Assembly (NCBI RefSeq): GCF_025755255.1
Contig: NZ_JALIEB010000019.1
Coordinates: 1 to 64,000, forward strand
Direction of reading: 5' to 3'
Length of the DNA: 64,000 bases
Origin: Roseobacter sinensis
GTDB taxonomy: Bacteria > Pseudomonadota > Alphaproteobacteria > Rhodobacterales > Rhodobacteraceae
Position numbers and translations under genes: made by a program. Under the pieces are notes generated by a model, which searched no databases, had not been told where the DNA came from, and saw only the letters and a program-made list of their open reading frames with translations. This document shows positions 1-64,000 of the stretch, one piece after another. The stretch's first letter is position 1, and each line of letters starts with the position of its first letter.

Positions 1-224
1 ATCGCTCATATCACCATTCGATTTTCGACCGATGAATCATGCCACTCAAAGGAAATCAATGGGTCCTGACCCTAAGAGCGCGACATATCTCAGTTGTCTG
101 AAACACTAGATGCGGGAGATGCGAACCGGACGTCTGCGACCGAGCCACAAGCATCCGGTTCGCGGTGATTGGGTCAGTTCTTGACGTAAAAGCCAATTTC
201 GTCTGACGTTCGACAAGTTGCATG

Positions 225-301
225 TGGCGGACCGAGGAGGATTCGAACCCCCGACCCCTTGATTCGTAGTCAAGTACTCTATCCAGCTGAGCTATCGGTC
301 C
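225..301 (-). tRNA. tRNA-Arg (anticodon ACG)
   Basis: On the minus strand a 77-nt cloverleaf can be drawn. The acceptor arm GGACCGA pairs with TCGGTCC, followed by discriminator G and an encoded CCA. The anticodon arm is CTTGA-CTACGAA-TCAAG, giving anticodon ACG (arginine, CGN codons after A34 deamination). The T arm GGGGG-TTCGAAT-CCTCC is canonical. No integrase or direct repeat is seen next to it. Confidence 0.97.
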
Positions 302-399
302 ACTGGCTGGCGGTTTAGTGCTGTGCGCGACCTTATGCAAGCCCAATCGGTCGAAAAACCCGTCGCCTCAAGCTGACCCGTTTCCAGGTCGTCCTGGCG

Positions 400-1827
400 T
401 CATGCAACCACGTCGCGGGTGGCCTCTTCGATGACGCCGGGCGTCAGTGTCCCATCGCCTTTCGGCAGGCAGATCACAAAACGCGTGCCGTCCGGACCGG
501 TTCCCGCCAGTTCCAGAGTTCCGCCGTGCCCGCGGATCAACTCCGCAGAAATCGCCAACCCGAGGCCAGACCCACCCTTGCGCGCGCCGCCCTGAAACGG
601 TCGGAAGAGATGTTCCTGCGCTTTCGGTGGCAATCCCGGGCCGGTATCCGAAACCTCGATCCACCAGGCGGCATCATCTTCGCGGGCATCCACGCTGATC
701 TCTCCGGGACGCCCCGCCGCGAGAAGGGCTTGGCGGGCATTGCGAAGCAGATTGGCGAGGACCCGGTAGAGCTGTTCGGGATCAGCGCGTACCGTCATCC
801 CGAAAGGAACAGCACAGGTAAAGCCGATCTCGGCACCCTCGGCAGCGAGACGTTCACCATCGATCACCTCTTCCACGACGTCAGCAAGAGGCAGCACCGT
901 GAGCGTCGGGCTGGGTTCCTCCGCCCTCCCGAACGCCAGCGTGCTTTCACAGAGATGCACCGCGCGGGTGATACTGCCGACCAGCTTTGGGGCCATGCGC
1001 TTGACCGTCGGATCCTCGCTCATCTCGATCCGATCAGTGAAGAGCTGCGCCGATGTCAGGATATTGCGCAGATCATGGCTGATCTTGCTCACCGCGCTGC
1101 CGAGTTGGGCGAGCCGGTCCTTCTGGCGCAGCGCTTGGGTCAGATCCGTTTCCAGCTTCTGAAGCGCCTCTTCGGCCTCACGCAGCTCGGTAACACTGGC
1201 GGAGGGCGTGATGATCCGCCGGGCGTCTTCCGGGGCGGCCGCATAGTTTTGCATGTGCCCGACAACCCTTTTGATCGGCTTCAGCAGCAAGGCCCGCATG
1301 GCCACAAAGAGGAGCGACGCGGTAACGATCGAGATCACCGCCGACAGGATCAGGATGCGGATGCCATAGTCGATCATGGCCATGCGCAGCGGGCCGGTTT
1401 CCATGGTGATCTCGATCAGCAGACCGGCATCGCGCACCGGCGCACCGATGACGCGGATCACTTCGTTTTCCGGCGATGTAAAGCGGGTCAGCGCGTCGCG
1501 GATCAGCAGCACCGGAGAGTTGTCGCGCATGTCGAAGGTCTGCGAAATCGGCTGAGGCAGATCAGATGCCAGCATCAGCTGGCGCACCTGGTCACGGCGC
1601 AGAACCACGTTGAAGACACCAGCATTTTCAAGAAGTTCGGCCTCGAGCTCCTGGTCGATCATATCGTCGGCCAATAGCACCAGCGAGGCGATCTGCGCCC
1701 GCTCCAGCCGGTTCATCAGATAGTCCTCGCGGAAGCGCGCAATGGAGGGCACAAAGATCAGCACCTCGGCGATCATCACGAAGATGATCGTCAAGACAAT
1801 CAGCCGACCTGAGAGCGAGTTGAACAT
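400..1827 (-). CDS. Membrane sensor histidine kinase
   Basis: Two-component sensor kinase of the inner membrane. A transmembrane segment lies at about residues 8-28, a periplasmic sensor region at about 30-155 and a second transmembrane segment at about 157-180. A linker follows, then the dimerisation/phosphoacceptor region with H-box SHDLRN (His251). The ATPase domain has an N-box (LLRNARQAL, about 361-369), G1 (DTGPGLP, 394-400) and G2 (GGSGLGLAIS, about 418-427). I chose the ATG at 1827; an in-frame TTG at 1863 would overlap the upstream gene. No response regulator gene is adjacent, so partner and signal are unknown. It lies 13 nt downstream of the flavoprotein gene and may be cotranscribed with it. 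Confidence 0.88.
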   Translation of the reverse strand: MFNSLSGRLIVLTIIFVMIAEVLIFVPSIARFREDYLMNRLERAQIASLVLLADDMIDQELEAELLENAGVFNVVLRRDQVRQLMLASDLPQPISQTFDMRDNSPVLLIRDALTRFTSPENEVIRVIGAPVRDAGLLIEITMETGPLRMAMIDYGIRILILSAVISIVTASLLFVAMRALLLKPIKRVVGHMQNYAAAPEDARRIITPSASVTELREAEEALQKLETDLTQALRQKDRLAQLGSAVSKISHDLRNILTSAQLFTDRIEMSEDPTVKRMAPKLVGSITRAVHLCESTLAFGRAEEPSPTLTVLPLADVVEEVIDGERLAAEGAEIGFTCAVPFGMTVRADPEQLYRVLANLLRNARQALLAAGRPGEISVDAREDDAAWWIEVSDTGPGLPPKAQEHLFRPFQGGARKGGSGLGLAISAELIRGHGGTLELAGTGPDGTRFVICLPKGDGTLTPGVIEEATRDVVA

Positions 1828-1840
1828 GGGCGTCAGCGTT

Positions 1841-3259
1841 TCACGGGATGACGCGTTGAACAAGCCCCACGACCCGTTTCACCATGGGACTGTCGAAGAG
1901 CCGCGGGCTGAAGTACGCCCCAGCCGCGCGCTTGTTGATCTCGCCAATGGTCGGATAGGGCGCCACCATCGCGGCGATCTGGCTCATCTTCATCTTGTTG
2001 GCCAGAGCCAGGGCCCAGAGGTTGATCAGCTCACCCGCCTGATAGCCCACGATCGAGGCCCCCACAGGCCGTCCCTTCACGACCATCACCTTTATAAAGC
2101 CTTTGGTTTTCCGCTCTGCAATGGCGCGGTCGTTATGCTCGTAGTGGAACCGGACGACCTCGAGGGCGGAGCCATGCTCCTTCTGGGCCTGCGCCTCGGT
2201 CAGACCGACCTGGGCCAGCTCCGGATCGCTATAGGTGGCCCAGGGGATATGCGCGGTTTTGGCTTTCGAGGGTAGCGCAAAGAGCATCGAGCGGATGATG
2301 ACACCCGCGTGATACCCGGCCACATGGGTGAACTGCAGCCCCCCCGCCACATCGCCGATGGCATAGACACGGCGATTGGTGGTGCGCAGGCTGTCATCCA
2401 CCTTGATGCCCGTGCGCGTGGTCTCGATACCAGCCGCCTCCAGCTTCAGTGCTTCGGTATTGGTTTTGCGACCGACGGCGATCAACAGATGCGTGCCTCT
2501 GATCGACCGACCATCCTCGGTCACGACTTCTATGGCGCCAGCCTCGCCGCTGATTTCTGCAGCCTTTGCATCTTCCTCGATCACCACGCCCTCGTCGCGC
2601 AGGCTCGACAGCACCACCTCGGCCAGCTCCGGGTCATCCTTGCCGAGCGCCTTGGCGCCTTCGATCACCGTCACCTTGCAGCCGAGGCGGATATGCGCCT
2701 GGGCCATTTCCATGCCGATGGGACCACCGCCGATGATCAGGACATGTTCGGGCGGCTCACGCAGGTCAAACAGCGTCTCGTTGGTCTCATAAGGAACCGT
2801 CTCTAGTCCCGGAATGGGTGGAACAAGCGGCGAGGATCCGGTCGCAATCACGATGCGCCGCGCCGCAATCACCGTGTCGCCCGCCTGCACCTCCTTGGGC
2901 GAGATGAAATGTCCGAATTCGCGAATGACCTTGACGCCCAGCCCCTCGAACCGCTCCTGACTGTCAACGGGTTCGATCTGAGCGATGACATCTGCAACGT
3001 GGTCCTTGGCGGCGGCGTAGTCGGCCACACCCGGCGCATCCGCGACCCCGTATTGCGCCGCGTGGCGCTGTGCGTAGGCCGCCTTGCCGCTGGCGATGAG
3101 GGCCTTGGAAGGCACGCAACCATAGTTGAGGCAATCACCGCCCATCTTGTGGCCTTCGAGCAGAACCACATCGGCGCCCATCTGCACTGCACCCGCAGCC
3201 ACCGAGAGCCCGCCGGAGCCCGCGCCGATCACCAGCACATCCGTCTTAATCCGCGGCAT
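1841..3259 (-). CDS. MerA/lipoamide-dehydrogenase-like FAD disulfide oxidoreductase
   Basis: 472-residue flavoprotein of the pyridine nucleotide-disulfide oxidoreductase class I family. The N-terminal FAD-binding motif is VIGAGSGG (residues 10-17) and the redox-active disulfide is GGDCLNYGCVPSK (Cys43, Cys48). An NAD(P)-binding motif IIGGGPIGME, the second FAD motif AIGDVAG and a C-terminal dimerisation domain follow. In true lipoamide dehydrogenases the C-terminal domain carries an HPT motif whose His is the catalytic base. Here the matching stretch reads APYPTIGE, so the base is Tyr, as in mercuric reductases. It lacks the N-terminal metal-binding domain of MerA. Its stop-to-start neighbour is a TVP38 protein, a common pairing, but the substrate is unknown. 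Confidence 0.85.
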   Translation of the reverse strand: MPRIKTDVLVIGAGSGGLSVAAGAVQMGADVVLLEGHKMGGDCLNYGCVPSKALIASGKAAYAQRHAAQYGVADAPGVADYAAAKDHVADVIAQIEPVDSQERFEGLGVKVIREFGHFISPKEVQAGDTVIAARRIVIATGSSPLVPPIPGLETVPYETNETLFDLREPPEHVLIIGGGPIGMEMAQAHIRLGCKVTVIEGAKALGKDDPELAEVVLSSLRDEGVVIEEDAKAAEISGEAGAIEVVTEDGRSIRGTHLLIAVGRKTNTEALKLEAAGIETTRTGIKVDDSLRTTNRRVYAIGDVAGGLQFTHVAGYHAGVIIRSMLFALPSKAKTAHIPWATYSDPELAQVGLTEAQAQKEHGSALEVVRFHYEHNDRAIAERKTKGFIKVMVVKGRPVGASIVGYQAGELINLWALALANKMKMSQIAAMVAPYPTIGEINKRAAGAYFSPRLFDSPMVKRVVGLVQRVIP

Positions 3260-3262
3260 GGC

Positions 3263-4018
3263 TCAAAGCCCCTTCTTGCCGGTCACAGCCTTCGCGATCA
3301 CGGGCAGCACCGACAGCAGGCTCAGCCCGAGGATCGGCAGCAGGATGTGCGGCTCGAAGATGATCCCCAGGTTCGGGCTTTCCCCGCGCTCGAAGACGGC
3401 CCCCAGCCCGGCGCCGACGGAAGAATAGACCAAAGAGCCAGGAATGATTCCCAGAAAGGTCGAGATGACATAGCGGGAGACGGGAACGGCGAGAAAGGCC
3501 GGCACCAAGTTTGCCACGAAGAACGGCACAACGGGAACCAGGCGCAGGAAGAACAGCATCGACCACTGGTTCTCGTCGATGCCTTCGGCGATCTTGCGCA
3601 CCGTCCCCTGCGAGGCATCCATGCGCGCCTTCAGCTTCTCTCCCAGCCCATGACGTGCGGCGAGAAAGATCACGGTGGCCCCGATGGTTGCCGCGGTGAC
3701 ACTCAGAGCAGAGCCGCCAAAGGTACCGAACAGGAAGCCCCCCGTCAGCGTCGCCATCAACGCACCCGGCAGCGAAAAGGCGACGATCACGATATAGGCC
3801 GCGAGAAAGGCCAGAACGGTCAGCGCCACATTCGCGTCTCGAAAGGCGATCAGCGCCTCGCGGTTGTCCCGCAGCGCCTCGAAGCTGATGTAATCCTTGA
3901 GGGTCAGCGCGCCGAGCACCGCCACACAGAGGATCGCGATCAACGGCAGGTTCCGCATCAGAGCGGACTTGGATGCCGGATCGGCCCCGGATTTGGAGTT
4001 GTCCGTCATATCTGACAC
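3263..4018 (-). CDS. TVP38/TMEM64 (DedA-like) membrane protein
   Basis: 251-residue inner-membrane protein with several hydrophobic segments, for example ILCVAVLGALTL, the stretch around VLAFLAAYIVIVAFSLPGA, and a C-terminal ILLPILGLSLLSVLPVI. The conserved family region contains FSLPGALMATLTGGFLFG and FFLRLVPVVPFFVANL, typical of SNARE-associated/VTT-domain proteins thought to act in lipid handling. The GTG at 4018 is preferred because AAAGGA lies about 7 nt upstream; an ATG at 4009 is the alternative. It sits 3 nt before the flavoprotein start, so the two are almost certainly one transcript. Confidence 0.85.
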   Translation of the reverse strand: MSDMTDNSKSGADPASKSALMRNLPLIAILCVAVLGALTLKDYISFEALRDNREALIAFRDANVALTVLAFLAAYIVIVAFSLPGALMATLTGGFLFGTFGGSALSVTAATIGATVIFLAARHGLGEKLKARMDASQGTVRKIAEGIDENQWSMLFFLRLVPVVPFFVANLVPAFLAVPVSRYVISTFLGIIPGSLVYSSVGAGLGAVFERGESPNLGIIFEPHILLPILGLSLLSVLPVIAKAVTGKKGL

Positions 4019-4041
4019 TACACTGTCCTTTCACGACGCGC

Positions 4042-4158
4042 GTTTCAATTACCAGCTAGATGACGGTTCGGCGCCTAGGGCGATAGGCGCCTCACGGGCG
4101 CTTGATCCAGCGTGACGGTTTGGTGGGTCAAACCGCCCCGAATGGCAGTAATTGAAAC
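4042..4158. repeat. Structured element bounded by an 11-bp inverted repeat
   Basis: The stretch between the divergent TVP38 and rpmH genes (4019-4329) has no ORF. It holds a perfect 11-bp inverted repeat, GTTTCAATTAC at 4042-4052 and GTAATTGAAAC at 4148-4158. Between the arms are two hairpins: GGCGCCTA/TAGGCGCC (4070-4077 and 4084-4091, 6-nt loop) and CGGTTTG/CAAACCG (4116-4122 and 4129-4135). A 12-bp palindrome ATATTGCAATAT follows at 4193-4204. The element could be a small MITE-like insertion or a structured RNA; no transposase or target duplication is visible. Confidence 0.5.
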
Positions 4159-4329
4159 ATGTTGACGCAGCCTTACGCCGAATTGCGCGAAAATATTGCA
4201 ATATCCCGTGCGATTGCCGCTCGCAGGGTTTGACTTGGGGCCCGGTCCGCTTTAGAGCACGGGCTTCGAATGACCTCCGGGGGCCACCGCGATTCCGCGC
4301 CGCCGGGCAGCAGACATGGAGACGGAGCG

Positions 4330-4464
4330 ATGAAACGCACCTACCAACCTTCCAACCTCGTGCGCAAGCGGCGCCACGGGTTCCGTGCGCGCATGGCCAC
4401 CAAAGCGGGCCGCAAGATCATCAACGCGCGCCGCGCCCGGGGCCGGAAGTCGCTGAGCGCGTAA
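4330..4464 (+). CDS. rpmH: 50S ribosomal protein L34
   Basis: 44-residue, very basic protein beginning [18 protein letters not shown], the family hallmark, and ending RGRKSLSA. It is a structural protein of the large subunit. The start ATG follows GGAGACGGAGCG. It heads the conserved run rpmH-rnpA-yidD, with rnpA 27 nt downstream. Confidence 0.98.
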
Positions 4465-4491
4465 ACCGCGCCCTTGGCACCGGTGAAAGAC

Positions 4492-4905
4492 ATGACGCCG
4501 CCGCAGGCCGCCACACCCCGCACAACCGCCGGGGACAGCGCGTCTCCGGCGGCGTCGTCACGTTTACAGGTTCTGAAGGCGCGGGCGGACTTTCAGCGCG
4601 CCGCGCGCGCGATGCGCCTGGCGATGCCGGGCTTCATCCTTCAGATGCGACGGCGCGGCCCCGACGAGGCGGAGGGGATCCGCATCGGCTATACCTGCTC
4701 CAAGAAGGTCGGCAACGCGGTGGCGCGCAACCGCGCCAAGCGGCGTTTGCGCGAAGCGGCCCGCGCCGTGCTGCCGCGACACGGCCGGGACGGCATGGAC
4801 TACGTGCTGATCGGACGGCGCGAGCAGACCGCCACCCTGCCCTTCGCGCAGCTGCAGGCCGATCTGGAAACCGCCCTGCAGCGGCTGCACGACCGCCTAC
4901 GATGA
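4492..4905 (+). CDS. rnpA: Ribonuclease P protein component
   Basis: Protein subunit of RNase P, which removes 5' leaders from tRNA precursors together with the M1 RNA. The family core is present: RADFQRAARAMR, then GYTCSKKVGNAVARNRAKRRLREA, the RNR motif that contacts the RNA. The ATG at 4492 gives 137 residues with an Ala/Pro-rich N-terminal tail. In-frame TTG (4474) and GTG (4483) starts are also possible. The gene lies directly after rpmH and overlaps yidD by 4 nt (ATGA). Confidence 0.95.
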   Translation: MTPPQAATPRTTAGDSASPAASSRLQVLKARADFQRAARAMRLAMPGFILQMRRRGPDEAEGIRIGYTCSKKVGNAVARNRAKRRLREAARAVLPRHGRDGMDYVLIGRREQTATLPFAQLQADLETALQRLHDRLR

Positions 4906-5144
4906 GCCCGCTCGCGCGCGTTTTGTCGCTGCCCGTGCGCGCGTACCGCCTGCTCTTCAGCCCTTGGGTCGGGCACAACTGCCGCTATCAGCCGACGTGC
5001 AGCGCATACGCTCTTGAGGCGTTGGAGAAACACGGCGGGCTCAAGGGAGGCTGGCTCAGTCTGAGACGGATCGGCCGGTGTCACCCGTTTGGGCAAAGTG
5101 GCTATGACCCGGTGCCTGACCCACCGGATCGACCGACCTCATGA
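4902..5144 (+). CDS. yidD: Membrane protein insertion efficiency factor YidD
   Basis: 80-residue small protein with the YidD signature: RAYRLLFSPWVGHNCRYQPTC near residues 13-33, then SAYALEAL and GRCHPFGQSGYDPVP near the C terminus, with conserved cysteines. Members are peripheral inner-membrane proteins that help YidC-dependent insertion. The start overlaps the rnpA stop as ATGA, implying translational coupling. yidC itself lies 3.3 kb downstream. Confidence 0.95.
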   Translation: MSPLARVLSLPVRAYRLLFSPWVGHNCRYQPTCSAYALEALEKHGGLKGGWLSLRRIGRCHPFGQSGYDPVPDPPDRPTS

Positions 5145-5150
5145 CGCCAC

Positions 5151-5681
5151 TCAGCGCTGTTTCTCGAAGGTGATGATCACCTCGCCAATGTCCACACCAA
5201 AGCGTTTCATGTAAGCCCGGTTCAGCACGCGATCCTCGCTCAAGAGCCACATCCAGTCATCGAAAGTGACGCGCAGGGTGCCGTCGGGGACCGGCAGGTC
5301 GATCTCGTACTTCCAGTTGAAAGTGTCACCCCGCTCCTCGCCGGTGGCCACGCCGATAACACCGGGCGCCGTGCCGCGCCAGGCCTCGGGCCCGGTCTTC
5401 TGCAAGGTCCAGATGCGCTGTTCGGTGCTGCCGTCCTCATAAACGAAATCCTCGACCAGCCGCAGCGTCTCGCCATCCCACGTGCCTTCGATCTCCACAT
5501 CGAAGCGGCGTCGCACCGTTCCGAACACATCCTGAAACTGACCGAAGGCCACCACGCGCCCCTCGAAGAAGTCTTCAAGGTTCAACTCCTGGCCCGAGAG
5601 CGCCTCATCGTCCAGCGACGGCTTCCCGACGCAGGCTGACAGGGCCAAGGCGCAGAGCAGGATACTCAGACCGCGGATCAT
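5151..5681 (-). CDS. DUF3833-like lipoprotein
   Basis: 176-residue exported protein. The N terminus has a hydrophobic stretch with lipobox LSAC (Cys19), so it is probably lipid-anchored. The body, with FEGRVVAFGQFQDVFG, WDGETLRLVEDFVYEDGS and a C-terminal GEVIITFEKQ, resembles DUF3833 proteins of unknown function. AGGGAG lies 6 nt before the ATG. It is convergent with yidD (6-nt gap) and divergent from ttcA. Confidence 0.8.
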   Translation of the reverse strand: MIRGLSILLCALALSACVGKPSLDDEALSGQELNLEDFFEGRVVAFGQFQDVFGTVRRRFDVEIEGTWDGETLRLVEDFVYEDGSTEQRIWTLQKTGPEAWRGTAPGVIGVATGEERGDTFNWKYEIDLPVPDGTLRVTFDDWMWLLSEDRVLNRAYMKRFGVDIGEVIITFEKQR

Positions 5682-5777
5682 GATGATCTCCCTTTCTGCT
5701 AGGGGTACGTCCTGCAGCCGCTTTTGGTTCACACCCATTGCCGCTATAGAGACGCAAACCCACACCGGACGGACAGC

Positions 5778-6602
5778 ATGCTCGACACCCCCGACGACAT
5801 CCACCCGCTCTTTGCCGGCGCGCCTGCCACGACCGAGTTCAAGAAGCTGCGCAAACGCATCGTGCGTGCCACCCGCGAGGCGATCGAGCACTACGGCATG
5901 ATCGAGCCCGGCGCGCGCTGGCTGATCTGCCTGTCGGGTGGCAAGGACAGCTACACGCTGCTCGCTGTCCTTTACGAGCTCAAGTGGCGCGGGCTGCTGC
6001 CTGTCGATCTGCTGGCCTGCAACCTCGACCAGGGCCAGCCCGGCTTTCCTGCAACGGTCCTGCCCGCGTTTCTCGAGCGGATGGGGGTGCCGCATCGCAT
6101 CGAATACCAGGACACCTATTCCATCGTGATGGACAAGATCCCGCAGGGCCGCACCTTCTGCGCGCTTTGCTCAAGGCTGCGCCGCGGCCATCTCTACCGC
6201 CTCGCGCGCGAGGAAGGGTGTTCGGCGGTCGTGCTGGGGCATCACCGTGATGATATCCTCGAGACCTTCTTCATGAACCTCTTTCATGGTGGCCGCCTTG
6301 CGACCATGCCGCCGAAACTGGTCAACGAGGAAGGAGATCTCTTTGTCTACCGCCCCCTGGCCCATGTCGCTGAGGCGGATTGCGACAAGTTCGCCAAGGC
6401 CATGCGCTACCCGATCATCCCCTGCGATCTCTGCGGCAGCCAGGACGGGCTGCAACGTCAGCAGGTCAAGACAATCCTCGACGGCTGGGAGAAAAACAGC
6501 CCCGGGCGCCGGCAGATCATGTTCCGCGCGCTGATGAACGCCCGGCCCTCCCACCTGCTCGATCCAAAACTCTTTGACTTCGCAAACCTGTCTCTGAAGT
6601 AA
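5778..6602 (+). CDS. ttcA: tRNA 2-thiocytidine(32) synthetase
   Basis: 274-residue iron-sulfur-dependent thiolase that converts C32 of certain tRNAs to 2-thiocytidine. The PP-loop ATP-binding motif SGGKDS is at residues 53-58. Cluster-ligand cysteine pairs are seen at CALC (128-131) and CDLC (216-219). The ATG at 5778 matches the family length; an upstream in-frame GTG at 5724 is unlikely. Confidence 0.95.
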
Positions 6603-6714
6603 GAACAGTTTTAGGAAATCTCTGCGGAATAACCACATCTGCGTTAACGAGCAGGTGAGGGCTGCTCGGCTACGGTCCGCCCGATGCAAAAGCGCATCGG
6701 TCTGAGAAGGAAGC

Positions 6715-8262
6715 ATGATGGCAGGGCTCTCTTGGGAAAACGTGGCGCGTGCGCGGTCGGCGGCCGCTGAATTCCTGACGCGTCCAGCCGCCCTGGCCTG
6801 CCTGCCCGCCGCTTCGCTGGCGGTGTATTGGGTGGGGGGAGACAGTGCTCTGATCGCGGCGGCCGCGATCGTACCGATGATCTATCTGATGGCCTTCGGA
6901 CCCGCGGGCGCAAAGATGGATCGCCCGACTACCATGCAGAATGGCCTCACTGACAAAAGCGTCTTTGAAGAGCTTGCCGCCGAACGCTTCAAGGAGGGGC
7001 GCGAAACGTCGCTGACCTCCGCGCTCTTCAAGATCGAAATTGATGAGGCGGCGGATTTCGCCGACCGGTTCGGCCAGGTCGCGACCGATACGATCATGGC
7101 ACGCGCGGGTGAACGCATCTTTGCGGCACTTCGCGAAGGCGACATCGTTGCGCGGACCGGCGACTACCGGTTTTCGGCCTGCCTCAAGCCGGTACGCCAG
7201 CTTGACCTCGAACTGTGCATTCAGCTGGCGGGCCGTTTGCAGGCCAAGCTGGAAGAGCCGATTTCCATCGATGGCACAACGGTTTATCTAACCAGCTCCG
7301 TCGGGTTTTGTCAGCTTGGGCAGGTCGTCAATACATCGCCACGCGCGTGGATCGAAGCAACGGCGACGGCCCTGCGCGAGGCGCAGGCGCACGGGCCAAA
7401 CGCAATCCGCGCCTATTCCAGCGAGATGAAGCGCCGAAGCGAGACGCGCGCCGAAGTCCGCCAGGAAGTGGCAAGCGCGCTTGAGAGCGGACACATCCGG
7501 CCGTGGTTTCAGCCTCAGATTTCGACCGACACCGGCCGTGTGACCGGCTTCGAAGCGCTCGCCCGCTGGGATCATCCCGAACGTGGCATGATTTCCCCCG
7601 CCGACTTTCTGCCGGCCATCGAGCAGGCCGACATGCTGGAGCGGCTGGCGGAGGTGATGATGTATCACGCCTTTGCAGCACTCAAGGCCTGGGACGATGC
7701 TGGCGTCATCGTCCCCCAGATCGGCGTGAATTTCGCGGGCCCCGAGTTGAAGAACCCCCGCCTCGTGGACAAGGTGAAATGGGAGTTGGACCGCTTTGAT
7801 CTGACGCCCGAGCGTCTGGCTGTCGAGGTGCTTGAAACCGTTGTCGCCCGCGCACCTGACGACATCATCACGCGCAACATCAACGGGCTGGGGCAATTGG
7901 GATGCCGCATCGATCTGGACGACTTCGGCACCGGGCACGCCTCCATCGCGTCGATCCGGCGTTTCTCTGTCAGCCGGATCAAGATCGACCGATCCTTTGT
8001 CATGAAAGCAGACCGCGATCCCGATCAGCAACGCATGATCAGCGCGATCCTGACCATGGCGGAGCGCCTCGGCGTGCAAACCCTGGCCGAAGGCGTCGAG
8101 ACCGCGGGGGAGCACGCGCTGCTTGCGCAATTGGGCTGCGATCACGTTCAGGGCTTTGGGATCGCCAAGCCGATGCCGTTCGAGGAAACCATCGACTGGA
8201 TGGCGCAACACAACGCCAAGCTTCAGGACGTTCCGCGCATCTTCGGAAACCGCACTGGCTGA
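6715..8262 (+). CDS. EAL phosphodiesterase with degenerate GGDEF domain
   Basis: 515 residues. Two hydrophobic segments lie at about 26-40 and 45-62. A GGDEF-like domain spans about 80-235 and an EAL domain about 250-500. The diguanylate cyclase signature is lost: TGDYR (148-152) stands where GGDEF should be, so no synthesis of cyclic di-GMP is expected. The phosphodiesterase motifs are intact: EAL (280-282), EVLE (371-374), DDFGTG (402-407) and EGVET (459-463), so it should hydrolyse cyclic di-GMP, perhaps tuned by the degenerate domain. The gene stands alone between ttcA and yidC. Confidence 0.9.
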   Translation: MMAGLSWENVARARSAAAEFLTRPAALACLPAASLAVYWVGGDSALIAAAAIVPMIYLMAFGPAGAKMDRPTTMQNGLTDKSVFEELAAERFKEGRETSLTSALFKIEIDEAADFADRFGQVATDTIMARAGERIFAALREGDIVARTGDYRFSACLKPVRQLDLELCIQLAGRLQAKLEEPISIDGTTVYLTSSVGFCQLGQVVNTSPRAWIEATATALREAQAHGPNAIRAYSSEMKRRSETRAEVRQEVASALESGHIRPWFQPQISTDTGRVTGFEALARWDHPERGMISPADFLPAIEQADMLERLAEVMMYHAFAALKAWDDAGVIVPQIGVNFAGPELKNPRLVDKVKWELDRFDLTPERLAVEVLETVVARAPDDIITRNINGLGQLGCRIDLDDFGTGHASIASIRRFSVSRIKIDRSFVMKADRDPDQQRMISAILTMAERLGVQTLAEGVETAGEHALLAQLGCDHVQGFGIAKPMPFEETIDWMAQHNAKLQDVPRIFGNRTG

Positions 8263-8417
8263 CGCTTATCCGCGCACAGCCATCGACCCCGAACAGAGAT
8301 CCAGCCACCTCTCGATTTCCCGCAATTTCCGCTGAAAAACCGCGATTCCGCTTGACCTTTGGCCCGTCACTCTGTTGAACCCACGCTGATATCAACGACA
8401 TCAGGTGGCTGTCCCAG

Positions 8418-10241
8418 ATGGACGATCAGAACAAGAACCTCATTCTTGCAACGGCACTCAGTTTTCTCGTGATTCTGGTGTGGTTTGTTCTGTTTCCGCC
8501 CCCCGAACCGGACACAGCGCTGGATACGCAGCCTCCCGCGCAGACCTCGCAAACCGAGGCCGACGCGACCGCCTCGGTGCCCGACGCCACGACACAAAGC
8601 CAGGCCGCGCCCGAGGCTGAAACCCGCGAGGACGAGCTTGCAGACGCCCCCCGTATACCGATCGCAACCGACCGCGTCAGCGGCTCGATCTCGCTGCTGG
8701 GTGGCCGCATCGACGACCTCTCGCTGAACGATTACCGCGTCACCCAGGATCCCGATGCGGATATCGTGAAGATGCTCTCGCCGGTCGGCACGGCCGACGC
8801 CTATTACGCGCTCTATGGCTGGGCGCCAGGTGGCGGTCTCGACCCCACGGCCGTCCCCGGCCCGAACACCCTTTGGAGCGTCGCGAGCGGCGAGGCGCTC
8901 AGCCCGACGAGCCCCGTCACGCTCACCTGGGACAACGGCGCGGGCCAGACCTTCACCCGCACGATAGAGATCGACGAAGACTATCTCTTCACCATCACGC
9001 AATCGGTCGCCAACACAGGCGATGCGCCGATTACGGTGGCCCCCTATGGCGTGCTCGCGCGCCACAGCGAACCGTCCGATCTGCGGAACTTCTTCATCCT
9101 GCACGAAGGTGTGGTCGCCATGGCCGACGGCGAACTCACCGAAACGGACTGGTCCGATATGCCCGATTTCGCCTTTTCCGAACGCGAGCGCGCGCGGGCA
9201 GAAGTCACTCAGGTGGCGCAGAACGGCTGGATCGGCTTCACCGATCACTACTGGATGTCGACGCTGATCCCCGCACCCGGCACTGCGTTCAAATCCGTCG
9301 CCAAATACGACGAACGCCGCGATATCTATCAGGCAGAGACGGTCATGCCGACGCAGACGGTCGCGCCTGGCACCTCGGTCACCGTTACCAGCCAGCTCTT
9401 CGCCGGCGCAAAAGAGTGGGACGCGATCCGGACCTATCAGTCCGCAGGCGTTGAAGGCTTCATCGACAGCATCGACTGGGGCTGGTTCTTCTTTCTGACC
9501 AAACCCATCTTCTGGTTGCTGCACGAGCTGAACCTGCTGATCGGCAATATGGGATGGGCCATCATCGGATTGACCCTCATCATCAAGGCAATCCTCTTCC
9601 CACTGGCCTACAAATCCTATGTCTCCATGGCGAAGATGAAGGAGCTTCAGCCGCAGATGGAGAAGCTCAAGGAGGAGGCCGGCGACGACCGGCAGAAGAT
9701 GCAGCAGGGCATGATGGAGCTCTACAAGCGGGAAAAGGTGAACCCCGCCGCGGGCTGTCTGCCCATTCTGCTGCAGATCCCGATCTTCTTCTCGCTCTAC
9801 AAGGTGATCTTCGTCACCATCGAACTGCGGCATGCCCCCTTCTTCGGACCCTTCCAGGACCTGAGCGCGCCCGATCCCACCTCGATCATGAACTTCTTCG
9901 GCCTTCTGCCCATCGAAGCGCCGGAGCCAACGTCGATCCTTGCGCTCATCTTCATCGGTATCCTGCCGCTTCTGCTCGGCATCTCGATGTGGCTGCAGCA
10001 GAAACTAAACCCGGCGCCCACGGACCCGACACAGCAGATGATCTTTGCCTGGATGCCGTGGGTGTTCATGTTCATGCTCGGCGGCTTCGCCAGCGGGCTG
10101 GTCATCTACTGGATCGCGAACAACACGATCACCTTTGCGCAACAGTATCTGATCATGCGCAGCCAGGGTTACACGCCCGACGTCTTCGGCAACATCAGGA
10201 GCGGCTTCAAACGCAAAACCGGTGAGGACGCCAAGAAGTGA
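8418..10241 (+). CDS. yidC: Membrane protein insertase YidC
   Basis: 607 residues of the long proteobacterial type. The N-terminal transmembrane anchor (ILATALSFLVILVWFVLF) is followed by an acidic, Ala/Thr-rich linker and a large periplasmic P1 domain to about residue 345. The conserved five-helix core follows, with WAIIGLTLIIKAILFPLAYKS, the cytoplasmic helical hairpin KMKELQPQMEKLKEE, VNPAAGCLPILLQIPIF and a basic C-terminal tail. It inserts membrane proteins alone or with Sec. Its stop overlaps the MOSC start by 4 nt. Confidence 0.97.
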   Translation: MDDQNKNLILATALSFLVILVWFVLFPPPEPDTALDTQPPAQTSQTEADATASVPDATTQSQAAPEAETREDELADAPRIPIATDRVSGSISLLGGRIDDLSLNDYRVTQDPDADIVKMLSPVGTADAYYALYGWAPGGGLDPTAVPGPNTLWSVASGEALSPTSPVTLTWDNGAGQTFTRTIEIDEDYLFTITQSVANTGDAPITVAPYGVLARHSEPSDLRNFFILHEGVVAMADGELTETDWSDMPDFAFSERERARAEVTQVAQNGWIGFTDHYWMSTLIPAPGTAFKSVAKYDERRDIYQAETVMPTQTVAPGTSVTVTSQLFAGAKEWDAIRTYQSAGVEGFIDSIDWGWFFFLTKPIFWLLHELNLLIGNMGWAIIGLTLIIKAILFPLAYKSYVSMAKMKELQPQMEKLKEEAGDDRQKMQQGMMELYKREKVNPAAGCLPILLQIPIFFSLYKVIFVTIELRHAPFFGPFQDLSAPDPTSIMNFFGLLPIEAPEPTSILALIFIGILPLLLGISMWLQQKLNPAPTDPTQQMIFAWMPWVFMFMLGGFASGLVIYWIANNTITFAQQYLIMRSQGYTPDVFGNIRSGFKRKTGEDAKK

Positions 10242-10969
10242 CCGCTACTCTGCGGCATATCTGGCGACACCCGCTGAAGGGGTTGGGGAGCGAAGCGGTC
10301 GAGACTGTCGACCTCGACCCGACGCAGGCGGTGGTCGGCGACAGGCTCTGGGCGTTGCTGAACGCAGAGGCCGACGACACCGATGAGTGGCAACCCCGGC
10401 GCAACTTCCTGCAAGTGGCCTCCGGACCGCGGCTGGCCGCCCTCACCGCCGAAAGCACCCGGAGCGGCATTCGCCTCACCCATCCCGATCGGGACCCGAT
10501 CGAGATCGATCCGGCCAGTGACGGCCAGGCGCTCGGCGCGTGGATCGGCGATTTGTGGCCCGACAACCGGCCGGGGCCTGCGCGGCTGGTCAAGGCGCCC
10601 GTTCAGGGCATGACCGACGTTGAGTACCCATCCGTCTCTCTGGGAAACCTTGCCTCCCTGCGGGCACTCAGCCAGAAGGCCGGGTTCGAGATCGACATGC
10701 GCCGCTTCCGCATTAACCTCTGGCTCGACGGTCTGGCACCCTGGGAGGAAATCGACCTGCTGCAACGCGACATCACGCTCGGCTCCGCCACGCTCAGCCC
10801 GGTAGAGCCCATCGAACGCTGCCGCGCGCCCGATGCCAACCCTGCAAGCGGCAGCCGCGATATCGGCATGCTGCGCCTGCTGGAAGACGGCTGGGACACG
10901 CGCAACTTCGGCGTCTACTTCAAGGTCACCGTTGCCGGCAGCGCCCGCGTCGGCGACAGGCTGGGATGA
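10238..10969 (+). CDS. MOSC domain protein
   Basis: 243-residue protein with an N-terminal MOSC beta-barrel region (IWRHPLKGLGSEAVETVDL) and a C-terminal MOSC domain containing RFRINLWLDGLAPWEE and PIERCRAPDANP, where the Cys is the usual conserved residue. MOSC proteins bind molybdenum cofactor or act in sulfur-transfer or detoxification reactions; the substrate here is unknown. The GTG start at 10238 overlaps the yidC stop and the stop overlaps yihA, so translation is coupled. Confidence 0.88.
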   Translation: MTATLRHIWRHPLKGLGSEAVETVDLDPTQAVVGDRLWALLNAEADDTDEWQPRRNFLQVASGPRLAALTAESTRSGIRLTHPDRDPIEIDPASDGQALGAWIGDLWPDNRPGPARLVKAPVQGMTDVEYPSVSLGNLASLRALSQKAGFEIDMRRFRINLWLDGLAPWEEIDLLQRDITLGSATLSPVEPIERCRAPDANPASGSRDIGMLRLLEDGWDTRNFGVYFKVTVAGSARVGDRLG

Positions 10970-11616
10970 CGCTGCCCTTTCCGATCGCCCCGGACCCCGA
11001 CCCGCAGACGCTGGAACAGGGGCGTCTGCTCTTCGCAGGTGAGACCGAGTTCGTGAAAGGCGTGGTCGCCATGTCGGGCCTGCCCGCACCCAACCGGCTC
11101 GAAGTCTGTTTTGCGGGCCGCTCCAACGTCGGAAAATCCTCGCTGATCAATGCGCTCACCGGGCGCAAGGGGCTCGCCCGCGCCTCGAACACTCCGGGCC
11201 GGACGCAGGAGATCAACTTCTTCACCGCCGGCGACGCCCATTACCTGGTGGACCTGCCCGGCTACGGCTTTGCCAATGCGCCGCTGCCTGTGGTCGAGAA
11301 GTGGCAGCGCCTGCTCAAACAATACCTTTCGGGCCGCCAGACCCTGCGGCGCGCCTTCGTGCTGATCGACGCGCGCCACGGGGTAAAGACGGTGGATGAA
11401 GAGATCCTCAAACTGCTGGACAGTGCTGCCGTGACCTTTCAGGCGGTACTCACCAAGGCCGACAAGGTGAAAGAGAAAGAGCGCGCGACGATCCTCGATC
11501 AGGTGCGCGGCGCTCTGGCCAAACACCCCGCCGCTTACCCTGAGATCGTCGTGACCTCCAGCGAGAAGGGCTGGGGCATCCCGACGCTGCGCGCGATCAT
11601 TGCAACGCTCGAATAG
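10966..11616 (+). CDS. engB: Ribosome biogenesis GTPase YihA/EngB
   Basis: 216-residue TRAFAC-class GTPase needed for large-subunit assembly. G motifs are seen in order: G1 [10 protein letters not shown]2 in [12 protein letters not shown]3 DLPGYG, G4 TKAD and G5-like TSSEK. The ATG overlaps the MOSC stop as ATGA. Confidence 0.95.
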
Positions 11617-11675
11617 AGGTTGCCCTTGCAGAGCGCCGCAGCGGGCCGCATAACCTCCAGACGAATGGTGCCCAG

Positions 11676-12539
11676 ATGAAGACCCGAGACATGAACCGCG
11701 ACTGGATTGCGACGGCAAGCACGCTGAACAAGGCCCTGCCCTACCTGCAGCGCTACGCAGGCGCGACAGTGGTCATCAAGCTCGGCGGCCACGCGATGGG
11801 CAGCGACGCCGCGATGGAGGATTTTGCCCGCGACGTGGTGCTGATGCGGCAGGTCGGGGTGAACCCGGTGATCGTGCATGGCGGCGGGCCGATGATCAAC
11901 GCGATGCTCGACAAGCTGCAGATCGCTTCCGAGTTCAAGAACGGCAAGCGTGTGACCGATGCCGCCACCATGGAGGTGGTCGAGATGGTGCTCGCGGGGC
12001 TCGTGAACAAGCGCATTGTGCAGGCGATCAATGGCCAGGGCGGACGCGCGGTGGGCCTGTCCGGTAAAGACGCTCATATGATCACCTGCACACCGACCAA
12101 CCCCGAGCTGGGCTTTGTGGGCACGCCTGACACCGTCAATCCACGCGTGCTGCGCGACTTGGCCGAGAAGGAATACATCCCGGTGATCGCGCCCTTGGGA
12201 GCGGGGGCGGCGGGTGAGACCTTCAACATCAACGGCGATACGGCGGCCGGGGCCGTGGCCGCCGCCCTCAAGGCGGACCGGCTGCTGCTGTTGACCGATG
12301 TGGCGGGCGTCAAGAATGCCGCCGGCGAGGTGGTGACCGAGCTCAGCGCGACGCAGATCCGCAGCCTGACCGAAGAGGGCGTGATCGCTGGCGGTATGAT
12401 CCCGAAGACAGAGACTGCGCTCGCGGCCCTCGAGGGTGGGGTCCGCGCTGCGGTCATTCTCGACGGGCGCGCGCCCAACGCCTGCCTGCTGGAGCTCTTC
12501 ACCGAACATGGCGCGGGCTCAATTATCCGCGCGGACTGA
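11676..12539 (+). CDS. argB: Acetylglutamate kinase
   Basis: 287-residue kinase for the second step of arginine biosynthesis, phosphorylating N-acetyl-L-glutamate. It has the amino-acid kinase fold with [16 protein letters not shown], a C-terminal [11 protein letters not shown] and a final GAGSIIR. The N-terminal extension ([19 protein letters not shown]) is the helix found in arginine-sensitive hexameric enzymes, suggesting feedback inhibition by arginine. The ATG at 11676 is used; an alternative ATG is at 11691. Confidence 0.97.
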
Positions 12540-12596
12540 CGCAGATGTGTCATGCTGTCGCTTGGTCTGCGGCGCACGCTGGCATAGATGTGGGCC

Positions 12597-13391
12597 ATGG
12601 AAAACGAAACCGTCATCCGTCTGAGTATCTTCCTCGGCCTCTTTGCCCTGCTCGCCACGCTTGAGGCGCTGGCCCCGCGGCGCGTCCGAAGCCAAAGCCG
12701 GAGCCGTCGCTGGCTCACCAACTGGGGCATCACCATCGCGAATACGCTGACGCTGCGGCTGATGGCATTCGCCCTGCCGCTGCTCGCCGTCGGTGCCGCG
12801 TTGGATGCGCAGGCGCAGGGCTGGGGGCTCTTCAATGCCGTGGACTGGCCGATCTGGCTCGAGATCGTGATCGCGGTGCTTGTGCTGGACTTCGCGATCT
12901 GGCTGCAACATCTGATCACCCACAAGGTGCCGCTGCTGTGGCGTCTGCACCGGGTCCATCACGCGGATGTGGATATGGATGTGACGACGGCGATCCGGTT
13001 CCACCCGGTCGAGATCGCGCTCTCGATGGTGTTGAAGATCGGTCTTGTATACCTGATGGGCCCGGCCGGCATCGCAGTGATCATCTTCGAGATTCTGCTC
13101 AACGGGACAGCCATGTTCAACCACGCCAACATCCGCCTGCCGCTGTGGCTCGATGCCATGGTGCGGCGGGTCCTGGTCACGCCCGACATGCACCGGGTGC
13201 ACCACTCGGTGCACCGCGATGAGCACGACAGCAACTATGGCTTTGCGCTCTCGATCTGGGACCGGATCTTCGGGACCTATATCGCGCAGCCCGCCGCCGG
13301 GCATGACGACATGCAGGTCGGGCTGGAGTGGCAGGACGACCGGCCGAGCCGTTTTGGCTGGTCGATCACGCTGCCCTTCGCCCGGAAATGA
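12597..13391 (+). CDS. Sterol desaturase/fatty acid hydroxylase family protein
   Basis: Integral membrane di-iron protein of the fatty acid hydroxylase superfamily. His clusters are visible: HLITHK, HRVHHAD, then HRVHHSVHRDEHDSNYG near the C terminus, which together would bind two irons. Hydrophobic segments at the N terminus and before the first His cluster anchor it in the membrane. The substrate (sterol, hopanoid, ornithine lipid or carotenoid) cannot be told from sequence. The ATG at 12597 is preferred, with 12588 as alternative. It overlaps the next gene by 4 nt. Confidence 0.85.
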   Translation: MENETVIRLSIFLGLFALLATLEALAPRRVRSQSRSRRWLTNWGITIANTLTLRLMAFALPLLAVGAALDAQAQGWGLFNAVDWPIWLEIVIAVLVLDFAIWLQHLITHKVPLLWRLHRVHHADVDMDVTTAIRFHPVEIALSMVLKIGLVYLMGPAGIAVIIFEILLNGTAMFNHANIRLPLWLDAMVRRVLVTPDMHRVHHSVHRDEHDSNYGFALSIWDRIFGTYIAQPAAGHDDMQVGLEWQDDRPSRFGWSITLPFARK

Positions 13392-14023
13392 CGCTGACCA
13401 GTCTCGCGCGCCTCAAAGCGCCGCCCGGCCTCGTCGTGATGGGTGCCACCGATCTCGATGACCGCACCTCGGTCGTGCTGCTGGGCGCAGGCCGCGATCT
13501 CTGGCCGGTCTTCACCGCGACAGCCGAATATGCCGACGGAGAGCGCGACCCGCTGGACCGGTGGTCCAAGCGGGTCATCGGCGCCCTTGCGGCCAAGCTC
13601 AATGCGCGGGCGGCCTACCCTTCGGATGGGCCACCCTATCTGCCGTTCATCTCGTGGGCACTGCAGACGGGGCGGTTTTTCCAGAGTCCGACCGGGATGA
13701 TGATCCACGACGAAGCGGGGCTGATGATTTCGATCCGCGGCGCGCTGCTCTTCGATGTTCCGATCCGGCTGGAGCAGGTGTCGCAGGCAAGCCCTTGTGA
13801 CCGTTGCACCGACAAGCCCTGCGTGAGCGCCTGCCCGGTCGCAGCCCTCTCCGCCACGCACGCCTACGACGTGCCGAAGTGCAAGGCTTTTCTCGACACG
13901 GTCGACGGTGCAGACTGCATGTCGCAAGGCTGCCGTGTTCGGCGGGCCTGCCCGGTCTCACAAGAGTTCGGGCGCCTGCCCATACAATCCGCATTTCACA
14001 TGAGGGCCTTTCATCCGCAATGA
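13388..14023 (+). CDS. 4Fe-4S ferredoxin-like protein
   Basis: 211-residue protein with two cysteine clusters in its C-terminal third: CDRCTDKPCVSACPVAAL, a standard 4Fe-4S motif, and a second set in CMSQGCRVRRACP with a preceding CKAF. The N-terminal 130 residues resemble the substrate-domain part of epoxyqueuosine-reductase-like proteins but lack the full length of QueG. An electron-transfer role is likely; the partner could be the neighbouring di-iron hydroxylase. It overlaps genes on both sides by ATGA. Confidence 0.8.
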   Translation: MTLTSLARLKAPPGLVVMGATDLDDRTSVVLLGAGRDLWPVFTATAEYADGERDPLDRWSKRVIGALAAKLNARAAYPSDGPPYLPFISWALQTGRFFQSPTGMMIHDEAGLMISIRGALLFDVPIRLEQVSQASPCDRCTDKPCVSACPVAALSATHAYDVPKCKAFLDTVDGADCMSQGCRVRRACPVSQEFGRLPIQSAFHMRAFHPQ

Positions 14024-14517
14024 CCCGTACCCTGATCCTGATGCGCCACGCCAAGTCCGATTGGAGCCACGCCGGTCTGCGCGACCACGAGCGCCCCCTG
14101 AACGGACGCGGACGGGTCTCGGCACAAGCGCTTGGAGCGTGGTTGCGCGACCGTGAACACCTGCCCGATGAGGTGCTCTGTTCCTCTGCGACCCGCACCG
14201 GTGAAACTCTGCAACGGCTGGAATTGCCCAAGGACATCCCGGTGCGCTACATGAACGAGCTTTACCATGCAGAAGCGAGCTGCATGCGCGATGTGCTGAT
14301 GCAGGCAGTCGGTGCCTGCGTTCTGATGATTGGCCACAATCCAGGCATCTGTGACGTGGCGCACCGCCTCGTGCGCACCGCGCCGGACCATCCCAGGTTT
14401 GAGGATTACCCAACGGGTGCGACGCTGGTTGTCCGCTTCGCTGCACCAAGTTGGGCTGAGATCGGCTGGCACGAAGGCCAGCCGATCGACTTCGTGACCC
14501 CGCGGGAGTTGACATAG
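14020..14517 (+). CDS. SixA-type histidine phosphatase
   Basis: 165-residue member of the histidine phosphatase superfamily. The N-terminal motif LMRHAKSDWS contains the RHxK form typical of SixA, and a second catalytic His lies in MIGHNPG. SixA proteins dephosphorylate phosphohistidine on phosphotransfer proteins; the target here is unknown. The ATG overlaps the ferredoxin stop, ending a coupled three-gene run. Confidence 0.87.
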   Translation: MTRTLILMRHAKSDWSHAGLRDHERPLNGRGRVSAQALGAWLRDREHLPDEVLCSSATRTGETLQRLELPKDIPVRYMNELYHAEASCMRDVLMQAVGACVLMIGHNPGICDVAHRLVRTAPDHPRFEDYPTGATLVVRFAAPSWAEIGWHEGQPIDFVTPRELT

Positions 14518-14593
14518 CGGTGGCCCGAAGGCCCACCGTACCTGCCTGTCCCGAGGGCGGTGCCGGCAGGTTGGGCGGGCTTTCAGGCCGCCC
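14518..14593. repeat. Three-hairpin intergenic repeat, copy 1
   Basis: Starts immediately after the SixA stop and fills the gap to the convergent aapP gene. Hairpin 1 is CGGTGG/CCACCG (14518-14523, 14533-14538). Hairpin 2 is ACCTGCC/GGCAGGT (14540-14546, 14565-14571). Hairpin 3 is GGGCGG/CCGCCC (14573-14578, 14588-14593). The same order of hairpins with near-identical sequence recurs at 37421-37496. It may act as a transcript end here, but there is no clear T-tract. Confidence 0.7.
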
Positions 14594-14598
14594 CTCGG

Positions 14599-15369
14599 TC
14601 AGTGGCCGAGGATCTGGCTCAGGAAGAGCTGGGTCCGCGGGCTTTGTGGGTTGTTGAAGAAGGCTTCCGGTTCGTTCTGCTCCACGATCTGGCCTGCGTC
14701 CATGAAGATCACACGGTTCGCCACCTGACGGGCAAAGCCCATCTCGTGGGTCACGCAGAGCATGGTCATCCCCTCTTCGGCAAGCTCGATCATCGTGTCG
14801 AGCACCTCCTTGATCATCTCCGGGTCGAGCGCCGAGGTCGGCTCGTCAAAGAGCATGATCCGCGGCCGCATGCACAGGCTGCGCGCAATCGCCACCCGCT
14901 GCTGCTGACCGCCCGAGAGCTGGCCGGGATACTTGTTCGCCTGATCCGGGATCTTGACCTTCTCCAGGAAGTGCATCGCCGTCTCTTCGGCTTCCTTCTT
15001 CGGTGTCTTACGCACCCAGATCGGCGCCAGCGTGCAGTTCTCGAGGATCGTCAAATGCGGGAAGAGGTTGAAGTGCTGAAAGCACATGCCCACTTCCGAG
15101 CGGATCTTGTCGATGTTTTTCAGGTCCGACGACAGCAGCGTGCCGTCCACCTCGATGCTGCCCTGTTGGTGCTCTTCCAGCGCGTTGATGCAGCGGATCA
15201 GTGTGGATTTGCCCGAGCCTGATGGCCCGCAGATCACGATCCGCTCGCCGCGATTGACGGTAAGGTCAATGTCGCGCAGCACGTGGAACGTGCCGTACCA
15301 CTTGTTCATCTTGGTGATGGTGATGGCGATCTCGTCCGAGACCTTCATTTGCGTTGCAGCTTCAGCCAT
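14599..15369 (-). CDS. aapP: General L-amino-acid ABC transporter ATP-binding protein
   Basis: 256-residue ATPase of the polar amino-acid uptake family. Walker A is GPSGSGKST, the Q-loop is in [13 protein letters not shown], the signature is LSGGQQQR, Walker B is [13 protein letters not shown] and the H-loop is CVTHEMG. It is the last gene of aapJQMP and energises import of a broad range of L-amino acids. Confidence 0.95.
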
Positions 15370-15423
15370 ATCTGACGGCCTTTCTTTTCTGTTTCCCTAC
15401 CGCTTTCGCTACTTGAGGGAGGA

Positions 15424-16722
15424 TTAACGGTGGTCGGTCGCAAGGCGACGTTCGAGCCATTGTGAGTATTGCGAGATGCCGTAGCAGACGATGAAGAAGA
15501 GGACCGAGGCGAAGCCCAGCAATTCCCAGTAGACACCGTTCCATTCCGTCGAGGCCAGGATCGGACCCCGGATCATGCCGACGATGTCGAACATGCCGAT
15601 CACCGACACCAGCGTGGTGTCTTTGAAGAGCCCCACGGCAATGTTCACGATGCCCGGAATCGAGATCTTCAGCGCTTGCGGCAGGATGATCAGCCGCATC
15701 GCCTGCGCATAGTCGAGGCCCAGCGAGTCCGCCGCCTCATACTGCCCCTTGGGCAAGGCGGCGAGGCCCCCCCGGATCACCTCGGCGATATAGGCCGAGG
15801 AGAACATGGTGATCATGATGACCACACGCAGGAACAGATCGAGCGTGGATTCTGGCGGAAAGAAGTAAGACAGCATCACGCTTGCCACAAAGAGCAGAGT
15901 GATCAGCGGCACGCCCCGAATGAACTCGATGAAGATCACACAGATCCACTTGATCAAAGGCATGTTCGACTGCCGACCCAGCGCCAGAGCAATGCCCAGC
16001 GGGACAGACAGAGACACGCAGGTCACGCCGAGCATCATGTTGAGCATGAAGCCCCCGAGATCGCGGCTCGGCACAGCGCCGAGCAGTGCGTTCTGAGACG
16101 CGCTGGCCGGGATCAGCCAGCCGCCCACGGTCCAGACAATGAAGGCCGCAATGATGGCTCCGAAGAAGCCCATGGCAAAGCTGCCCGCAACGAGGCGCTG
16201 ATAGACCGCGGCACCCGCCGCGAAACCGGCGAGGGCCACAAGTGGCGTCAGGATGGTGCCGCCCCAGATCAGCCAGTAGGCGGCAAAGGGGAAGAGCGCT
16301 GTTACGATCAAGAGCTTGCGCGGCAGATCGAAGAAGAGAACCGGGGCCGCGGCAACGAAGAAGAGCAACAGCGCCAGCATCGGACGCCAGTAGTACTCCG
16401 GCGGGTACTTGAAGCCGAAGAGCAACTGGTTCCACCGTTCGGTCAGCACCGAGAAACAGGCACCGACCGCACCGTCGAGCACCTCGCGGCACTGCGCGAG
16501 GCTCTCGGTGTTCCAGATGCCGTTTGCGATCCAGGGCATGGTCCCGGCCAGCACCACCCAGATCACGTAGAGCGCTGCGATGGTCAGCAGACCGTTTGCG
16601 GGCGTCGCAAAGAGGTTCTCGCGCATCCACTTGACTGGCCCGGTCGCCGCATAGGGCGGCGGGGCTGCCGGGATTTCACTGGTTCGTACGAAGGCGACGG
16701 AATGGGCATGTGTATCGGACAT
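15424..16722 (-). CDS. aapM: General L-amino-acid ABC transporter permease AapM
   Basis: 432-residue inner-membrane permease of the HisM/GlnP type with the long N-terminal extension typical of AapM. There are about eight hydrophobic segments. The EAA-like loop that contacts the ATPase is in GQYEAADSLGLDYAQAMRLI. It is separated from aapQ by 3 nt and from aapP by 54 nt. Confidence 0.94.
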   Translation of the reverse strand: MSDTHAHSVAFVRTSEIPAAPPPYAATGPVKWMRENLFATPANGLLTIAALYVIWVVLAGTMPWIANGIWNTESLAQCREVLDGAVGACFSVLTERWNQLLFGFKYPPEYYWRPMLALLLFFVAAAPVLFFDLPRKLLIVTALFPFAAYWLIWGGTILTPLVALAGFAAGAAVYQRLVAGSFAMGFFGAIIAAFIVWTVGGWLIPASASQNALLGAVPSRDLGGFMLNMMLGVTCVSLSVPLGIALALGRQSNMPLIKWICVIFIEFIRGVPLITLLFVASVMLSYFFPPESTLDLFLRVVIMITMFSSAYIAEVIRGGLAALPKGQYEAADSLGLDYAQAMRLIILPQALKISIPGIVNIAVGLFKDTTLVSVIGMFDIVGMIRGPILASTEWNGVYWELLGFASVLFFIVCYGISQYSQWLERRLATDHR

Positions 16723-16725
16723 GTC

Positions 16726-17940
16726 TCAGCGCTCCTTCAGCTTCACGGCGTTGTTGTAGACGTTCATCACTGCCGAGATCAGCAGCGAGATCGTCAGGTA
16801 GAACAGCATCAGCAAGAGCACGCATTCAATCGCGCGGCCCGTCTGGTTCAATGTGATGCCGCCCAGCGTCGCGGTGATATCGGCGTAGCCCACGGCGATC
16901 GCGAGCGACGAGTTCTTGGTGATGTTGAGGTATTGCGAAATCAGTGGCGGGATGATCACGCGCAGCGCCTGTGGCAGCACGACGAGGTTCATCACGCGAC
17001 CCGGGCGCAGACCGAGGGCCGAGGCCGCCTCGGTCTGCCCCTTGCTGACCGCCTGGATCCCCGCCCGCACGTTCTCTGCAATGAAGGCGCCGGTGTAGAT
17101 CGAGAGCGCGAACCACAACGCAATCAGTGGCGCGCCCACCTGAATGCCGCCGCGGAAGTTGAACCCGCCCAGCTCGGGGATATCCAGCCCGATGGGGCGC
17201 CCCATGATGTAGAACATCAGGATGGTCGGCAGAAAGAAGATCGCCAGGCTCGGCCACCCCATGGGCAGCAGCTTGCCGGTGTCATAAAGCAGTTTGGTGG
17301 CGTAGCGGCGATATCCGATCACCCCGATGATCGAGGCGATGAAGGTGGCTACCACAACCATCGAGCCCGGGCCCCAGACGGGTGCCGGAATATACACGCC
17401 GCGGTTGGTGAAGGCGAAGAGCCCCAACAGCATGGAGGCCTCGGGCTCATCGCCCCGGAAGGCACGGGGCGCGGGCATCACAGCCGTCATGATCGTGAAG
17501 ATGATGATGATCCAGATCAGCACGGGGATGTTCCGGAAAATCTCGACGTAAAAGGACATCAGCTTGCGCACCAGCCAGTTGTTCGACAGGCGCAAAACAC
17601 CGGCGATCACGCCGAAAACCGTCGCGGTGACACAGGCCAGAAAAGCCACCAGCAGCGTATTCAGAATACCGACAATCGCGGCCCGCGCATGGCTGGACCG
17701 GCTGTCATACTCGATCAGCCGCTGGTTGATGTCATACCCGGCGGGATCGCCCAGGAAATCATACGCGATGTTGAGCCCGGCGGCGCGCAGGTTCTGCAGC
17801 AGGTTGTTGCCCAGATACCAGATGGCCAGTGCGAGCACTATCGCAGCAATCGCCTGAAACGTCAGGGACCTGTACCGCGTGTCGTTGATCAACATAGACA
17901 GGCGGAAGGACTCCTGCGGTGGGTCCGTCAGTGTCGTCAT
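16726..17940 (-). CDS. aapQ: General L-amino-acid ABC transporter permease AapQ
   Basis: 404-residue permease partner of AapM with the same fold. The contact loop reads GQTEAASALGLRPGRVMNLV and is followed by VLPQALRVIIPPL. The N-terminal cytoplasmic stretch precedes a first transmembrane helix AIAAIVLALAIWYLG. It lies downstream of aapJ after a hairpin-containing 131-nt gap. Confidence 0.94.
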   Translation of the reverse strand: MTTLTDPPQESFRLSMLINDTRYRSLTFQAIAAIVLALAIWYLGNNLLQNLRAAGLNIAYDFLGDPAGYDINQRLIEYDSRSSHARAAIVGILNTLLVAFLACVTATVFGVIAGVLRLSNNWLVRKLMSFYVEIFRNIPVLIWIIIIFTIMTAVMPAPRAFRGDEPEASMLLGLFAFTNRGVYIPAPVWGPGSMVVVATFIASIIGVIGYRRYATKLLYDTGKLLPMGWPSLAIFFLPTILMFYIMGRPIGLDIPELGGFNFRGGIQVGAPLIALWFALSIYTGAFIAENVRAGIQAVSKGQTEAASALGLRPGRVMNLVVLPQALRVIIPPLISQYLNITKNSSLAIAVGYADITATLGGITLNQTGRAIECVLLLMLFYLTISLLISAVMNVYNNAVKLKER

Positions 17941-18030
17941 TTGAAATTCCCCGTGGTTCCGACCTTGGTTTTGACGGGCACGTTTTGCGCCTCGGCGGTC
18001 GGGTCTCTTTTTTGTGGGTCGTCATAAGGA

Positions 18031-18058
18031 AAGGGCGCAGGTTGGTCCCTGCGCCCTT
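18031..18058 (-). terminator. Attenuator-like hairpin between aapJ and aapQ
   Basis: Perfect 11-bp stem AAGGGCGCAGG/CCTGCGCCCTT with a 6-nt loop, 13 nt after the aapJ stop on the minus strand. It is followed by TCCTTATG, which lacks a strong U-tract. Such hairpins often let the binding-protein message outnumber the permease message by partial termination or 3'-end protection. Confidence 0.6.
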
Positions 18059-18071
18059 GCCCATTTCAGCT

Positions 18072-19088
18072 TTAGCGGAAGGGCGGAGAGTAGATCAGGC
18101 CACCGTCGGTCCACTGAGCGTTGAGCCCGCGGGCCAGCCCGATGGGGGTCTCTTCGCCGATGTTCTTCGCGAAGATTTCGCCGTAGTTACCTTCAGCGGA
18201 AATAGCGCGCTTGGCCCAGTCGGCATCAAGGCCGAGCATCTCGCCCAGCGTGCCTTCGGTGCCCAGCAGGCGCGCCACTTCCGGGTTTCCGGTGTTTGCC
18301 GACATCTCGTTCACGTTGGCCGAGGTCACACCCAGCTCTTCAGCTGTGATCAGCGCGTTCAGCGTCCAGCGCACCACGTCACCCCAATCGTCATCGCCGT
18401 GACGGACCAGCGGACCCAGCGGCTCCTTGGAGATGATTTCGGGCAGTAGGACGTGATCGCCCGGCGCCTCGAATGTGGCGCGCGTAGCCGCCAAGCCCGA
18501 CGCATCGGTCGTGTAGACATCACAGGCCCCTGCAAGGTACTGCTGCTGCGCTTCGGCGTTGGTCTCAATCGGAACCGGCTCATAGCTGATATTGTTGGTG
18601 CGGAAGAAGTCCGCGAGGTTCAGCTCGGTCGTTGTGCCGGTCTGGATGCAGACGGTCGCGCCATCCAAATCCTTGGCCGAAGTCACACCCAGAGCTTTGG
18701 GCACCATGAATCCCTGGCCGTCATAGTAATTGACGCCCACGAACGTGAATTTCAGGTCAACATCACGGCTGAAGGTCCATGTGGTGTTGCGGGCCAGCAT
18801 GTCGATTTCGCCCGACGCAAGCGCTGTGAAACGTGTTTTTCCGGTTGTCGGTACAAACTCGACAGCCGACGGATCGCCCAGAACTGCTGCCGCAACCGCG
18901 CGGCAGACGGCCACGTCGAAGCCTTTCCACTCGCCGTTCGCATCCGGTGCGGCAAAGCCTGCCAGACCGGTCGCCACGCCGCAGTTCAGCGTACCGCGCG
19001 CCTTGACATCGTCCAACGTACCCGCGGCCGCAGCGCTCGCTGACAGGCCAGCGACGGTCAGCGCGCCGAGAATTATAGATTTTTTCAT
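18072..19088 (-). CDS. aapJ: General L-amino-acid ABC transporter substrate-binding protein
   Basis: 338-residue periplasmic binding protein. The signal peptide MKKSIILGALTVAGLSASA is followed by TLDDVKARGTLNCGV, typical of AapJ, and the solute-binding family 3 fold (FDVAVCRAVAAAVLGD, DMLARNTTWTFSRD). The ATG at 19088 has AGGAAGAGGT about 5 nt upstream, which decides it over an in-frame GTG at 19112. It is the first gene of the aap operon. Confidence 0.95.
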   Translation of the reverse strand: MKKSIILGALTVAGLSASAAAAGTLDDVKARGTLNCGVATGLAGFAAPDANGEWKGFDVAVCRAVAAAVLGDPSAVEFVPTTGKTRFTALASGEIDMLARNTTWTFSRDVDLKFTFVGVNYYDGQGFMVPKALGVTSAKDLDGATVCIQTGTTTELNLADFFRTNNISYEPVPIETNAEAQQQYLAGACDVYTTDASGLAATRATFEAPGDHVLLPEIISKEPLGPLVRHGDDDWGDVVRWTLNALITAEELGVTSANVNEMSANTGNPEVARLLGTEGTLGEMLGLDADWAKRAISAEGNYGEIFAKNIGEETPIGLARGLNAQWTDGGLIYSPPFR

Positions 19089-19278
19089 TTTTACCTCTTC
19101 CTGATTTTCCACCCCTTACCGGGCGGGTCAACCGGCACTCGTTGGCCGGAGGCGATATGCAGGGTTAGCCCCTCCAAGTGGGCCATATAGTGGTCGCAAT
19201 CGCGCGCGTAGGTCAAGGGTATGCAACGGAAAATGAAGCTGCGCCCACGGCTTCCAAGCGCATTGCTCAATGTGAGCG

Positions 19279-19995
19279 CTAAAATGCGGAGTTTGAAAGA
19301 TCAAAAACCACCTTTGCGTGTTGAAAGGCTTGGAATTTGACGGCGGCCGCGGCCTCGGCCTCGTCATCCTTACCCCATTGTTCCGCCTGCCAGATTTCGT
19401 CGAGACGGGAAATGTCCCAGAGGGCGTCGATTTTTTGCAGATCTTGCGCTGCCGCAAAGCCGAGAATCAGCGATCCCGATAGGCTCACCAAGTCATGAAA
19501 GGCCGTCAATTCGAAGACCGAGAGCGCATGCACCCGGGCGCTCAACCGCTCCAGCGCCTCGGACGTCTGCGGCGCGTGCATCACACCCGTACGCGGCGAG
19601 AGCCGCGCCTCCAAGGCGGTCTCGGCCCAATCGAGGATCGGATCCCACTGGGCGGCCTGGCGGGTCACCAGCTCGGCCGGTTGTGCCGCGCGATAGCACA
19701 GCAGATCGCTGTCACCATAGGCGGCGATCATGTCAGCCACTTCGCGACGCTGCACCGCGACCTTGTCGAGTGCTGCGTTGGCCGTGCGCGTGAACGGCAT
19801 GCTCAGCGGATCGACCACCGCCTCCTGCGCCGCCCATTCCGCGGCCACCGCCTCGGCCAGGCCACGCGTCGGGACCACGAGCGCACGCTTTGCCGGTGTC
19901 TTCACCGGGCGCCCGTCCAGCGCGATACCAAAGCCCTCCGAAACCTCGGATACCTCCGCGGAGGTCCAGAAGCGTCTGGCCTTCCATTCGCTCAT
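19279..19995 (-). CDS. ATP12-family F1-ATPase assembly chaperone
   Basis: 238-residue protein of the ATP12 family, found in mitochondria and alphaproteobacteria, where it binds free F1 alpha subunit during ATP synthase assembly. Conserved stretches are ALDGRPVKTPAKRALVVPT, AVAAEWAAQ, MPFTRTANAALDKV and GDSDLLCYRA. The ATG at 19995 overlaps the HAD stop as ATGA, with a GGAGGG-containing ribosome-binding site inside the upstream gene. Confidence 0.92.
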   Translation of the reverse strand: MSEWKARRFWTSAEVSEVSEGFGIALDGRPVKTPAKRALVVPTRGLAEAVAAEWAAQEAVVDPLSMPFTRTANAALDKVAVQRREVADMIAAYGDSDLLCYRAAQPAELVTRQAAQWDPILDWAETALEARLSPRTGVMHAPQTSEALERLSARVHALSVFELTAFHDLVSLSGSLILGFAAAQDLQKIDALWDISRLDEIWQAEQWGKDDEAEAAAAVKFQAFQHAKVVFDLSNSAF

Positions 19996-20654
19996 ACCCC
20001 TACCCTCCAATGCCGCGCCAAGGCGGTTTCGAGCGCGGCAAAGTCATCCGCCACCGTATGTGCCGCGTGCAGCGCCTTGACCGGGTGATAGCCCCAACTC
20101 ACACCAAACCCCGGCACACCCGCAGCTGCGGCCATCTCCATGTCGAAGCTCGTGTCGCCGATCATCACTGTCTGCGCCTTGGACGCACCGACTTCGGCCA
20201 TGGCCTGATAGAGCATCGAGGGGTTTGGCTTTGACGGGTGAAAGTCGGCCACCTGTTGAGTGACGAACACACCGTCGAGCCCATGCGCTTCGAGCAGCTT
20301 GTCGAGACCCCGCCGCGATTTGCCCGTCGCAACTCCGAGCAGCACATCGGGCTCTGCGCCGAGCCGCTCCAGCATCTCCTGTGCTCCGGGATAGAGAGGC
20401 GAGGATTGGGCCGCCCCCGTCTGCGCCCGAAGTGCCACATAGGCGTCCTTGTAGGCCGCGACCATCCGCCCGTGGTCCGCCGCTGGCGCAAGCCGCTGCA
20501 TGGCCACGTCGAGCGACAACCCCACGATACCCAGGACATCCGCGCGCGCCGGAGCACGCTCGCCCACGGCCGCGAAGGCCTCCGCCATCGCCGCCAGGAT
20601 ATCGGCCTGGCTGTCCACCAGCGTGCCGTCCACATCGAAAATGACCAACCGCAT
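19992..20654 (-). CDS. HAD-superfamily hydrolase (phosphoglycolate-phosphatase-like)
   Basis: 220-residue HAD subfamily IA enzyme. Motif I is FDVDGTLVDS, with a nucleophile Asp and an acid/base Asp two residues later. A helical cap follows, then motif II (VATGKS), motif III Lys region (HPSKPNP) and motif IV (MIGDTSFD). The substrate is probably a small sugar or organic phosphate. The ATG at 20654 shares one base with the upstream stop. Confidence 0.85.
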   Translation of the reverse strand: MRLVIFDVDGTLVDSQADILAAMAEAFAAVGERAPARADVLGIVGLSLDVAMQRLAPAADHGRMVAAYKDAYVALRAQTGAAQSSPLYPGAQEMLERLGAEPDVLLGVATGKSRRGLDKLLEAHGLDGVFVTQQVADFHPSKPNPSMLYQAMAEVGASKAQTVMIGDTSFDMEMAAAAGVPGFGVSWGYHPVKALHAAHTVADDFAALETALARHWRVGV

Positions 20655-21691
20655 CACAGCGCCTCGAAGGGATCTTCGGCTGCCAGGTCTTCTGTCCAGC
20701 CGAAGGTCTCCCAGCTCTGGGCCATATGCGCAGGGAGCGGTGCCGTCACGGTGATGATCTTGCCGCTCTCCGGCTGTTCGAAGCGCATCATACGTGCGTG
20801 CAGGTGCAGCTTCTTCGAGATGATACCACCCAACTGCGCGCCCCAGCCGTCGCCCATATTCTCCTGACCGGAGCCGCCATATTTGCCGTCGCCCGCAATC
20901 GGATGCCCGATCTCGGCCATATGCGCCCGCAACTGATGGGTGCGCCCCGTGATGGGCTCCATCGCCACCCAGGCTGCCCGCGCGCCCACCCGGTAGAGCG
21001 TGGCATAGAGCGTATGCGCGCGTTTCGCACCCGGTGTCTCATCAATCTCGCGGGGGTGGATCGCGATCATCTTCTCGCCCTCGCCGCCCTGCCCGCGCCC
21101 CGGCGCCTTGACCAGCCCGAAGCGGATTTCGCCCAGGTAAGGCGTGGGTACGCCGGCGACCAGCGCCCAGTAGATCTTGCGCGTTTCCTTGTGTCGCATC
21201 GAGGCGGTCAGCGCTTTCGCAGCAGCCCGGGTGCGCGCCAGCAGCAAAACGCCCGAGGTGTCCTTGTCGAGCCGGTGCACCAGCCGCGGTTTCTCCTCCA
21301 GCCCGAACCGCAGCGCCTCGGCGAGCCCGTCCACGTGGCGGGTCTGTTTCGAGCCCCCTTGCGTCGGCAGCCCGGGTGGCTTGTTCAGCACGACCACCTG
21401 GTCGTCGCGGTAGATCACGCAGGACTGGATCATCTTGGCATCGGCGTCCGACACTGCCGTCCGCTCCGGTGCGGGGGCTGCACTGTCTGGCAAGGGCGGC
21501 ACACGGACCTGCTGCCCGGCCTCCAGCCGGGTCGCGGCCTTGACGCGCCCGCCATCGACCCGGATTTCGCCCTTGCGGCACATCTTCTCGATCCTGCCCT
21601 GCGGCACATGCGGGAATAGCCTCCGAAACCAGCGGTCCAATCGCTGGTCCGCGTCATCCGCGGCGACGGTCACGGTCTGCACACGGCTCAT
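20654..21691 (-). CDS. RluA/RluC-family 23S rRNA pseudouridine synthase
   Basis: 345-residue enzyme with an N-terminal S4 RNA-binding domain (LDRWFRRLFPHVPQGRIEKMCRKGEIRVDGGRV) and an RluA catalytic domain. The catalytic Asp is in RLVHRLDKDTSGVLLLA, and a substrate-contacting segment is GRTHQLRAHMA. By similarity it modifies uridines in 23S rRNA; RluC is the likely type. The start overlaps the crcB stop as ATGA. Confidence 0.92.
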   Translation of the reverse strand: MSRVQTVTVAADDADQRLDRWFRRLFPHVPQGRIEKMCRKGEIRVDGGRVKAATRLEAGQQVRVPPLPDSAAPAPERTAVSDADAKMIQSCVIYRDDQVVVLNKPPGLPTQGGSKQTRHVDGLAEALRFGLEEKPRLVHRLDKDTSGVLLLARTRAAAKALTASMRHKETRKIYWALVAGVPTPYLGEIRFGLVKAPGRGQGGEGEKMIAIHPREIDETPGAKRAHTLYATLYRVGARAAWVAMEPITGRTHQLRAHMAEIGHPIAGDGKYGGSGQENMGDGWGAQLGGIISKKLHLHARMMRFEQPESGKIITVTAPLPAHMAQSWETFGWTEDLAAEDPFEAL

Positions 21692-22068
21692 GCCATAGCC
21701 CCGCGTGCGAGCCAGAGCCCCAGCATGAGCCCCCCGATCGACAGCCCGACGGACAGCGCCACGTAGAGCCCCGCCGCGCCCAGATCACCGCGCTCGACCA
21801 GTGTCATCGTCTCCAGTGAGAAGGCAGAGAAGGTCGTGAACCCCCCCAAGAGGCCCGTCATCACGAAGGGGCCGAGATGGGTCAGCCCTTTCTGCGCGGC
21901 CACCACCACAAACACCCCCATCAGGAAGGACCCCAGAACATTCGCCGCCATGATCGCGAGCGGGAACTCCGAGGGCCCTGTCAGGCGCAGGAACGCCACG
22001 CCCCAGAGAAAGCGCAAGGACGCACCAAGGGCCCCGCCAAGGGCCACCATGATCAAAGAGGTCAACAT
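21688..22068 (-). CDS. crcB: Fluoride efflux channel CrcB/Fluc
   Basis: 126-residue protein with four hydrophobic helices. The family pattern GGALGASLRFL near the N terminus, ANVLGSFLMG in helix 2 and GLLGGFTTFSAFSLE in helix 3 are present; the last includes the fluoride-pathway Phe residues. Fluc channels are dual-topology dimers exporting fluoride. No fluoride riboswitch is recognisable upstream, where only 31 nt separate it from rarA. Confidence 0.93.
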   Translation of the reverse strand: MLTSLIMVALGGALGASLRFLWGVAFLRLTGPSEFPLAIMAANVLGSFLMGVFVVVAAQKGLTHLGPFVMTGLLGGFTTFSAFSLETMTLVERGDLGAAGLYVALSVGLSIGGLMLGLWLARGAMA

Positions 22069-22099
22069 CCGCGGTCTGTCCCGCAGGCTTGGGCAATTG

Positions 22100-23407
22100 T
22101 CAAGTTTCGCGCTTGGCGCGCAGCTTTGCAAAATAGGCCACGCGCTTTTGCAGATCGCGCTCGAAGCCGCGTTCGACAGGCGCGTAGAACGCCTGCCGGT
22201 CCATGCCCTCGGGGAAGTAGTTCTGCCCAGAAAATCCGTCCTCCGCGTCGTGGTCATAGGCGTAGCCCGCACCAAAACCCTGATCCTTCATCAGGCTGGT
22301 CGGTGCATTAAGGATATGCTTGGGCGGCGGCTCCGATCCGGTCTGCTTGGCCGCTTTGCGCGCGCCCTTGTAAGCGACATAAGCCGCATTGGATTTCGGG
22401 GCGAGTGCGAGATAAACCAGCGCCTGCGCCAGTGCAAGCTCTCCCTCCGGGCTGCCCAACCGCTCGTAAGTTTGCCAGCTCTGCAGACAAATCGCCTGCG
22501 CTTGTGGATCGGCGAGCCCAATGTCCTCGACCGCCATCCGGGTGATCCGCCGTGCGAGAAACCGCGGATCCTCCCCGCCCTCCAGCATCCGCGCAAACCA
22601 GTAGAGAGCGGCATCCGGATCCGAGCCGCGCACCGATTTGTGCAGTGCGGAAATCAGGTTGTAATGCGCATCGCCCGACTTGTCGTATTGCGCCGCGCGG
22701 CGCATGAGCCGCGTCCCCAAAGCCTCCGTGTCCAGCTTGCCCTCGACCGACCAGGCCGCCACCTGCTCGATCAGGTTCAAAAGCGCCCGCCCATCGCCAT
22801 CCGCCATTTCCAGCAAGGCTTCGCGTGCGGCGCCATCAAGCGGCAAGGCCGTTCCCAGCTCTCGCTCAGCCCGCTGCGCCAACAGTTCGAGATCCTTGAG
22901 ATCCAACCGCTCCAGCACCATGACCTGCGCGCGGCTCATCACCGCGGCATTCAGCTCGAAGGAGGGGTTCTCGGTTGTGGCCCCGACCAGAAGGATCGTG
23001 CCATCCTCCATATGCGGCAGAAACCCGTCCTGCTGCGCCTTGTTGAAGCGATGGATCTCGTCCACGAAAAGCAAAGTCCCCTGACCGTTTTGCCGCCGGA
23101 TCTTCGCCGCCTCGAAGACCTTGCGCAGTTCCGGCACGCCGGTGAAGATCGCACTGATCTGCACGAACTGCAGGTCGGTCTCATGGGCCAGCAGCCGGGC
23201 GATGGTTGTCTTCCCCACACCGGGCGGCCCCCAGAAGACCAGCGAGCCCAGCGCGCCCGCTTCCAGCATCACCCGCAAAGGTGCCTCGGGCCCCAGGATC
23301 TGGTCTTGCCCGATCACCTCATCGAGCGTCTGTGGCCGCAGCCGGTCCGCAAGCGGGCGGTGCCCCCCACCGTCCTGCTCCGTTTCGCTGGCAAAGAGAT
23401 CAGCCAT
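22100..23407 (-). CDS. rarA: Replication-associated recombination protein A (MgsA/RarA)
   Basis: 435-residue AAA+ ATPase acting at stalled replication forks. Walker A is GPPGVGKTT, Walker B is [10 protein letters not shown], sensor 1 is in [12 protein letters not shown], and a C-terminal tetramerisation region has [23 protein letters not shown]. Start MADLFASE lies 3 nt from the protease stop, so the two are cotranscribed. Confidence 0.95.
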
Positions 23408-23410
23408 CGC

Positions 23411-24796
23411 TCACACTCCGAACCGCAGCACGACCCGTTGCGCGCCGCGGATCACCGTCACCGCATAGCTGCGGGACCGGCTGCGAAACGCCTCGACCAC
23501 ATCGCGAGGCCGCTGAACCGCCCGGTCGTTGACGCCCACGATCACATCGCCGACGCGCAGGCCCACCCGCGATCCGAACCGTCCCGTGTCCGTCACGATC
23601 ACGCCAGCGCTCTCGAGCGGAAGGTTGAATTCCGCAATGACGGCCGGATTCACCCGCGCCAGCTCCAGACCGGGCAGGATGTCGCCGCGCTCCAGTGTCA
23701 GAGGCTCCCGGTCCGGCACATCCGGGGCGGGCATCAGCCGGACCTCGGTCTGCTGCGCCGCACCCGCGCGCAGATAGCTGATCTGCGCCTGCCGACCCAA
23801 CCCGATCACGCTCATCCGGTACACCATCTCAGGTGGAGTGTTCACCGGCTGACCATTCACCGCGACGATCACATCGCCCACCGCCACGCCCGCTTGCGCA
23901 AAGGGGCTGTCAGGATGCATGGCGGAGATCACGATGCCGCCGGGCCGGGCCAGGCCGAAGGCTTCGGCCATCTCCGCATCCACGGGTTGGCCACCCATCC
24001 CCGCCCAGGGGCGCTCGAACCGCGCCCGGCCTTCGCGGGCTTGCGCAACGAAGGCCGCAACGAGATCGGCAGGGATGGCGAAGCCGATCCCGTTCGAGCC
24101 GCCCGAGCGTGTCAGGATCGAGGTGTTGATGCCGATCAGCGCACCGGTCACATCGATGAGGGCGCCACCGGAATTGCCCGGGTTGATCGGCGCGTCGGTC
24201 TGGATGAAGTAGCCACGACCCGAGCCCGTCGCCGCCCCGGAGCGCGCGAGGCCAGACACGATCCCGCTGCTCACCGTCTGGCCGACACCGAAGGGGTTGC
24301 CGATCGCCAGCACCAACTCGCCCACCTCTACCGTATCGGAGGCCCGGAGCGGCAGGAACGGCAGATCCTCCGCGCCCTCGATCTGCAAGATCGCCAGATC
24401 GCTCTCGGCATCTCCCAAAAGCACGCGCGCGGTGTACTCGCGCCGGTCCGCCAACACGACGCGGATATCCGTTGCCATACCCACCACGTGGTAGTTCGAC
24501 ACGACGATCCCGTCCGCCGACAGGATCACGCCCGAGCCCAGCGAATTCTGCACGCGCGGCTCGGGCGTCCCGAAGCCGTCAAAGAAGCGGTCGAAGAACG
24601 GATCGCCCTGGAACGGGCTGCGTCGGGTCTCCCGCAGCACCTGAGCGTAGATATTGACGACCGCCGGTGTCGCCTGCCGGACCAGCGGCACGAAGCTCAG
24701 ATGCATCTGCTGGGCCGACTGCGGCACCTGCTGCGCGGCCAAGGGAACCGCAAGGAGACTTGACCAGATCAGCAGCAGTAGTCCGACAGTTCTCAT
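23411..24796 (-). CDS. Periplasmic Do/DegQ-type serine protease
   Basis: 461-residue exported HtrA-family protease. The signal peptide is MRTVGLLLLIWSSLLAVPLA. The trypsin-like domain has catalytic His in SNYHVVG, Asp in ESDLAILQI and Ser in GNSGGALID. Two PDZ domains follow, at about residues 260-350 and 370-461. It degrades misfolded envelope proteins. The ATG at 24796 has GGAGG nearby; longer in-frame extensions lack a signal peptide. Confidence 0.92.
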   Translation of the reverse strand: MRTVGLLLLIWSSLLAVPLAAQQVPQSAQQMHLSFVPLVRQATPAVVNIYAQVLRETRRSPFQGDPFFDRFFDGFGTPEPRVQNSLGSGVILSADGIVVSNYHVVGMATDIRVVLADRREYTARVLLGDAESDLAILQIEGAEDLPFLPLRASDTVEVGELVLAIGNPFGVGQTVSSGIVSGLARSGAATGSGRGYFIQTDAPINPGNSGGALIDVTGALIGINTSILTRSGGSNGIGFAIPADLVAAFVAQAREGRARFERPWAGMGGQPVDAEMAEAFGLARPGGIVISAMHPDSPFAQAGVAVGDVIVAVNGQPVNTPPEMVYRMSVIGLGRQAQISYLRAGAAQQTEVRLMPAPDVPDREPLTLERGDILPGLELARVNPAVIAEFNLPLESAGVIVTDTGRFGSRVGLRVGDVIVGVNDRAVQRPRDVVEAFRSRSRSYAVTVIRGAQRVVLRFGV

Positions 24797-24860
24797 CGGG
24801 GCCTCCAACAGCGCGCGGGCGCCAGCTTCTTCTGGCTCTAAATATCCCCGCCGGAGGCAT

Positions 24861-24892
24861 AAAAAAACCCTTGTCCCGCATCGGGACAAGGG
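24861..24892 (-). terminator. Rho-independent terminator of the rpsM-rplQ operon
   Basis: On the minus strand, 25 nt after the rplQ stop, a perfect 10-bp stem CCCTTGTCCC/GGGACAAGGG with a 5-nt loop is followed by seven T residues. It closes the alpha operon and lies upstream of the Deg protease gene. Confidence 0.92.
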
Positions 24893-24916
24893 CCTTGGCG
24901 TGCAGAGAGGCATGCC

Positions 24917-25336
24917 TTAGTCTTCGGCGGCCTCCTCGGCAGCCAGGCGCGCCTTGTCGGCCGCCCCCTTGGCGTCGCGGTCGCGGTCCACGAACTCGAT
25001 GATCGCCATCGGCGCCATGTCGCCATAGCGGAAGCCCGCTTTCAGCACGCGCACATAGCCGCCCTGGCGGTCCTTGTAGCGTGGACCCAGCACGTCAAAA
25101 AGCTTGGTGACATACTGGTCCTGCTTCAGCTTGGCGGCGGCCTGACGACGCGCGTGCAGATCGCCGCGTTTCGCCAGCGTGATCATCTTTTCGATGATCG
25201 GGCGCAGTTCTTTGGCCTTGGGAAGCGTTGTCTTGATTTGCTCATGTTCAATGAGCGAGCCCGCCATGTTCGCCCAGAGCGCCTTGCGGTGCTCATGTGT
25301 GCGATTCAGGCGGCGATACCCACGTGCGTGACGCAT
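24917..25336 (-). CDS. rplQ: 50S ribosomal protein L17
   Basis: 139 residues beginning [20 protein letters not shown], the L17 signature, with [16 protein letters not shown] in the core and an acidic, Ala-rich C-terminal tail. It is the last gene of the alpha operon, 154 nt after rpoA. That gap holds a hairpin CCGGGTGA/TCACCCGG without a T-tract. Confidence 0.97.
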
Positions 25337-25490
25337 TTTTCATCTCCTAGGTTGCCCTCTACAGGCTGTTTTGCTTTGTCTGACCGGGTGATGCGTGTCA
25401 CCCGGCTCTCCTTGGGGCCTTTTGGCCCGGATCGTCCCCGCCACCCGCGGGCATTACAGTCCCGCCGGCGGCGGGCTGTCCCGAAGACCC

Positions 25491-26507
25491 CTAGAAGGCG
25501 TCTTCGAATTTCTTGGCCAGATCCTCGATGTTGTCTGGCGGCCAGTCTTCCACGTCCATGCCCAGATGCAGGCCCATGCCCGAGAGCACTTCCTTGATCT
25601 CATTGAGCGACTTGCGGCCAAAGTTCGGCGTGCGCAGCATCTCGGCCTCGGTCTTCTGGATGAGGTCCCCGATGTAGACAATATTGTCGTTTTTCAAGCA
25701 GTTAGCCGAACGAACAGACAGTTCCAGCTCGTCCACTTTCTTGAGCAGAAGCGGGTTGAACTCCAGACCGTCGTCTTCATCTGCACGAGAGGCCGACTCC
25801 GGCTCGTCGAAGTTCACGAAGATCCCGAGCTGATCCTGCAGGATGCGCGCGGCGAAGGCCACCGCATCATCCGGCGTGATCGAGCCGTCGGTGTCGACCT
25901 TCATGGTCAGCTTGTCATAGTCCAGCACCTGGCCCTCGCGGGTCGGCTGCACGTCGTAGCTAACCTTCTTCACCGGCGAATAGATCGCGTCGATCGGAAT
26001 GAGGCCAATCGGCGCATCCTCGGGCTTGTTCTTCTCGGCCGAGACATAGCCTTTGCCCTGGTTCACGGTCAGTTCCATGTAGAGATCCGCCCCATCATCG
26101 AGGTGGCAGATCACGTGATCGCGGTTCAGCACCTCAATGCCTGCGCTCTCGGAAATGTCCCCGGCCGTGACAACGCCCGGACCCTTTGCGGAAATCGAAA
26201 GGCGCTTGGGTCCCTCCACTTCCATGCGGATCGACACGCCCTTCAGGTTGAGGATGATGTCGGTCACATCCTCGCGCACGCCCGCCACGCTGGAAAACTC
26301 GTGCAGCACGTTATCGATTTGCACGGATGTAATCGCCGCACCCTGCAGCGACGACATCAGCACCCGGCGCAGGGCGTTGCCCATGGTCAGGCCAAAGCCG
26401 CGCTCCAGCGGCTCAGCCGTCACAGTGGCCTGACGCGCGGGGTCGTTGCCCGGCTTCACGTCCAGCTGCTGCGGCTTGATCAACTCGGCCCAATTCTTGT
26501 GGATCAT
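25491..26507 (-). CDS. rpoA: RNA polymerase alpha subunit
   Basis: 338 residues. The N-terminal dimerisation domain ([20 protein letters not shown]) and the C-terminal domain ([20 protein letters not shown], then [17 protein letters not shown]) that binds UP elements and activators are both complete. The ATG at 26507 has GGAGGG 5 nt upstream and gives the usual [10 protein letters not shown] start. Confidence 0.98.
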
Positions 26508-26617
26508 GCGTCCCTCCATTCTTGTCAGCGCCCCATGTCCAAGGCTGCGACTCTCGAGGTTTCAAAAAGCGGATGGGGGCCGCGAGCATGCCCGCGACCC
26601 CGGTTGTTCAAAATCTC

Positions 26618-27007
26618 TTAGACGCGGCGGCGCTTCGGTGGGCGGCACCCGTTGTGCGCCATCGGTGTCACGTCGCGGATGGAGGTGATATTGAAGCCGG
26701 CGGCCGCCAGCGCACGCAGCGCGCTTTCCCGGCCAGAGCCCGGGCCCTGCACTTCCACTTCCAGCGTCTTCACACCGTGTTCCTGCGCCTTGCGGCCCGC
26801 GTCTTCGGCAGCCATCTGCGCGGCATAAGGTGTGGATTTCCGCGAGCCCTTGAAGCCCATTGTGCCGGCGGACGACCAGGAGATCGCATTGCCCTGGACA
26901 TCCGAGATCAGGATCTTGGTGTTGTTGAAGGAGCTGTTCACATGCGCCACACCAGCGGCGATATTCTTGCTGGCCTTTTTCTTAACGCGTACGCGGTCAC
27001 GTGCCAT
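26618..27007 (-). CDS. rpsK: 30S ribosomal protein S11
   Basis: 129 residues, with the S11 core [40 protein letters not shown] and the C-terminal [20 protein letters not shown]. It sits on the platform of the small subunit. It is 14 nt from rpsM and 110 nt from rpoA. Confidence 0.98.
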
Positions 27008-27021
27008 TGATCAGACCCTCC

Positions 27022-27390
27022 CTACTTCTTCTTGCCGGCAATGGCCTTTGCGGGGCCTTTGCGGGTGCGTGCGTTGGTGTGGGTGCGCTGACCGCGAACC
27101 GGCAGGTTGCGACGGTGGCGCAGCCCGCGGTAGCAGCCGAGGTCCATCAGGCGCTTGATGTTCATCTGCACGTCACGGCGCAGGTCGCCTTCGACGGAGT
27201 AGTTCGCGTCGATATGCTCGCGGATCGACAGAACCTCTGCATCGGAGAGCTCGTTGACCCGGCGGGCCTGGTCGATGCCAACCGCTTCGCAGATGGCCTT
27301 GGCCGAGGAGTTTCCGATACCGGTGATGTAGGTAAGGGCGATGGGAACCCGCTTTGCAGTCGGGATGTTTACGCCGGCAATACGTGCCAC
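27022..27390 (-). CDS. rpsM: 30S ribosomal protein S13
   Basis: 122 residues from a GTG start: the family start [14 protein letters not shown] follows directly, and AAGGA lies about 9 nt upstream. The C terminus has [23 protein letters not shown]13 contacts the initiator tRNA and the inter-subunit bridge. It is normally preceded by adk or secY in the same operon, but here a 5-kb opposite-strand cassette intervenes, so it must use its own promoter in 27391-27700. Confidence 0.96.
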
Positions 27391-27700
27391 GTGTCCAATT
27401 CCTTTTCGTTGCGGGTCCGTAGTTCCAGACCCTTTTTTCACAACGTAAGCCCGAAGCTTTTCAGGGCGTCGGGCGTTAGCTGATCAGGTGATCTTGCATC
27501 TCGGGAGCGACCCTCAGTGCAAATTGATTCTCAGTCGAGATAGCGCGTGGTATGGGGTTTTCGCCCAAGCGTCAAGCCGATCCTGCGATGCATTTTCAGG
27601 CGGCTGGACTCCGCTGGACTCACACAGCTCATCCGATTGTGGACCACCCCATGTCGCCACGCTAGGTTGTAGTCTACAGCTTTGCCTATTAAGAGCCCCA
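27391..27700. other. Divergent intergenic region, rpsM / first paralogue
   Basis: 310 nt without a convincing ORF. It must hold the promoter for rpsM-rpsK-rpoA-rplQ (leftward) and for the first cassette gene (rightward). I cannot assign -35/-10 boxes with confidence. A 6-bp inverted repeat GCCCGA/TCGGGC lies in the rpsM leader near 27450-27475, and an imperfect Fur-like sequence lies at 27518-27533. Confidence 0.5.
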
Positions 27701-28723
27701 ATGTCGAAATTCGCTACCGACCGCAAGGCCATCGAACGCAAGTCACAGCCCGTGCGCCGATCCTCCGGCAGACACGAAAAATCCGATCCCGCTCTCGACG
27801 CCCTGCAGGCCAAAGCAGATGGCAGCCTCCTGGTCGCACAGCTTCGACACGTGCAATCCCGCGCGACCGGGGTCGTCCAACGCGAAGTCGATACCTCCTC
27901 CAGCCCGTCGCTGGGGCGCGGCGATCCAAACTATGAATACCCCCTGCCGGCCCGCGATGGCGTGCCCAAATGGGCGGCGGAGGAGTACGAAGACGCGCCC
28001 GATCGTCTGCCAATCACCGGGTCCGCGAACGACTACTATGCCACCGGCACCCTCCCCTGGGACAAGAGCGGCGATGTGACGGAGGAGACCAAGGCCGAGT
28101 TCAACGATCCCCACCTGACCCTGATGTGCAGCACCGACAACGGCAAGATCGGCAGCATCTACTTCGAAGGCGGCCGGGTGCGCACCACCCACAAGAGCGG
28201 ACCAACCACATCGAAACATCCCGCGGACCGCACCTTCCAGTACAACATTGACCGCGACGCGGCCTGGGACCGCTTCGTCAAGAGCGGCGGCAAAAGACGC
28301 ATTCTGAAAGCAGAGCGCAAGAAGCCCAAGGCGGACCGCGTCAGCGAGAACCGCCTCTTCAATCGCTGGATCGCCCAGCAGCTCAAAGGCAAGAAGGTCA
28401 AAGCCACGCCTGCATGGGCCAAACTTCTGGAGAGCCCGGACGACGCCTTCGAGACCCCCGCGGAAGCGGATGCGAGCAAGTTGAAGCTGTTCGAGGTGAT
28501 GTTGAAACCGAACACCAAAATCCAGAGCAAGCACCCCTCGCGCGGGGCGGCGACGCAGATCGTCATCAAGCGATCCGACCTGGAAAAACTGAAAGGAGTC
28601 GGACAGCTGATGTCCGGTGAAAAGGATCCGAGAACCGCGAACGAACTCTTTTACGAGTACGTGCGCAAACACATACCCGATTTGCTGAAGTTCATCAGAC
28701 ATCCATCCGAGATCAAATATTAG
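27701..28723 (+). CDS. Unrecognised family, tandem paralogue 1 (possible contractile-injection cargo)
   Basis: 340-residue soluble protein with no signal peptide or membrane helix; I do not recognise the family. The basic, disordered N terminus ends in LQAKADGSLLVAQLRHVQ (35-52) and VVQRE. A GVPKWAAEEY unit (87-96) and GTLPWDKSGDV (116-126) follow. The core shared with the next two genes contains DNGKIGSIYFEGGRVRTTH (146-164), GP (167-168), a WIAQQL segment, LFEV (263-266), HPSRG (278-282) and ELFYEYVRKHIP near the C terminus. The ATG at 27701 matches the extent of similarity to its paralogues; its ribosome-binding site is weak. Function is not known; the N-terminal tail suggests a cargo or accessory protein of an extracellular injection system. 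Confidence 0.75.
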   Translation: MSKFATDRKAIERKSQPVRRSSGRHEKSDPALDALQAKADGSLLVAQLRHVQSRATGVVQREVDTSSSPSLGRGDPNYEYPLPARDGVPKWAAEEYEDAPDRLPITGSANDYYATGTLPWDKSGDVTEETKAEFNDPHLTLMCSTDNGKIGSIYFEGGRVRTTHKSGPTTSKHPADRTFQYNIDRDAAWDRFVKSGGKRRILKAERKKPKADRVSENRLFNRWIAQQLKGKKVKATPAWAKLLESPDDAFETPAEADASKLKLFEVMLKPNTKIQSKHPSRGAATQIVIKRSDLEKLKGVGQLMSGEKDPRTANELFYEYVRKHIPDLLKFIRHPSEIKY

Positions 28724-28897
28724 GCCACCTTGAGACGTATAAGACAGCAGAGCGTTACCGTTCTGATCTCCTGCGTTGGAAAAACCGGCGCAAGGATCTC
28801 TTCCGGCGCATCATTGCGCGCGTTGGTGCACTTGCCGCGCGACTATGAATTCAATCGTGGTTAGTATTGCCAGAGTCTGAAAGGAGCACCCGTCACC

Positions 28898-29941
28898 GTG
28901 AAAACCCCGCGCGCCAGACACCATCGCACGCAAGGAGCAAGCTCCCCCACGCCCGGCGGGATGCGCAAGTCACCGCCCCGCGGCCCGCTCACCACGCTGC
29001 AGGCCAAGGCAACGGACAGCGCCGCCGTCCGGCAACTCCGCGAGATGCAGGCCCGCGCCGGTCTGCCCCTCCAGCGCGTGGATGATCCCAGCACAGCGGC
29101 CATCGATGACACCGGAACCCTCTCCTGGGACAAGAGCAAAGGGGTGCCGGGCTGGGCCAAGTACCAGTATAATCAGGACCACGCGCAGGTCGATCAGAGT
29201 TCCAGCCCCTTTCTGCCGAACTACGGGCCCGAACATGATGACCCCGGCTGGAAACACAGCCAGGGCGTGCCCGATTGGGCAAAGCAGGAATACAAGACGC
29301 AATCCAAAGTCAAACTGATCGCCAGCGTCAAGGATGGGCTCATCGGCAGCATCTACTTCCTCGATGGCCGCATTCGTACGACCCACGGGGATGGGCCAAC
29401 ACTCGAACTCGACAACCCGCGCGAGCGCACAAGCCGTTTCAATCTCGATCGCGGCAAGGCCTTTGACCTCTTCTGGAAGACGAACCGCGGGATTTACGAG
29501 TTCTTCTACGCGCAGACCGACAACTCGCTCACGCCACAACAGCGCGAGGAGCAGGCCGCGATACTGGTGGGCAAGCAATTCGACCAATGGCTGGCAGTCT
29601 ATCTCAACCTGACCCCCGTGGACCAGCTGCCCGATTGGGTCACACCCGTGACCCGTGCCGACGAGGCCTTCGACACCGACGCCGCCGACCCGTCCGACGA
29701 CATCACGCTCTTCGAGGTCTTCACCAAGGTCAGCAACGGCAAGGTCCAAAGCTGGCACCCCTCGCGCGGGATTGCCGCCAAGTTCGAGACCAACAAACAG
29801 GTGGTCTCGGTGCTTAAGGCCGCGCTGCGCCACATTGACGGCGTCACAGACGTGAACCAGCGCAACACCCTGTTCTACGACTTTATCAAAAGCCGCCTGC
29901 CCGTCTTTGCGAACCAGATCCGGCGGCCCGATCAAATCTAG
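28898..29941 (+). CDS. Unrecognised family, tandem paralogue 2
   Basis: 347 residues from a GTG start with GAAAGGAG about 11 nt upstream. Domain order matches paralogue 1: basic Pro-rich tail, LQAKATDSAAVRQLREMQ (34-51), LQR, GTLSWDKSKGV (73-83), two GVPxWA units (82-87 and 123-128), DGLIGSIYFLDGRIRTTH (146-163), GP (166-167), WLAVYL, ADEAFDTDAAD, LFEVF (271-275), HPSRG (287-291) and a C-terminal NTLFYDFIKSRLP then IRRPDQI. Identity to paralogue 1 is clear by eye in these blocks and low between them. No signal peptide or membrane helix is seen. The gene lies 174 nt after paralogue 1, so it may have its own promoter. Confidence 0.75.
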   Translation: MKTPRARHHRTQGASSPTPGGMRKSPPRGPLTTLQAKATDSAAVRQLREMQARAGLPLQRVDDPSTAAIDDTGTLSWDKSKGVPGWAKYQYNQDHAQVDQSSSPFLPNYGPEHDDPGWKHSQGVPDWAKQEYKTQSKVKLIASVKDGLIGSIYFLDGRIRTTHGDGPTLELDNPRERTSRFNLDRGKAFDLFWKTNRGIYEFFYAQTDNSLTPQQREEQAAILVGKQFDQWLAVYLNLTPVDQLPDWVTPVTRADEAFDTDAADPSDDITLFEVFTKVSNGKVQSWHPSRGIAAKFETNKQVVSVLKAALRHIDGVTDVNQRNTLFYDFIKSRLPVFANQIRRPDQI

Positions 29942-30061
29942 CCCCACTGCAATCAGCACTTTGGGCGCGCAACCGCCGACGCAGGAAAGCGACTGGAGGG
30001 TGAATTCAGCCTCCGATATGTCTCGCGCACCAGCCCTCGATCTCAACAGGAACCGCCTGGT

Positions 30062-31249
30062 TTGAAAGCTCCGATCACGCAACGCGCCATGGCCTCTGGC
30101 GCCGACAGGCGGTACAGCCGCGCCCGCGCCAAGCGCACACGCGCGGATGATGCTCTGGCCGCGCTGCAACAGCGCGCCGACCACAGCCAGCCGGTGCGGC
30201 AGCTCCAAGCCCTGCAACGCCAGCAGGCGCCCGTCCTGCAAGCCGCAAACGGCGACACCGATACCGAGACGGAACTGCCAGCGAACGTCCCGGTCATGGT
30301 CAGCGTCGAAAACGGCAAGATCGGCAGCATCTACTTTGATGACGGGCGCATCCGCGGCACCCACCTGGACGGTCCGGCAGATGAACGCGGTAACCATGCC
30401 TTGATCGAGCGGTACAACATCGACATGCGCAGGGCGCACCGCTCCTATTCCGCAGCGGTGAAGGCCGGCACCCACAAAAAACTGAAATTCGACGAATGGA
30501 TCTCGGTCCAGCTCTGGAACCGCGATCCGACTTGGGTGATCAAGGAACTCCCCGCGCCCGCCGACATGGAAGAGGGTCCAGCCGACAGGAACGCCACCCT
30601 GTTCGAGAACTTCGGCAACTCCGATGGAAACTACGCAGGCTACCATCCGTCCCGTGGCGCAGGGGAGAAGAAGATGCTGCTGCGAAGCGACGTCGATAGC
30701 CTCGAGAAGGCGGCCGAAGCCGCGGCCGCCGTTGACGAGACCGCCAAGAAGAACCGCGCCTTCTACGTCGAACTGATGACGAATGCGCCGGAGCTTGCCC
30801 CCCAAATGCGCATGCCCGAAGAGATCGACGCCGAGACGGCAGAAGAGGCGTTGACCTACGCCCAAAAGGAATACGAAAAAATCGAGTACTGGACAGAGCA
30901 GGACTGGTCGACAGGCCCCTATGACGATCTCTTTGTCCTCAGCCACAAACTCCGGGAGTATCGCCAGCGGATCGTGGACGCTGGCGACGACGCGCGCGGG
31001 GCCCTCGCATACACCCGCGACCACGACTACCGCTCCAAACTGACGATCAAAGTCGGCTATGAAGTCCGCGCAAAACACGCTACCGCCCGCGCGCTCGCGG
31101 CCTCCAACGCCCTCGACGCCCTCCAACCCGTGGCGAGCAAGACCGTGGCCGACTTCTTCCGCACCTACGCCGACGCCATAAAGGTGGCGGAAGACTACGC
31201 CGCGATCATGCAGAACACCGAGGGCGCGGCGGACGCCGAGGGCGAGTGA
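30062..31249 (+). CDS. Unrecognised family, tandem paralogue 3 with C-terminal extension
   Basis: 395 residues from a TTG start (MKAP, like MKTP of paralogue 2; AGGAA lies about 9 nt upstream); an ATG at 30089 is the alternative. It keeps the N-terminal LQQRADHSQPVRQLQALQ (35-52) and VLQ, NGKIGSIYFDDGRIRGTH (84-101), GP (104-105), LFENF (180-184), HPSRG (195-199) and NRAFYVELMTNAPELAPQMRMPEEI (231-255; first part RAFYVELM). It lacks the WDKS and GVPxWA blocks. A new Ala/Glu-rich, probably helical region of about 140 residues follows (256-395), suggesting a changed C-terminal activity or partner. Function unknown. Confidence 0.75.
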   Translation: MKAPITQRAMASGADRRYSRARAKRTRADDALAALQQRADHSQPVRQLQALQRQQAPVLQAANGDTDTETELPANVPVMVSVENGKIGSIYFDDGRIRGTHLDGPADERGNHALIERYNIDMRRAHRSYSAAVKAGTHKKLKFDEWISVQLWNRDPTWVIKELPAPADMEEGPADRNATLFENFGNSDGNYAGYHPSRGAGEKKMLLRSDVDSLEKAAEAAAAVDETAKKNRAFYVELMTNAPELAPQMRMPEEIDAETAEEALTYAQKEYEKIEYWTEQDWSTGPYDDLFVLSHKLREYRQRIVDAGDDARGALAYTRDHDYRSKLTIKVGYEVRAKHATARALAASNALDALQPVASKTVADFFRTYADAIKVAEDYAAIMQNTEGAADAEGE

Positions 31250-31502
31250 CGAGCGTTCCCGCTTGCCGTCGGGCCGCGGGTCGCGCTTATGGTCGGGCCT
31301 GCGGCCCGGGAGACCGGCTACCCCGCCACGCGCCTGACGCTCTCAAAGTGCTAAAAATTTAATCAAATGCCCCGTTTCAGCCGCACTCCTCACAAAAATG
31401 CTGCGCTGCAGCACGATTGTGCAGGGAGTTGTTAACCATTTTTAGGTAGAACATTTAGCTAACGCGACCGTGGGAGGAGGCCGCTCTGAAAGGAGAAGGC
31501 AG

Positions 31503-32495
31503 ATGAACACGACAACCGACCTTATGTTTGTACGCCGCCCGATGCGGTGGCTCATGTCCCTGATGCTGATTGGGCTGATCACGTTGCTCCCCGCCGATAG
31601 CGGCGCCCAGGATCGCCTGACGCCGCGCTATGCCTCCGGGCAAGTAAATATCCACAATCCGAACCGGGTCGATGTGGCCCTGGTGCTCGCGGTGGATGTC
31701 TCGTCCTCGGTGAAATCGCACGAGCGCCGCTTTCAGCGCGAAGCCTACGCTGCGGCTTTGCAAGATCCGCGCGTCGCCGGCCTTGCCCTGGGTGGTGGCG
31801 CGGGACGCGTTGCCATCGCCTACATGGAATGGAGCGGCCGCCATTACCAACGGCTGCATTTGCCCATCCGGGTCATGTCGACGCCCGAGGAGTTGGCGCG
31901 CTTCGCCGCGGACATCCTCGCCATCGAGGATCGGTCGGCCGACCCCATGTACGTGCAACCCACCGCCATCGGTAACGCGCTGCTGGCCGCGGAACGGGCG
32001 ATGGCCGCACTCGAGGTGCCCGCCCGCGACTACGTCATCGACATCTCGGGGGACGGGGTGCTCAACGACGGGACCGGAATTCTCGCCGTCCGGCAGCAGC
32101 TTCTTGCCATGGGGCTCACCGTAAACGGGCTGCCGATCGAGGTCACCTACGGCGAACCCAACATCGATCAGCTCTCGTTCGACCGCGTTTCGCGATACTA
32201 TGAAGACTGCGTGATTGGCGGGCCCGGCGCCTTCCATCTCGTCGCGCGGGGATTCAGCGACGTCCGGGAAACGCTGATCATGAAGCTGATGCTGGAAATG
32301 GCGCAGATGAGGCCCGAAGAAAAGTCACGCATTGCGCTGGCCTGGAATCGCAGCGATGCCCCGCTCGAGGCTCAAATCCTGCCCGCAACCATGCTGCAAC
32401 TTGCGCCGAACGGCGCTGCAAAGCCGCAACGCCAGCCAACCGACTGCGGCGAGACCCGCGTGAGTTCATCGAACCCGTTCCAGATCATCCCCTGA
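31503..32495 (+). CDS. DUF1194 protein, von Willebrand A-like
   Basis: 330 residues. An N-terminal hydrophobic stretch (WLMSLMLIGLITLLP) is a signal peptide or anchor. The vWA-like domain shows a MIDAS-type metal motif DVSSS (65-69), then a conserved ISGDGVLNDG segment and VNGLPIEV, as in DUF1194 proteins of roseobacters. It would lie in the periplasm and bind a divalent metal; no function is established. Start ATG 31503 has GAAAGGAGAAGG upstream. The 253 nt before it include an AT-rich stretch that probably holds its promoter. Confidence 0.85.
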   Translation: MNTTTDLMFVRRPMRWLMSLMLIGLITLLPADSGAQDRLTPRYASGQVNIHNPNRVDVALVLAVDVSSSVKSHERRFQREAYAAALQDPRVAGLALGGGAGRVAIAYMEWSGRHYQRLHLPIRVMSTPEELARFAADILAIEDRSADPMYVQPTAIGNALLAAERAMAALEVPARDYVIDISGDGVLNDGTGILAVRQQLLAMGLTVNGLPIEVTYGEPNIDQLSFDRVSRYYEDCVIGGPGAFHLVARGFSDVRETLIMKLMLEMAQMRPEEKSRIALAWNRSDAPLEAQILPATMLQLAPNGAAKPQRQPTDCGETRVSSSNPFQIIP

Positions 32496-32509
32496 CAAGA
32501 GCCGTCAGG
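32491..32509. terminator. Hairpin over convergent stops of DUF1194 gene and adk
   Basis: CCTGAC/GTCAGG stem with a 7-nt loop. It overlaps both stop codons of two convergent genes. There is no T-tract on either strand, so at most it is a weak bidirectional terminator. Confidence 0.35.
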
Positions 32510-33149
32510 CGTCGAGCACGGCGCTGATCTCGCCCTGCACCGCGTCAATCGCACCGAGCCCATCGACGCGGCTCAACATGTCCTTGGCATAGTAGTAGCC
32601 AATGAGCGGCGAGGTCTGCTTGTAGTATTCCATCAGGCGGGTCTTGAGGCTGTCCTCATTGTCGTCCGCCCGGCGCTTGAATTCTGTGCCGCCGCAGTTG
32701 CTGCATTTGCCGTCCGCGGGGATCGGCTTGGTGTTGTCGTTATAGACCTCGCCGCACATGGCACAGGTCGACCGGGCCACGATCCGCGCCACAAGGGCTG
32801 CGTCATCCACACGCATCTCGATCACCGCATCGAGGTGTTCGTTCTGGCTCTCCAGGAGGTCCCCCAGCGCATCCGCCTGCGCCAGTGTGCGCGGGAAACC
32901 GTCGAAAATGAAGCCATTCGCCTTCACGGTTTCCAGCTTCTCTCGGATCAGCCCGATCACGATCTCGTCCGTGACCAGCGCCCCGCGCGCCATCACGTCC
33001 GCGACGATCTTGCCCATCTCGGTGCCAGAGTCTTTAGCCTCGCGCAACATGTCGCCGGTACTCAACTGCACCATCCCACGTGTCTCAACGAGGTGACGCG
33101 CCTGCGTCCCCTTCCCGGCCCCCGGAGGCCCCAGCAGTATGATATTCAT
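32505..33149 (-). CDS. adk: Adenylate kinase
   Basis: 214 residues. The P-loop [12 protein letters not shown]-binding [17 protein letters not shown] and the LID domain are present. The LID carries CAMC and CSNC pairs, a structural zinc site. The enzyme interconverts ATP plus AMP and two ADP. Its start overlaps the secY stop by 4 nt. Confidence 0.97.
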
Positions 33150-34513
33150 CGGCGGACGGGACTCCGTTTCTTGCGGGACTTGCTGCCTGATCGGCCGCGC
33201 AGCTGCGACTTCTCAAGCAGGCCTTCGTATTGGTGCGCCAGAAGGTGGCTCTGGACCTGTTGAATCGTATCCATGGTAACCGAGACGACAATCAGCACGG
33301 AGGTGCCACCGAAGTAGAAGGGGATTGCGAACTGCCCGCGCAGGATCTCCGGCAGCAGGCAGACGGCCGCGAGATAGCCCGAGCCCAGAACCAGCACGCG
33401 GTTGACCACATACTCGAGGTATTCGGAAGTCTTCTTGCCGGGCCGGATGCCCGGGATGAAACCGTTCTGGTTCTTCAGATTGTCCGCCACATCATCGGGT
33501 TTGAAGCTCACGTTGAACGTATAGAAATACGCAAAGAAGATGATCATGACGGTGAAGAACGCCAGGTAAAGCGGCTGTCCGGGCCCGAAGTTGGCCAGCA
33601 GCCACGACATCACCGGGTTGGTGGAATTGCCCGAGAATGTGCTGATCGTCACCGGCAGCAGCAGCAGCGAGGAGGCGAAGATCGCCGGGATCACGCCTGA
33701 TGGGTTGACCTTGACCGGCAGGTGGCTCGACCCGCCATCATAGACTTTCATCCCCACCTGACGGCGCGGATACTGGATGTGGATCTTTCGCAGCGCCCGC
33801 TCCATGAAGACCACGAACATGATGGTCACAATCACCATCACGATCACCCCGATGATCACCGCCGGGCTCAAGGCACCAGACCGGCCGGAGGCGAAGAACT
33901 GCGCGAGGGCCGCGGGCAGTTCCGCAATGATCCCCACAAAGATGATCAGTGAGATCCCGTTCCCGATGCCGCGGGCGGTGATCTGTTCACCCAGCCACAT
34001 CAGGAACATCGTGCCGCCCACCAGTGTGATGACGCAGGAGGCTCGGAAGAAGAAGCCCGGATCGGTCACGATATCGCCGGCCTCGAGGCTCACGGCCAGC
34101 CCATACGCCTGTAAAGTGGCGAGGAACACGGTGCCATAGCGCGTGTACTGGTTGATCTTCTTGCGCCCCTGCTCCCCCTCTTTCTTGAGCTGTTCCAGCG
34201 AGGGGACCATCGAGGTCAGAAGCTGCACGATAATCGAGGCGGAGATGTAAGGCATGATGCCAAGGGCAAAGATACCCATCCGCCCCAGTGCGCCGCCGGT
34301 GAACATCGAGACCATGCCGCCAATGCCCTGCCCCGCCTGTTCCATGAACTGGCGCAGCGCCACACCGTCGATGCCCGGCACCGGGATGAAGGTCCCAAGG
34401 CGATAGACGATCAGCAGGCCAAGGGTGAAGAGGATGCGGTTTCGGAGATCGGTCGCCTTGCCCAGTGCAGCCCAGCTGGTGTTGGCGGCCATATTCTCGA
34501 CGGCAGATACCAT
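33146..34513 (-). CDS. secY: Preprotein translocase subunit SecY
   Basis: 455 residues with ten hydrophobic helices. The conserved start of helix 1-2 ([24 protein letters not shown]), [31 protein letters not shown] and a C-terminal cytosolic loop with [13 protein letters not shown] are visible. It is the channel of the SecYEG translocon. The ATG at 34513 is preferred over an in-frame GTG at 34540. Confidence 0.97.
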
Positions 34514-34632
34514 GGATTGGCTCTCTTTATCTACGGACACGCCGCCCGGGCCGGTAAGGCGGGCGGCGTTCGGGAAAACTCATGGGTCTATGTAAGCGGC
34601 ACGGGGGCCGCCCACAAGCCTGAACTGGGCTC

Positions 34633-35115
34633 TCAGCCCTCTGACGTTTCTGCGACCGGGGCCGCCACGGTCAGCGATCCGCCCGCGTTTTCCACCGCTT
34701 CGATGGCCGATTTCGAGGCCCCGGTGACGGTCAGATCGAGCTTCGCGGTCACCTCGCCCTTCGCGAGGACGCGGATGCCGTCGCGCTTGCGCCGCACCAG
34801 GCCGCTCTCGACCAGTACGTCTTCGGTGATCGCGGATTTTGCGTCGATCTTCTTGGCGTCGACGAATTTCTGGATCAGCCCGAGGTTCACCACTGCGTAC
34901 TGCTTGCGGTTCGGCTTGTTGAAGCCGCGCTTCGGCAGGCGTTGGTAGAGCGGCATCTGCCCGCCTTCGTATCCGTTGATCGCCACACCCGAGCGGGATT
35001 TCTGGCCCTTGATCCCGCGGCCGCCCATCTTGCCCATGCCAGAGCCCGGGCCACGGCCCACGCGCTTGCGCTTCTTTGACGCTCCTGGATTGTCGGAAAG
35101 TTCGTTCAGTTTCAT
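34633..35115 (-). CDS. rplO: 50S ribosomal protein L15
   Basis: 160 residues beginning [20 protein letters not shown], then the Gly-rich [21 protein letters not shown], as in L15. AAAGGAG lies 7 nt before the ATG. It is normally joined to rpmD, but here a separate acyltransferase gene and a terminator lie between, so rplO-secY-adk probably has its own promoter in 35116-35277 or is read through. Confidence 0.97.
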
Positions 35116-35277
35116 TGTCGCTTCTCCTTTGGCCGGATGTACCCCCCAGCGACGGGAGCGGGCAAACACGGCGTTTCGATTCTGATGTCACACATGCGTG
35201 TGACCGGGCGCGTATAGACGAGCGCACGCGCCTGATCAACCCTTGATGCCATCACAGATGATGCCTCGCGCAGCGCG

Positions 35278-36297
35278 CTAGCGCCCAAGGATCATGCGGC
35301 TGATCACAGGTATCCTTGATGCCGCCAGATGAAGCGCGATGGGCAAGGCGATCCCGGTCGCCAGCCCCAGCGCAAACTGCAACCAGTCGTTGTAGAATCC
35401 CAACTTGTCCGACAGCATGCGCATGCCGGATGTTCCAAACGGATGGTACAGATAAATGGTGAAAGCATATGGGCAAATTTTTTCAAGGAACGACGCGCGT
35501 GTCAAACGCAATACCGCGAAAAGGCAGAACCCGATCCCGAACATCAAGCTTTGCAGGTCGCGCGGCATCTGGGAAAGTGCGCCGGTCTCATAGTAGATCA
35601 GGGCATTCCAGCCGCCTCCGGCGGCCATAAGGGCCAGTGCCGCGCCCATGGCCGCGGTGCTATGGGAATTCAACAGCGGAATGTTGCGGTAAACGATGAC
35701 ACCCGCCAGAAAATAGGGAAAGATATAGTGCGCGCCTTGCAGTGACAAAAATGGACGCCCGGCAAGCAATCCCATCAGATACGCGAGACACGCGCCAATA
35801 AAGATGACCCAAGTGAACCGCTTGTCCAGAACAGCATCGACGAGGCCAAACAAGATGAAAATGACAAAAATGGCCTGCAGAAACCAGAAATGCGCGTACG
35901 AGAAAAATATTACCCGCCAGATTTCGTCGACCGGCATGGCAAATCGGTTCTGCAGGATAAAGGCGCAAACCGCGAAAATCAGAGACGCAATGATGCCCGG
36001 CACGTAGATGCGCCGGAACTTGCCCAGGCAGAACTTTGCGTAGTTCCGGAAGTCGGGTGGTCGTATCGCGTAGATGTAGCCTGCAAGAAAAGCAAACACC
36101 GGCATACGCACGTCGATGAAAAAGTCCGACACGACGCGCAATGGATGCGGATAACCGGCCTGCAGTCCGTTACCGGCGTCGACACCAATCACATGATAGC
36201 TGACGAGAAGGATAACAGCGATTGCACGCATCGTCTCGATCGGCACAACGGCCGGGTCAGAACGTGCATCAAGCGGTATGTAGTGCGTGAACGCCAT
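35278..36297 (-). CDS. Acyltransferase 3 family membrane protein
   Basis: 339-residue integral membrane protein with about ten hydrophobic segments. The N-terminal block IETMRAIAVILLVSYHVIG carries the conserved R...H pair of the acyltransferase 3 family, and later FFIDVRMPVFAFLAGYIY and AHFWFLQAIFVIF fit as well. Such enzymes O-acetylate or acylate surface sugars and lipids. The start MAFTHY follows CAGGTTGAT. Base composition appears more AT-rich than the ribosomal genes around it. It sits within the ribosomal cluster between rpmD and rplO. Confidence 0.85.
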   Translation of the reverse strand: MAFTHYIPLDARSDPAVVPIETMRAIAVILLVSYHVIGVDAGNGLQAGYPHPLRVVSDFFIDVRMPVFAFLAGYIYAIRPPDFRNYAKFCLGKFRRIYVPGIIASLIFAVCAFILQNRFAMPVDEIWRVIFFSYAHFWFLQAIFVIFILFGLVDAVLDKRFTWVIFIGACLAYLMGLLAGRPFLSLQGAHYIFPYFLAGVIVYRNIPLLNSHSTAAMGAALALMAAGGGWNALIYYETGALSQMPRDLQSLMFGIGFCLFAVLRLTRASFLEKICPYAFTIYLYHPFGTSGMRMLSDKLGFYNDWLQFALGLATGIALPIALHLAASRIPVISRMILGR

Positions 36298-36488
36298 ATC
36301 AACCTGCGACCTGCCTTGTCCCGTCAAACCAGAGGCGTTTTGCCAAGCGATGCCCGGACTTACAAAGCAAATTTACCCAATAGGGCTCCATTGCCGAAAA
36401 TCCCTGCAGGCAAAGCCCTCATTGCCGCTTATGGCCGCATTTCGAGGCAACAAAATGGCGACGGTGGCACAAAGCCAGTCTCAAATAG

Positions 36489-36515
36489 AAAACGCTCCGC
36501 ATGATATGCGGAGCG
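36489..36515 (-). terminator. Rho-independent terminator after rpmD
   Basis: Perfect 10-bp stem CGCTCCGCAT/ATGCGGAGCG with a 3-nt loop, followed on the minus strand by TTTTC. It lies 28 nt after the rpmD stop, so the spc operon appears to end here rather than run on into rplO-secY. Confidence 0.8.
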
Positions 36516-36542
36516 CTTGAGAAACGTCAAAATGCTTGGGTC

Positions 36543-36731
36543 TCAACCCTTTTCTTCCACGATCTCCACCATATGCGGGATCGAATTGATCATGCCGCGC
36601 ACGGAAGGCGTGTCTTCCAGCTCGCGGGTTTTGTGCATCTTGTTCAGCCCCAGGCCGATCAGCGTTGCGCGCTGCTTGGCGGGACGGCGGATCGGGGAGC
36701 CGATCTGCTTGATCACGATTGTCTTGGCCAT
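36543..36731 (-). CDS. rpmD: 50S ribosomal protein L30
   Basis: 62 residues, [20 protein letters not shown], with [20 protein letters not shown], the L30 signature. It starts 3 nt after rpsE and is followed by a terminator. Confidence 0.97.
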
Positions 36732-36734
36732 GAC

Positions 36735-37310
36735 TTACGCCTCCTCGGCCACTTGCGCGGATGTATCCACGGCGTCTTCACGCTTGGGCAGAATGTCGGC
36801 CACCTTCTTGCCGCGGCGCTGCGCGACCGAGCGGGGGCTCTGCTCTTTCTTCAGACCGTCCATGGTGGCGCGGATCATGTTGTAGGGGTTCTGCGAGCCG
36901 ATGGACTTGGAGACCACGTCCTTCACGCCCAGCATCTCGAAGACGGCCCGCATCGGACCACCGGCGATGATCCCTGTGCCTTCCGGCGCGGTGCGCATGA
37001 CCACCTTACCGGCGCCATGACGACCTTCCATGTCGTGGTGCAGGGTGCGGCCTTCGCGCAGCTGTACGCGGATCATCTGGCGTTTGGCCTGTTCGGTCGC
37101 CTTGCGGATCGCCTCGGGCACCTCTTTGGCCTTGCCTTTGCCGAAGCCGACACGGCCCTTCTGGTCGCCCACAACCACGAGGGCTGCAAAGCCAAAGCGC
37201 TTGCCGCCCTTCACGGTCTTGGACACGCGATTGATCGCGACGAGGCGGTCCGCGAATTCCGGGGCCTCATCGCGATCTCTGCGTCCCCGCTGATTTGGTT
37301 CTCTGGCCAT
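36735..37310 (-). CDS. rpsE: 30S ribosomal protein S5
   Basis: 191 residues. The RNA-binding first domain has [20 protein letters not shown] and [15 protein letters not shown]; the second has [20 protein letters not shown]. An acidic C-terminal extension ([13 protein letters not shown]) follows. The 191-nt gap before it, unusual inside an spc operon, carries repeat copy 2. Confidence 0.97.
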
Positions 37311-37420
37311 CTGTGGCCTCCTATGCTGTGGGCCTCAGCCCTCTTTGTCCAATCCAGGTGAGCCACGGCTCCCGGATCATCGAGATGCCCGCCGACGGGC
37401 ACCTTCGCTGGTGCGACCAA

Positions 37421-37496
37421 GGGTGGCCTGAAAGCCCACCCAACCTGCCTGTCCCGCGCGGGGTGCTGGCAGGTGCGGTGGGCCTTGGGCCACCGC
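37421..37496. repeat. Three-hairpin intergenic repeat, copy 2
   Basis: Hairpin 1 is GGGTGG/CCACCC (37421-37426, 37436-37441). Hairpin 2 is ACCTGCC/GGCAGGT (37443-37449, 37468-37474). Hairpin 3 is GCGGTGG/CCACCGC (37475-37481, 37490-37496). Order, spacing and much of the sequence match 14518-14593. It starts 5 nt after the rplR stop on the minus strand, inside the spc operon, so it cannot be a complete terminator unless rpsE-rpmD has its own promoter. Confidence 0.7.
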
Positions 37497-37501
37497 GTCG
37501 G

Positions 37502-37861
37502 TCAGATCTTAAGACCCCCCTCGCGGGCGGCATCGGCCACGGCCTTGACCTTCCCGTGAAAGAGGAAGCCGCCGCGGTCGAAGTAGGCTTCGCTCACGCC
37601 AGCCTTCTTGGCGCGCTCGGCAATCGCCGCGCCCACCTTGGCGGCCGCTTCGACGTTGTTCTTGCCGACCACTCCAAGCGCTTTCTCGAGCGTCGAAGCG
37701 GAGGCCAGTGTCTTGCCCGCCACATCGTCGATCAGCTGCACGCTGATGTTTTTGTTCGACCGGTGCACGGAGAGCCGCACGCGCCCTGCGTTCACCTTGC
37801 GAAGTTTGTTCCGAACGCGCAGGCGGCGCTTCAAGAACAGGTCTCTTTTGCTGTTTGCCAT
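37502..37861 (-). CDS. rplR: 50S ribosomal protein L18
   Basis: 119 residues, [20 protein letters not shown], with [18 protein letters not shown] and [20 protein letters not shown]. It binds 5S rRNA. AAGGACG lies about 6 nt before the ATG, which fixes the start within a longer open frame. Confidence 0.97.
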
Positions 37862-37872
37862 GTCTCGCGTCC

Positions 37873-38406
37873 TTACTTCTTCTTGCCTTCCTTGCGGAAG
37901 ATGAACTCGCCCTTGTAGCGGATGCCTTTGCCCTTGTAGGGCTCCGGCTTGCGCCACTGACGGATGTTCGCGGCAACCTGACCAACAAGCTGGTCGTCGA
38001 TGCCTTCGACCACAATCTCGGTCTGTTTCGGAGCGGTGACCGTCACGCCCTCGGGTGCCGTGTAATCCACGTCGTGGCTGAGGCCCAAGTTCAGCTTCAG
38101 GGTGTTGCCCTGCATCTGCGCCCGGTAACCCACGCCCTGGATTTCCAGCTCTTTCTTGAAGCCTTCGGTGACACCGGTCACGCAATTCTGAACCTGCGTC
38201 CGCGACATGCCCCACTGCTGCCGCGCGCGCTTGGACTTGCCGCGCGGCGTGACGGTGATGACGTTGTCCTCGACGGTCAGCGTCACGTCATCCGTTGCGG
38301 AGAAGGAGCGCGTGCCTTTCGGGCCCTTCACTTCAATAGTCTGACCCGACACCGTCGCCGTGACGCCGGAGGGCAGCTCAACCGGTTTTTTCCCAATACG
38401 AGACAT
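37873..38406 (-). CDS. rplF: 50S ribosomal protein L6
   Basis: 177 residues, [15 protein letters not shown], two repeated domains, with the C-terminal signature [22 protein letters not shown]. The ATG at 38406 is the family start; an upstream in-frame ATG overlaps rpsH. Confidence 0.97.
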
Positions 38407-38416
38407 CTTGCCCTCC

Positions 38417-38809
38417 TTAGAAGACGGTGCAGAGCACTTCACCGCCAACATTGGCGCTGCGTGCAGCCTGATCCGACATCACACCCTTGGGGGTGGAGAC
38501 AATCGACACGCCGAGGCCCTGACGGACCACCGGAATGTCATTGACGCCCATGTAGACGCGGCGGCCGGGCTTGGAGACCCGCTTGAGCTCGCGAATGACA
38601 GGTTCGCCCTCATAATACTTCAGGCTGATCTCAATGGCTGGGTGGCCGTCGGCACCCGTCACCTTCTCATAGCCGCGGATGTAGCCTTCGTCGGCCAGCA
38701 CATCCAGCACCCAGGCCCGCAGCTTCGACGCCGGGGTCATGACGGTGGATTTGCCGCGCATCTGGCTGTTCCGGATCCGGGTCAGCATATCTGCGATAGG
38801 ATCGTTCAT
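38417..38809 (-). CDS. rpsH: 30S ribosomal protein S8
   Basis: 130 residues beginning [14 protein letters not shown] and ending [19 protein letters not shown]. The C-terminal motif [14 protein letters not shown] is the RNA-binding signature. In other bacteria S8 autoregulates the spc operon. Confidence 0.98.
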
Positions 38810-38823
38810 CTGCCTACCCCTCC

Positions 38824-39129
38824 TTACCAGCTCGACTTGACCATACCGGGGATCTGGCCCTGAGAGCCCAGTTCCCGCAGCGCGATCCGCGAAATTTTCA
38901 GTTTGCGATAGTACGCGTGCGGACGACCTGTCAGCTGGCAGCGGTTGTGCAGACGCACGGCGCTGGAGTTCCGCGGCAGCTTCGCCAGTTTCAGAGAGGC
39001 ACGAAACCGCTCTTCCATCGGCTTGTCCTGGTCGTTCACGATGGCCTTGAGTTCAGCGCGCTTGGCCGCATATTTCGCCACCAGACGTTCGCGCTTCTTC
39101 TCGCGTTCGATCATTGATTTCTTAGCCAT
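38824..39129 (-). CDS. rpsN: 30S ribosomal protein S14
   Basis: 101 residues of the long form without zinc-binding cysteine pairs: [20 protein letters not shown], then RNRCQ-like [20 protein letters not shown] and the C-terminal [11 protein letters not shown]. Confidence 0.98.
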
Positions 39130-39145
39130 ATCAAATCCCTCCCGA

Positions 39146-39709
39146 TCAGCTGTTGAAAGGCATGTTGAAGTGCTTCAACAGGCTCTTTGCTTCAGCGTCG
39201 GTCTTCGCCGTTGTGGCGATCACAATGTCCATTCCCCAGTTCTCATCGATCTTGTCGAAGTTGATCTCCGGGAACACCAGATGCTCCTTGAGGCCCATGG
39301 CATAGTTGCCACGGCCGTCGAAGCTCTTGCCAGGCACGCCGCGGAAGTCGCGGATGCGCGGCATCGCAATGGTGATCAGACGGTCGAGGAATTCATACAT
39401 GCGGTCACCGCGCAGAGTGACTTTCGCACCCAGCGGCATGTCCTCCCGCACCCGGAAACCCGCGATGGATTTCTTCGCACGTGTGGTCAATGCTTTCTGG
39501 CCCGCGATCAGCGTCAGATCCTCAACAGCGGATTTCGCTTTCTTGGAGTCGCGCACCGCTTCGGCACCACAGCCGATGTTTAGCACGATCTTCTCAAGAC
39601 GCGGGATCTGCATGTCGTTCTTGTAACCGAACTCTTCCTTCATCGCCGCGCGGATGGTGTCCTTGTACGCGGCCTTCAGGCGGGGGGTGTAATTTGCAGC
39701 ATCAAGCAT
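39146..39709 (-). CDS. rplE: 50S ribosomal protein L5
   Basis: 187 residues, with [16 protein letters not shown] and VRRD-region equivalents, and the C-terminal [19 protein letters not shown]. It binds 5S rRNA. The start overlaps the end of rplX by 8 nt. Confidence 0.97.
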
Positions 39710-40013
39710 CGATCACGTCTCCCGTTGTCTTGGCAAAGCGCACTTTCTTGTCGCCGTCCATCTTGAAGCCCACGCGGGTGGGTTTGCCCTTGGCATCGAC
39801 ATAGGCGAGGTTGCTGAGATCAATCGGCATCGCCTTGGGGATACGGCCACCTTGTGTGGTCTGGCTCTGACGGGTTGCGCGGATGGCGATGTTGATGCCA
39901 TCGACCACAGCCTTGCCGGTCTTGGGCGAGACGGACGAAATCGTCCCGGTCTTGCCCTTGTCCTTGCCGGCCAGAACGATGACCTTGTCACCTTTTTTGA
40001 GTTTCGCAGCCAT
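39702..40013 (-). CDS. rplX: 50S ribosomal protein L24
   Basis: 103 residues, [20 protein letters not shown] with the KOW motif, an assembly initiator of the large subunit. The ATG at 40013 shares one base with the rplN stop (TGATG). Confidence 0.97.
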
Positions 40014-40381
40014 CACAGCACCTCCGGCGCAAGCGAGATGATCTTCATGAAGTTCTTCGCGCGCAGCTCGCGGACCACCGGGCCGAAGATCCGGGTGCCG
40101 ATCGGCTCACCCGCGTTGTTCAAGATCACGGCGGCGTTGCGGTCAAAGCGGATGGCGGTGCCGTCCTCGCGGCGGACTTCCTTGGCCGTGCGCACGACGA
40201 CCGCTTTACGCACGTCGCCCTTCTTTACACGACCGCGCGGGATGGCTTCCTTCACCGAGACGACGATGATGTCGCCCACGGACGCATATTTGCGCTTGGA
40301 ACCCCCCAGGACCTTGATGCACTGCACACGGCGCGCGCCGCTGTTGTCAGCAACATCCAGGTTGGTCTGCATCTGGATCAT
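40013..40381 (-). CDS. rplN: 50S ribosomal protein L14
   Basis: 122 residues, [20 protein letters not shown], then [20 protein letters not shown] and the C-terminal [12 protein letters not shown]. It is a highly conserved inter-subunit bridge protein. Confidence 0.98.
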
Positions 40382-40452
40382 TTGGTGTCTCCCGACCTTT
40401 GGGGGGCCGATGCGTGGCCGTGTCCCCAGGGTTTCGAATTAGAGGTCAGCGC

Positions 40453-40692
40453 TCAGGCGTCAGCCGCTTCGAGCACTTCCCAGCGTTTGGTTTTCGACTT
40501 CGGCGCGCATTCGATGATGCGGACCGTGTCGCCGACCTTGAAGGTATTCTTCTCATCGTGCGCCCGGTACTTCTTGGACTTACGAATGGTCTTCTTCAGA
40601 ACCGGATGCGTAAAGCGACGCTCGACGCTGACGGTTACGGTTTGCGCATTCGCGTCGGAGGTCACGACGCCTTGCAGGATACGCTTTGGCAT
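40453..40692 (-). CDS. rpsQ: 30S ribosomal protein S17
   Basis: 79 residues, [20 protein letters not shown], with the OB-fold signature [20 protein letters not shown]. It is 71 nt upstream of rplN. Confidence 0.97.
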
Positions 40693-40703
40693 GAGGGTCC
40701 TCC

Positions 40704-40910
40704 TTACTCGGATGCGGCGGCCTGGGCCGCTTTTTCATTAAGTATAGTCTTCACCCGCGCCGCATTGCGCCGCGCGGTGCGCAGCTGTGCAGGGTTTTCC
40801 AGCTGGCCCGTGGCCTGCTGGAACCGCAGGTTGAACTGTTCTTTTTTCAGATTGGCCAGCTCCTCACGCAGCTGATCCGGCGTCTTGTCACGCAATTCCT
40901 TGGCGTCCAT
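40704..40910 (-). CDS. rpmC: 50S ribosomal protein L29
   Basis: 68 residues, [20 protein letters not shown], with [26 protein letters not shown] lies 8 nt before the ATG. It is the first ribosomal gene present here; rplP, which usually precedes it, is not in the window. Confidence 0.97.
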
Positions 40911-41274
40911 CGCCTTTTTCCTTTCAACATCACGGGTTGGCCGCGGCGTCCGCGTCACCGATGATTCCCGTGGAGGTCATGATGAGAGCGCCGTATAGGA
41001 GGCTTGAGCCGCCATGGCAACCCCCTACGGAAAAGAGCCGGAAACGGCGACGATTGGACACCCGCTCACCCCGGTCACGGCGGGATCGGCAAAAATCGGC
41101 CGGCCCCCGAAATTACAACGCTGGTGACAACGCTTTCTACAACGCTGAGTAGCAGACGCCTGTTGTAACACCGCGAACGGCGGTGCGCGCTCAACGGCAA
41201 CGGCGAGCCACGTTCGCGCCGCCGCTTCGTTCGTTATGAATTCAAAATTCACACCTGAAAGAGGTAAAAATAGA
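40911..41274. promoter_or_regulatory. Divergent region with three 12-bp-spaced direct repeats
   Basis: 364 nt between rpmC (leftward) and the VPLPA-anchored protein gene (rightward). Three copies of ACAACGCT start at 41115, 41127 and 41139, exactly 12 bp apart, followed by GTTGTAAC at 41162-41169, which is inverted relative to the repeats' TTACAAC start. This looks like a binding array on the exported protein's promoter. On the minus strand a short open stretch ending near 40933 could encode only about 16-23 residues and is not supported. Confidence 0.45.
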
Positions 41275-42117
41275 ATGCATTCAATACTGAAGACGACATC
41301 CCCCCTGATCGTCGCCATGGCTTTAGCCGGCGCACCGGCCCTGGCCGCGCCCATCGTATTTTCAGATGCCGGCCCGGCGGCGGCGGACATTCAGGATACC
41401 GTGGACGGGTTTCGCGACGAGTTCTCGCAGCTGAACTCTTTCACCCCGACCAACGAGGATCCGGACGGCCGGCGCGAGATCAACTGGGACGGGGTACCCG
41501 ACACGCTCGCCGACCCCAATGACTTCCCGGGCGATTTCTTCAATGGCGATGTGCCGGGCCGGGCCCGCGGTATCGAATTTGTCGAGACCGGCGACACCGA
41601 AGGCTTCGAAGTCTCATCCTCGTCCGCTTCGGGGGTCCCCATCCTCTTCGACGAACCTGACGAGTACAGCTTCTTCAGCCCGGAGCGCATTTTCCGGCCG
41701 CAGGATGGCGGAACATTCGATATCCTGTTCTTCGATCCGTTCGATCAGACAACGCCGGCCTTGAGCCGCGGGTTCGGCGCCGTGTTTACGGGGCTTGAGT
41801 TCACCGATCAGGTCGTCCTGTCCTATTTCGGGGCCGATGGACAGCTGCTTGCGGAGGAAAGCGCACCGCCGAGTGGGCTGACCAACCTCTCGTTCCTTGG
41901 CGTCGTCTTCGACGATCCGGTTGTCGCCAAGGTCTCGGTCGGAACGGGCCTGATCGGCTTCGACGATGAACCGGTCTTCGACGACTTCCTGTTCGGTGAG
42001 CCGATCCCGATCGACGTCGCTCCCGTTCCACTCCCTGCCGGGATGCTGTTCGCTTTGACATCGCTTGCGGGTCTCGGCGGACTGCGCCGGATGAGCCGGA
42101 ACCGCCGTCAGTCCTGA
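41275..42117 (+). CDS. Exported protein with VPLPA-type C-terminal sorting signal
   Basis: 280 residues. The signal peptide (LIVAMALAGAPALA) is cleaved near residue 26. The mature region is acidic, rich in Asp, Phe and Pro, with no recognised enzymatic motif. Residues 251-280 form VPLPAG, a hydrophobic helix and a terminal basic cluster (RRMSRNRR), the VPLPA-CTERM variant of PEP-CTERM tails, which are recognised by an exosortase-type transpeptidase for surface anchoring. The ATG at 41275 has GAAAGAGGT about 9 nt upstream. No exosortase gene is in the window. Confidence 0.82.
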   Translation: MHSILKTTSPLIVAMALAGAPALAAPIVFSDAGPAAADIQDTVDGFRDEFSQLNSFTPTNEDPDGRREINWDGVPDTLADPNDFPGDFFNGDVPGRARGIEFVETGDTEGFEVSSSSASGVPILFDEPDEYSFFSPERIFRPQDGGTFDILFFDPFDQTTPALSRGFGAVFTGLEFTDQVVLSYFGADGQLLAEESAPPSGLTNLSFLGVVFDDPVVAKVSVGTGLIGFDDEPVFDDFLFGEPIPIDVAPVPLPAGMLFALTSLAGLGGLRRMSRNRRQS

Positions 42118-42127
42118 CCCCGGCCAT

Positions 42128-42154
42128 GCGGGCGCCCGCGCATCTGGCGCCCGC
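42128..42154 (+). terminator. Hairpin after the VPLPA-anchored protein gene
   Basis: Perfect 9-bp stem GCGGGCGCC/GGCGCCCGC with a 9-nt loop, 10 nt after the stop. No T-tract follows, so intrinsic termination is uncertain. Confidence 0.45.
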
Positions 42155-42622
42155 AACCTGCCTGTCCCTGCGCGCCGCTCCAGCCACGCCAAGGTCCGGA
42201 CCTGCGTGCAAGCCATCTCCAAGGTCCTGCAATTGCGTCGACGAAACCAAGTGTCTTCTTATGGGAACGACCGTCCAACCGCTTGGCGGCGTTGACCCGA
42301 CGGCCCGCAAGATCCAACCGGGCGACCGCGATCTCAACTTTGAAGCGTTACTTGGCAGGCGCCCGTGTCTCGCGGCCGGCCCCTCCGCCTCGGCACCGCG
42401 GTTCTTAGCGCCACGGACCCGTGGGTGTCTTGAACAGCAGATGAAAGTCTGATGACACCGCCGTTAAGAATATCCAAAATTACACTTAAAAACAATATCT
42501 TGATTGAAAACTTCTGAGCGCGACCCCACCCTTTCCTCATAACCGCCCAACGGCCAGAGCGTCAAGCCCGCGGGTACTTGCAGGCACCGGTCGCGGTGCC
42601 GCCCCTCGGAAAGGAGATGGAG
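42155..42622. other. Intergenic stretch without a supported gene
   Basis: 468 nt in which no frame looks coding. The last part, roughly 42440-42535, is AT-rich against a GC-rich background (for example ATCCAAAATTACACTTAAAA) and is a plausible promoter for the following small exported protein. Confidence 0.4.
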
Positions 42623-43024
42623 ATGAAAACCTTCCCAGACACCCTGTCGCCCCGCGGCGATGCCCCGTCACATGTGGCTGGAGCCCAGCCCACGGTCAGG
42701 TCAAATGGCCGGCACCGGATGCTCGCCCTGGCTGGCTTCAGCCTCGCGCTCGCCGGGGCGCCTCCGCCCGCGGAGGCTGCGAACTGCGGGCCCCGCGACC
42801 TTGTCGTTGAAAGCCTCAAATCGAAATACGCCGAGCGGTTCACAGCGGGTGGGCTGCAAAAGACCCGCGCAGCACAGTCGCTGGTGGAGATCTGGTCGTC
42901 ACCCGACACCGGCACATTTACGGTTTTGCTGACCAGCCCGGGTGGCACCAGCTGTGTGGTCGCCTCGGGAACGGACTTCTTCAGCGACCCAGAGGGTGCC
43001 AATGCCGAAGGAACAGCCAGTTGA
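42623..43024 (+). CDS. Small exported protein of unknown function
   Basis: 133 residues. An N-terminal region of about 30 residues precedes a hydrophobic signal-like stretch (MLALAGFSLALAGAPPPAEA). The mature part begins NCGPRD and contains AERFTAGGLQKTRAAQSLVE and FTVLLTSPGGTSCVVASG, with two Cys that could form a disulfide. Similar small periplasmic proteins occur in Rhodobacterales without known role. AAAGGAG lies 9-10 nt before the ATG. Confidence 0.7.
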   Translation: MKTFPDTLSPRGDAPSHVAGAQPTVRSNGRHRMLALAGFSLALAGAPPPAEAANCGPRDLVVESLKSKYAERFTAGGLQKTRAAQSLVEIWSSPDTGTFTVLLTSPGGTSCVVASGTDFFSDPEGANAEGTAS

Positions 43025-43300
43025 TCCGGTCGGTGCTGCGGGCGGCGATCTCCGCTGCCCCGCAGCGGTGACGGTCATCGAGCTGTCAAGACCTGAAAAC
43101 TCGATGACCAGGACATGAGTGCAGGGTCGCTATATGTCCGGTGTAACGCTAGACCACTCGCCAAATCGCCTGACGTTCAGCCGCGACTCATAGCGGACAG
43201 CGCGCACCGCCGGTAAGCCCTCAACCCTCCGCGCCGCGCCGCCTTGCGTGTACTGCGTTCACCTCTCGCCTCCGCCTACGGGCTGCGGTAAGAGAAGCGC

Positions 43301-43921
43301 ATGAGCAAGACCACCACCCTCTTCGTCACGCCCCTCTACCGCGCCACACTCGCCGAGAGAAAACCGGCGATCGATGCTGCCGAGCTCGAGGCGTCGTGCT
43401 GGTCCATCGCCGAGGATGACGAGGCGGGTCAGGACTGGTGTGACGAAAACGGCTATCCCGGCTATACCAGCTATGCCTCGCTGACGGACCTGCCGTACCG
43501 CTTCCCGATCTTCAAGGATCTGGTCAACTGCCTCGACAAGCACGTGCAGGCCTTCGCCGACGCGCTTGCCTTTGATCTCGGCGACAGGCCCCTGAAACTG
43601 GAAGACATCTGGATCAACATCCTGCCCCCCGGCGGCATCCATACGTCTCACATCCATCCGCATTCGGTGATCAGCGGCACCACCTACGTCGCGGTTCCAC
43701 CGGGGGCGAGCGCGCTGAAACTCGAAGACCCGCGCCTGCCGATGATGATGGCCGCTCCACCACGCCTCAAGAGCGCACCACCCGAGCTGCAGACCTTCAC
43801 TTACGTTACACCGGAACCCGGCGACGTCCTGCTCTGGGAAAGCTGGCTGCGCCACGAAGTTCCGCTCAACATGGCCGAGGAAGAGCGGATCTCTGTCTCG
43901 TTCAACTACAACTGGAACTGA
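43301..43921 (+). CDS. Putative 2-oxoglutarate/Fe(II) oxygenase-like protein (TIGR02466-like)
   Basis: 206 residues with a double-stranded beta-helix pattern. The metal-binding region is GIHTSHIHPHSVISG (His117 and His119 the likely N-terminal ligands), the distal His is in SWLRHEVPLN (His185), and RISVSFNYNW (Arg196) would bind the 2-oxoglutarate carboxylate. The substrate is unknown. It stands alone; 276 nt before it hold no gene. Confidence 0.8.
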   Translation: MSKTTTLFVTPLYRATLAERKPAIDAAELEASCWSIAEDDEAGQDWCDENGYPGYTSYASLTDLPYRFPIFKDLVNCLDKHVQAFADALAFDLGDRPLKLEDIWINILPPGGIHTSHIHPHSVISGTTYVAVPPGASALKLEDPRLPMMMAAPPRLKSAPPELQTFTYVTPEPGDVLLWESWLRHEVPLNMAEEERISVSFNYNWN

Positions 43922-43922
43922 A

Positions 43923-44933
43923 TGGATCAGGTGCGCAACCAAGGCGCACCTCTCGCCCTTTCACTTCCAGCGGCTGTTCTGCGCCTACTTGGGCGAGCCC
44001 GTAAAACAATACATCACGGCCAGGCGGCTGGAGGCGGCCGCCCGTGACTTGGCGAAGGCCGAGCATGTCAATCTGCTGCAGACGGCCCTCGACTGTGGTT
44101 TTCAGTCCCACAGCGCGGTCTCCAAGGCGTTCCGAGCGCGGTTTGGCATGAGCCCTTCAACGTTTCGCAAAGATCCCGCCGCGGCCCGAAAAGCGCCCGA
44201 CCCGAGCCGTCAGCTTCTCATTGCCGCGCCACCCCGAGGGATGATCGACCCGGTTGACGTGGTCGATCTGCCCATCTTTCATTTTCAGTTTCGAGCATCC
44301 TTCGGCACAGAAGACGGGCGGTTCTTCGCGCGACAAGATCAGGACATCACGCACCAGTTGGAGCGGCTGCTCGCCCAACCGCGCGCGCCCGACCTCTTGG
44401 TCATGAGTTGCTTTCCCGACACACCCCAGCAGCTGAACGATGCCGATGCGCCTGTCTTGTTCGGCAGAGCAAGCGCACGCCGTTCGCCGGAATTCCTTGC
44501 GAACGTCATGCGGGGGTACCGTCACAACCCGAAACGCTACCCAGCCGCGCTTGCGGAACGGCAGGCGCTGTCTGCGATCATCGATGACTTTTTGGGTGAT
44601 GCCGCCCTGTGGCTGTTGCCCGTAACCGCTGTCGGTGCCTTCAAGCACATGGCCCCCACAAGCGATCGCAACGGGGTGCGAGACCATGCCACCCCACTCG
44701 AGATCAGCAGGCGACCGGCAAACTACTTCGATGCTCTGACATCCTTCGTCACGCCCATTTCGCTGACAGGTCACCCTGTCGTCGCCCTGCCACTCGGTCT
44801 GGACAAAAACGGAATGCCGATCGGTGCCCAGTTGATAGGTGGCCAGGGACAGGAGAGGCGTCTGATCCGGTCAGCCAAACGGCTGTGCGACGTGCTGCGG
44901 CCACGGGTATGCCCTATGCTTGTGCAGACATAG
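43923..44933 (+). pseudogene. Chimeric remnant: AraC HTH fragment joined to amidase C terminus
   Basis: One open frame joins two unrelated gene pieces. The first part is an AraC-type DNA-binding domain that begins inside helix 1 (AHLSPFHFQRLFCAYLGEP) and continues through ALDCGFQSHSAVSKAFRARF. The next about 90 residues (for example LLVMSCFPDTPQQLNDADAP) may be the effector part of the same regulator. From about FLANVMRGYRHNPKRY it is the C-terminal third of an amidase-signature enzyme, ending TPISLTGHPVVALPLG and GAQLIGG. No ATG or GTG precedes the HTH in this frame, and neither parent domain is complete, so it is probably a deletion fusion and not functional. Confidence 0.6.
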
Positions 44934-44939
44934 GAATGA

Positions 44940-45203
44940 GTGGCAAAAGGATGGGATGACAAATTGCGGCCGGGCCACCCGGCACGCCCGTCTTGCGCCT
45001 CATGCGCCGGTCAGGCTTTCACGCGTGACCTCGCGGTGGTGCCGCGGCATTTGCTGATGCCGCAGCGCGCACGCGATCCGGCTGTGCCGGGCGCCGCCGA
45101 CAGGCTCTGGATCCACAAAGCCGAGTTGCCCCTTGGTCTGCGCTTCACCGAGCCCTGTCGCCAATGCGGGCGTGTTCGACCTCGGCCGCTTTCCAACGCT
45201 TAG
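44940..45203 (+). CDS. Possible small Cys-rich protein
   Basis: 87 residues from a GTG start just after the chimeric ORF, with AGGAAT nearby. CASC and CRQC pairs could form a zinc ribbon. There is no known relative and codon usage is not decisive, so it may be chance. The remainder of the gap to 45284 holds nothing I can support. Confidence 0.25.
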   Translation: MAKGWDDKLRPGHPARPSCASCAGQAFTRDLAVVPRHLLMPQRARDPAVPGAADRLWIHKAELPLGLRFTEPCRQCGRVRPRPLSNA

Positions 45204-45284
45204 AGCTTATTCTGCATGATGCAAGGCAGGCGAATGTCCAAGCGAAGTCTCCGCCAAGAACCGGAGGGTGAAACGCGTTGCAGG

Positions 45285-45695
45285 TCAGTCGCGCGACACC
45301 TCGGTCGTCGCCCGTTCTGCTTTGGCCGTCTGAACAGCCGGAATATCCCAGACTTCAGAGACTTTTCCATTGGTGATCCGCCACACCACGACAACGTCGA
45401 ACGAGATCTCCGCATCGCCTTGTGCAAGCCGATTGCGGCTTTGAACGACCACCAGTTCGTCGCCGACCGCCCAGGCTGCTCGCGGCTGAATAGTGAAGCT
45501 GCCGTCGCCGTATGCGCGGACTTTGTGGAAGAAGTCCGCTATGCCGTCGATGCCGCGATAGGATCCCGCCAACTCCGGCGCCTCGGGGTTGAAGACGTGC
45601 CAGACCACGTCCGGATGGAACAACTCCGCATTCGCAGTGATGTCGGTGGTGTCTATACTGGCAATGATGTCGATGTTCGCGTGATCGGCCTGCAT
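45285..45695 (-). CDS. SnoaL-like/NTF2-fold protein
   Basis: 136 residues of the SnoaL/NTF2-like fold: DIIASIDTTDITANAELFHPDVVWHVFN, GIDGIADFFHKVRAYGDG and a C-terminal VWRITNGKVSEVWDI. Such proteins are ketosteroid-isomerase-like enzymes or binding proteins and often act on environmental small molecules. The ATG at 45695 has GGAGAG 7 nt upstream, better than the ATG at 45710. Confidence 0.78.
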   Translation of the reverse strand: MQADHANIDIIASIDTTDITANAELFHPDVVWHVFNPEAPELAGSYRGIDGIADFFHKVRAYGDGSFTIQPRAAWAVGDELVVVQSRNRLAQGDAEISFDVVVVWRITNGKVSEVWDIPAVQTAKAERATTEVSRD

Positions 45696-45929
45696 TGGTG
45701 GTCTCTCCATTGGAGTCGTGTGGGGGCCCCGGAAAGAGACCGGTCGTGCGCGGACCGGGCTCTATTGCCAGTGCTTGTCTTTCGCCAGCGCGCCCCGAGC
45801 GGTGTGGCCTCGGGCGGCTAGGGGCCAGCGCCGATCCAGCTGTGCATCACTTAGACTGCCAGTGCGGCATCGGACGCAGCGAGCTTGACGACATTGCCCC
45901 GCCACGAAGAAGCACTGGCCGTTCTTCGG

Positions 45930-46442
45930 TCATTCAAACGACCTTCCGCGTTGGCGTGCCGTCAGACATAATGTGTGCGACGCTAGTCGTTCGTAATGGC
46001 AACAGAGATCGCGACGGCAATGGCGATCAGGACAGCAAACATCGATCTTTCTTTCCGTTTCATGGGTCAGACCTTTCGGTTTCGGAGCTTGAACTGCAGC
46101 AACTGCTTCGGGCGCTGCTCCAGTATCTGGTCGGTCGATAGGGGCCGGGTCGATTGTGCTGTTCTCACGGGCTGCCGGCTCTGACGCGACCATAACCCCC
46201 GACGAATGGCCGGCTGGAACCATGCCCTTCTCAAGACGCCGAAAAAGCGCATCTCTTCGCAACTCAAACCGCAGAACTGATGAGGCGCCCGCTACGAACG
46301 GGTTCGGGCGATCAGGCGCGGCGACGCATCCAAGGTCCGCCAGCAGATCCTGCAGGTCATCACCCTGAAGATCCCGGCCATCGGCCCAGGGAAACGGGCG
46401 GCTGTGCACAGCCCGTGCATGCACGGCGAAGTCAATTGTCAT
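45930..46442 (-). CDS. Hypothetical protein coupled to the amine oxidase gene
   Basis: 170-residue open frame whose ATG overlaps the amine oxidase stop (ATGA), suggesting coupled translation. The first 110 residues (for example DLQGDDLQDLLADLGCVAAP) look like ordinary coding sequence. The last 40 are Cys/Arg-rich and overlap another small frame, so the true end is doubtful. No family is recognised and no membrane segment is seen. The 234 nt between this ORF and the SnoaL gene hold no supported gene. Confidence 0.4.
   Translation of the reverse strand: MTIDFAVHARAVHSRPFPWADGRDLQGDDLQDLLADLGCVAAPDRPNPFVAGASSVLRFELRRDALFRRLEKGMVPAGHSSGVMVASEPAARENSTIDPAPIDRPDTGAAPEAVAAVQAPKPKGLTHETERKIDVCCPDRHCRRDLCCHYERLASHTLCLTARQRGRSFE
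45983..46063 (-). CDS. Possible 26-residue membrane peptide
   Basis: An ATG at 46063 opens MKRKERSMFAVLIAIAVAIS, ending VAITND: a basic head followed by one hydrophobic helix. GAAAGGTC lies about 6 nt upstream. It overlaps the preceding hypothetical frame out of phase, so at most one of the two C-terminal regions is likely real. Confidence 0.3.
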   Translation of the reverse strand: MKRKERSMFAVLIAIAVAISVAITND

Positions 46443-47833
46443 TCTACCGCCTCGCGCAGGTCAGCGGCGATCTCTTGTGCCACCCGGCGCCCGCTGCGAA
46501 TGGCACCTTCGACATAGCCCGCGAAGGTGTCGTCCAGCTCTGCACCCGCAAAGCGCACGGGGCCGCGATAGGCCGCCAGACGCGCCACGGCATCAGAGCA
46601 GCGACCCTGGCGGACCGTGGCATTGTAGCCGCCACCGCTCCAGCGGTCGTCGACCCAAATCGCCTCATCGATCCGCGTTGACTGGGTAGCCTCGGGGCCG
46701 AGTACACGGGCCAGATCTTCGAGGAGCAGCCGGTCCCGCTCGGCGCGGTCGAGCGCAGCACGTGCGCGCGCCACCGGGCCACCGAGACAGGCAGTCAACC
46801 GCGCGTCGCCAGCTATGTCATAGCTGGTATCAACCAATTCGAGGCCAACGGGCTCTGCGAAACTAGCGGCACCGCTCAGCCCCTTGAGGCGCCAGAAAGC
46901 CCGGTCGTAGACCAGCGTCGTCTTGATCAGATCGCCCGCTTCAAAGGCCTGCAAAAGGTGGCGCACATCGGTGTTTGCGTCGGTTTGCATCTCGACTTTC
47001 CGCGCCACGGGGGGTGGCACGGCGACGATGACGCGACTCGCCAAAAAGGAGCGCCCCCTTGCGACGACCCGAACGCCGGCCTGCTCGGGCGTGATCCGCA
47101 TCACCGGGGTGCCGAGGATCGGTCGGCGCGACAGCTTCACGACAAGCTGATCGATGATGCGCCCCATCCCGGCCGGGAAGTGAAACTCCAGATCGCTGCG
47201 CTCGGACCCGTAGGCCCGCAGACTTGCGCGCAACGCGGCGGCATCAAGGTCCTCAGGTGCGGCGCCATATTGCTCGCTAATCATTGTCCGGGCGATGGCA
47301 TCGTCTTCGTCGCACAGCAGCAGCCGGTCCATCGCCGCGCTCAGGCTGCGCGCCGGCGCCGATCGGCGGGATGTGGCCCAACGAACCCCCCGCCGGGCTT
47401 CGCCCAGATCCTCCCAGGGTGTGCTCCACCAGCGATAGAGGGACCACACGGATCGGGCGATATCCGTAGGAGATGACCAGTTCAGGGCCTGTTCTTGAAG
47501 GAGGGCCTCGAGCTCGACGGCAGAGATCAACGCCCCCCGCGGCAAGACCTCATCTTTCGTCACACATAAGGCTTCGCCGGTCACCGGCACGGGCGTGCAA
47601 TGCAAATCAGCCTCGGCCGCGAGGGTGAGAACGGATGTCATGTCTCCATTGACCATCTGGGCGCCCCGCTCGAACGGAATACCATCTGGGCGCGCAACGC
47701 TGTGCGCCCGGCCGCCAAGCCTCGATTGTGCTTCCACGAGCTGACAGTCGACCCCTTGGGCCGCCAACTCGGCGGCGGCTGCGAGGCCGGCAGCCCCACC
47801 CCCCACGACCAGAACCTTGACATCAGGCACCAT
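46439..47833 (-). CDS. FAD-dependent amine oxidase-like protein
   Basis: 464 residues of the flavin monoamine oxidase family. The N-terminal dinucleotide-binding motif VVGGGAAGLAAAAELA is followed by EAQSRLGGRAHS, and the C-terminal FAD segment GPVRFAGAELDDTFAGYVEG is typical. It should oxidise a primary or secondary amine with O2. It is divergent from a TetR regulator, with a palindromic operator between them, and is likely controlled by it. Confidence 0.88.
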   Translation of the reverse strand: MVPDVKVLVVGGGAAGLAAAAELAAQGVDCQLVEAQSRLGGRAHSVARPDGIPFERGAQMVNGDMTSVLTLAAEADLHCTPVPVTGEALCVTKDEVLPRGALISAVELEALLQEQALNWSSPTDIARSVWSLYRWWSTPWEDLGEARRGVRWATSRRSAPARSLSAAMDRLLLCDEDDAIARTMISEQYGAAPEDLDAAALRASLRAYGSERSDLEFHFPAGMGRIIDQLVVKLSRRPILGTPVMRITPEQAGVRVVARGRSFLASRVIVAVPPPVARKVEMQTDANTDVRHLLQAFEAGDLIKTTLVYDRAFWRLKGLSGAASFAEPVGLELVDTSYDIAGDARLTACLGGPVARARAALDRAERDRLLLEDLARVLGPEATQSTRIDEAIWVDDRWSGGGYNATVRQGRCSDAVARLAAYRGPVRFAGAELDDTFAGYVEGAIRSGRRVAQEIAADLREAVE

Positions 47834-47853
47834 ACCAAGCCCTCATAGATTGC

Positions 47854-47883
47854 TGAGCACTCGCTCAACTGAGCAGGTGCTCA
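47854..47883. promoter_or_regulatory. TetR-type operator palindrome
   Basis: 30-bp imperfect palindrome TGAGCACTCGCTCA-AC-TGAGCAGGTGCTCA in the 81-nt gap between the divergent amine oxidase and TetR genes. The half-sites themselves contain TGAGC/GCTCA. It would let the regulator repress both promoters. Confidence 0.7.
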
Positions 47884-47914
47884 ATTTTACGCACCGTGTC
47901 AAGAGGAGCTACCG

Positions 47915-48502
47915 ATGAAACGCATGTCAGGCGAGGCCCGACGCACACAAATCGTCGACGCCGCGCACGCTGTCATTCTCGAGAAAGGGCTGGCCGAGGC
48001 CGCCACGCGCGATGTCACGCGCCGGCTCGGCGTCGGATCGGGCCTGCTCCACCACTACTTCAAGACGTGGAAGTCCTTGCGTGCTGAGGTTGTGCGCGTG
48101 TTCATCACCAAGGAAATCGAACAGCTGGAGCAGACACTGGCCGCCGCAGCGCCCGACCGGCTTGCGGCCGCGGTCGTGGATTGGATGGTGCAGGACCCGG
48201 CCTTCCGCCATTGGCGGCTGTGGCTCGACGCCATTGAAGAAGCTCGCCGTGACCCCGATCTGGCCGAAGTTGTCGAAGCCGGGTATCTGCGCTGGCAAAT
48301 AACACTTTCGACCCTTGTTGAACGAATCGTCGCGGCGGGCCACGGCACCTGTCCGCAGCCGCAAGATGCTGCGTGGCGGATCTCGGTGCTCATCGACGGG
48401 CTCGTTGGCTTGCTCGCCTTTGACCGGACGCCGCTGACCACTGAGGAGGTACGGCGGCTGCTTCAGACGCAACTGGCCATGGAGTTGAGCGGGGCATCTT
48501 GA
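47915..48502 (+). CDS. TetR-family transcriptional regulator
   Basis: 195 residues. The N-terminal HTH (RRTQIVDAAHAVILEKGLAE, then ATRDVTRRLGVGSGLLHHYF) is typical of TetR proteins, in the BetI-like branch with GLLHHYF. The C-terminal ligand domain is helical. It is divergent from the amine oxidase gene and presumably represses it until an amine or related ligand binds. Confidence 0.88.
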   Translation: MKRMSGEARRTQIVDAAHAVILEKGLAEAATRDVTRRLGVGSGLLHHYFKTWKSLRAEVVRVFITKEIEQLEQTLAAAAPDRLAAAVVDWMVQDPAFRHWRLWLDAIEEARRDPDLAEVVEAGYLRWQITLSTLVERIVAAGHGTCPQPQDAAWRISVLIDGLVGLLAFDRTPLTTEEVRRLLQTQLAMELSGAS

Positions 48503-48801
48503 AAATAGGCCTGCCCCGTGCCCTTCACCGGGATTTCAGGAGCCGCTGACGTCATGCAGTCAAGCATCGCCAGTCTGGTGGCCCTGGCGACCACTCCCGA
48601 GATCTGTGCAGATCTTCGGTGCCGCGCGCTGCCCGCCCTTTGGAGTCCAGCAAAGCGCGCAGGTATCGCCGGACCGCGCATATTGAATTCTCACCAAATC
48701 AGAACTAGGTAACACTCTAGACACCAACACGGAAACAAGACGATGGACAACGTACTCGCGATCTGACCGCCCCTCAGTTTGCCTCACCGCGAGTATTGCC
48801 T
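48503..48801. other. Intergenic stretch without a supported gene
   Basis: 299 nt between the TetR and ABC-F genes. It holds only short frames with no family features. The region around 48685-48725 is AT-rich and could carry the ABC-F promoter. No hairpin with a T-tract is seen after the TetR gene. Confidence 0.35.
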
Positions 48802-50379
48802 ATGCCTTTCGTCGTTCTGGCCAACTTGAGTTGGCACACCCCCGATGGTACGTCTCTCTTCACCGATCTCGACCTTGTTTTTGCAGCGCGGCGCACAGGC
48901 CTCGTTGGGCGAAACGGCGTCGGCAAAACAGCATTGCTGCGCCTGATCGCCGGTGAGGTCGCACCCGCGTCCGGGACGATCACCCGTGCAGGGTCGATCG
49001 GGTTCCTCCGTCAAAACCCGGAGCGATGTCCAGATGGCACGCTGGCCGACCTCTTCAACGTCAATGATCAACGCGCAATTCTGGCGCGCGCAGAAGCGGG
49101 TGTGGCCACGCCACTGGAGCTTGCGGACGCCGACTGGACGCTAGAGGCAAGGCTTAGGGCCGCACTTGCGAGCATGGGGCTCAACGGCTTGCCCCTCGAG
49201 ACGCCTTTGCGGCTGTTGTCGGGCGGACAGCGCACTCGCGCGGGTCTCGCCGCGCTGTTGTTCAAGGCACCTGATGTACTTCTTCTGGACGAACCGACGA
49301 ACCACCTCGATCACGCGGGCCGGTCGCAGGTCATCGACGCACTGCGGGCTTGGCAGGGATGCGTGATCGTGGCAAGCCATGATCGCGCGTTGCTGGCCGA
49401 GATGGATGCGATTGTCGAACTGACATCACTCGGGGCAAGCACATATGGCGGAAACTACGATGGATATCGCGAGATGAAGCGGGCCGAGTTGGCCTTGGCC
49501 GAAGGCGCGCTGGCCCGCGCCGAGCGGGCACTGGTGGCGACCGATGCCCGCGCACGCCTTGCGGCCGAGCGCAAGGCGCGGACGGACCGGCACGGCCGTC
49601 GGTTGCGCACATCCGGCAGTCAGTCGAAGCTCGTGCTGGACGCCGCGAAGGAGCGGAGCGAAGGATCCGGTGGGGCCGCCGCGCGGCGACAAGCGCGCAG
49701 GACGGATGAGGCGAAAGCCGCGCTCGACGTGGCACGAGAGGCGCTTGAAGTCCTTCAGCCGCTCGCGATGAACATTCCCAAGTCCGGATTGGCAAGCGGC
49801 CGCGATGTCTTGCAAGTGGAGAATTTGACCTTCGGGTACGAGAACGGTCAGCCCGTCCTTCAGGACGTCTCCTTGGCCATACGCGGCCCCGAGCGCATTG
49901 CGATTGTGGGGCCCAACGGTTCTGGGAAGTCGACACTTCTGGCCTGTGTTGCAGGTCAACTGGAAACCCGTGCCGGACAGGTCGCATTACACGTACCGGC
50001 AGCGCTGCTTGATCAAGACATGAGCCTCTTGAACCCGAATGAGACCGTGCAAGAGGCCTTTGCCCGCCTCGATCCGGATGCGAGCGAGAACCAGAGGCGG
50101 GCCGTTCTTGCATGTTTCCTGTTTCGAGGGGATGACGCCCTGCAAGAAATTGGGACGCTCAGCGGCGGCCAGCGCTTGCGTGTCGGGCTGGCCTGTACCT
50201 TGGGGCACAGCCTACCGAAGCAACTGCTGGTCCTGGACGAGCCCAACAACCACCTCGACATTGAGGCGCTGAAAACACTCGAAGCAGCGCTCAACGCCTA
50301 TGACGGTGCGATCCTCGTTGTCAGCCATGACACAACATTTCTGGACCGCATCGGCGTCACGCGCAGCTACTCGCTTTGA
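48802..50379 (+). CDS. ABC-F family ATPase
   Basis: 525 residues with two nucleotide-binding domains and no membrane segments. Domain 1 has Walker A GRNGVGKT, signature LSGGQRTR and LLLDEPTNHLD. A charged linker (about 215-310, with Arg/Lys-rich RLAAERKARTDRHGRRL) follows. Domain 2 has GPNGSGKS, LSGGQRLR and LVLDEPNNHLD, the last with Asn in place of Thr. ABC-F proteins act on ribosomes as translation factors or antibiotic protectors; which applies here is not known. An in-frame TTG 6 nt upstream is less likely than this ATG. Confidence 0.87.
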   Translation: MPFVVLANLSWHTPDGTSLFTDLDLVFAARRTGLVGRNGVGKTALLRLIAGEVAPASGTITRAGSIGFLRQNPERCPDGTLADLFNVNDQRAILARAEAGVATPLELADADWTLEARLRAALASMGLNGLPLETPLRLLSGGQRTRAGLAALLFKAPDVLLLDEPTNHLDHAGRSQVIDALRAWQGCVIVASHDRALLAEMDAIVELTSLGASTYGGNYDGYREMKRAELALAEGALARAERALVATDARARLAAERKARTDRHGRRLRTSGSQSKLVLDAAKERSEGSGGAAARRQARRTDEAKAALDVAREALEVLQPLAMNIPKSGLASGRDVLQVENLTFGYENGQPVLQDVSLAIRGPERIAIVGPNGSGKSTLLACVAGQLETRAGQVALHVPAALLDQDMSLLNPNETVQEAFARLDPDASENQRRAVLACFLFRGDDALQEIGTLSGGQRLRVGLACTLGHSLPKQLLVLDEPNNHLDIEALKTLEAALNAYDGAILVVSHDTTFLDRIGVTRSYSL

Positions 50380-50672
50380 GGTCTCGGCGCCAGACGCTCA
50401 CAATCCTCGCGCGCCGCACCCCCATGAATGGGATGCTTGACCGATGCGCGGGCCTCAGCAACCCGGCAGCCATCCGTGATCGAATGAGCCATGGACCTCG
50501 GCATATCGCTACGGGGCGCAGGGCGGGCCGGACGACCCATGCCGCGACCAGCAGATTGCCTGTCAGTCGGGTCCGGAGGCTCGGTCGGGAAAACAGGTGC
50601 ATCCTCAAATCGTTGCTTGAAACCGCACATGAGATGGTGCGTTGGCCGTTGCGACAGTCCGCAGGGCGCCTG
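50380..50672. other. Intergenic stretch without a supported gene
   Basis: 293 nt between the convergent ABC-F and DJ-1/PfpI genes. No frame has family features, codon bias or a ribosome-binding site, and no clear terminator is visible. Confidence 0.35.
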
Positions 50673-51287
50673 TCACTCTTGACCAAGTCCGCACTTATCG
50701 GCGAACGGATCCCAACTCGGATCACGGTGCCACTCATATTCCGATCCGTCTGCCATCCAGTCTGCAGCCTCCTGATCGAGCACATGCGCAATGGCGGCAA
50801 GGGCCATATCCATGCCGGCCGACACACCCGAGGATGTGAAGAACTTGCCGTCGTGCACCCACCGAGCCTTCTCGACCCAGTCCACCCGCGGCACGAGAGG
50901 CACCGTATCTCTGAAATCGATCTTGTTCGTCGTTGCGCGACGACCATCAAGCGCACCGGTCAGCCCCAAAAGGATACTGCCCGTGCAGACGGTCATCACA
51001 TACTCGGCCTGGCGGACCGTCTCGCGAATCCAGGCCATGGCCTCGGGGCGCTTTGCAACGTCAAGCGCGCTGTCGCCGCCGGGGATCAGCAGAAGATCAT
51101 AAGCGCCACCGGTGTGGATGGTTGTGTCGGGAAGGATGCGTTGACCGTGACGCGTGACAACAGGCTCGTCGGTCTCCGCGACCAGCGTCAGCGAGATCCT
51201 CTCCGCGAAGCCGCCCAGGAACTCGATCGGCCCAAAGAGATCCAGCGTTTGCACCCCCGGAAAGACAAAAACTGCCAGCGATTTCAT
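50673..51287 (-). CDS. DJ-1/PfpI family protein
   Basis: 204 residues of the class I glutamine amidotransferase-like fold. The nucleophile elbow is TVCTGS (Cys101), with a conserved acidic residue in GPIEFLGG (Glu22). Relatives include isonitrile hydratase and chaperone/glyoxalase-like DJ-1 proteins; the reaction here is not determinable. It is divergent from a GlxA-type regulator built on the same fold. Confidence 0.83.
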   Translation of the reverse strand: MKSLAVFVFPGVQTLDLFGPIEFLGGFAERISLTLVAETDEPVVTRHGQRILPDTTIHTGGAYDLLLIPGGDSALDVAKRPEAMAWIRETVRQAEYVMTVCTGSILLGLTGALDGRRATTNKIDFRDTVPLVPRVDWVEKARWVHDGKFFTSSGVSAGMDMALAAIAHVLDQEAADWMADGSEYEWHRDPSWDPFADKCGLGQE

Positions 51288-51310
51288 CTAGATTACCTCC
51301 TTCAATCGCG

Positions 51311-51368
51311 CCAAATCGACGACCGTTCCGCCCTAGACTACGCCGATTTGGCTTGGCACAAATGCCAA
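51311..51368. promoter_or_regulatory. Two inverted repeats in a divergent promoter region
   Basis: The 82-nt gap between the DJ-1/PfpI gene and the GlxA-type regulator carries CCAAATCG/CGATTTGG (51311-51318, 51344-51351) and, immediately beside it, TTGGCA/TGCCAA with a 4-nt spacer (51353-51368). The second ends one base before the regulator ATG, so a bound regulator would block its own translation start and promoter. Confidence 0.5.
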
Positions 51369-51369
51369 C

Positions 51370-52389
51370 ATGGAGTCCTTTTCTGCCAAACCTTCCGACC
51401 AGACGCGTGATGACAGTCAGACACCTCACCAGATTGTCTTTGTCGTCTATCCCGAGATTGCATTGCTCGATCTCGCGGGTCCGTTGCAGGTGTTTGCCTG
51501 GGCCCGGTGCAAGAACACCGGCGCGCTTGCCTATCAGCCAAGCATCGTGTCGCGCGGTGGCGGTCAGATCCCGACCGACACACTGCTTACGGTCGAGACC
51601 GAGGACATAGACCTCTGGGCTGACAAGCATATCGACACAGTGATGGTGATCGGTGGCGACGGTGTCTATGAGGCCGCCACGGACGCGACATTCGTCGCCA
51701 AAATTGCAGCGCTGGCCGCGCGCGCCGACCGTGTCGCCTCGGTCTGTTCCGGGGCATTCCTGCTTGCGTCGGCTGGCGTGCTGAAAGGCCGGCGGGCCGC
51801 GACGCATTGGGAGGATGCAGACCGGCTTCGGGCCGCCTTTCCCGAGACTTGCGTGGATATCGAGCCCATCTACATCAAGCATGGCCATATCTGGACGTCG
51901 GCGGGTGTCACGGCAGGCACAGACATGGCACTTGCCATCGTTGCCGAAGACCTTGGGCCGGAGGTCGCGCTCGATCGGGCGAAGGCGCTGGTTACCTACA
52001 TGGTGCGCCCCGGTGGGCAGTCGCAGTTCAGCCCGGCCCTTGAACGCCAACGACTGGATCGCTCCAACAGGTTCGACAGGCTGCACGGGTGGATCGGCGA
52101 CAACCTGACGCGCGATCTGCGAGTGGAAGATCTGGCCGAGCGAGAAAACATGAGCCTACGCAGCTTTTACCGGCTCTACCGTGACAAGATGGGCGTCACC
52201 CCAGCGCGGGCCGTTGAAAAGATGAGAACGGAAGCCGCGCGGGACATGCTGGAGTCGACCAGATTGAGCATGAAGAAAATCGCCGTTCGATGCGGTTTCA
52301 AAGACGAAGCGCGGATGCGCCGTGCCTTCAGCCGGACATTGGGTGTATCGCCCAGTGCATATCGGCGCCGGTTCCAGATCGTGGCATGA
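51370..52389 (+). CDS. GlxA-type AraC-family regulator
   Basis: 339 residues. The N-terminal DJ-1/PfpI-like domain (IVFVVYPEIALLDLAGPLQVF; elbow SVCSGAF with Cys126) serves as a sensor. The C-terminal two-HTH AraC domain contains LRVEDLAERENMSLRSFYRLY and KIAVRCGFKDEARMRRAFSR. It likely controls the divergent DJ-1/PfpI gene and itself. Related proteins regulate amine, amino-acid or aldehyde metabolism. Confidence 0.88.
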   Translation: MESFSAKPSDQTRDDSQTPHQIVFVVYPEIALLDLAGPLQVFAWARCKNTGALAYQPSIVSRGGGQIPTDTLLTVETEDIDLWADKHIDTVMVIGGDGVYEAATDATFVAKIAALAARADRVASVCSGAFLLASAGVLKGRRAATHWEDADRLRAAFPETCVDIEPIYIKHGHIWTSAGVTAGTDMALAIVAEDLGPEVALDRAKALVTYMVRPGGQSQFSPALERQRLDRSNRFDRLHGWIGDNLTRDLRVEDLAERENMSLRSFYRLYRDKMGVTPARAVEKMRTEAARDMLESTRLSMKKIAVRCGFKDEARMRRAFSRTLGVSPSAYRRRFQIVA

Positions 52390-53212
52390 GGCCGCGAGCG
52401 GGCGGTATCAGCCGTGGCTGCAACCGCGGTCGCTTTGAGAGCGGAACGGTGAGGTGGCAGCATCTTCTGCGTGAGAACGTCGGTTGTTCCATGACCCCCC
52501 TTGTGACGGCCCTTGCCCATTTTCTCGGCGCCCGGCTTACGAGACATCCCCCCCGGAGTCTCGATCAGCTGGAGCCGCATCTCAAGCTCCAGACGCCAGC
52601 GCAGCGACACATTCGGCCGCGAGGTCAATACGGTGCCCGTCATGTGCCCTACCCATCAACGGTCAGGTATCCGATGTCTGCCCAAATAGAGCGGACGCGC
52701 GCTGTGCTTCCGGAACGATGCTTCGGGCCCCTCACATGGTCCGGATCACGAAGGAAGCCGAACGGCCGACGGCCAGCGCCACTGACCTTAGGAGGACTCG
52801 CTTGTCAAAGAGGCCGAAGATAACGGCGACGTGCCGCTGGATCACCTCGACGCCCAGCTCGAGCCGATGACAGTCAGCCCGCAGCGACGGCTCTTGATAG
52901 TGATATCTGCCGTGGCCTTTGCGATCTACCGGATCGCAACGACCTGCATTGCTAGGGCACACTGCTACCGCAGGGCAATGGAGACCCGCGCTGTGGACTG
53001 ACAGGGGCCATCTCCCTTGATCTTGCGGAGATCGGTCGGCGAACGAGCGCGGGGCTATGCAATCCGGGTCAAGGATGTCCCGCGACGTGGCGAGGCCCGT
53101 TGCGGCGACAAAGGGCGGTATCTGGTCTTGTTCGGTCAGACAAAGAATGCCTTGGGAGGCAGGCCTGCATCTTCGAACAGCACCCAAAGGGTCAGTGAGG
53201 ACACGGATGCCA
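52390..53212. other. 823-nt stretch without a supported gene
   Basis: No frame on either strand shows a family motif together with a start and ribosome-binding site. A minus-strand frame from 52643 has coding-like base use at first but runs about 210 nt into the regulator gene in antisense. A plus-strand stretch near 52880-52935 encodes a short hydrophobic segment. This may be decayed DNA. Confidence 0.4.
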
Positions 53213-53812
53213 TCAATCGGGCGCTCCAAAATCCAAATTGTCGGGGCGGTAGTTGAAAAGCTCAAGCCGCGCCGACGTGTCCTTGCCAAGCCGCAGGGCG
53301 CTCAGACTTGCCGGGGCGACGGGTATGATATGGGACGGGTGAAGCCCGATGTAGCGTTGCAGCAGCGCTCGGATCACGCCACCGTGGCAGACCACCAGAA
53401 GATCCCTGCATGGCGTGCGACACTCCTGCTCGATCACGGCCGTGACCCGGTCGGTGAAGCTGGCCCAGCTCTCGCCCCCCGGAGGCACGTGGGTGCCCGC
53501 TCGCCAACCCTGGTAGGCCTCATCATCGTTGGCCTGGATGTCTTCTATGGCGCGGCCCGTCCAGTCGCCCACGTCGATCTCGCGCAGATCTTGGGTGAGC
53601 CGCGGTGCAGAAACTCCCAGCCGGTCGCCGGTCTCGCGGACACGCTTGAGGTCTGAGGACACAACGCGACACGGCGTAATCGCTTCGATGACGGGACGGA
53701 GCATGTCCGCCTGAGCCCGGCCGAGCTCCGACAGACCGATATCGGCCTGTCCTTGAAGCCGCCGCGCCGCATTCCATTCCGACTGTCCATGGCGGACCAG
53801 AAGCAACCGCAT
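53213..53812 (-). CDS. Histidine phosphatase (phosphoglycerate mutase-like)
   Basis: 199 residues of branch 1 of the histidine phosphatase superfamily. The catalytic LVRHGQSEWN is at the N terminus, ISSDLKRVRET-like VSSDLKRVRET follows, the acid residue region is PPGGESWASF and the second His is VVCHGGVIRA. It is soluble and probably dephosphorylates a small phosphorylated metabolite. The ATG shares one base with the ATPase stop (TGATG), so it belongs to the transporter operon. Confidence 0.87.
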   Translation of the reverse strand: MRLLLVRHGQSEWNAARRLQGQADIGLSELGRAQADMLRPVIEAITPCRVVSSDLKRVRETGDRLGVSAPRLTQDLREIDVGDWTGRAIEDIQANDDEAYQGWRAGTHVPPGGESWASFTDRVTAVIEQECRTPCRDLLVVCHGGVIRALLQRYIGLHPSHIIPVAPASLSALRLGKDTSARLELFNYRPDNLDFGAPD

Positions 53813-54870
53813 CAACCGATCCTCTCGCCGTCGGGCCCGAACCAGCTGTCCGGTTCGGGTGGCAGGCGGAATTGGACGGTGTCGCCGATCCGGGCGGTGG
53901 GCGCGCGGTCGACGATCGCCGTCAATCGCAGCCCGTCACGAAGCCCCGTGACCATTGTTCGCCCCGCAATGGCCGTTGTCTCGACAAGCTCCATGGGCAG
54001 CGTCATGCCGCCTTCTCTATCACTGAGCGTCATGTTTTCGGCCCGGAACATGGCCAGGCAGTGATCGGCAGGCGCTGATAGGGTCATGTGCCGACCTCCG
54101 ACCCTGTAGCCGGCGCCGTTCCTGACCACCGGCACCACGTTTTTGGGCGGTGTGCCGACAAAGGTTGCCACGAACGCTGTCGCGGGGTGGTCAACCAGAT
54201 CGGCAGGTGGCCCGAACTGCTGCACGCGGCCCTCATTCATCACCGCGACATGGGTGGCCATGGTCATCGCCTCGATCTGGTCATGGGTGACATAGACCGT
54301 GGTTGCCCCGGTGGCGCGGTGCAGGCGCATCAGTTCCGTCCGCATCTCGACGCGCAACTTGGCATCGAGGTTCGAGAGCGGTTCGTCGAAAAGCAGAACC
54401 GAAGGCTTGGGCGCAATCGTACGCGCGATGGCAACCCGCTGCTGCTGTCCGCCCGATATCTCGTTCGGATAGCGGTCGGCGAGCGGCGCTATATCAAGGA
54501 GCTCCAGCACCTCGCGCACGCGCGCAGCACGGTCGGCTTTCGGCATCGACATGACCTTGAGCGGCCACTCGACATTCCCTCGGACCGACATGTGCGGCCA
54601 GAGCGCGTAGGATTGGAACACCAGCCCCGAGTTGCGCTTGGCAGGGTCGACCGACCAGTCCCGATCCCCGTCCGAGACGGTCTGCCCGTCAAAGACGATC
54701 TGGCCCGCAGAGGGCAGCTCAAGCCCCGCAAGCATGCGCAAAAGCGTGGTCTTGCCGCAGCCAGACGGCCCCAGCAGAACAAGGAACGCGCCGTCAGGGG
54801 CGGAGATCGAAACGTTCGTGACTGCCTCGAAGCTGCCGAAACGTTTGGTGAGATTGCGTATGTCCAGCAT
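53812..54870 (-). CDS. ABC transporter ATP-binding protein (FbpC/PotA type)
   Basis: 352 residues. Walker A is GPSGCGKTT, Q-loop VFQSYALWPHM, signature ISGGQQQR, Walker B LLFDEPLSNLD and H-loop VTHDQ. A C-terminal TOBE regulatory domain (about 250-352) is present. This type energises iron, polyamine, phosphonate and sugar-phosphate importers. It is 9 nt from the permease. Confidence 0.92.
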   Translation of the reverse strand: MLDIRNLTKRFGSFEAVTNVSISAPDGAFLVLLGPSGCGKTTLLRMLAGLELPSAGQIVFDGQTVSDGDRDWSVDPAKRNSGLVFQSYALWPHMSVRGNVEWPLKVMSMPKADRAARVREVLELLDIAPLADRYPNEISGGQQQRVAIARTIAPKPSVLLFDEPLSNLDAKLRVEMRTELMRLHRATGATTVYVTHDQIEAMTMATHVAVMNEGRVQQFGPPADLVDHPATAFVATFVGTPPKNVVPVVRNGAGYRVGGRHMTLSAPADHCLAMFRAENMTLSDREGGMTLPMELVETTAIAGRTMVTGLRDGLRLTAIVDRAPTARIGDTVQFRLPPEPDSWFGPDGERIG

Positions 54871-54879
54871 GAGAGACCT

Positions 54880-56625
54880 TCAGTTTTGCAGCCAGGGCTG
54901 GGATTTGGTTTGCAGACGGCTGGCGATCAGCGTGGCTGCAATGGAGATGAACAGGATCACCACGGTGATCGCGTTGGCAAACTGTGCGAACCCTTCCGAG
55001 GCGTAGCGATAGGCAACCACCGACAAGACCGGCATCGTCGGTGTGAACAGCAGCACGACCAGCGACAGATCGCGGACGATCTTCACGAAGATCAGGATGC
55101 CGCCGGCGGCGAGCCCACGGATCGCCAAAGGGACGGTGATCGCGGCGAGCCGGCGGGCGAAACCGGCACCCGTGATCCGCGCACTCTCCTCAAGCTCGCC
55201 GCCCACTTGCTGAATGACGGCCCGCCCCGTCTGCACCGAGAAGGGCAACAGGTAAGCTGTCGCAGCGATCACAAGGAGCGCAAAGGTGCCATAGAGCGCG
55301 GGAAACGGACCGATCGGCGCGCCAAGATAAGCAATATATGCAGCCCCGAAGGCGATACCGGGCACAAGCAGCGGGAGGAAGCTGATCTGCGTGATCGCCG
55401 CCGACATCCAGCCCGCGCGGTAGCGCGCCGTCGTGTAGGAGGCCAGCAGCCCCACGAACATGCCCGTGAAGGCCACCGCAAGGCCGAGCCCCAGAGTGAT
55501 CGTGAGTGCGCGGACGATATCTTGGTTATAGGCAATCCCCGGGATACCTTGCGCGAACGACGGGTTGCTCTGACCGATCCAGTAGTGCAGCGTCCAATCG
55601 GAGAAGAGATTGGCCGACGACGGTGCGAGACTTGAGGCGGTCAGTACCGCGACCGGCACCACGGTCGAGGCAAGCAGGATCACCATGGCGATTGCAAAGA
55701 GAGGCCAGCGCGCCCCGCGCAGATCAAAGCGCTTGGCCCGCCCGCCCTTGCCGGTGATCGTGGCGTAGGAGCGGCGCCCCGAGACGATCCGGTTACCGGC
55801 CCAGAGGAAGGCGGCCGAGATCAGCACCAGCAGGATACCGATCACATAGCCGCGCCCGACCTGCCCGACCTCGATCATGCCGAACAACCGGGTGGAGAGC
55901 GTCTGCATCCGCACCGGCAAGCCCAGGAGCGCAGGTGTGGCAAAGTTCGAAACGGCACCCGCAAAACACAGCGATCCGGCAGCCACCAGCGCCGGCGTGG
56001 TCACGGGCAGGATGATCCCCATCAGGATGCGCCGCCCCTTCGCCCCTGCGATCTGCGCGGCCTCGACGAGGTCCGAGTTCACGGTGGCCAGTGCGGCCGC
56101 GATGATCGTGAAGGCCAGGCTGAAGTAGTGCAGCGTGAGCACGATCAGCGTGGGCACCATGCCCCAGGCCAGCCAATCCGGAATGTCGAGACCCATGCCC
56201 TGCAACCAGCCCACCTGCCCGCCCACGCGGTCGTTGCGGAAGAGAGCGCCCCAGGCCAGTGCCGCGGCGAAGGACGGGATCATGAAAGGCAGCGTCGCCA
56301 TGACACCGATGGTCTTGCGGAAGGGCACGTCCGTCATCACCACAAGCCAGGCGAGGAACCCGCCCAGCAACACACAGCCCGTCGCCACAACCACGCCGAT
56401 CAGGAGCGTATTGCCGAGCGGCTTGTAGAACAGGTTCGTCGACAACCGCCCGCTCAGCACGTCCGCCCAGGCCTGGATCGTGTCCGGGTGCAGCGTGAAA
56501 AGCACCGTCCGCAGAAGCGGCAGGACGATCAGCGCGATCAGGATGACGAGCACTGCGACCTTGAGTACTGTGCCTTGCCGGAAAAAGACGCGTCGTCCCT
56601 GTCTGCTCACGGCTGTGTCTGCCAT
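54880..56625 (-). CDS. ABC transporter permease, duplicated (FbpB/AfuB type)
   Basis: 581 residues made of two permease domains in tandem, about twelve hydrophobic helices. Each half carries a coupling-loop motif: LVEAAQIAGAKGRRILMGII in the first and LEESARITGAGFARRLAAIT in the second. Fused permeases of this shape serve iron(III) and hexose-phosphate importers. AGGAGA lies before the ATG at 56625. Confidence 0.9.
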   Translation of the reverse strand: MADTAVSRQGRRVFFRQGTVLKVAVLVILIALIVLPLLRTVLFTLHPDTIQAWADVLSGRLSTNLFYKPLGNTLLIGVVVATGCVLLGGFLAWLVVMTDVPFRKTIGVMATLPFMIPSFAAALAWGALFRNDRVGGQVGWLQGMGLDIPDWLAWGMVPTLIVLTLHYFSLAFTIIAAALATVNSDLVEAAQIAGAKGRRILMGIILPVTTPALVAAGSLCFAGAVSNFATPALLGLPVRMQTLSTRLFGMIEVGQVGRGYVIGILLVLISAAFLWAGNRIVSGRRSYATITGKGGRAKRFDLRGARWPLFAIAMVILLASTVVPVAVLTASSLAPSSANLFSDWTLHYWIGQSNPSFAQGIPGIAYNQDIVRALTITLGLGLAVAFTGMFVGLLASYTTARYRAGWMSAAITQISFLPLLVPGIAFGAAYIAYLGAPIGPFPALYGTFALLVIAATAYLLPFSVQTGRAVIQQVGGELEESARITGAGFARRLAAITVPLAIRGLAAGGILIFVKIVRDLSLVVLLFTPTMPVLSVVAYRYASEGFAQFANAITVVILFISIAATLIASRLQTKSQPWLQN

Positions 56626-56705
56626 CGAGGGTCTCCTCGCCAACTTGAAGGCAATGATTGCACGGGCAGGCGGCCGCCGCTCTCGCCCGGTCAGAGGGAA
56701 ACGCG

Positions 56706-57827
56706 TTACTGAAGGGTCAGGATCAGGTCGCCGACCTCGGCCCGGAGTGGTGCTGTCTTCGCCGGAGCGATCCGCCAGGCCCTGAAGGCGTCGAGCGGGA
56801 CGGCATCGGGATGCGGTGGAATATCTGTCCGCGTGACGTAATCCCCCGCGACGTAGAAGGGCGCGAGGCCCGGACCTCCGGTTTCAGTTTCGTCAACCAT
56901 CAGGAAATCGATGACGAGGCGTGCCGCCGCGGGGTTCTGAGGCTCGGCCGCAAGCGCGAGAACGGCTGGAAAGATGATACCTGGTGCGGGCTCGACCCCA
57001 TTGGCAACCTGCAATGCCCATCCTTCATCCGCGTTGTCACGGCGGTCGGAGTAACTGGTGAAGCCCACCGGTGGGTTGTCCTGTCCCATCGCGCCCACCG
57101 CCACGTTCACATCGTCAGTGGAGCCGACGAGGATCAGATCGTTTGCGAACAGGTCGACGATAAAGCGTTCGCCGGCATTGGCGGCGCCGTCGAGACCGAT
57201 GGCCTGTCCGAAGTGCACCTCATACGCCGCGGCCATCTCATCCGATCGCAAGACGATCTCGGTCATGAGGTCGAGGTAGTCACCGCGTTGAAGCGGATCC
57301 ACCATTACGACGCGGCCGCGCCAGTCCTCTGTCGTCAGTTGCCACAGGTTGGTCACGGGGGCGCCATCCGGATGGGCGTCTTCGTTATACATCAGAACCT
57401 TGGTCGACAGCCGCTGCGCGAGAAGCGGGCTCTGGTATTCCGCCGGTACCCGGTCAGCCACGCGCGGCGGCACGTAAGGCGCGATGATGCCGGTTTCCAG
57501 AAGCTCGGTCAGCACGACCGGCGTATCCGAGATATAGATCACATCGGCATTCGTGACCCCCGCCTGGGCCTCGGCGCGAAGCCGCGCGATCTGCTCGGTC
57601 GAGGAGATGTCAAAGCCTTGCAGGTCGATGCCGGGGTAAGCCTCTTCAAAGGCCGCCTCGACCCGACCAATCCGGCTGGTGAATGAATAGACAACGACGG
57701 TCCCCTCCTCTTGCGCGAGCGGCAGAAGCCCGTCGGGACCCAATTCATCTAGATGGCCATCGGCCAGCGCAGCCGTCGACAGAAGAATAGCCATCGCGCC
57801 GACGCACGTTGCAGTCAGACCCTTCAT
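56706..57827 (-). CDS. ABC transporter substrate-binding protein
   Basis: 373 residues. The signal peptide MKGLTATCVGAMAILLSTAA ends near ALADG. The mature protein has the two-lobed family 1 fold with EGTVVVYSFTSRIGRVEAAF, then AQAGVTNADVIYISD and DWRGRVVMVDPLQRGDY. The Tyr pairs used by ferric-binding proteins are not obvious, so iron is not the favoured ligand. It is separated by 23 nt from the regulator gene and by 80 nt from the permease. Confidence 0.88.
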   Translation of the reverse strand: MKGLTATCVGAMAILLSTAALADGHLDELGPDGLLPLAQEEGTVVVYSFTSRIGRVEAAFEEAYPGIDLQGFDISSTEQIARLRAEAQAGVTNADVIYISDTPVVLTELLETGIIAPYVPPRVADRVPAEYQSPLLAQRLSTKVLMYNEDAHPDGAPVTNLWQLTTEDWRGRVVMVDPLQRGDYLDLMTEIVLRSDEMAAAYEVHFGQAIGLDGAANAGERFIVDLFANDLILVGSTDDVNVAVGAMGQDNPPVGFTSYSDRRDNADEGWALQVANGVEPAPGIIFPAVLALAAEPQNPAAARLVIDFLMVDETETGGPGLAPFYVAGDYVTRTDIPPHPDAVPLDAFRAWRIAPAKTAPLRAEVGDLILTLQ

Positions 57828-57850
57828 TTGATCCCCCCTCGGGTTCTATG

Positions 57851-58687
57851 TCATTCAAACCGCTCGATCAGCTGCCCCAGCCGGTCGAGCGTCTTCAGCG
57901 ACTCGTCTTTGCCAGTAAGCCCGGCGGCTATGACAACCGCGTTACAAACCGTCATCGGCACCGTGAGGGTCTGGAACGCATCGGGATCCCCTGATCGCGG
58001 CGCGGCCAGCAGATGGTCGGGTTTCGGCGTGAGCAGCGCCCCCGATTTACCTGATATCGTGATTGTCGTTGCCCCCGCCTCGCGGGCCGTTTCAATCAAC
58101 GCGGCATATCCGCGTGGCGCGCGTCGGAAGGCAAAGCTGAGCACGACATCGCCCGCGCTGATCCCCAAAAGCTGTTCCGCAAGACCCCGTGGATCTGCAT
58201 CAAGATGCTGGACCTGCTTGCCGAAGCGGCGGAACCGCTTGACCATCATCAGCGCCAGCACTTCTGCGTTGCCATAGCCGTAGATGAAGATCCGGCCGGC
58301 CCGCATCAACAGACCTGCGACTTCCGCGATCTGGTCCGCCGTGATGAATTCCTCGACCCTGCCGAGCGCTTGTGCTTCCTCGCGCGCCAGCTTGCCGAGA
58401 ATGGTCTCCGATGTGCTGGTGGCGATCGTCTTCTCGAACCGCGTCGCGGTCTCGTGCGTGGCGATGAACTCCTCTCGCAAGGCATCGCGAAAGGACGCGT
58501 AGCTTTCAAATCCGAGTTTCTTTGCCAGTCGTGAGGCCGTGGCCTCATGTACCCCGACGGCCCGCGCCAACGCGCCTGCGGTGCCAAGCGCGGCAGCCGC
58601 GGGCTTTTCGATGACCGTTTCCACCAGCCGACGCTCACTTGGCGTCAGGCTCGGCGCCTGATCCGAGATTTTCTCAATGAGAGACAT
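57851..58687 (-). CDS. RpiR/MurR-family transcriptional regulator
   Basis: 278 residues. The N-terminal HTH_6 domain (LTPSERRLVETVIEKPAAAA, then ARAVGVHEATASRLAKKLGF) binds DNA. The C-terminal SIS domain (about 115-245, with GRIFIYGYGNAEVLALMMV and ISAGDVVLSFAF) binds phosphosugars in characterised members. It is the first gene of the transporter operon. The ATG at 58687 is preferred over an upstream TTG or CTG-like extension that would cross the operator. Confidence 0.9.
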   Translation of the reverse strand: MSLIEKISDQAPSLTPSERRLVETVIEKPAAAALGTAGALARAVGVHEATASRLAKKLGFESYASFRDALREEFIATHETATRFEKTIATSTSETILGKLAREEAQALGRVEEFITADQIAEVAGLLMRAGRIFIYGYGNAEVLALMMVKRFRRFGKQVQHLDADPRGLAEQLLGISAGDVVLSFAFRRAPRGYAALIETAREAGATTITISGKSGALLTPKPDHLLAAPRSGDPDAFQTLTVPMTVCNAVVIAAGLTGKDESLKTLDRLGQLIERFE

Positions 58688-58706
58688 TAAGTTCCCCAAG
58701 ACTAAA

Positions 58707-58753
58707 TGCAGAAATACTTGCATGATTCTGTAGTTTCTGCAAGAATTCTTGCA
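58707..58753. promoter_or_regulatory. Tandem 16-bp palindromes upstream of the RpiR operon
   Basis: Two related 16-bp boxes: TGCAGAAATACTTGCA at 58707-58722 (imperfect) and TGCAAGAATTCTTGCA at 58738-58753 (perfect palindrome). Their starts are 31 bp apart, about three helical turns. They lie 20 nt upstream of the RpiR ATG and fit operator sites for this regulator. Confidence 0.75.
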
Positions 58754-58791
58754 GACATCTCACGAGAACTTGGGTCTGCTCAGACTGAAGT

Positions 58792-58817
58792 CGCCGCGCT
58801 TCGCGCGAAGCGCGGCG
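58792..58817. repeat. 26-bp perfect GC-rich palindrome
   Basis: CGCCGCGCTTCG-CG-CGAAGCGCGGCG, flanked by the outer pair CTGAAG/CTTCAG (58785-58790, 58824-58829). It lies between the RpiR operators and the LysR gene. There is no T-tract, so it is more likely a cruciform, a protein site or an insulating hairpin than a terminator. Confidence 0.6.
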
Positions 58818-58912
58818 GTGCATCTTCAGGAAGACGTGAGATGTGGTGAAGCATTCTTCCTATCACGCGACAGCTCGTCTAAGTGAACGAGGCCGATATT
58901 TCGCGAGACCTT

Positions 58913-59833
58913 ATGAATCTGAGAGATCTGGAGTACGTCGTAGCGGTCGCCAAGCGGCGCAATTTCAGCGCTGCTGCCGAAGACTGCAACGTCTCGCAGC
59001 CCGCCTTGTCGAACCAGATCAAGAAACTCGAGCGCGAGCTGGGCACTGATCTGTTTGTCCGGCTGAGCGGCGAGGTACGTCCAACAGCTCTTGGCCAAAG
59101 GGTGGTTGGTATCGCCCAACAGATGCTGACCGGTGCGCGTAAGATCAAGGATGCAGCGACCGAATTCCGCGACCCCGAGGCCGTACCTTTCACCATCGGC
59201 CTGACGCCGACCCTGGCGCCCTATCTGACCAAATACTTCTCGGACTTGTTCGACACGCTCTTTCCGAAGATGCGGGTCACGATGATCGAAGACCTGCCTC
59301 AGAACATGTTGCAGATGGTCGAGGACTACGCCCTCGACGTGGCCCTCGTCGCGAAGCTGAACCACAACACAGCACTGGAGTTCACGTCGATCTGGGAAGA
59401 GCCCCTGTTTCTGGCGATGCGCAACGGTCACCCGCTCGAGACGCTGGAGACCATCCAGCCGGAGGAGGTGCCGGTGCACGACTTCATCCGATTGCCGCAT
59501 TCGTTCGGTTACGAGCTCGAGGCGCGCCTTCCAACGCCCGACGCCGCCTCACGGGCGGCAAAGAAGTTCGATCTGACTGCGCTGCGCTTTGAGACGATTT
59601 GCCGGCACATTTGCCATTCGGACGACTGCACCATCATCTCCGCGCTCGCCGCAGAGCAGTTCCGGCAGGACCAGTGGCCATTGTCCTTCATCCCGTTCCA
59701 GGCACCCGGAAACCTGCGCAATCTCGGGGCCGCGTCACGCCCGAACTACCCCAGGAAACCTCTGCTCGCGAAGATCGGACACTACATCCGGGACAATCCG
59801 CCAAAGGGCGTCACGCCCACATTCCGGGCGTGA
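58913..59833 (+). CDS. LysR-family regulator, OxyR-like
   Basis: 306 residues. The N-terminal winged HTH (MNLRDLEYVVAVAKRRNFSA, then NVSQPALSNQIKKLERELG) is close to the OxyR/CysB-type branch. The C-terminal effector domain carries a cysteine cluster CRHICHSDDC (Cys230, Cys234, Cys239) in the second effector lobe, not the usual OxyR Cys spacing. Targets are unknown. ATG 58913 is the family start; a GTG at 58883 is possible. It ends 9 nt from the convergent secretion adaptor gene. Confidence 0.87.
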   Translation: MNLRDLEYVVAVAKRRNFSAAAEDCNVSQPALSNQIKKLERELGTDLFVRLSGEVRPTALGQRVVGIAQQMLTGARKIKDAATEFRDPEAVPFTIGLTPTLAPYLTKYFSDLFDTLFPKMRVTMIEDLPQNMLQMVEDYALDVALVAKLNHNTALEFTSIWEEPLFLAMRNGHPLETLETIQPEEVPVHDFIRLPHSFGYELEARLPTPDAASRAAKKFDLTALRFETICRHICHSDDCTIISALAAEQFRQDQWPLSFIPFQAPGNLRNLGAASRPNYPRKPLLAKIGHYIRDNPPKGVTPTFRA

Positions 59834-59842
59834 CGATGGGGT

Positions 59843-61213
59843 CTACTCGATAAAGGTGCGCGCCAGACGATCGCTCAGGGGCTGCGCCAGATAGCTGAGT
59901 GCCGTGCGTTCGCCCGTGCGAACAAAGAGATCCGCCGGCATGCCCGGCACGAACTCAAGTGCGGCCACCTCCGCGCTCTGCTCATCATCGAGTTTGACCC
60001 GCGCAAGATAGTAGTACTGCCCGGTCCGTTCATCCTCGAGACTGTCCGCCGAGACATCGACGATCCGCCCCTCGGCTTCCGGTACATCGCCCTGATCGAA
60101 GGCCGAGAGGCGCACGCGGGCGCGCTGACCGACGTGCAGCTTTTCGATATCCGCCGTGTTCACACGCGCCTCGACCACCAGCGGCTGGTCGACCGGCACG
60201 ATGTCGAGGATCGGCGCCCCGGGGCGCACCACACCGCCGGTCGTGAACACCGTCATCTCGACCACCCGGCCGCTGACGGGCGCGGTGATGGCAACCCGCT
60301 TCAGACGTTCGGATGCACCGATGAACTGCGGCTCGAGCGTGGCAAGCGTCGCGTTGATCTGCGCCAACTCGGTGGACGCAGCCTCTTCCCGCAGGGTCTG
60401 CGTGCCGATGCTTGCCAGCCGCAGCTCGCTGATCTGGTTGCGGGCCTGCGCCTCCTGGCTGAGCAGCGAGGCCTCCACGCCGATCAGCCGCTCGACCTCG
60501 ACGCGGCGCGCATTCACGCGGGCCGCAGCCACCAGCCCCTTGTCGAGAAGGGTTTGCAGGTTGCCGAGCTCCTGTCGTGTGATCTCCAGCTGACGGGTAT
60601 TGGACGCGCGCTGCGCCGCGAGCCCGCGCATCTGGTCCTCGTGGTTCGCAATGCGTTGGCCAGTCAGTGCTTCCTCGGCCTCGCGGGACCGTCGTTCAGC
60701 CTCAAAGAGCAGCTGCTGCGTTGCAAAGGTATTCGCCCAGACGTCGCGATCGAGTGTGACGCGCAACGCCCCGGCGACATCCGCCGTCTCGAAGGCCGTG
60801 GCGCCCTGCAACTGGGCCATCAGCCGGGCGCGCCGCACGGTGAGGTCGCCGATCTGGCTTTCGATGACGTCCAGATCGACGCCCAGGTCGGTGCTGTCCA
60901 GTTCGAGCAAGGTCTGACCCGCTTCGACAAGATCGCCGTTTTTGACAAGGATGCGGCTGACAATACCGCCATCAAGGTGTTCGACGGTCTTGCGGTTGCC
61001 TTCGACGACAAAGCTGGCCTGGGCGACGACAGCGCCATCCAGTTTGGAGGCCGTCGCCCAGTAGGCCGCCCCGCCGATGAACCCCAGGACGGCAAGCAAT
61101 CCGAAGGTCACGAAGCCGGTGATCCGGGGGCCGGACGCCTGCGGCTCCACGCGGTTGTCGTCGTCGAGACGCAGAACCGTGTTCTGGCGGGCGGGTGAGA
61201 GTGCGGTGGTCAT
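59843..61213 (-). CDS. Type I secretion membrane-fusion protein (HlyD family)
   Basis: 456 residues. A single N-terminal transmembrane helix (ITGFVTFGLLAVLGFIGGAAYW, first 20: ITGFVTFGLLAVLGFIGGAA) anchors it. A lipoyl-like half-motif (VVEGNRKTVEHLDGGIV), a long coiled coil and a C-terminal barrel (VSGRVVEMTVFTTGGVVRPG) follow. It links the inner-membrane ABC protein to a TolC-type channel. The ATG overlaps the ABC stop as ATGA. No outer-membrane channel gene is in the window. Confidence 0.92.
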   Translation of the reverse strand: MTTALSPARQNTVLRLDDDNRVEPQASGPRITGFVTFGLLAVLGFIGGAAYWATASKLDGAVVAQASFVVEGNRKTVEHLDGGIVSRILVKNGDLVEAGQTLLELDSTDLGVDLDVIESQIGDLTVRRARLMAQLQGATAFETADVAGALRVTLDRDVWANTFATQQLLFEAERRSREAEEALTGQRIANHEDQMRGLAAQRASNTRQLEITRQELGNLQTLLDKGLVAAARVNARRVEVERLIGVEASLLSQEAQARNQISELRLASIGTQTLREEAASTELAQINATLATLEPQFIGASERLKRVAITAPVSGRVVEMTVFTTGGVVRPGAPILDIVPVDQPLVVEARVNTADIEKLHVGQRARVRLSAFDQGDVPEAEGRIVDVSADSLEDERTGQYYYLARVKLDDEQSAEVAALEFVPGMPADLFVRTGERTALSYLAQPLSDRLARTFIE

Positions 61214-62958
61214 TGTGTTGCTCCTCGTTCGGCGGGCCGCTGCGCCCGACGGGCGGCCAGTTGTGCAGTGGCTGTCTGGGTCATGGGGGTCGCCTGCTGA
61301 CGCGGACGCAAGATGTCGTCCTTGTCGCCGAACCCCGTCTGTGTGCCTCGCGTCAGGGTCAACACCTTGTTGACGGCTTCGAGCGTGCTTGGGCGGTGCG
61401 TCATCACGAAGGTGATCGCCCCACGGCCGCTGGCACCGCGAATGACAGTCCGAAGCGCCAGCTCACCCTGCGCATCGAGGTCCGAGTTCGGCTCGTCCAA
61501 CACCAGGACGAAAGGGTCGTCATAGAGCGCGCGTGCCAGCGCGATCCGCTGGCGTTGCCCGCCAGAGAGATGAAAGCCCGTGCCCAGTTCGGTCGCATAT
61601 CCGTCGGGCAGGCTACTGATCAGGTCATGCACGTCTGCTGCGACGGCTGCGGCGAGCACCTTGCCGTCGTCGATCGTCGTCGAAAACCGCGCGATGTTGT
61701 CGCGGACGGTGCCATCGAAGAGCTGCACGTCCTGCGGCAGATATCCCACGAAGCGGCCCAGCTCTTCCGGGTCCCATTTTGCCATCGGTGTGCCATCCAG
61801 GCGGATGACCCCGCGCTGCGGCATCCAGATACCGGCCAGCATCTTGGCCAGCGTCGACTTGCCGGACCCGCTGTGCCCGATCACCGCCAGCACATCCCCG
61901 GCTTGCAGCGCGAATTCGATCCCGCCGATCGTCGCGGTCTGCGCCAGCGGCGGGCCGGCCTGTGCGATGGTCGCGTTCAAAGAAACTTGTGGACGCGGCA
62001 ACGCCAGTCGTCTGGGAGGCTCGGGATAGGTTTCCGACAGCGCCCGTAGGGTCTTGTACGACCCCCGGGCGGCCAGGAAGGTGCGCCACTGACCAATGAG
62101 TTGATCGATGGGCGCCAGCGCCCGGGCCAGCACGATTGTGGCAGCAATCATCACACCGGCCGTGGCCTGGCCAGTAATCGCCAGCGCCGCACCCAGTCCC
62201 AGCATACCCGACTGCAAGGCCATGCGGACCGTCTTGGACATCACCGAAAAGCTCGCCAGCCGGTCCGAGACCCGGGATTTGAGGTGATGCGCGTCGTGTT
62301 GCAGAGCTGTCCAGCGCCGGGTGAGATCACCAGTCATACCCATCGCGTGGACAAGATCTGCGTTTTGCTCGCTCGACGTGAACAGTCGGTCGGACCTCGC
62401 GCGTGCGTCGCTCGCCTCCTGCATTACATCCGCCGCGCGTGCGTTGTTGACCAGCGCCATCAGGGTCAGAAGCAGCGCACCAGCAAGACCAAGAGCGCCC
62501 AGATAGGGGTGCAAGATATAGAGCACACCCAGATAAAGCGGGATCCATGGTGCATCGAAAAAGGCAACCGGTGTCGGCCCGGAAATGAAATCCCGCAGGC
62601 CGTTCACGTCGGCAGCGGGCGTGTCGGCGCTGGCCTTGCCCTGCACGCGGCGGCGGATGGAGGATTGCAGGATCGGCGCACCGATCTGGAGTTCGAACCG
62701 CGCGCCAAGGCGGCTCAGGATCCGCATCCGGATAAGGTCGAGCAGGCCGGTCACCAGGAACACGCCGCCGAGCAGGATGCTCAGGGCAATCAGCGTGTCC
62801 ATGTTCTGGCTGGTCAATACGCGGTCGTAGACCTGCAACATGTAAAGAGGGCCGGCCAGCATCAGCAGGTTCAAAACCATGCTGAAAAAGCCGACCGCGA
62901 CAAAGCCGCTGCGCAGCTTGCGCCAGGCGGATGTGACGGTGGATCTTTTCTGAAACAT
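61210..62958 (-). CDS. Type I secretion ABC permease/ATPase (PrtD/HlyB type)
   Basis: 582 residues. The N-terminal membrane domain has about six helices (SGFVAVGFFSMVLNLLML, then LGLAGALLLTLMALV). The ATPase domain has Walker A GHSGSGKST, signature LSGGQRQR and Walker B FVLVLDEPNSDLD. There is no N-terminal C39 peptidase or CLD domain, as in PrtD-type exporters of RTX proteins. The ATG at 62958 is preferred over an in-frame upstream start. Confidence 0.92.
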   Translation of the reverse strand: MFQKRSTVTSAWRKLRSGFVAVGFFSMVLNLLMLAGPLYMLQVYDRVLTSQNMDTLIALSILLGGVFLVTGLLDLIRMRILSRLGARFELQIGAPILQSSIRRRVQGKASADTPAADVNGLRDFISGPTPVAFFDAPWIPLYLGVLYILHPYLGALGLAGALLLTLMALVNNARAADVMQEASDARARSDRLFTSSEQNADLVHAMGMTGDLTRRWTALQHDAHHLKSRVSDRLASFSVMSKTVRMALQSGMLGLGAALAITGQATAGVMIAATIVLARALAPIDQLIGQWRTFLAARGSYKTLRALSETYPEPPRRLALPRPQVSLNATIAQAGPPLAQTATIGGIEFALQAGDVLAVIGHSGSGKSTLAKMLAGIWMPQRGVIRLDGTPMAKWDPEELGRFVGYLPQDVQLFDGTVRDNIARFSTTIDDGKVLAAAVAADVHDLISSLPDGYATELGTGFHLSGGQRQRIALARALYDDPFVLVLDEPNSDLDAQGELALRTVIRGASGRGAITFVMTHRPSTLEAVNKVLTLTRGTQTGFGDKDDILRPRQQATPMTQTATAQLAARRAQRPAERGATQ

Positions 62959-63021
62959 CTTGGTGATCTCTTTTAAGGGTGAAGAGGTGGCGACGAACGC
63001 CGCCACCTCTGGTCAGACCGA

Positions 63022-64000
63022 TCAGGCGATGAAATCGCTTTCGGTGTCGAAGCTGTCGACGCCGGCCAGCAGCACGGAGCCGTTGTTGCCGAGGGTCAGC
63101 AGCGTGCCGCCGTCCACGGCTTCGACCGCCAGTTCGGGTCCGAAGTCGGGGCCGAAGTCGGAGAAGTCCAACCGGTCGACGCCGCTTTCGAAGTCGCTGA
63201 TCGTGTCGTTGCCGAAGAGCCCGCTGAAAGCAAAGGTGTCAGCGCCTTCGCCGCCGATCAGGATGTCGTTGCCATCCTGACCGTTCAGCAGGTCGTCGCC
63301 GTCTTCACCCGACAGGGTGTTGTCGGCATCCGACCCGATGATGACATCGCCATCACCCGACCCGATCACATTCTCGATCGAGCTCAGGACGTCGGTTTCG
63401 ATCACCTCGTCGATGACATCGAGGCCCGAGACACCGATGCTGGCCGCACCGTCGACGGTGGCACCGGCATCGACCAACGTGTCCTGCGCGATGGGACCGT
63501 TGATCCCGGCAGGCGCATTGTGCAGGTGGATCGCAGAGGCCACACCCGGAGCGGGCGTCTGCAGGTCGGCCTCATTGAGCCCCGTCACAGTCAATTCGGA
63601 CGAATAGACCACGTCGCCGTCTTCGGTGAAGCGGATCGTGACCGTCGCTTCGCCCGTGGCCGCGCTGTCCGAGGTGGGTCCGGGCTCCTGGCTTGCATCC
63701 AGCGATCCGGCGAGCTCAATCACGCGGTCGTGCCCCGTGCCGGTGTCGCTGACGACCTCCAATTGGCCACGGATCTCCCCTGCGAGGAACTCCGATGTGT
63801 GGATGTTGTAGTAGAGGTTCCCCGCGAGGGCCTCGGCCACGAATCCGGCAGCATCGTTGATGTTCGCCGTGGGTTGCAGCGACGCTCCGACAACGACGTC
63901 CTGCACCGAAACGGAGAACCCGGTTTCACGGGTCGCCGTGCCGTTGCCGGTCGCGCCAAGGTTCACGGTCACCGCCACATCCTGATCCGAGAAATCAGCC
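63022..64000 (-). CDS. CHRD/RTX calcium-binding secreted protein (partial, N terminus beyond window)
   Basis: At least 325 residues; the frame stays open to the window edge, so the N terminus is missing. It holds the end of one CHRD-like domain (YYNIHTSEFLAGEIRGQL), a second one (ELAGSLDASQEPGPTS to AIHLHNAPAGINGPI), then hemolysin-type calcium repeats of GGxGxDxLxG type (for example GEDGDDLLNGQDGNDILIGG). It ends in an uncleaved C-terminal secretion region with FGNDTISDFESGVDRLDFSD. CHRD domains bind or sense ligands in chordin and in bacterial surface proteins. It is 63 nt upstream of its likely exporter. Confidence 0.87.
   Translation of the reverse strand, partial: ADFSDQDVAVTVNLGATGNGTATRETGFSVSVQDVVVGASLQPTANINDAAGFVAEALAGNLYYNIHTSEFLAGEIRGQLEVVSDTGTGHDRVIELAGSLDASQEPGPTSDSAATGEATVTIRFTEDGDVVYSSELTVTGLNEADLQTPAPGVASAIHLHNAPAGINGPIAQDTLVDAGATVDGAASIGVSGLDVIDEVIETDVLSSIENVIGSGDGDVIIGSDADNTLSGEDGDDLLNGQDGNDILIGGEGADTFAFSGLFGNDTISDFESGVDRLDFSDFGPDFGPELAVEAVDGGTLLTLGNNGSVLLAGVDSFDTESDFIA

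Follow-up and report, generated by a model that had tools for sequence, protein, structure and literature searches.

The rpsM–adk gap of the window (the whole stretch of 64,000 nucleotides that was analysed) contains three intact genes, all on the forward strand, encoding proteins of 340, 347 and 395 residues. Paralogue 1 (P0001, 340 aa, 27701..28723, ATG start) consists of an N-terminal tag, DPALDALQAKADGSLLVAQLRHVQSRATGVVQR (27785..27886), a linker and a C-terminal core (residues 138–338, 28112..28714), and is the most divergent copy. Paralogue 2 (P0002, 347 aa, 28898..29941, GTG start) has its tag at 28982..29083 and a mixed alpha/beta core at 29306..29938 (residues 137–347); its sequence also reads as containing a duplicated linker, W(D/K)xSxGVPxWA. 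Paralogue 3 (P0003, 395 aa, 30062..31249, TTG start) combines a tag (30146..30244) and a core (residues 75–255, 30284..30826) with a helical C-terminal extension of about 140 residues (30827..31246), which is absent from copies 1 and 2 and shared only with the counterpart of copy 3 in L023, a related three-copy locus. The tag HMM A5 matches the three tags with E-values of 2.5e-14, 2.1e-15 and 2.3e-11, respectively, the own sequence of each being part of the model. A DUF1194 gene (31470..32495, forward strand; PF06707, E 1.6e-53) forms the end of the rpsM–adk insert in the window and in L023, and has no match in the single-copy loci L024, L025 and L026. The gene is a component of the island and may be no more than a neighbour of the cargo system proposed below.

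The three proteins share an ancestor and a common order of blocks, as an earlier note on this DNA had proposed. With P0001 as query, P0002 is retrieved at E 8.2e-38 and the core of P0003 at 5.1e-18, the sole further row being the N-terminus of P0003 at E 3. When aligned, the blocks keep their order; 51 columns are invariant across the three window paralogues and 45 across nine family members, and outside the blocks divergence is strong. The core carries the signature GxIGS(I/V)YFxxGRxRxTH ... LFE ... HPSRG. When 84,980 species genomes were scanned with the pattern, four further carriers were found, all of them Roseobacter-type and all with the genes at the same site between rpsM and adk; the five positive genomes are close relatives and not independent of one another. 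One carrier (L023) harbors three copies and three carriers harbor one, so that the tandem triplication described earlier holds for two genomes, whereas in three relatives a lone copy occupies the site. The core of paralogue 2 is nearest to this single copy (64%), and the core of copy 1 reaches at most 36% identity to any relative outside its own genome. Among 394 genomes of the taxonomic family the core was found in one, the window's own. The family is thus very rare, in line with the earlier view that it does not serve housekeeping, and it was not found in viral contigs (profile), plasmids (P0001 as query) or phages (P0002 as query). One ancestral gene in the rpsM–adk gap may have given rise to several copies in the lineage that the window shares with L023, and these copies then diverged.

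The frames are intact in L023 as well. Relative to L023, NG86 estimates of dN/dS are 0.21 for copy 2 and 0.36 for copy 3, and both copies are under purifying selection; for copy 1 the value is 0.60, with dS about 1 and unsure orthology. The tree assigns a very long branch to copy 1 and leaves its orthology with copy 1 of L023 unsettled (AU p 0.086). A scan for promoters and terminators gave no signal exceeding shuffles. It is hardly credible that the genes encode chromosomal regulators or ribosome-associated factors with a housekeeping role in the ribosomal protein operon. The rpsM–adk position in five of five genomes would fit such a role, but the genes lie on the strand opposite to the operon, their core was not found in 393 of the 394 genomes, their dN/dS of 0.2–0.6 compares with 0.015–0.068 for rpoA, secY and adk, and their tag is common to eCIS_core proteins.

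No described family accounts for the proteins, as the earlier note had surmised. The three window proteins match nothing in Pfam at E <= 10. Searches of Pfam, NCBIfam, PHROGs and PADLOC brought up no credible match for the family, and a profile run against PDB sequences was empty at E <= 10. Predicted models of P0002 and P0003 are of moderate confidence (mean pLDDT 62–64) and gave no confident match to a known fold: Foldseek found nothing at E <= 0.001 for either model against PDB, or for P0002 against BFVD, and P0002 reaches a VIA Z of at most 4.6 (rmsd 4.8, 52 aligned). Averaged over ten-residue blocks of the P0002 core, pLDDT is 84–95 at residues 181–250, 46–66 at 251–300 and 81–94 at 301–347; outside the core, pLDDT lies under 50 at residues 1–37 and 52–125. 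The order of strands and helices is alike in both models, a likeness that is not independent because the same nine rows were used for both. Six of the seven best Foldseek matches of P0002 are proteasome or HslV chains (E 0.64–3.0, probability <=0.07, TM to query <=0.18), and those of P0003 are driven mostly by its helical extension. An Ntn-hydrolase-like fold, with which the strand and helix order of the P0002 model is presumably compatible, was considered for P0002 and set aside as unproven. Neither a toxin fold nor a catalytic motif could be recognised in the family with family libraries, PDB profile search or Foldseek.

A relationship to other proteins emerges at the N-terminus. The basic disordered tail and glutamine-ended motif of the earlier note are present, and they contain something it had missed: a conserved tag of about 33 residues, ALxxLQxxADxSxxVxQLxxxQ...QR, that is also found at the N-terminus of eCIS_core (DUF4157) proteins. 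This came from reciprocal, non-circular searches with two HMMs, one built from the tags of the family alone and applied to 4,895 six-frame ORFs, the other built from eCIS_core tags alone. The first non-family matches of the former are the eCIS_core proteins of genomes G777, G776, G775 and G119 (E 1.9e-6, 9.0e-6, 2.7e-5 and 4.6e-5), followed by those of G774 (0.008) and G001 (0.015); at E <= 1 it found neither the tag of the eCIS_core protein on contig C51 of the window's own genome nor that of Dinoroseobacter shibae. With the eCIS_core-only HMM, the first matches outside eCIS_core are the family itself, namely copy 2 (5.2e-8), copy 3 (3.5e-4) and copy 1 (0.006, close to noise). A frame in G048 (L114), picked as best match of the 394 genomes and probably a shadow frame, scores 6.3e-5 with the same HMM; other likely noise starts near 0.005. 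In D. shibae, a plasmid-encoded eCIS_core protein has a tag-like N-terminus by eye, and no eCIS gene is annotated within 20 kb in a gene table that is incomplete.

The same tag stands at the head of further proteins whose C-termini are unrelated. The window's own genome contains six tagged ORFs at E <= 1e-3 with the A5 HMM; of these, the three window genes, C51 and C16 contributed rows to the profile and C49:309134 contributed none. The C16 protein (175 residues) reaches only 0.36 and 0.31 in the non-circular test, its strong A5 score being due to its row in the profile. At E <= 1e-3 the tag is found in 4 of 50 eCIS_core-positive and 1 of 344 negative genomes (Fisher p 0.001), or in 2 of 48 and 1 of 344 (p 0.04) after removal of the two genomes that supply tag rows. 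In two of the five tag-positive genomes (G048, and G096 with a 21-residue frame) the tagged frame looks like a non-gene, and the association is weak because only G001 remains as a convincing new genome. The first 50 residues have a GRAVY of -0.89 to -1.03, a pI of 10.5–12 and an aromaticity of 0–0.02, as absolute values; together with the pLDDT of P0002, this composition describes a disordered, polar and basic N-terminus with few aromatic residues. Features of this type serve to characterize eCIS signal peptides (PMC11297309).

All four family-bearing relatives (G774–G777) encode an eCIS_core protein and two tail-tube copies on one contig, and eCIS_core occurs in 50 of the 394 genomes of the taxonomic family overall; G266, of the same genus, has neither the family nor eCIS_core. 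The operon annotated in G774 looks nearly complete and comprises a tagged eCIS_core protein, Pvc16_N, sheath, two tubes, CIS_tube, spike, PAAR, gp25, tape measure and an AAA ATPase. Parts of an eCIS operon are annotated in G775. In all four relatives the tail tubes follow the tagged eCIS_core gene at a distance of about 8 kb downstream, in G777 across contig ends. The link is one-sided, because G119 harbors tubes and a tagged eCIS_core protein and lacks the family.

We propose, at a probability of roughly two in three, that the three proteins are effectors loaded into an eCIS, with a new C-terminal domain and encoded far from the machine. Several observations count against this. In the own genome, with an assembly 99.6% complete, a search for the tail tube (PF06841) gave no first-look candidate and one for the sheath (PF04984) nothing at E <= 1, although two eCIS_core proteins and one or more further tagged proteins were found there. 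Family genes and eCIS are on different contigs in G774, G775, G776 and G777. Here Roseobacter-type bacteria have an eCIS on a plasmid-like contig of about 85 kb and the cargo candidates in the chromosomal ribosomal operon. The proteins lack DUF4157 (PF13699 is absent from the matches of nine members at E <= 1), and the tag of copy 1 is near noise. In PMC11297309, 88% of training-set eCIS toxins are encoded within ten genes of the operon, a frequent trait and no requirement.

The failure to find a machine in the own genome, together with the great divergence of copy 1, would also suit cargo genes that are decaying after loss of the eCIS; with three intact frames and purifying selection on copies 2 and 3, we regard decay as distinctly improbable. 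Somewhat less improbable, if still unlikely, is that the tag is a sorting signal of another export or surface system that also uses eCIS_core/DUF4157, its co-occurrence with eCIS reflecting shared tag ancestry and the cargo of the own genome taking that route. The six tagged ORFs and second eCIS_core protein in a genome where tube and sheath were not found, the tag-like N-terminus in D. shibae and the occurrence of DUF4157 in some T6SS effectors (PMC11297309, in part) point this way. The position of the tagged eCIS_core gene about 8 kb upstream of the tubes in four of four relatives argues against it, as does DUF4157 being above all an eCIS marker in the portion of PMC8213781 drawn on here.

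Polymorphic toxin loci often contain divergent paralogues in tandem, a pattern that the window paralogues resemble. Nevertheless, an antibacterial toxin–immunity or anti-phage module is very improbable: the nine members match no PADLOC family at E <= 1, and the three gaps (with 60 bases added on each side) hold only ORFs of 25–44 aa with no evident L023 counterpart by eye. Because we saw in the gaps no immunity-like ORF of at least 25 aa that is evidently matched in L023, we infer a eukaryotic rather than a bacterial target. Of the toxin, immunity or recognition function suggested earlier, an effector or toxin role gains indirect support from the eCIS_core tag and the eCIS genes of all four relatives; nothing was seen for immunity or recognition.

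As eCIS cargo, the proteins are predicted to be loaded, delivered, toxic and enzymatically active as follows. The basic, aromatic-poor N-terminus with its ALxxLQxxADxSxxVxQL tag would act as a loading signal, read by the eCIS loading machinery, possibly through the AAA ATPase, the small tagged eCIS_core protein or both. The protein would then be packed into the inner tube and set free in the target cell upon contraction, where the core may act as an enzyme of unrecognised fold, with the invariant residues of R-x-R-x-T-H, E (LFE) and H-P-S-R-G as active-site candidates.

In the sources cited in part here (PMC8213781, PMC11297309, PMC8894135), eCIS-associated toxins likewise combine a basic disordered N-terminus with a variable C-terminal effector part, and the family's relatives possess an eCIS operon together with a gene for eCIS_core (DUF4157). 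For example, the AlgoCIS cargo proteins Cgo1 and Cgo2 have a disordered N-terminus and DUF4157 in common, differ in their C-termini and fill the tube (PMC8894135, in part). In contrast to these proteins, the family lacks DUF4157 and a known toxin domain and is on another contig than the operon, and its putative signal is a conserved sequence tag beyond physico-chemical features. In layout the arrangement resembles the PVC/Afp signal peptides read by Pvc15, in that an N-terminal signal precedes unrelated payloads and the G774 operon encodes an AAA ATPase; unlike Pvc15, described with D1 and D2 in PMC11495950, this ATPase (453 aa) matches a single AAA domain. The eCIS_core proteins (PF13699) carry a related tag, whereas their eCIS_core domain with its HExxH motif is absent from the family. 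Listings of the literature on contractile injection in Roseobacter or Rhodobacteraceae contain no report of a cargo family of this kind.

More tentatively, the tag may be a portable eCIS loading signal defined by sequence, which joins the operon's eCIS_core protein and unrelated, scattered effectors into a polymorphic network in trans. The window strain would then keep its cargo without a detectable injector, its plasmid being lost or unassembled, or the machines being those of its kin. According to the same partly available sources (PMC8213781, PMC11297309, PMC8894135), eCIS cargo has so far been recognised by closeness to the operon, DUF4157 or N-terminal composition. The tag common to three rare proteins and eCIS_core hints at a loading signal that can be read from sequence, and several effector candidates are exposed, none in a described family. 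If this is true, a conserved tag on eCIS_core and on cargo in trans would permit cargo to be found genome-wide from sequence, and the enigmatic eCIS_core protein would acquire a testable function, that of a loading partner with the same tag.

The three genes lie between rpsM (27022-27441, minus strand) and adk (32505-33149, minus strand) and are transcribed against the direction of the ribosomal protein operon: paralogue 1 (P0001, 27701-28723, plus strand, 340 residues), paralogue 2 (P0002, 28898-29941, plus strand, 347 residues) and paralogue 3 (P0003, 30062-31249, plus strand, 395 residues). The names rpsM and adk, as well as rpoA and secY, are presumptive, assigned by recognising the translations. 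Homology is evident between P0001 and P0002 (E = 8.2e-38) and between P0001 and the core of P0003 (E = 5.1e-18), and the alignment contains all conserved blocks listed in the earlier note, in the order claimed there. A search of the own genome with P0001 revealed no paralogue beyond the three. The description as an unrecognised family also held: searches of Pfam (E <= 10), NCBIfam (E <= 1), PADLOC (E <= 1) and PDB sequences (E <= 10) gave no match. Individual members give weak PHROGs and Pfam matches (E 0.02-0.16) that appear to be coincidental. An open frame of 718 aa (28970-31126, minus strand) overlaps copies 2 and 3 in antisense and is probably a high-GC shadow frame; the antisense frames in L023, the three-copy locus of a relative, are divided differently.

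A profile of the three members matches 3 of 394 family-rank genomes at E <= 0.01, with the core found in the window's own genome only; in G119 and G249 solely the N-terminal part is matched, and the G249 match spans two stops. A nine-member profile matches one of 385 class genomes and one of 398 phylum genomes (overlapping samples), the own genome both times. Scanning 84,980 species genomes for the pattern gave 83 candidate stretches, among them four relatives, all Roseobacter-type, that share the rpsM-adk site of the family gene(s). Searches of viral contigs, of plasmids (P0001 as sole query) and of phages (P0002 as sole query) yielded no relative. The three genes are real and rare.

L023 contains three copies and a DUF1194 gene (80% identical to that at 31470-32495, downstream of the window paralogues). 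The loci L024, L025 and L026 each harbor a single copy of 312 aa (mutual identity 94-95%) and no DUF1194 match; the DUF1194 gene accompanies the triple-copy form of the island. Core identity between window and L023 is 75% for copy 2, 85% for copy 3 and only 36% for copy 1; that between window copy 2 and the single copies is 64%. By these core identities copy 2 looks closest to the single-copy form. The dN/dS ratios (NG86) are 0.21 for copy 2, 0.36 for copy 3, 0.60 for copy 1 (dS 1.05) and 0.18-0.21 between the single copies, compared with 0.015 (rpoA), 0.034 (secY), 0.068 (adk) and 0.14 (DUF1194) for neighbours. The paralogues are maintained, but their evolution is far more rapid than that of the ribosomal genes beside them.

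The N-terminal part of the family proteins carries a tag, ALxxLQxxADxSxxVxQLxxxQ...QR. The own genome encodes two eCIS_core proteins (DUF4157, PF13699), one of which, on contig C51, has a tag-like N-terminus. A 12-row tag profile yields 32 rows at E <= 1 in seven genomes and 21 at E <= 1e-3 (nine family, six eCIS_core and six other proteins), many of the recovered sequences being themselves profile rows. To avoid this circularity, one HMM was built from seven family tags and another from six eCIS_core tags, and both were searched against a set of 4,895 distinct ORFs, obtained by six-frame translation of the window and of comparison loci that were partly chosen by tag searches. Outside the family, the family HMM ranks four eCIS_core proteins first (E 1.9e-6 to 4.6e-5), with two more at 0.008 and 0.015; those of C51 and Dinoroseobacter shibae were not found at E <= 1. 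Conversely, the first matches of the eCIS_core HMM outside eCIS_core are family proteins: window copy 2 (5.2e-8), copy 3 (3.5e-4) and copy 1 (0.006). Noise in this test includes L114, a likely shadow frame, at 6.3e-5, and other likely noise from near 0.005. The C51 protein (902 aa) lies on a contig of only 4790 bp (L010) beside an ORF that by eye is integrase-like, a setting that points to a mobile element or flanking repeats. On D. shibae pDSHI02 (L116, 46686-48080), a DUF4157 protein of 464 aa has a tag-like N-terminus by eye, with no annotated eCIS gene within 20 kb.

The tag also heads other proteins. For example, both HMMs match a protein of ~440 residues at C49:309134 of the own genome (4.2e-4 and 2.1e-5) that is part of neither model; a 175-residue C16 protein is a weak case (0.36 and 0.31). 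Further tagged proteins occur in a ~510-residue frame of G775 and G777, in the pair G774 and G776, and in G001 (C7); weaker cases are found in G119 and G777, and the G777 protein contains a phosphodiester glycosidase domain (PF09992, E 5.4e-10). Among 16 proteins compared, post-tag regions match at E <= 0.01 only within the family, the G775/G777 pair, the G774/G776 pair and eCIS_core, and the tag is therefore a module heading unrelated C-termini. About 9 kb from C49:309134 (minus strand) lies an eCIS_core protein of 954 aa whose long C-terminal part is unannotated (C49:299753-299950; L009:9502-12366). A tagged ~475-aa protein of G775 and G777 (L098:1417-2838 and L097) has FRG...SPYLSFE segments that may be reminiscent of ADP-ribosyltransferases; its G775 copy has no Pfam match and none better than E 0.13 among PDB sequences.

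All four relatives (G774-G777) harbor eCIS_core and two tail-tube genes on a single contig, separate from that of the family gene. In G774 the neighbourhood comprises the tagged eCIS_core gene, Pvc16_N, a sheath with cadherin-like inserts (PF17482, E 8.8e-11), two tubes, CIS_tube, spike (Phage_base_V), PAAR, gp25, tape measure (CIS_TMP) and an AAA ATPase. The eCIS contigs of G775 (C8, 85,355 bp; L078/L079) and G777 (C6, 85,347 bp; L080/L081) appear plasmid-like: they seem to represent the same type of circular molecule opened at different positions, and a ParA-like gene adjoins the eCIS in G775. The sheath on this circularly permuted ~85-kb contig likewise has cadherin-like inserts. As a baseline, eCIS_core occurs in 50 of 394 family-rank genomes. 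The congeneric G266 lacks both the family and eCIS_core. In G119, eCIS tubes and a tagged eCIS_core protein are present and the family is missing. In the own genome the machine search covered tail tube and sheath, neither of which was found; the sheath result carries less weight, as the relatives' sheath scores 27.7 and 29.5 bits, below the Pfam cut-off. Possible explanations are a machine encoded on a plasmid absent from the 77-contig assembly, loss of the machine, or a different route for the cargo.

The earlier note had suggested a toxin, immunity or recognition function. Structures were predicted for copy 2 (mean pLDDT 62.3) and copy 3 (63.8). Both show a low-confidence N-terminus, in which the tag forms short helices, and an alpha/beta core of much the same order, opening with four or five strands, followed by two or three helices, three more strands and closing helices. 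Neither gave a confident match to a known fold, a toxin fold included. Possible active-site residues are the nine invariant polar positions R159, R161, T163, H164, N182, E265, H278, S280 and R281 (numbered as in P0001). By eye, the intergenic gaps of the three paralogues contain no small ORF with an evident counterpart in L023, which would favour a eukaryotic target over bacterial prey guarded by a neighbouring immunity gene.

We read the family as probable eCIS effectors acting in trans, by analogy with Cgo1 and Cgo2 of AlgoCIS, described in PMC8894135 as tube-located proteins with a disordered N-terminus, DUF4157 and differing C-termini, and with the signal peptides that, according to PMC11495950, are associated by Pvc15. 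Tagged eCIS cargo bearing a new C-terminal domain is the best explanation for the three paralogues, and the most notable novelty is a conserved tag common to cargo in trans and the eCIS_core protein.
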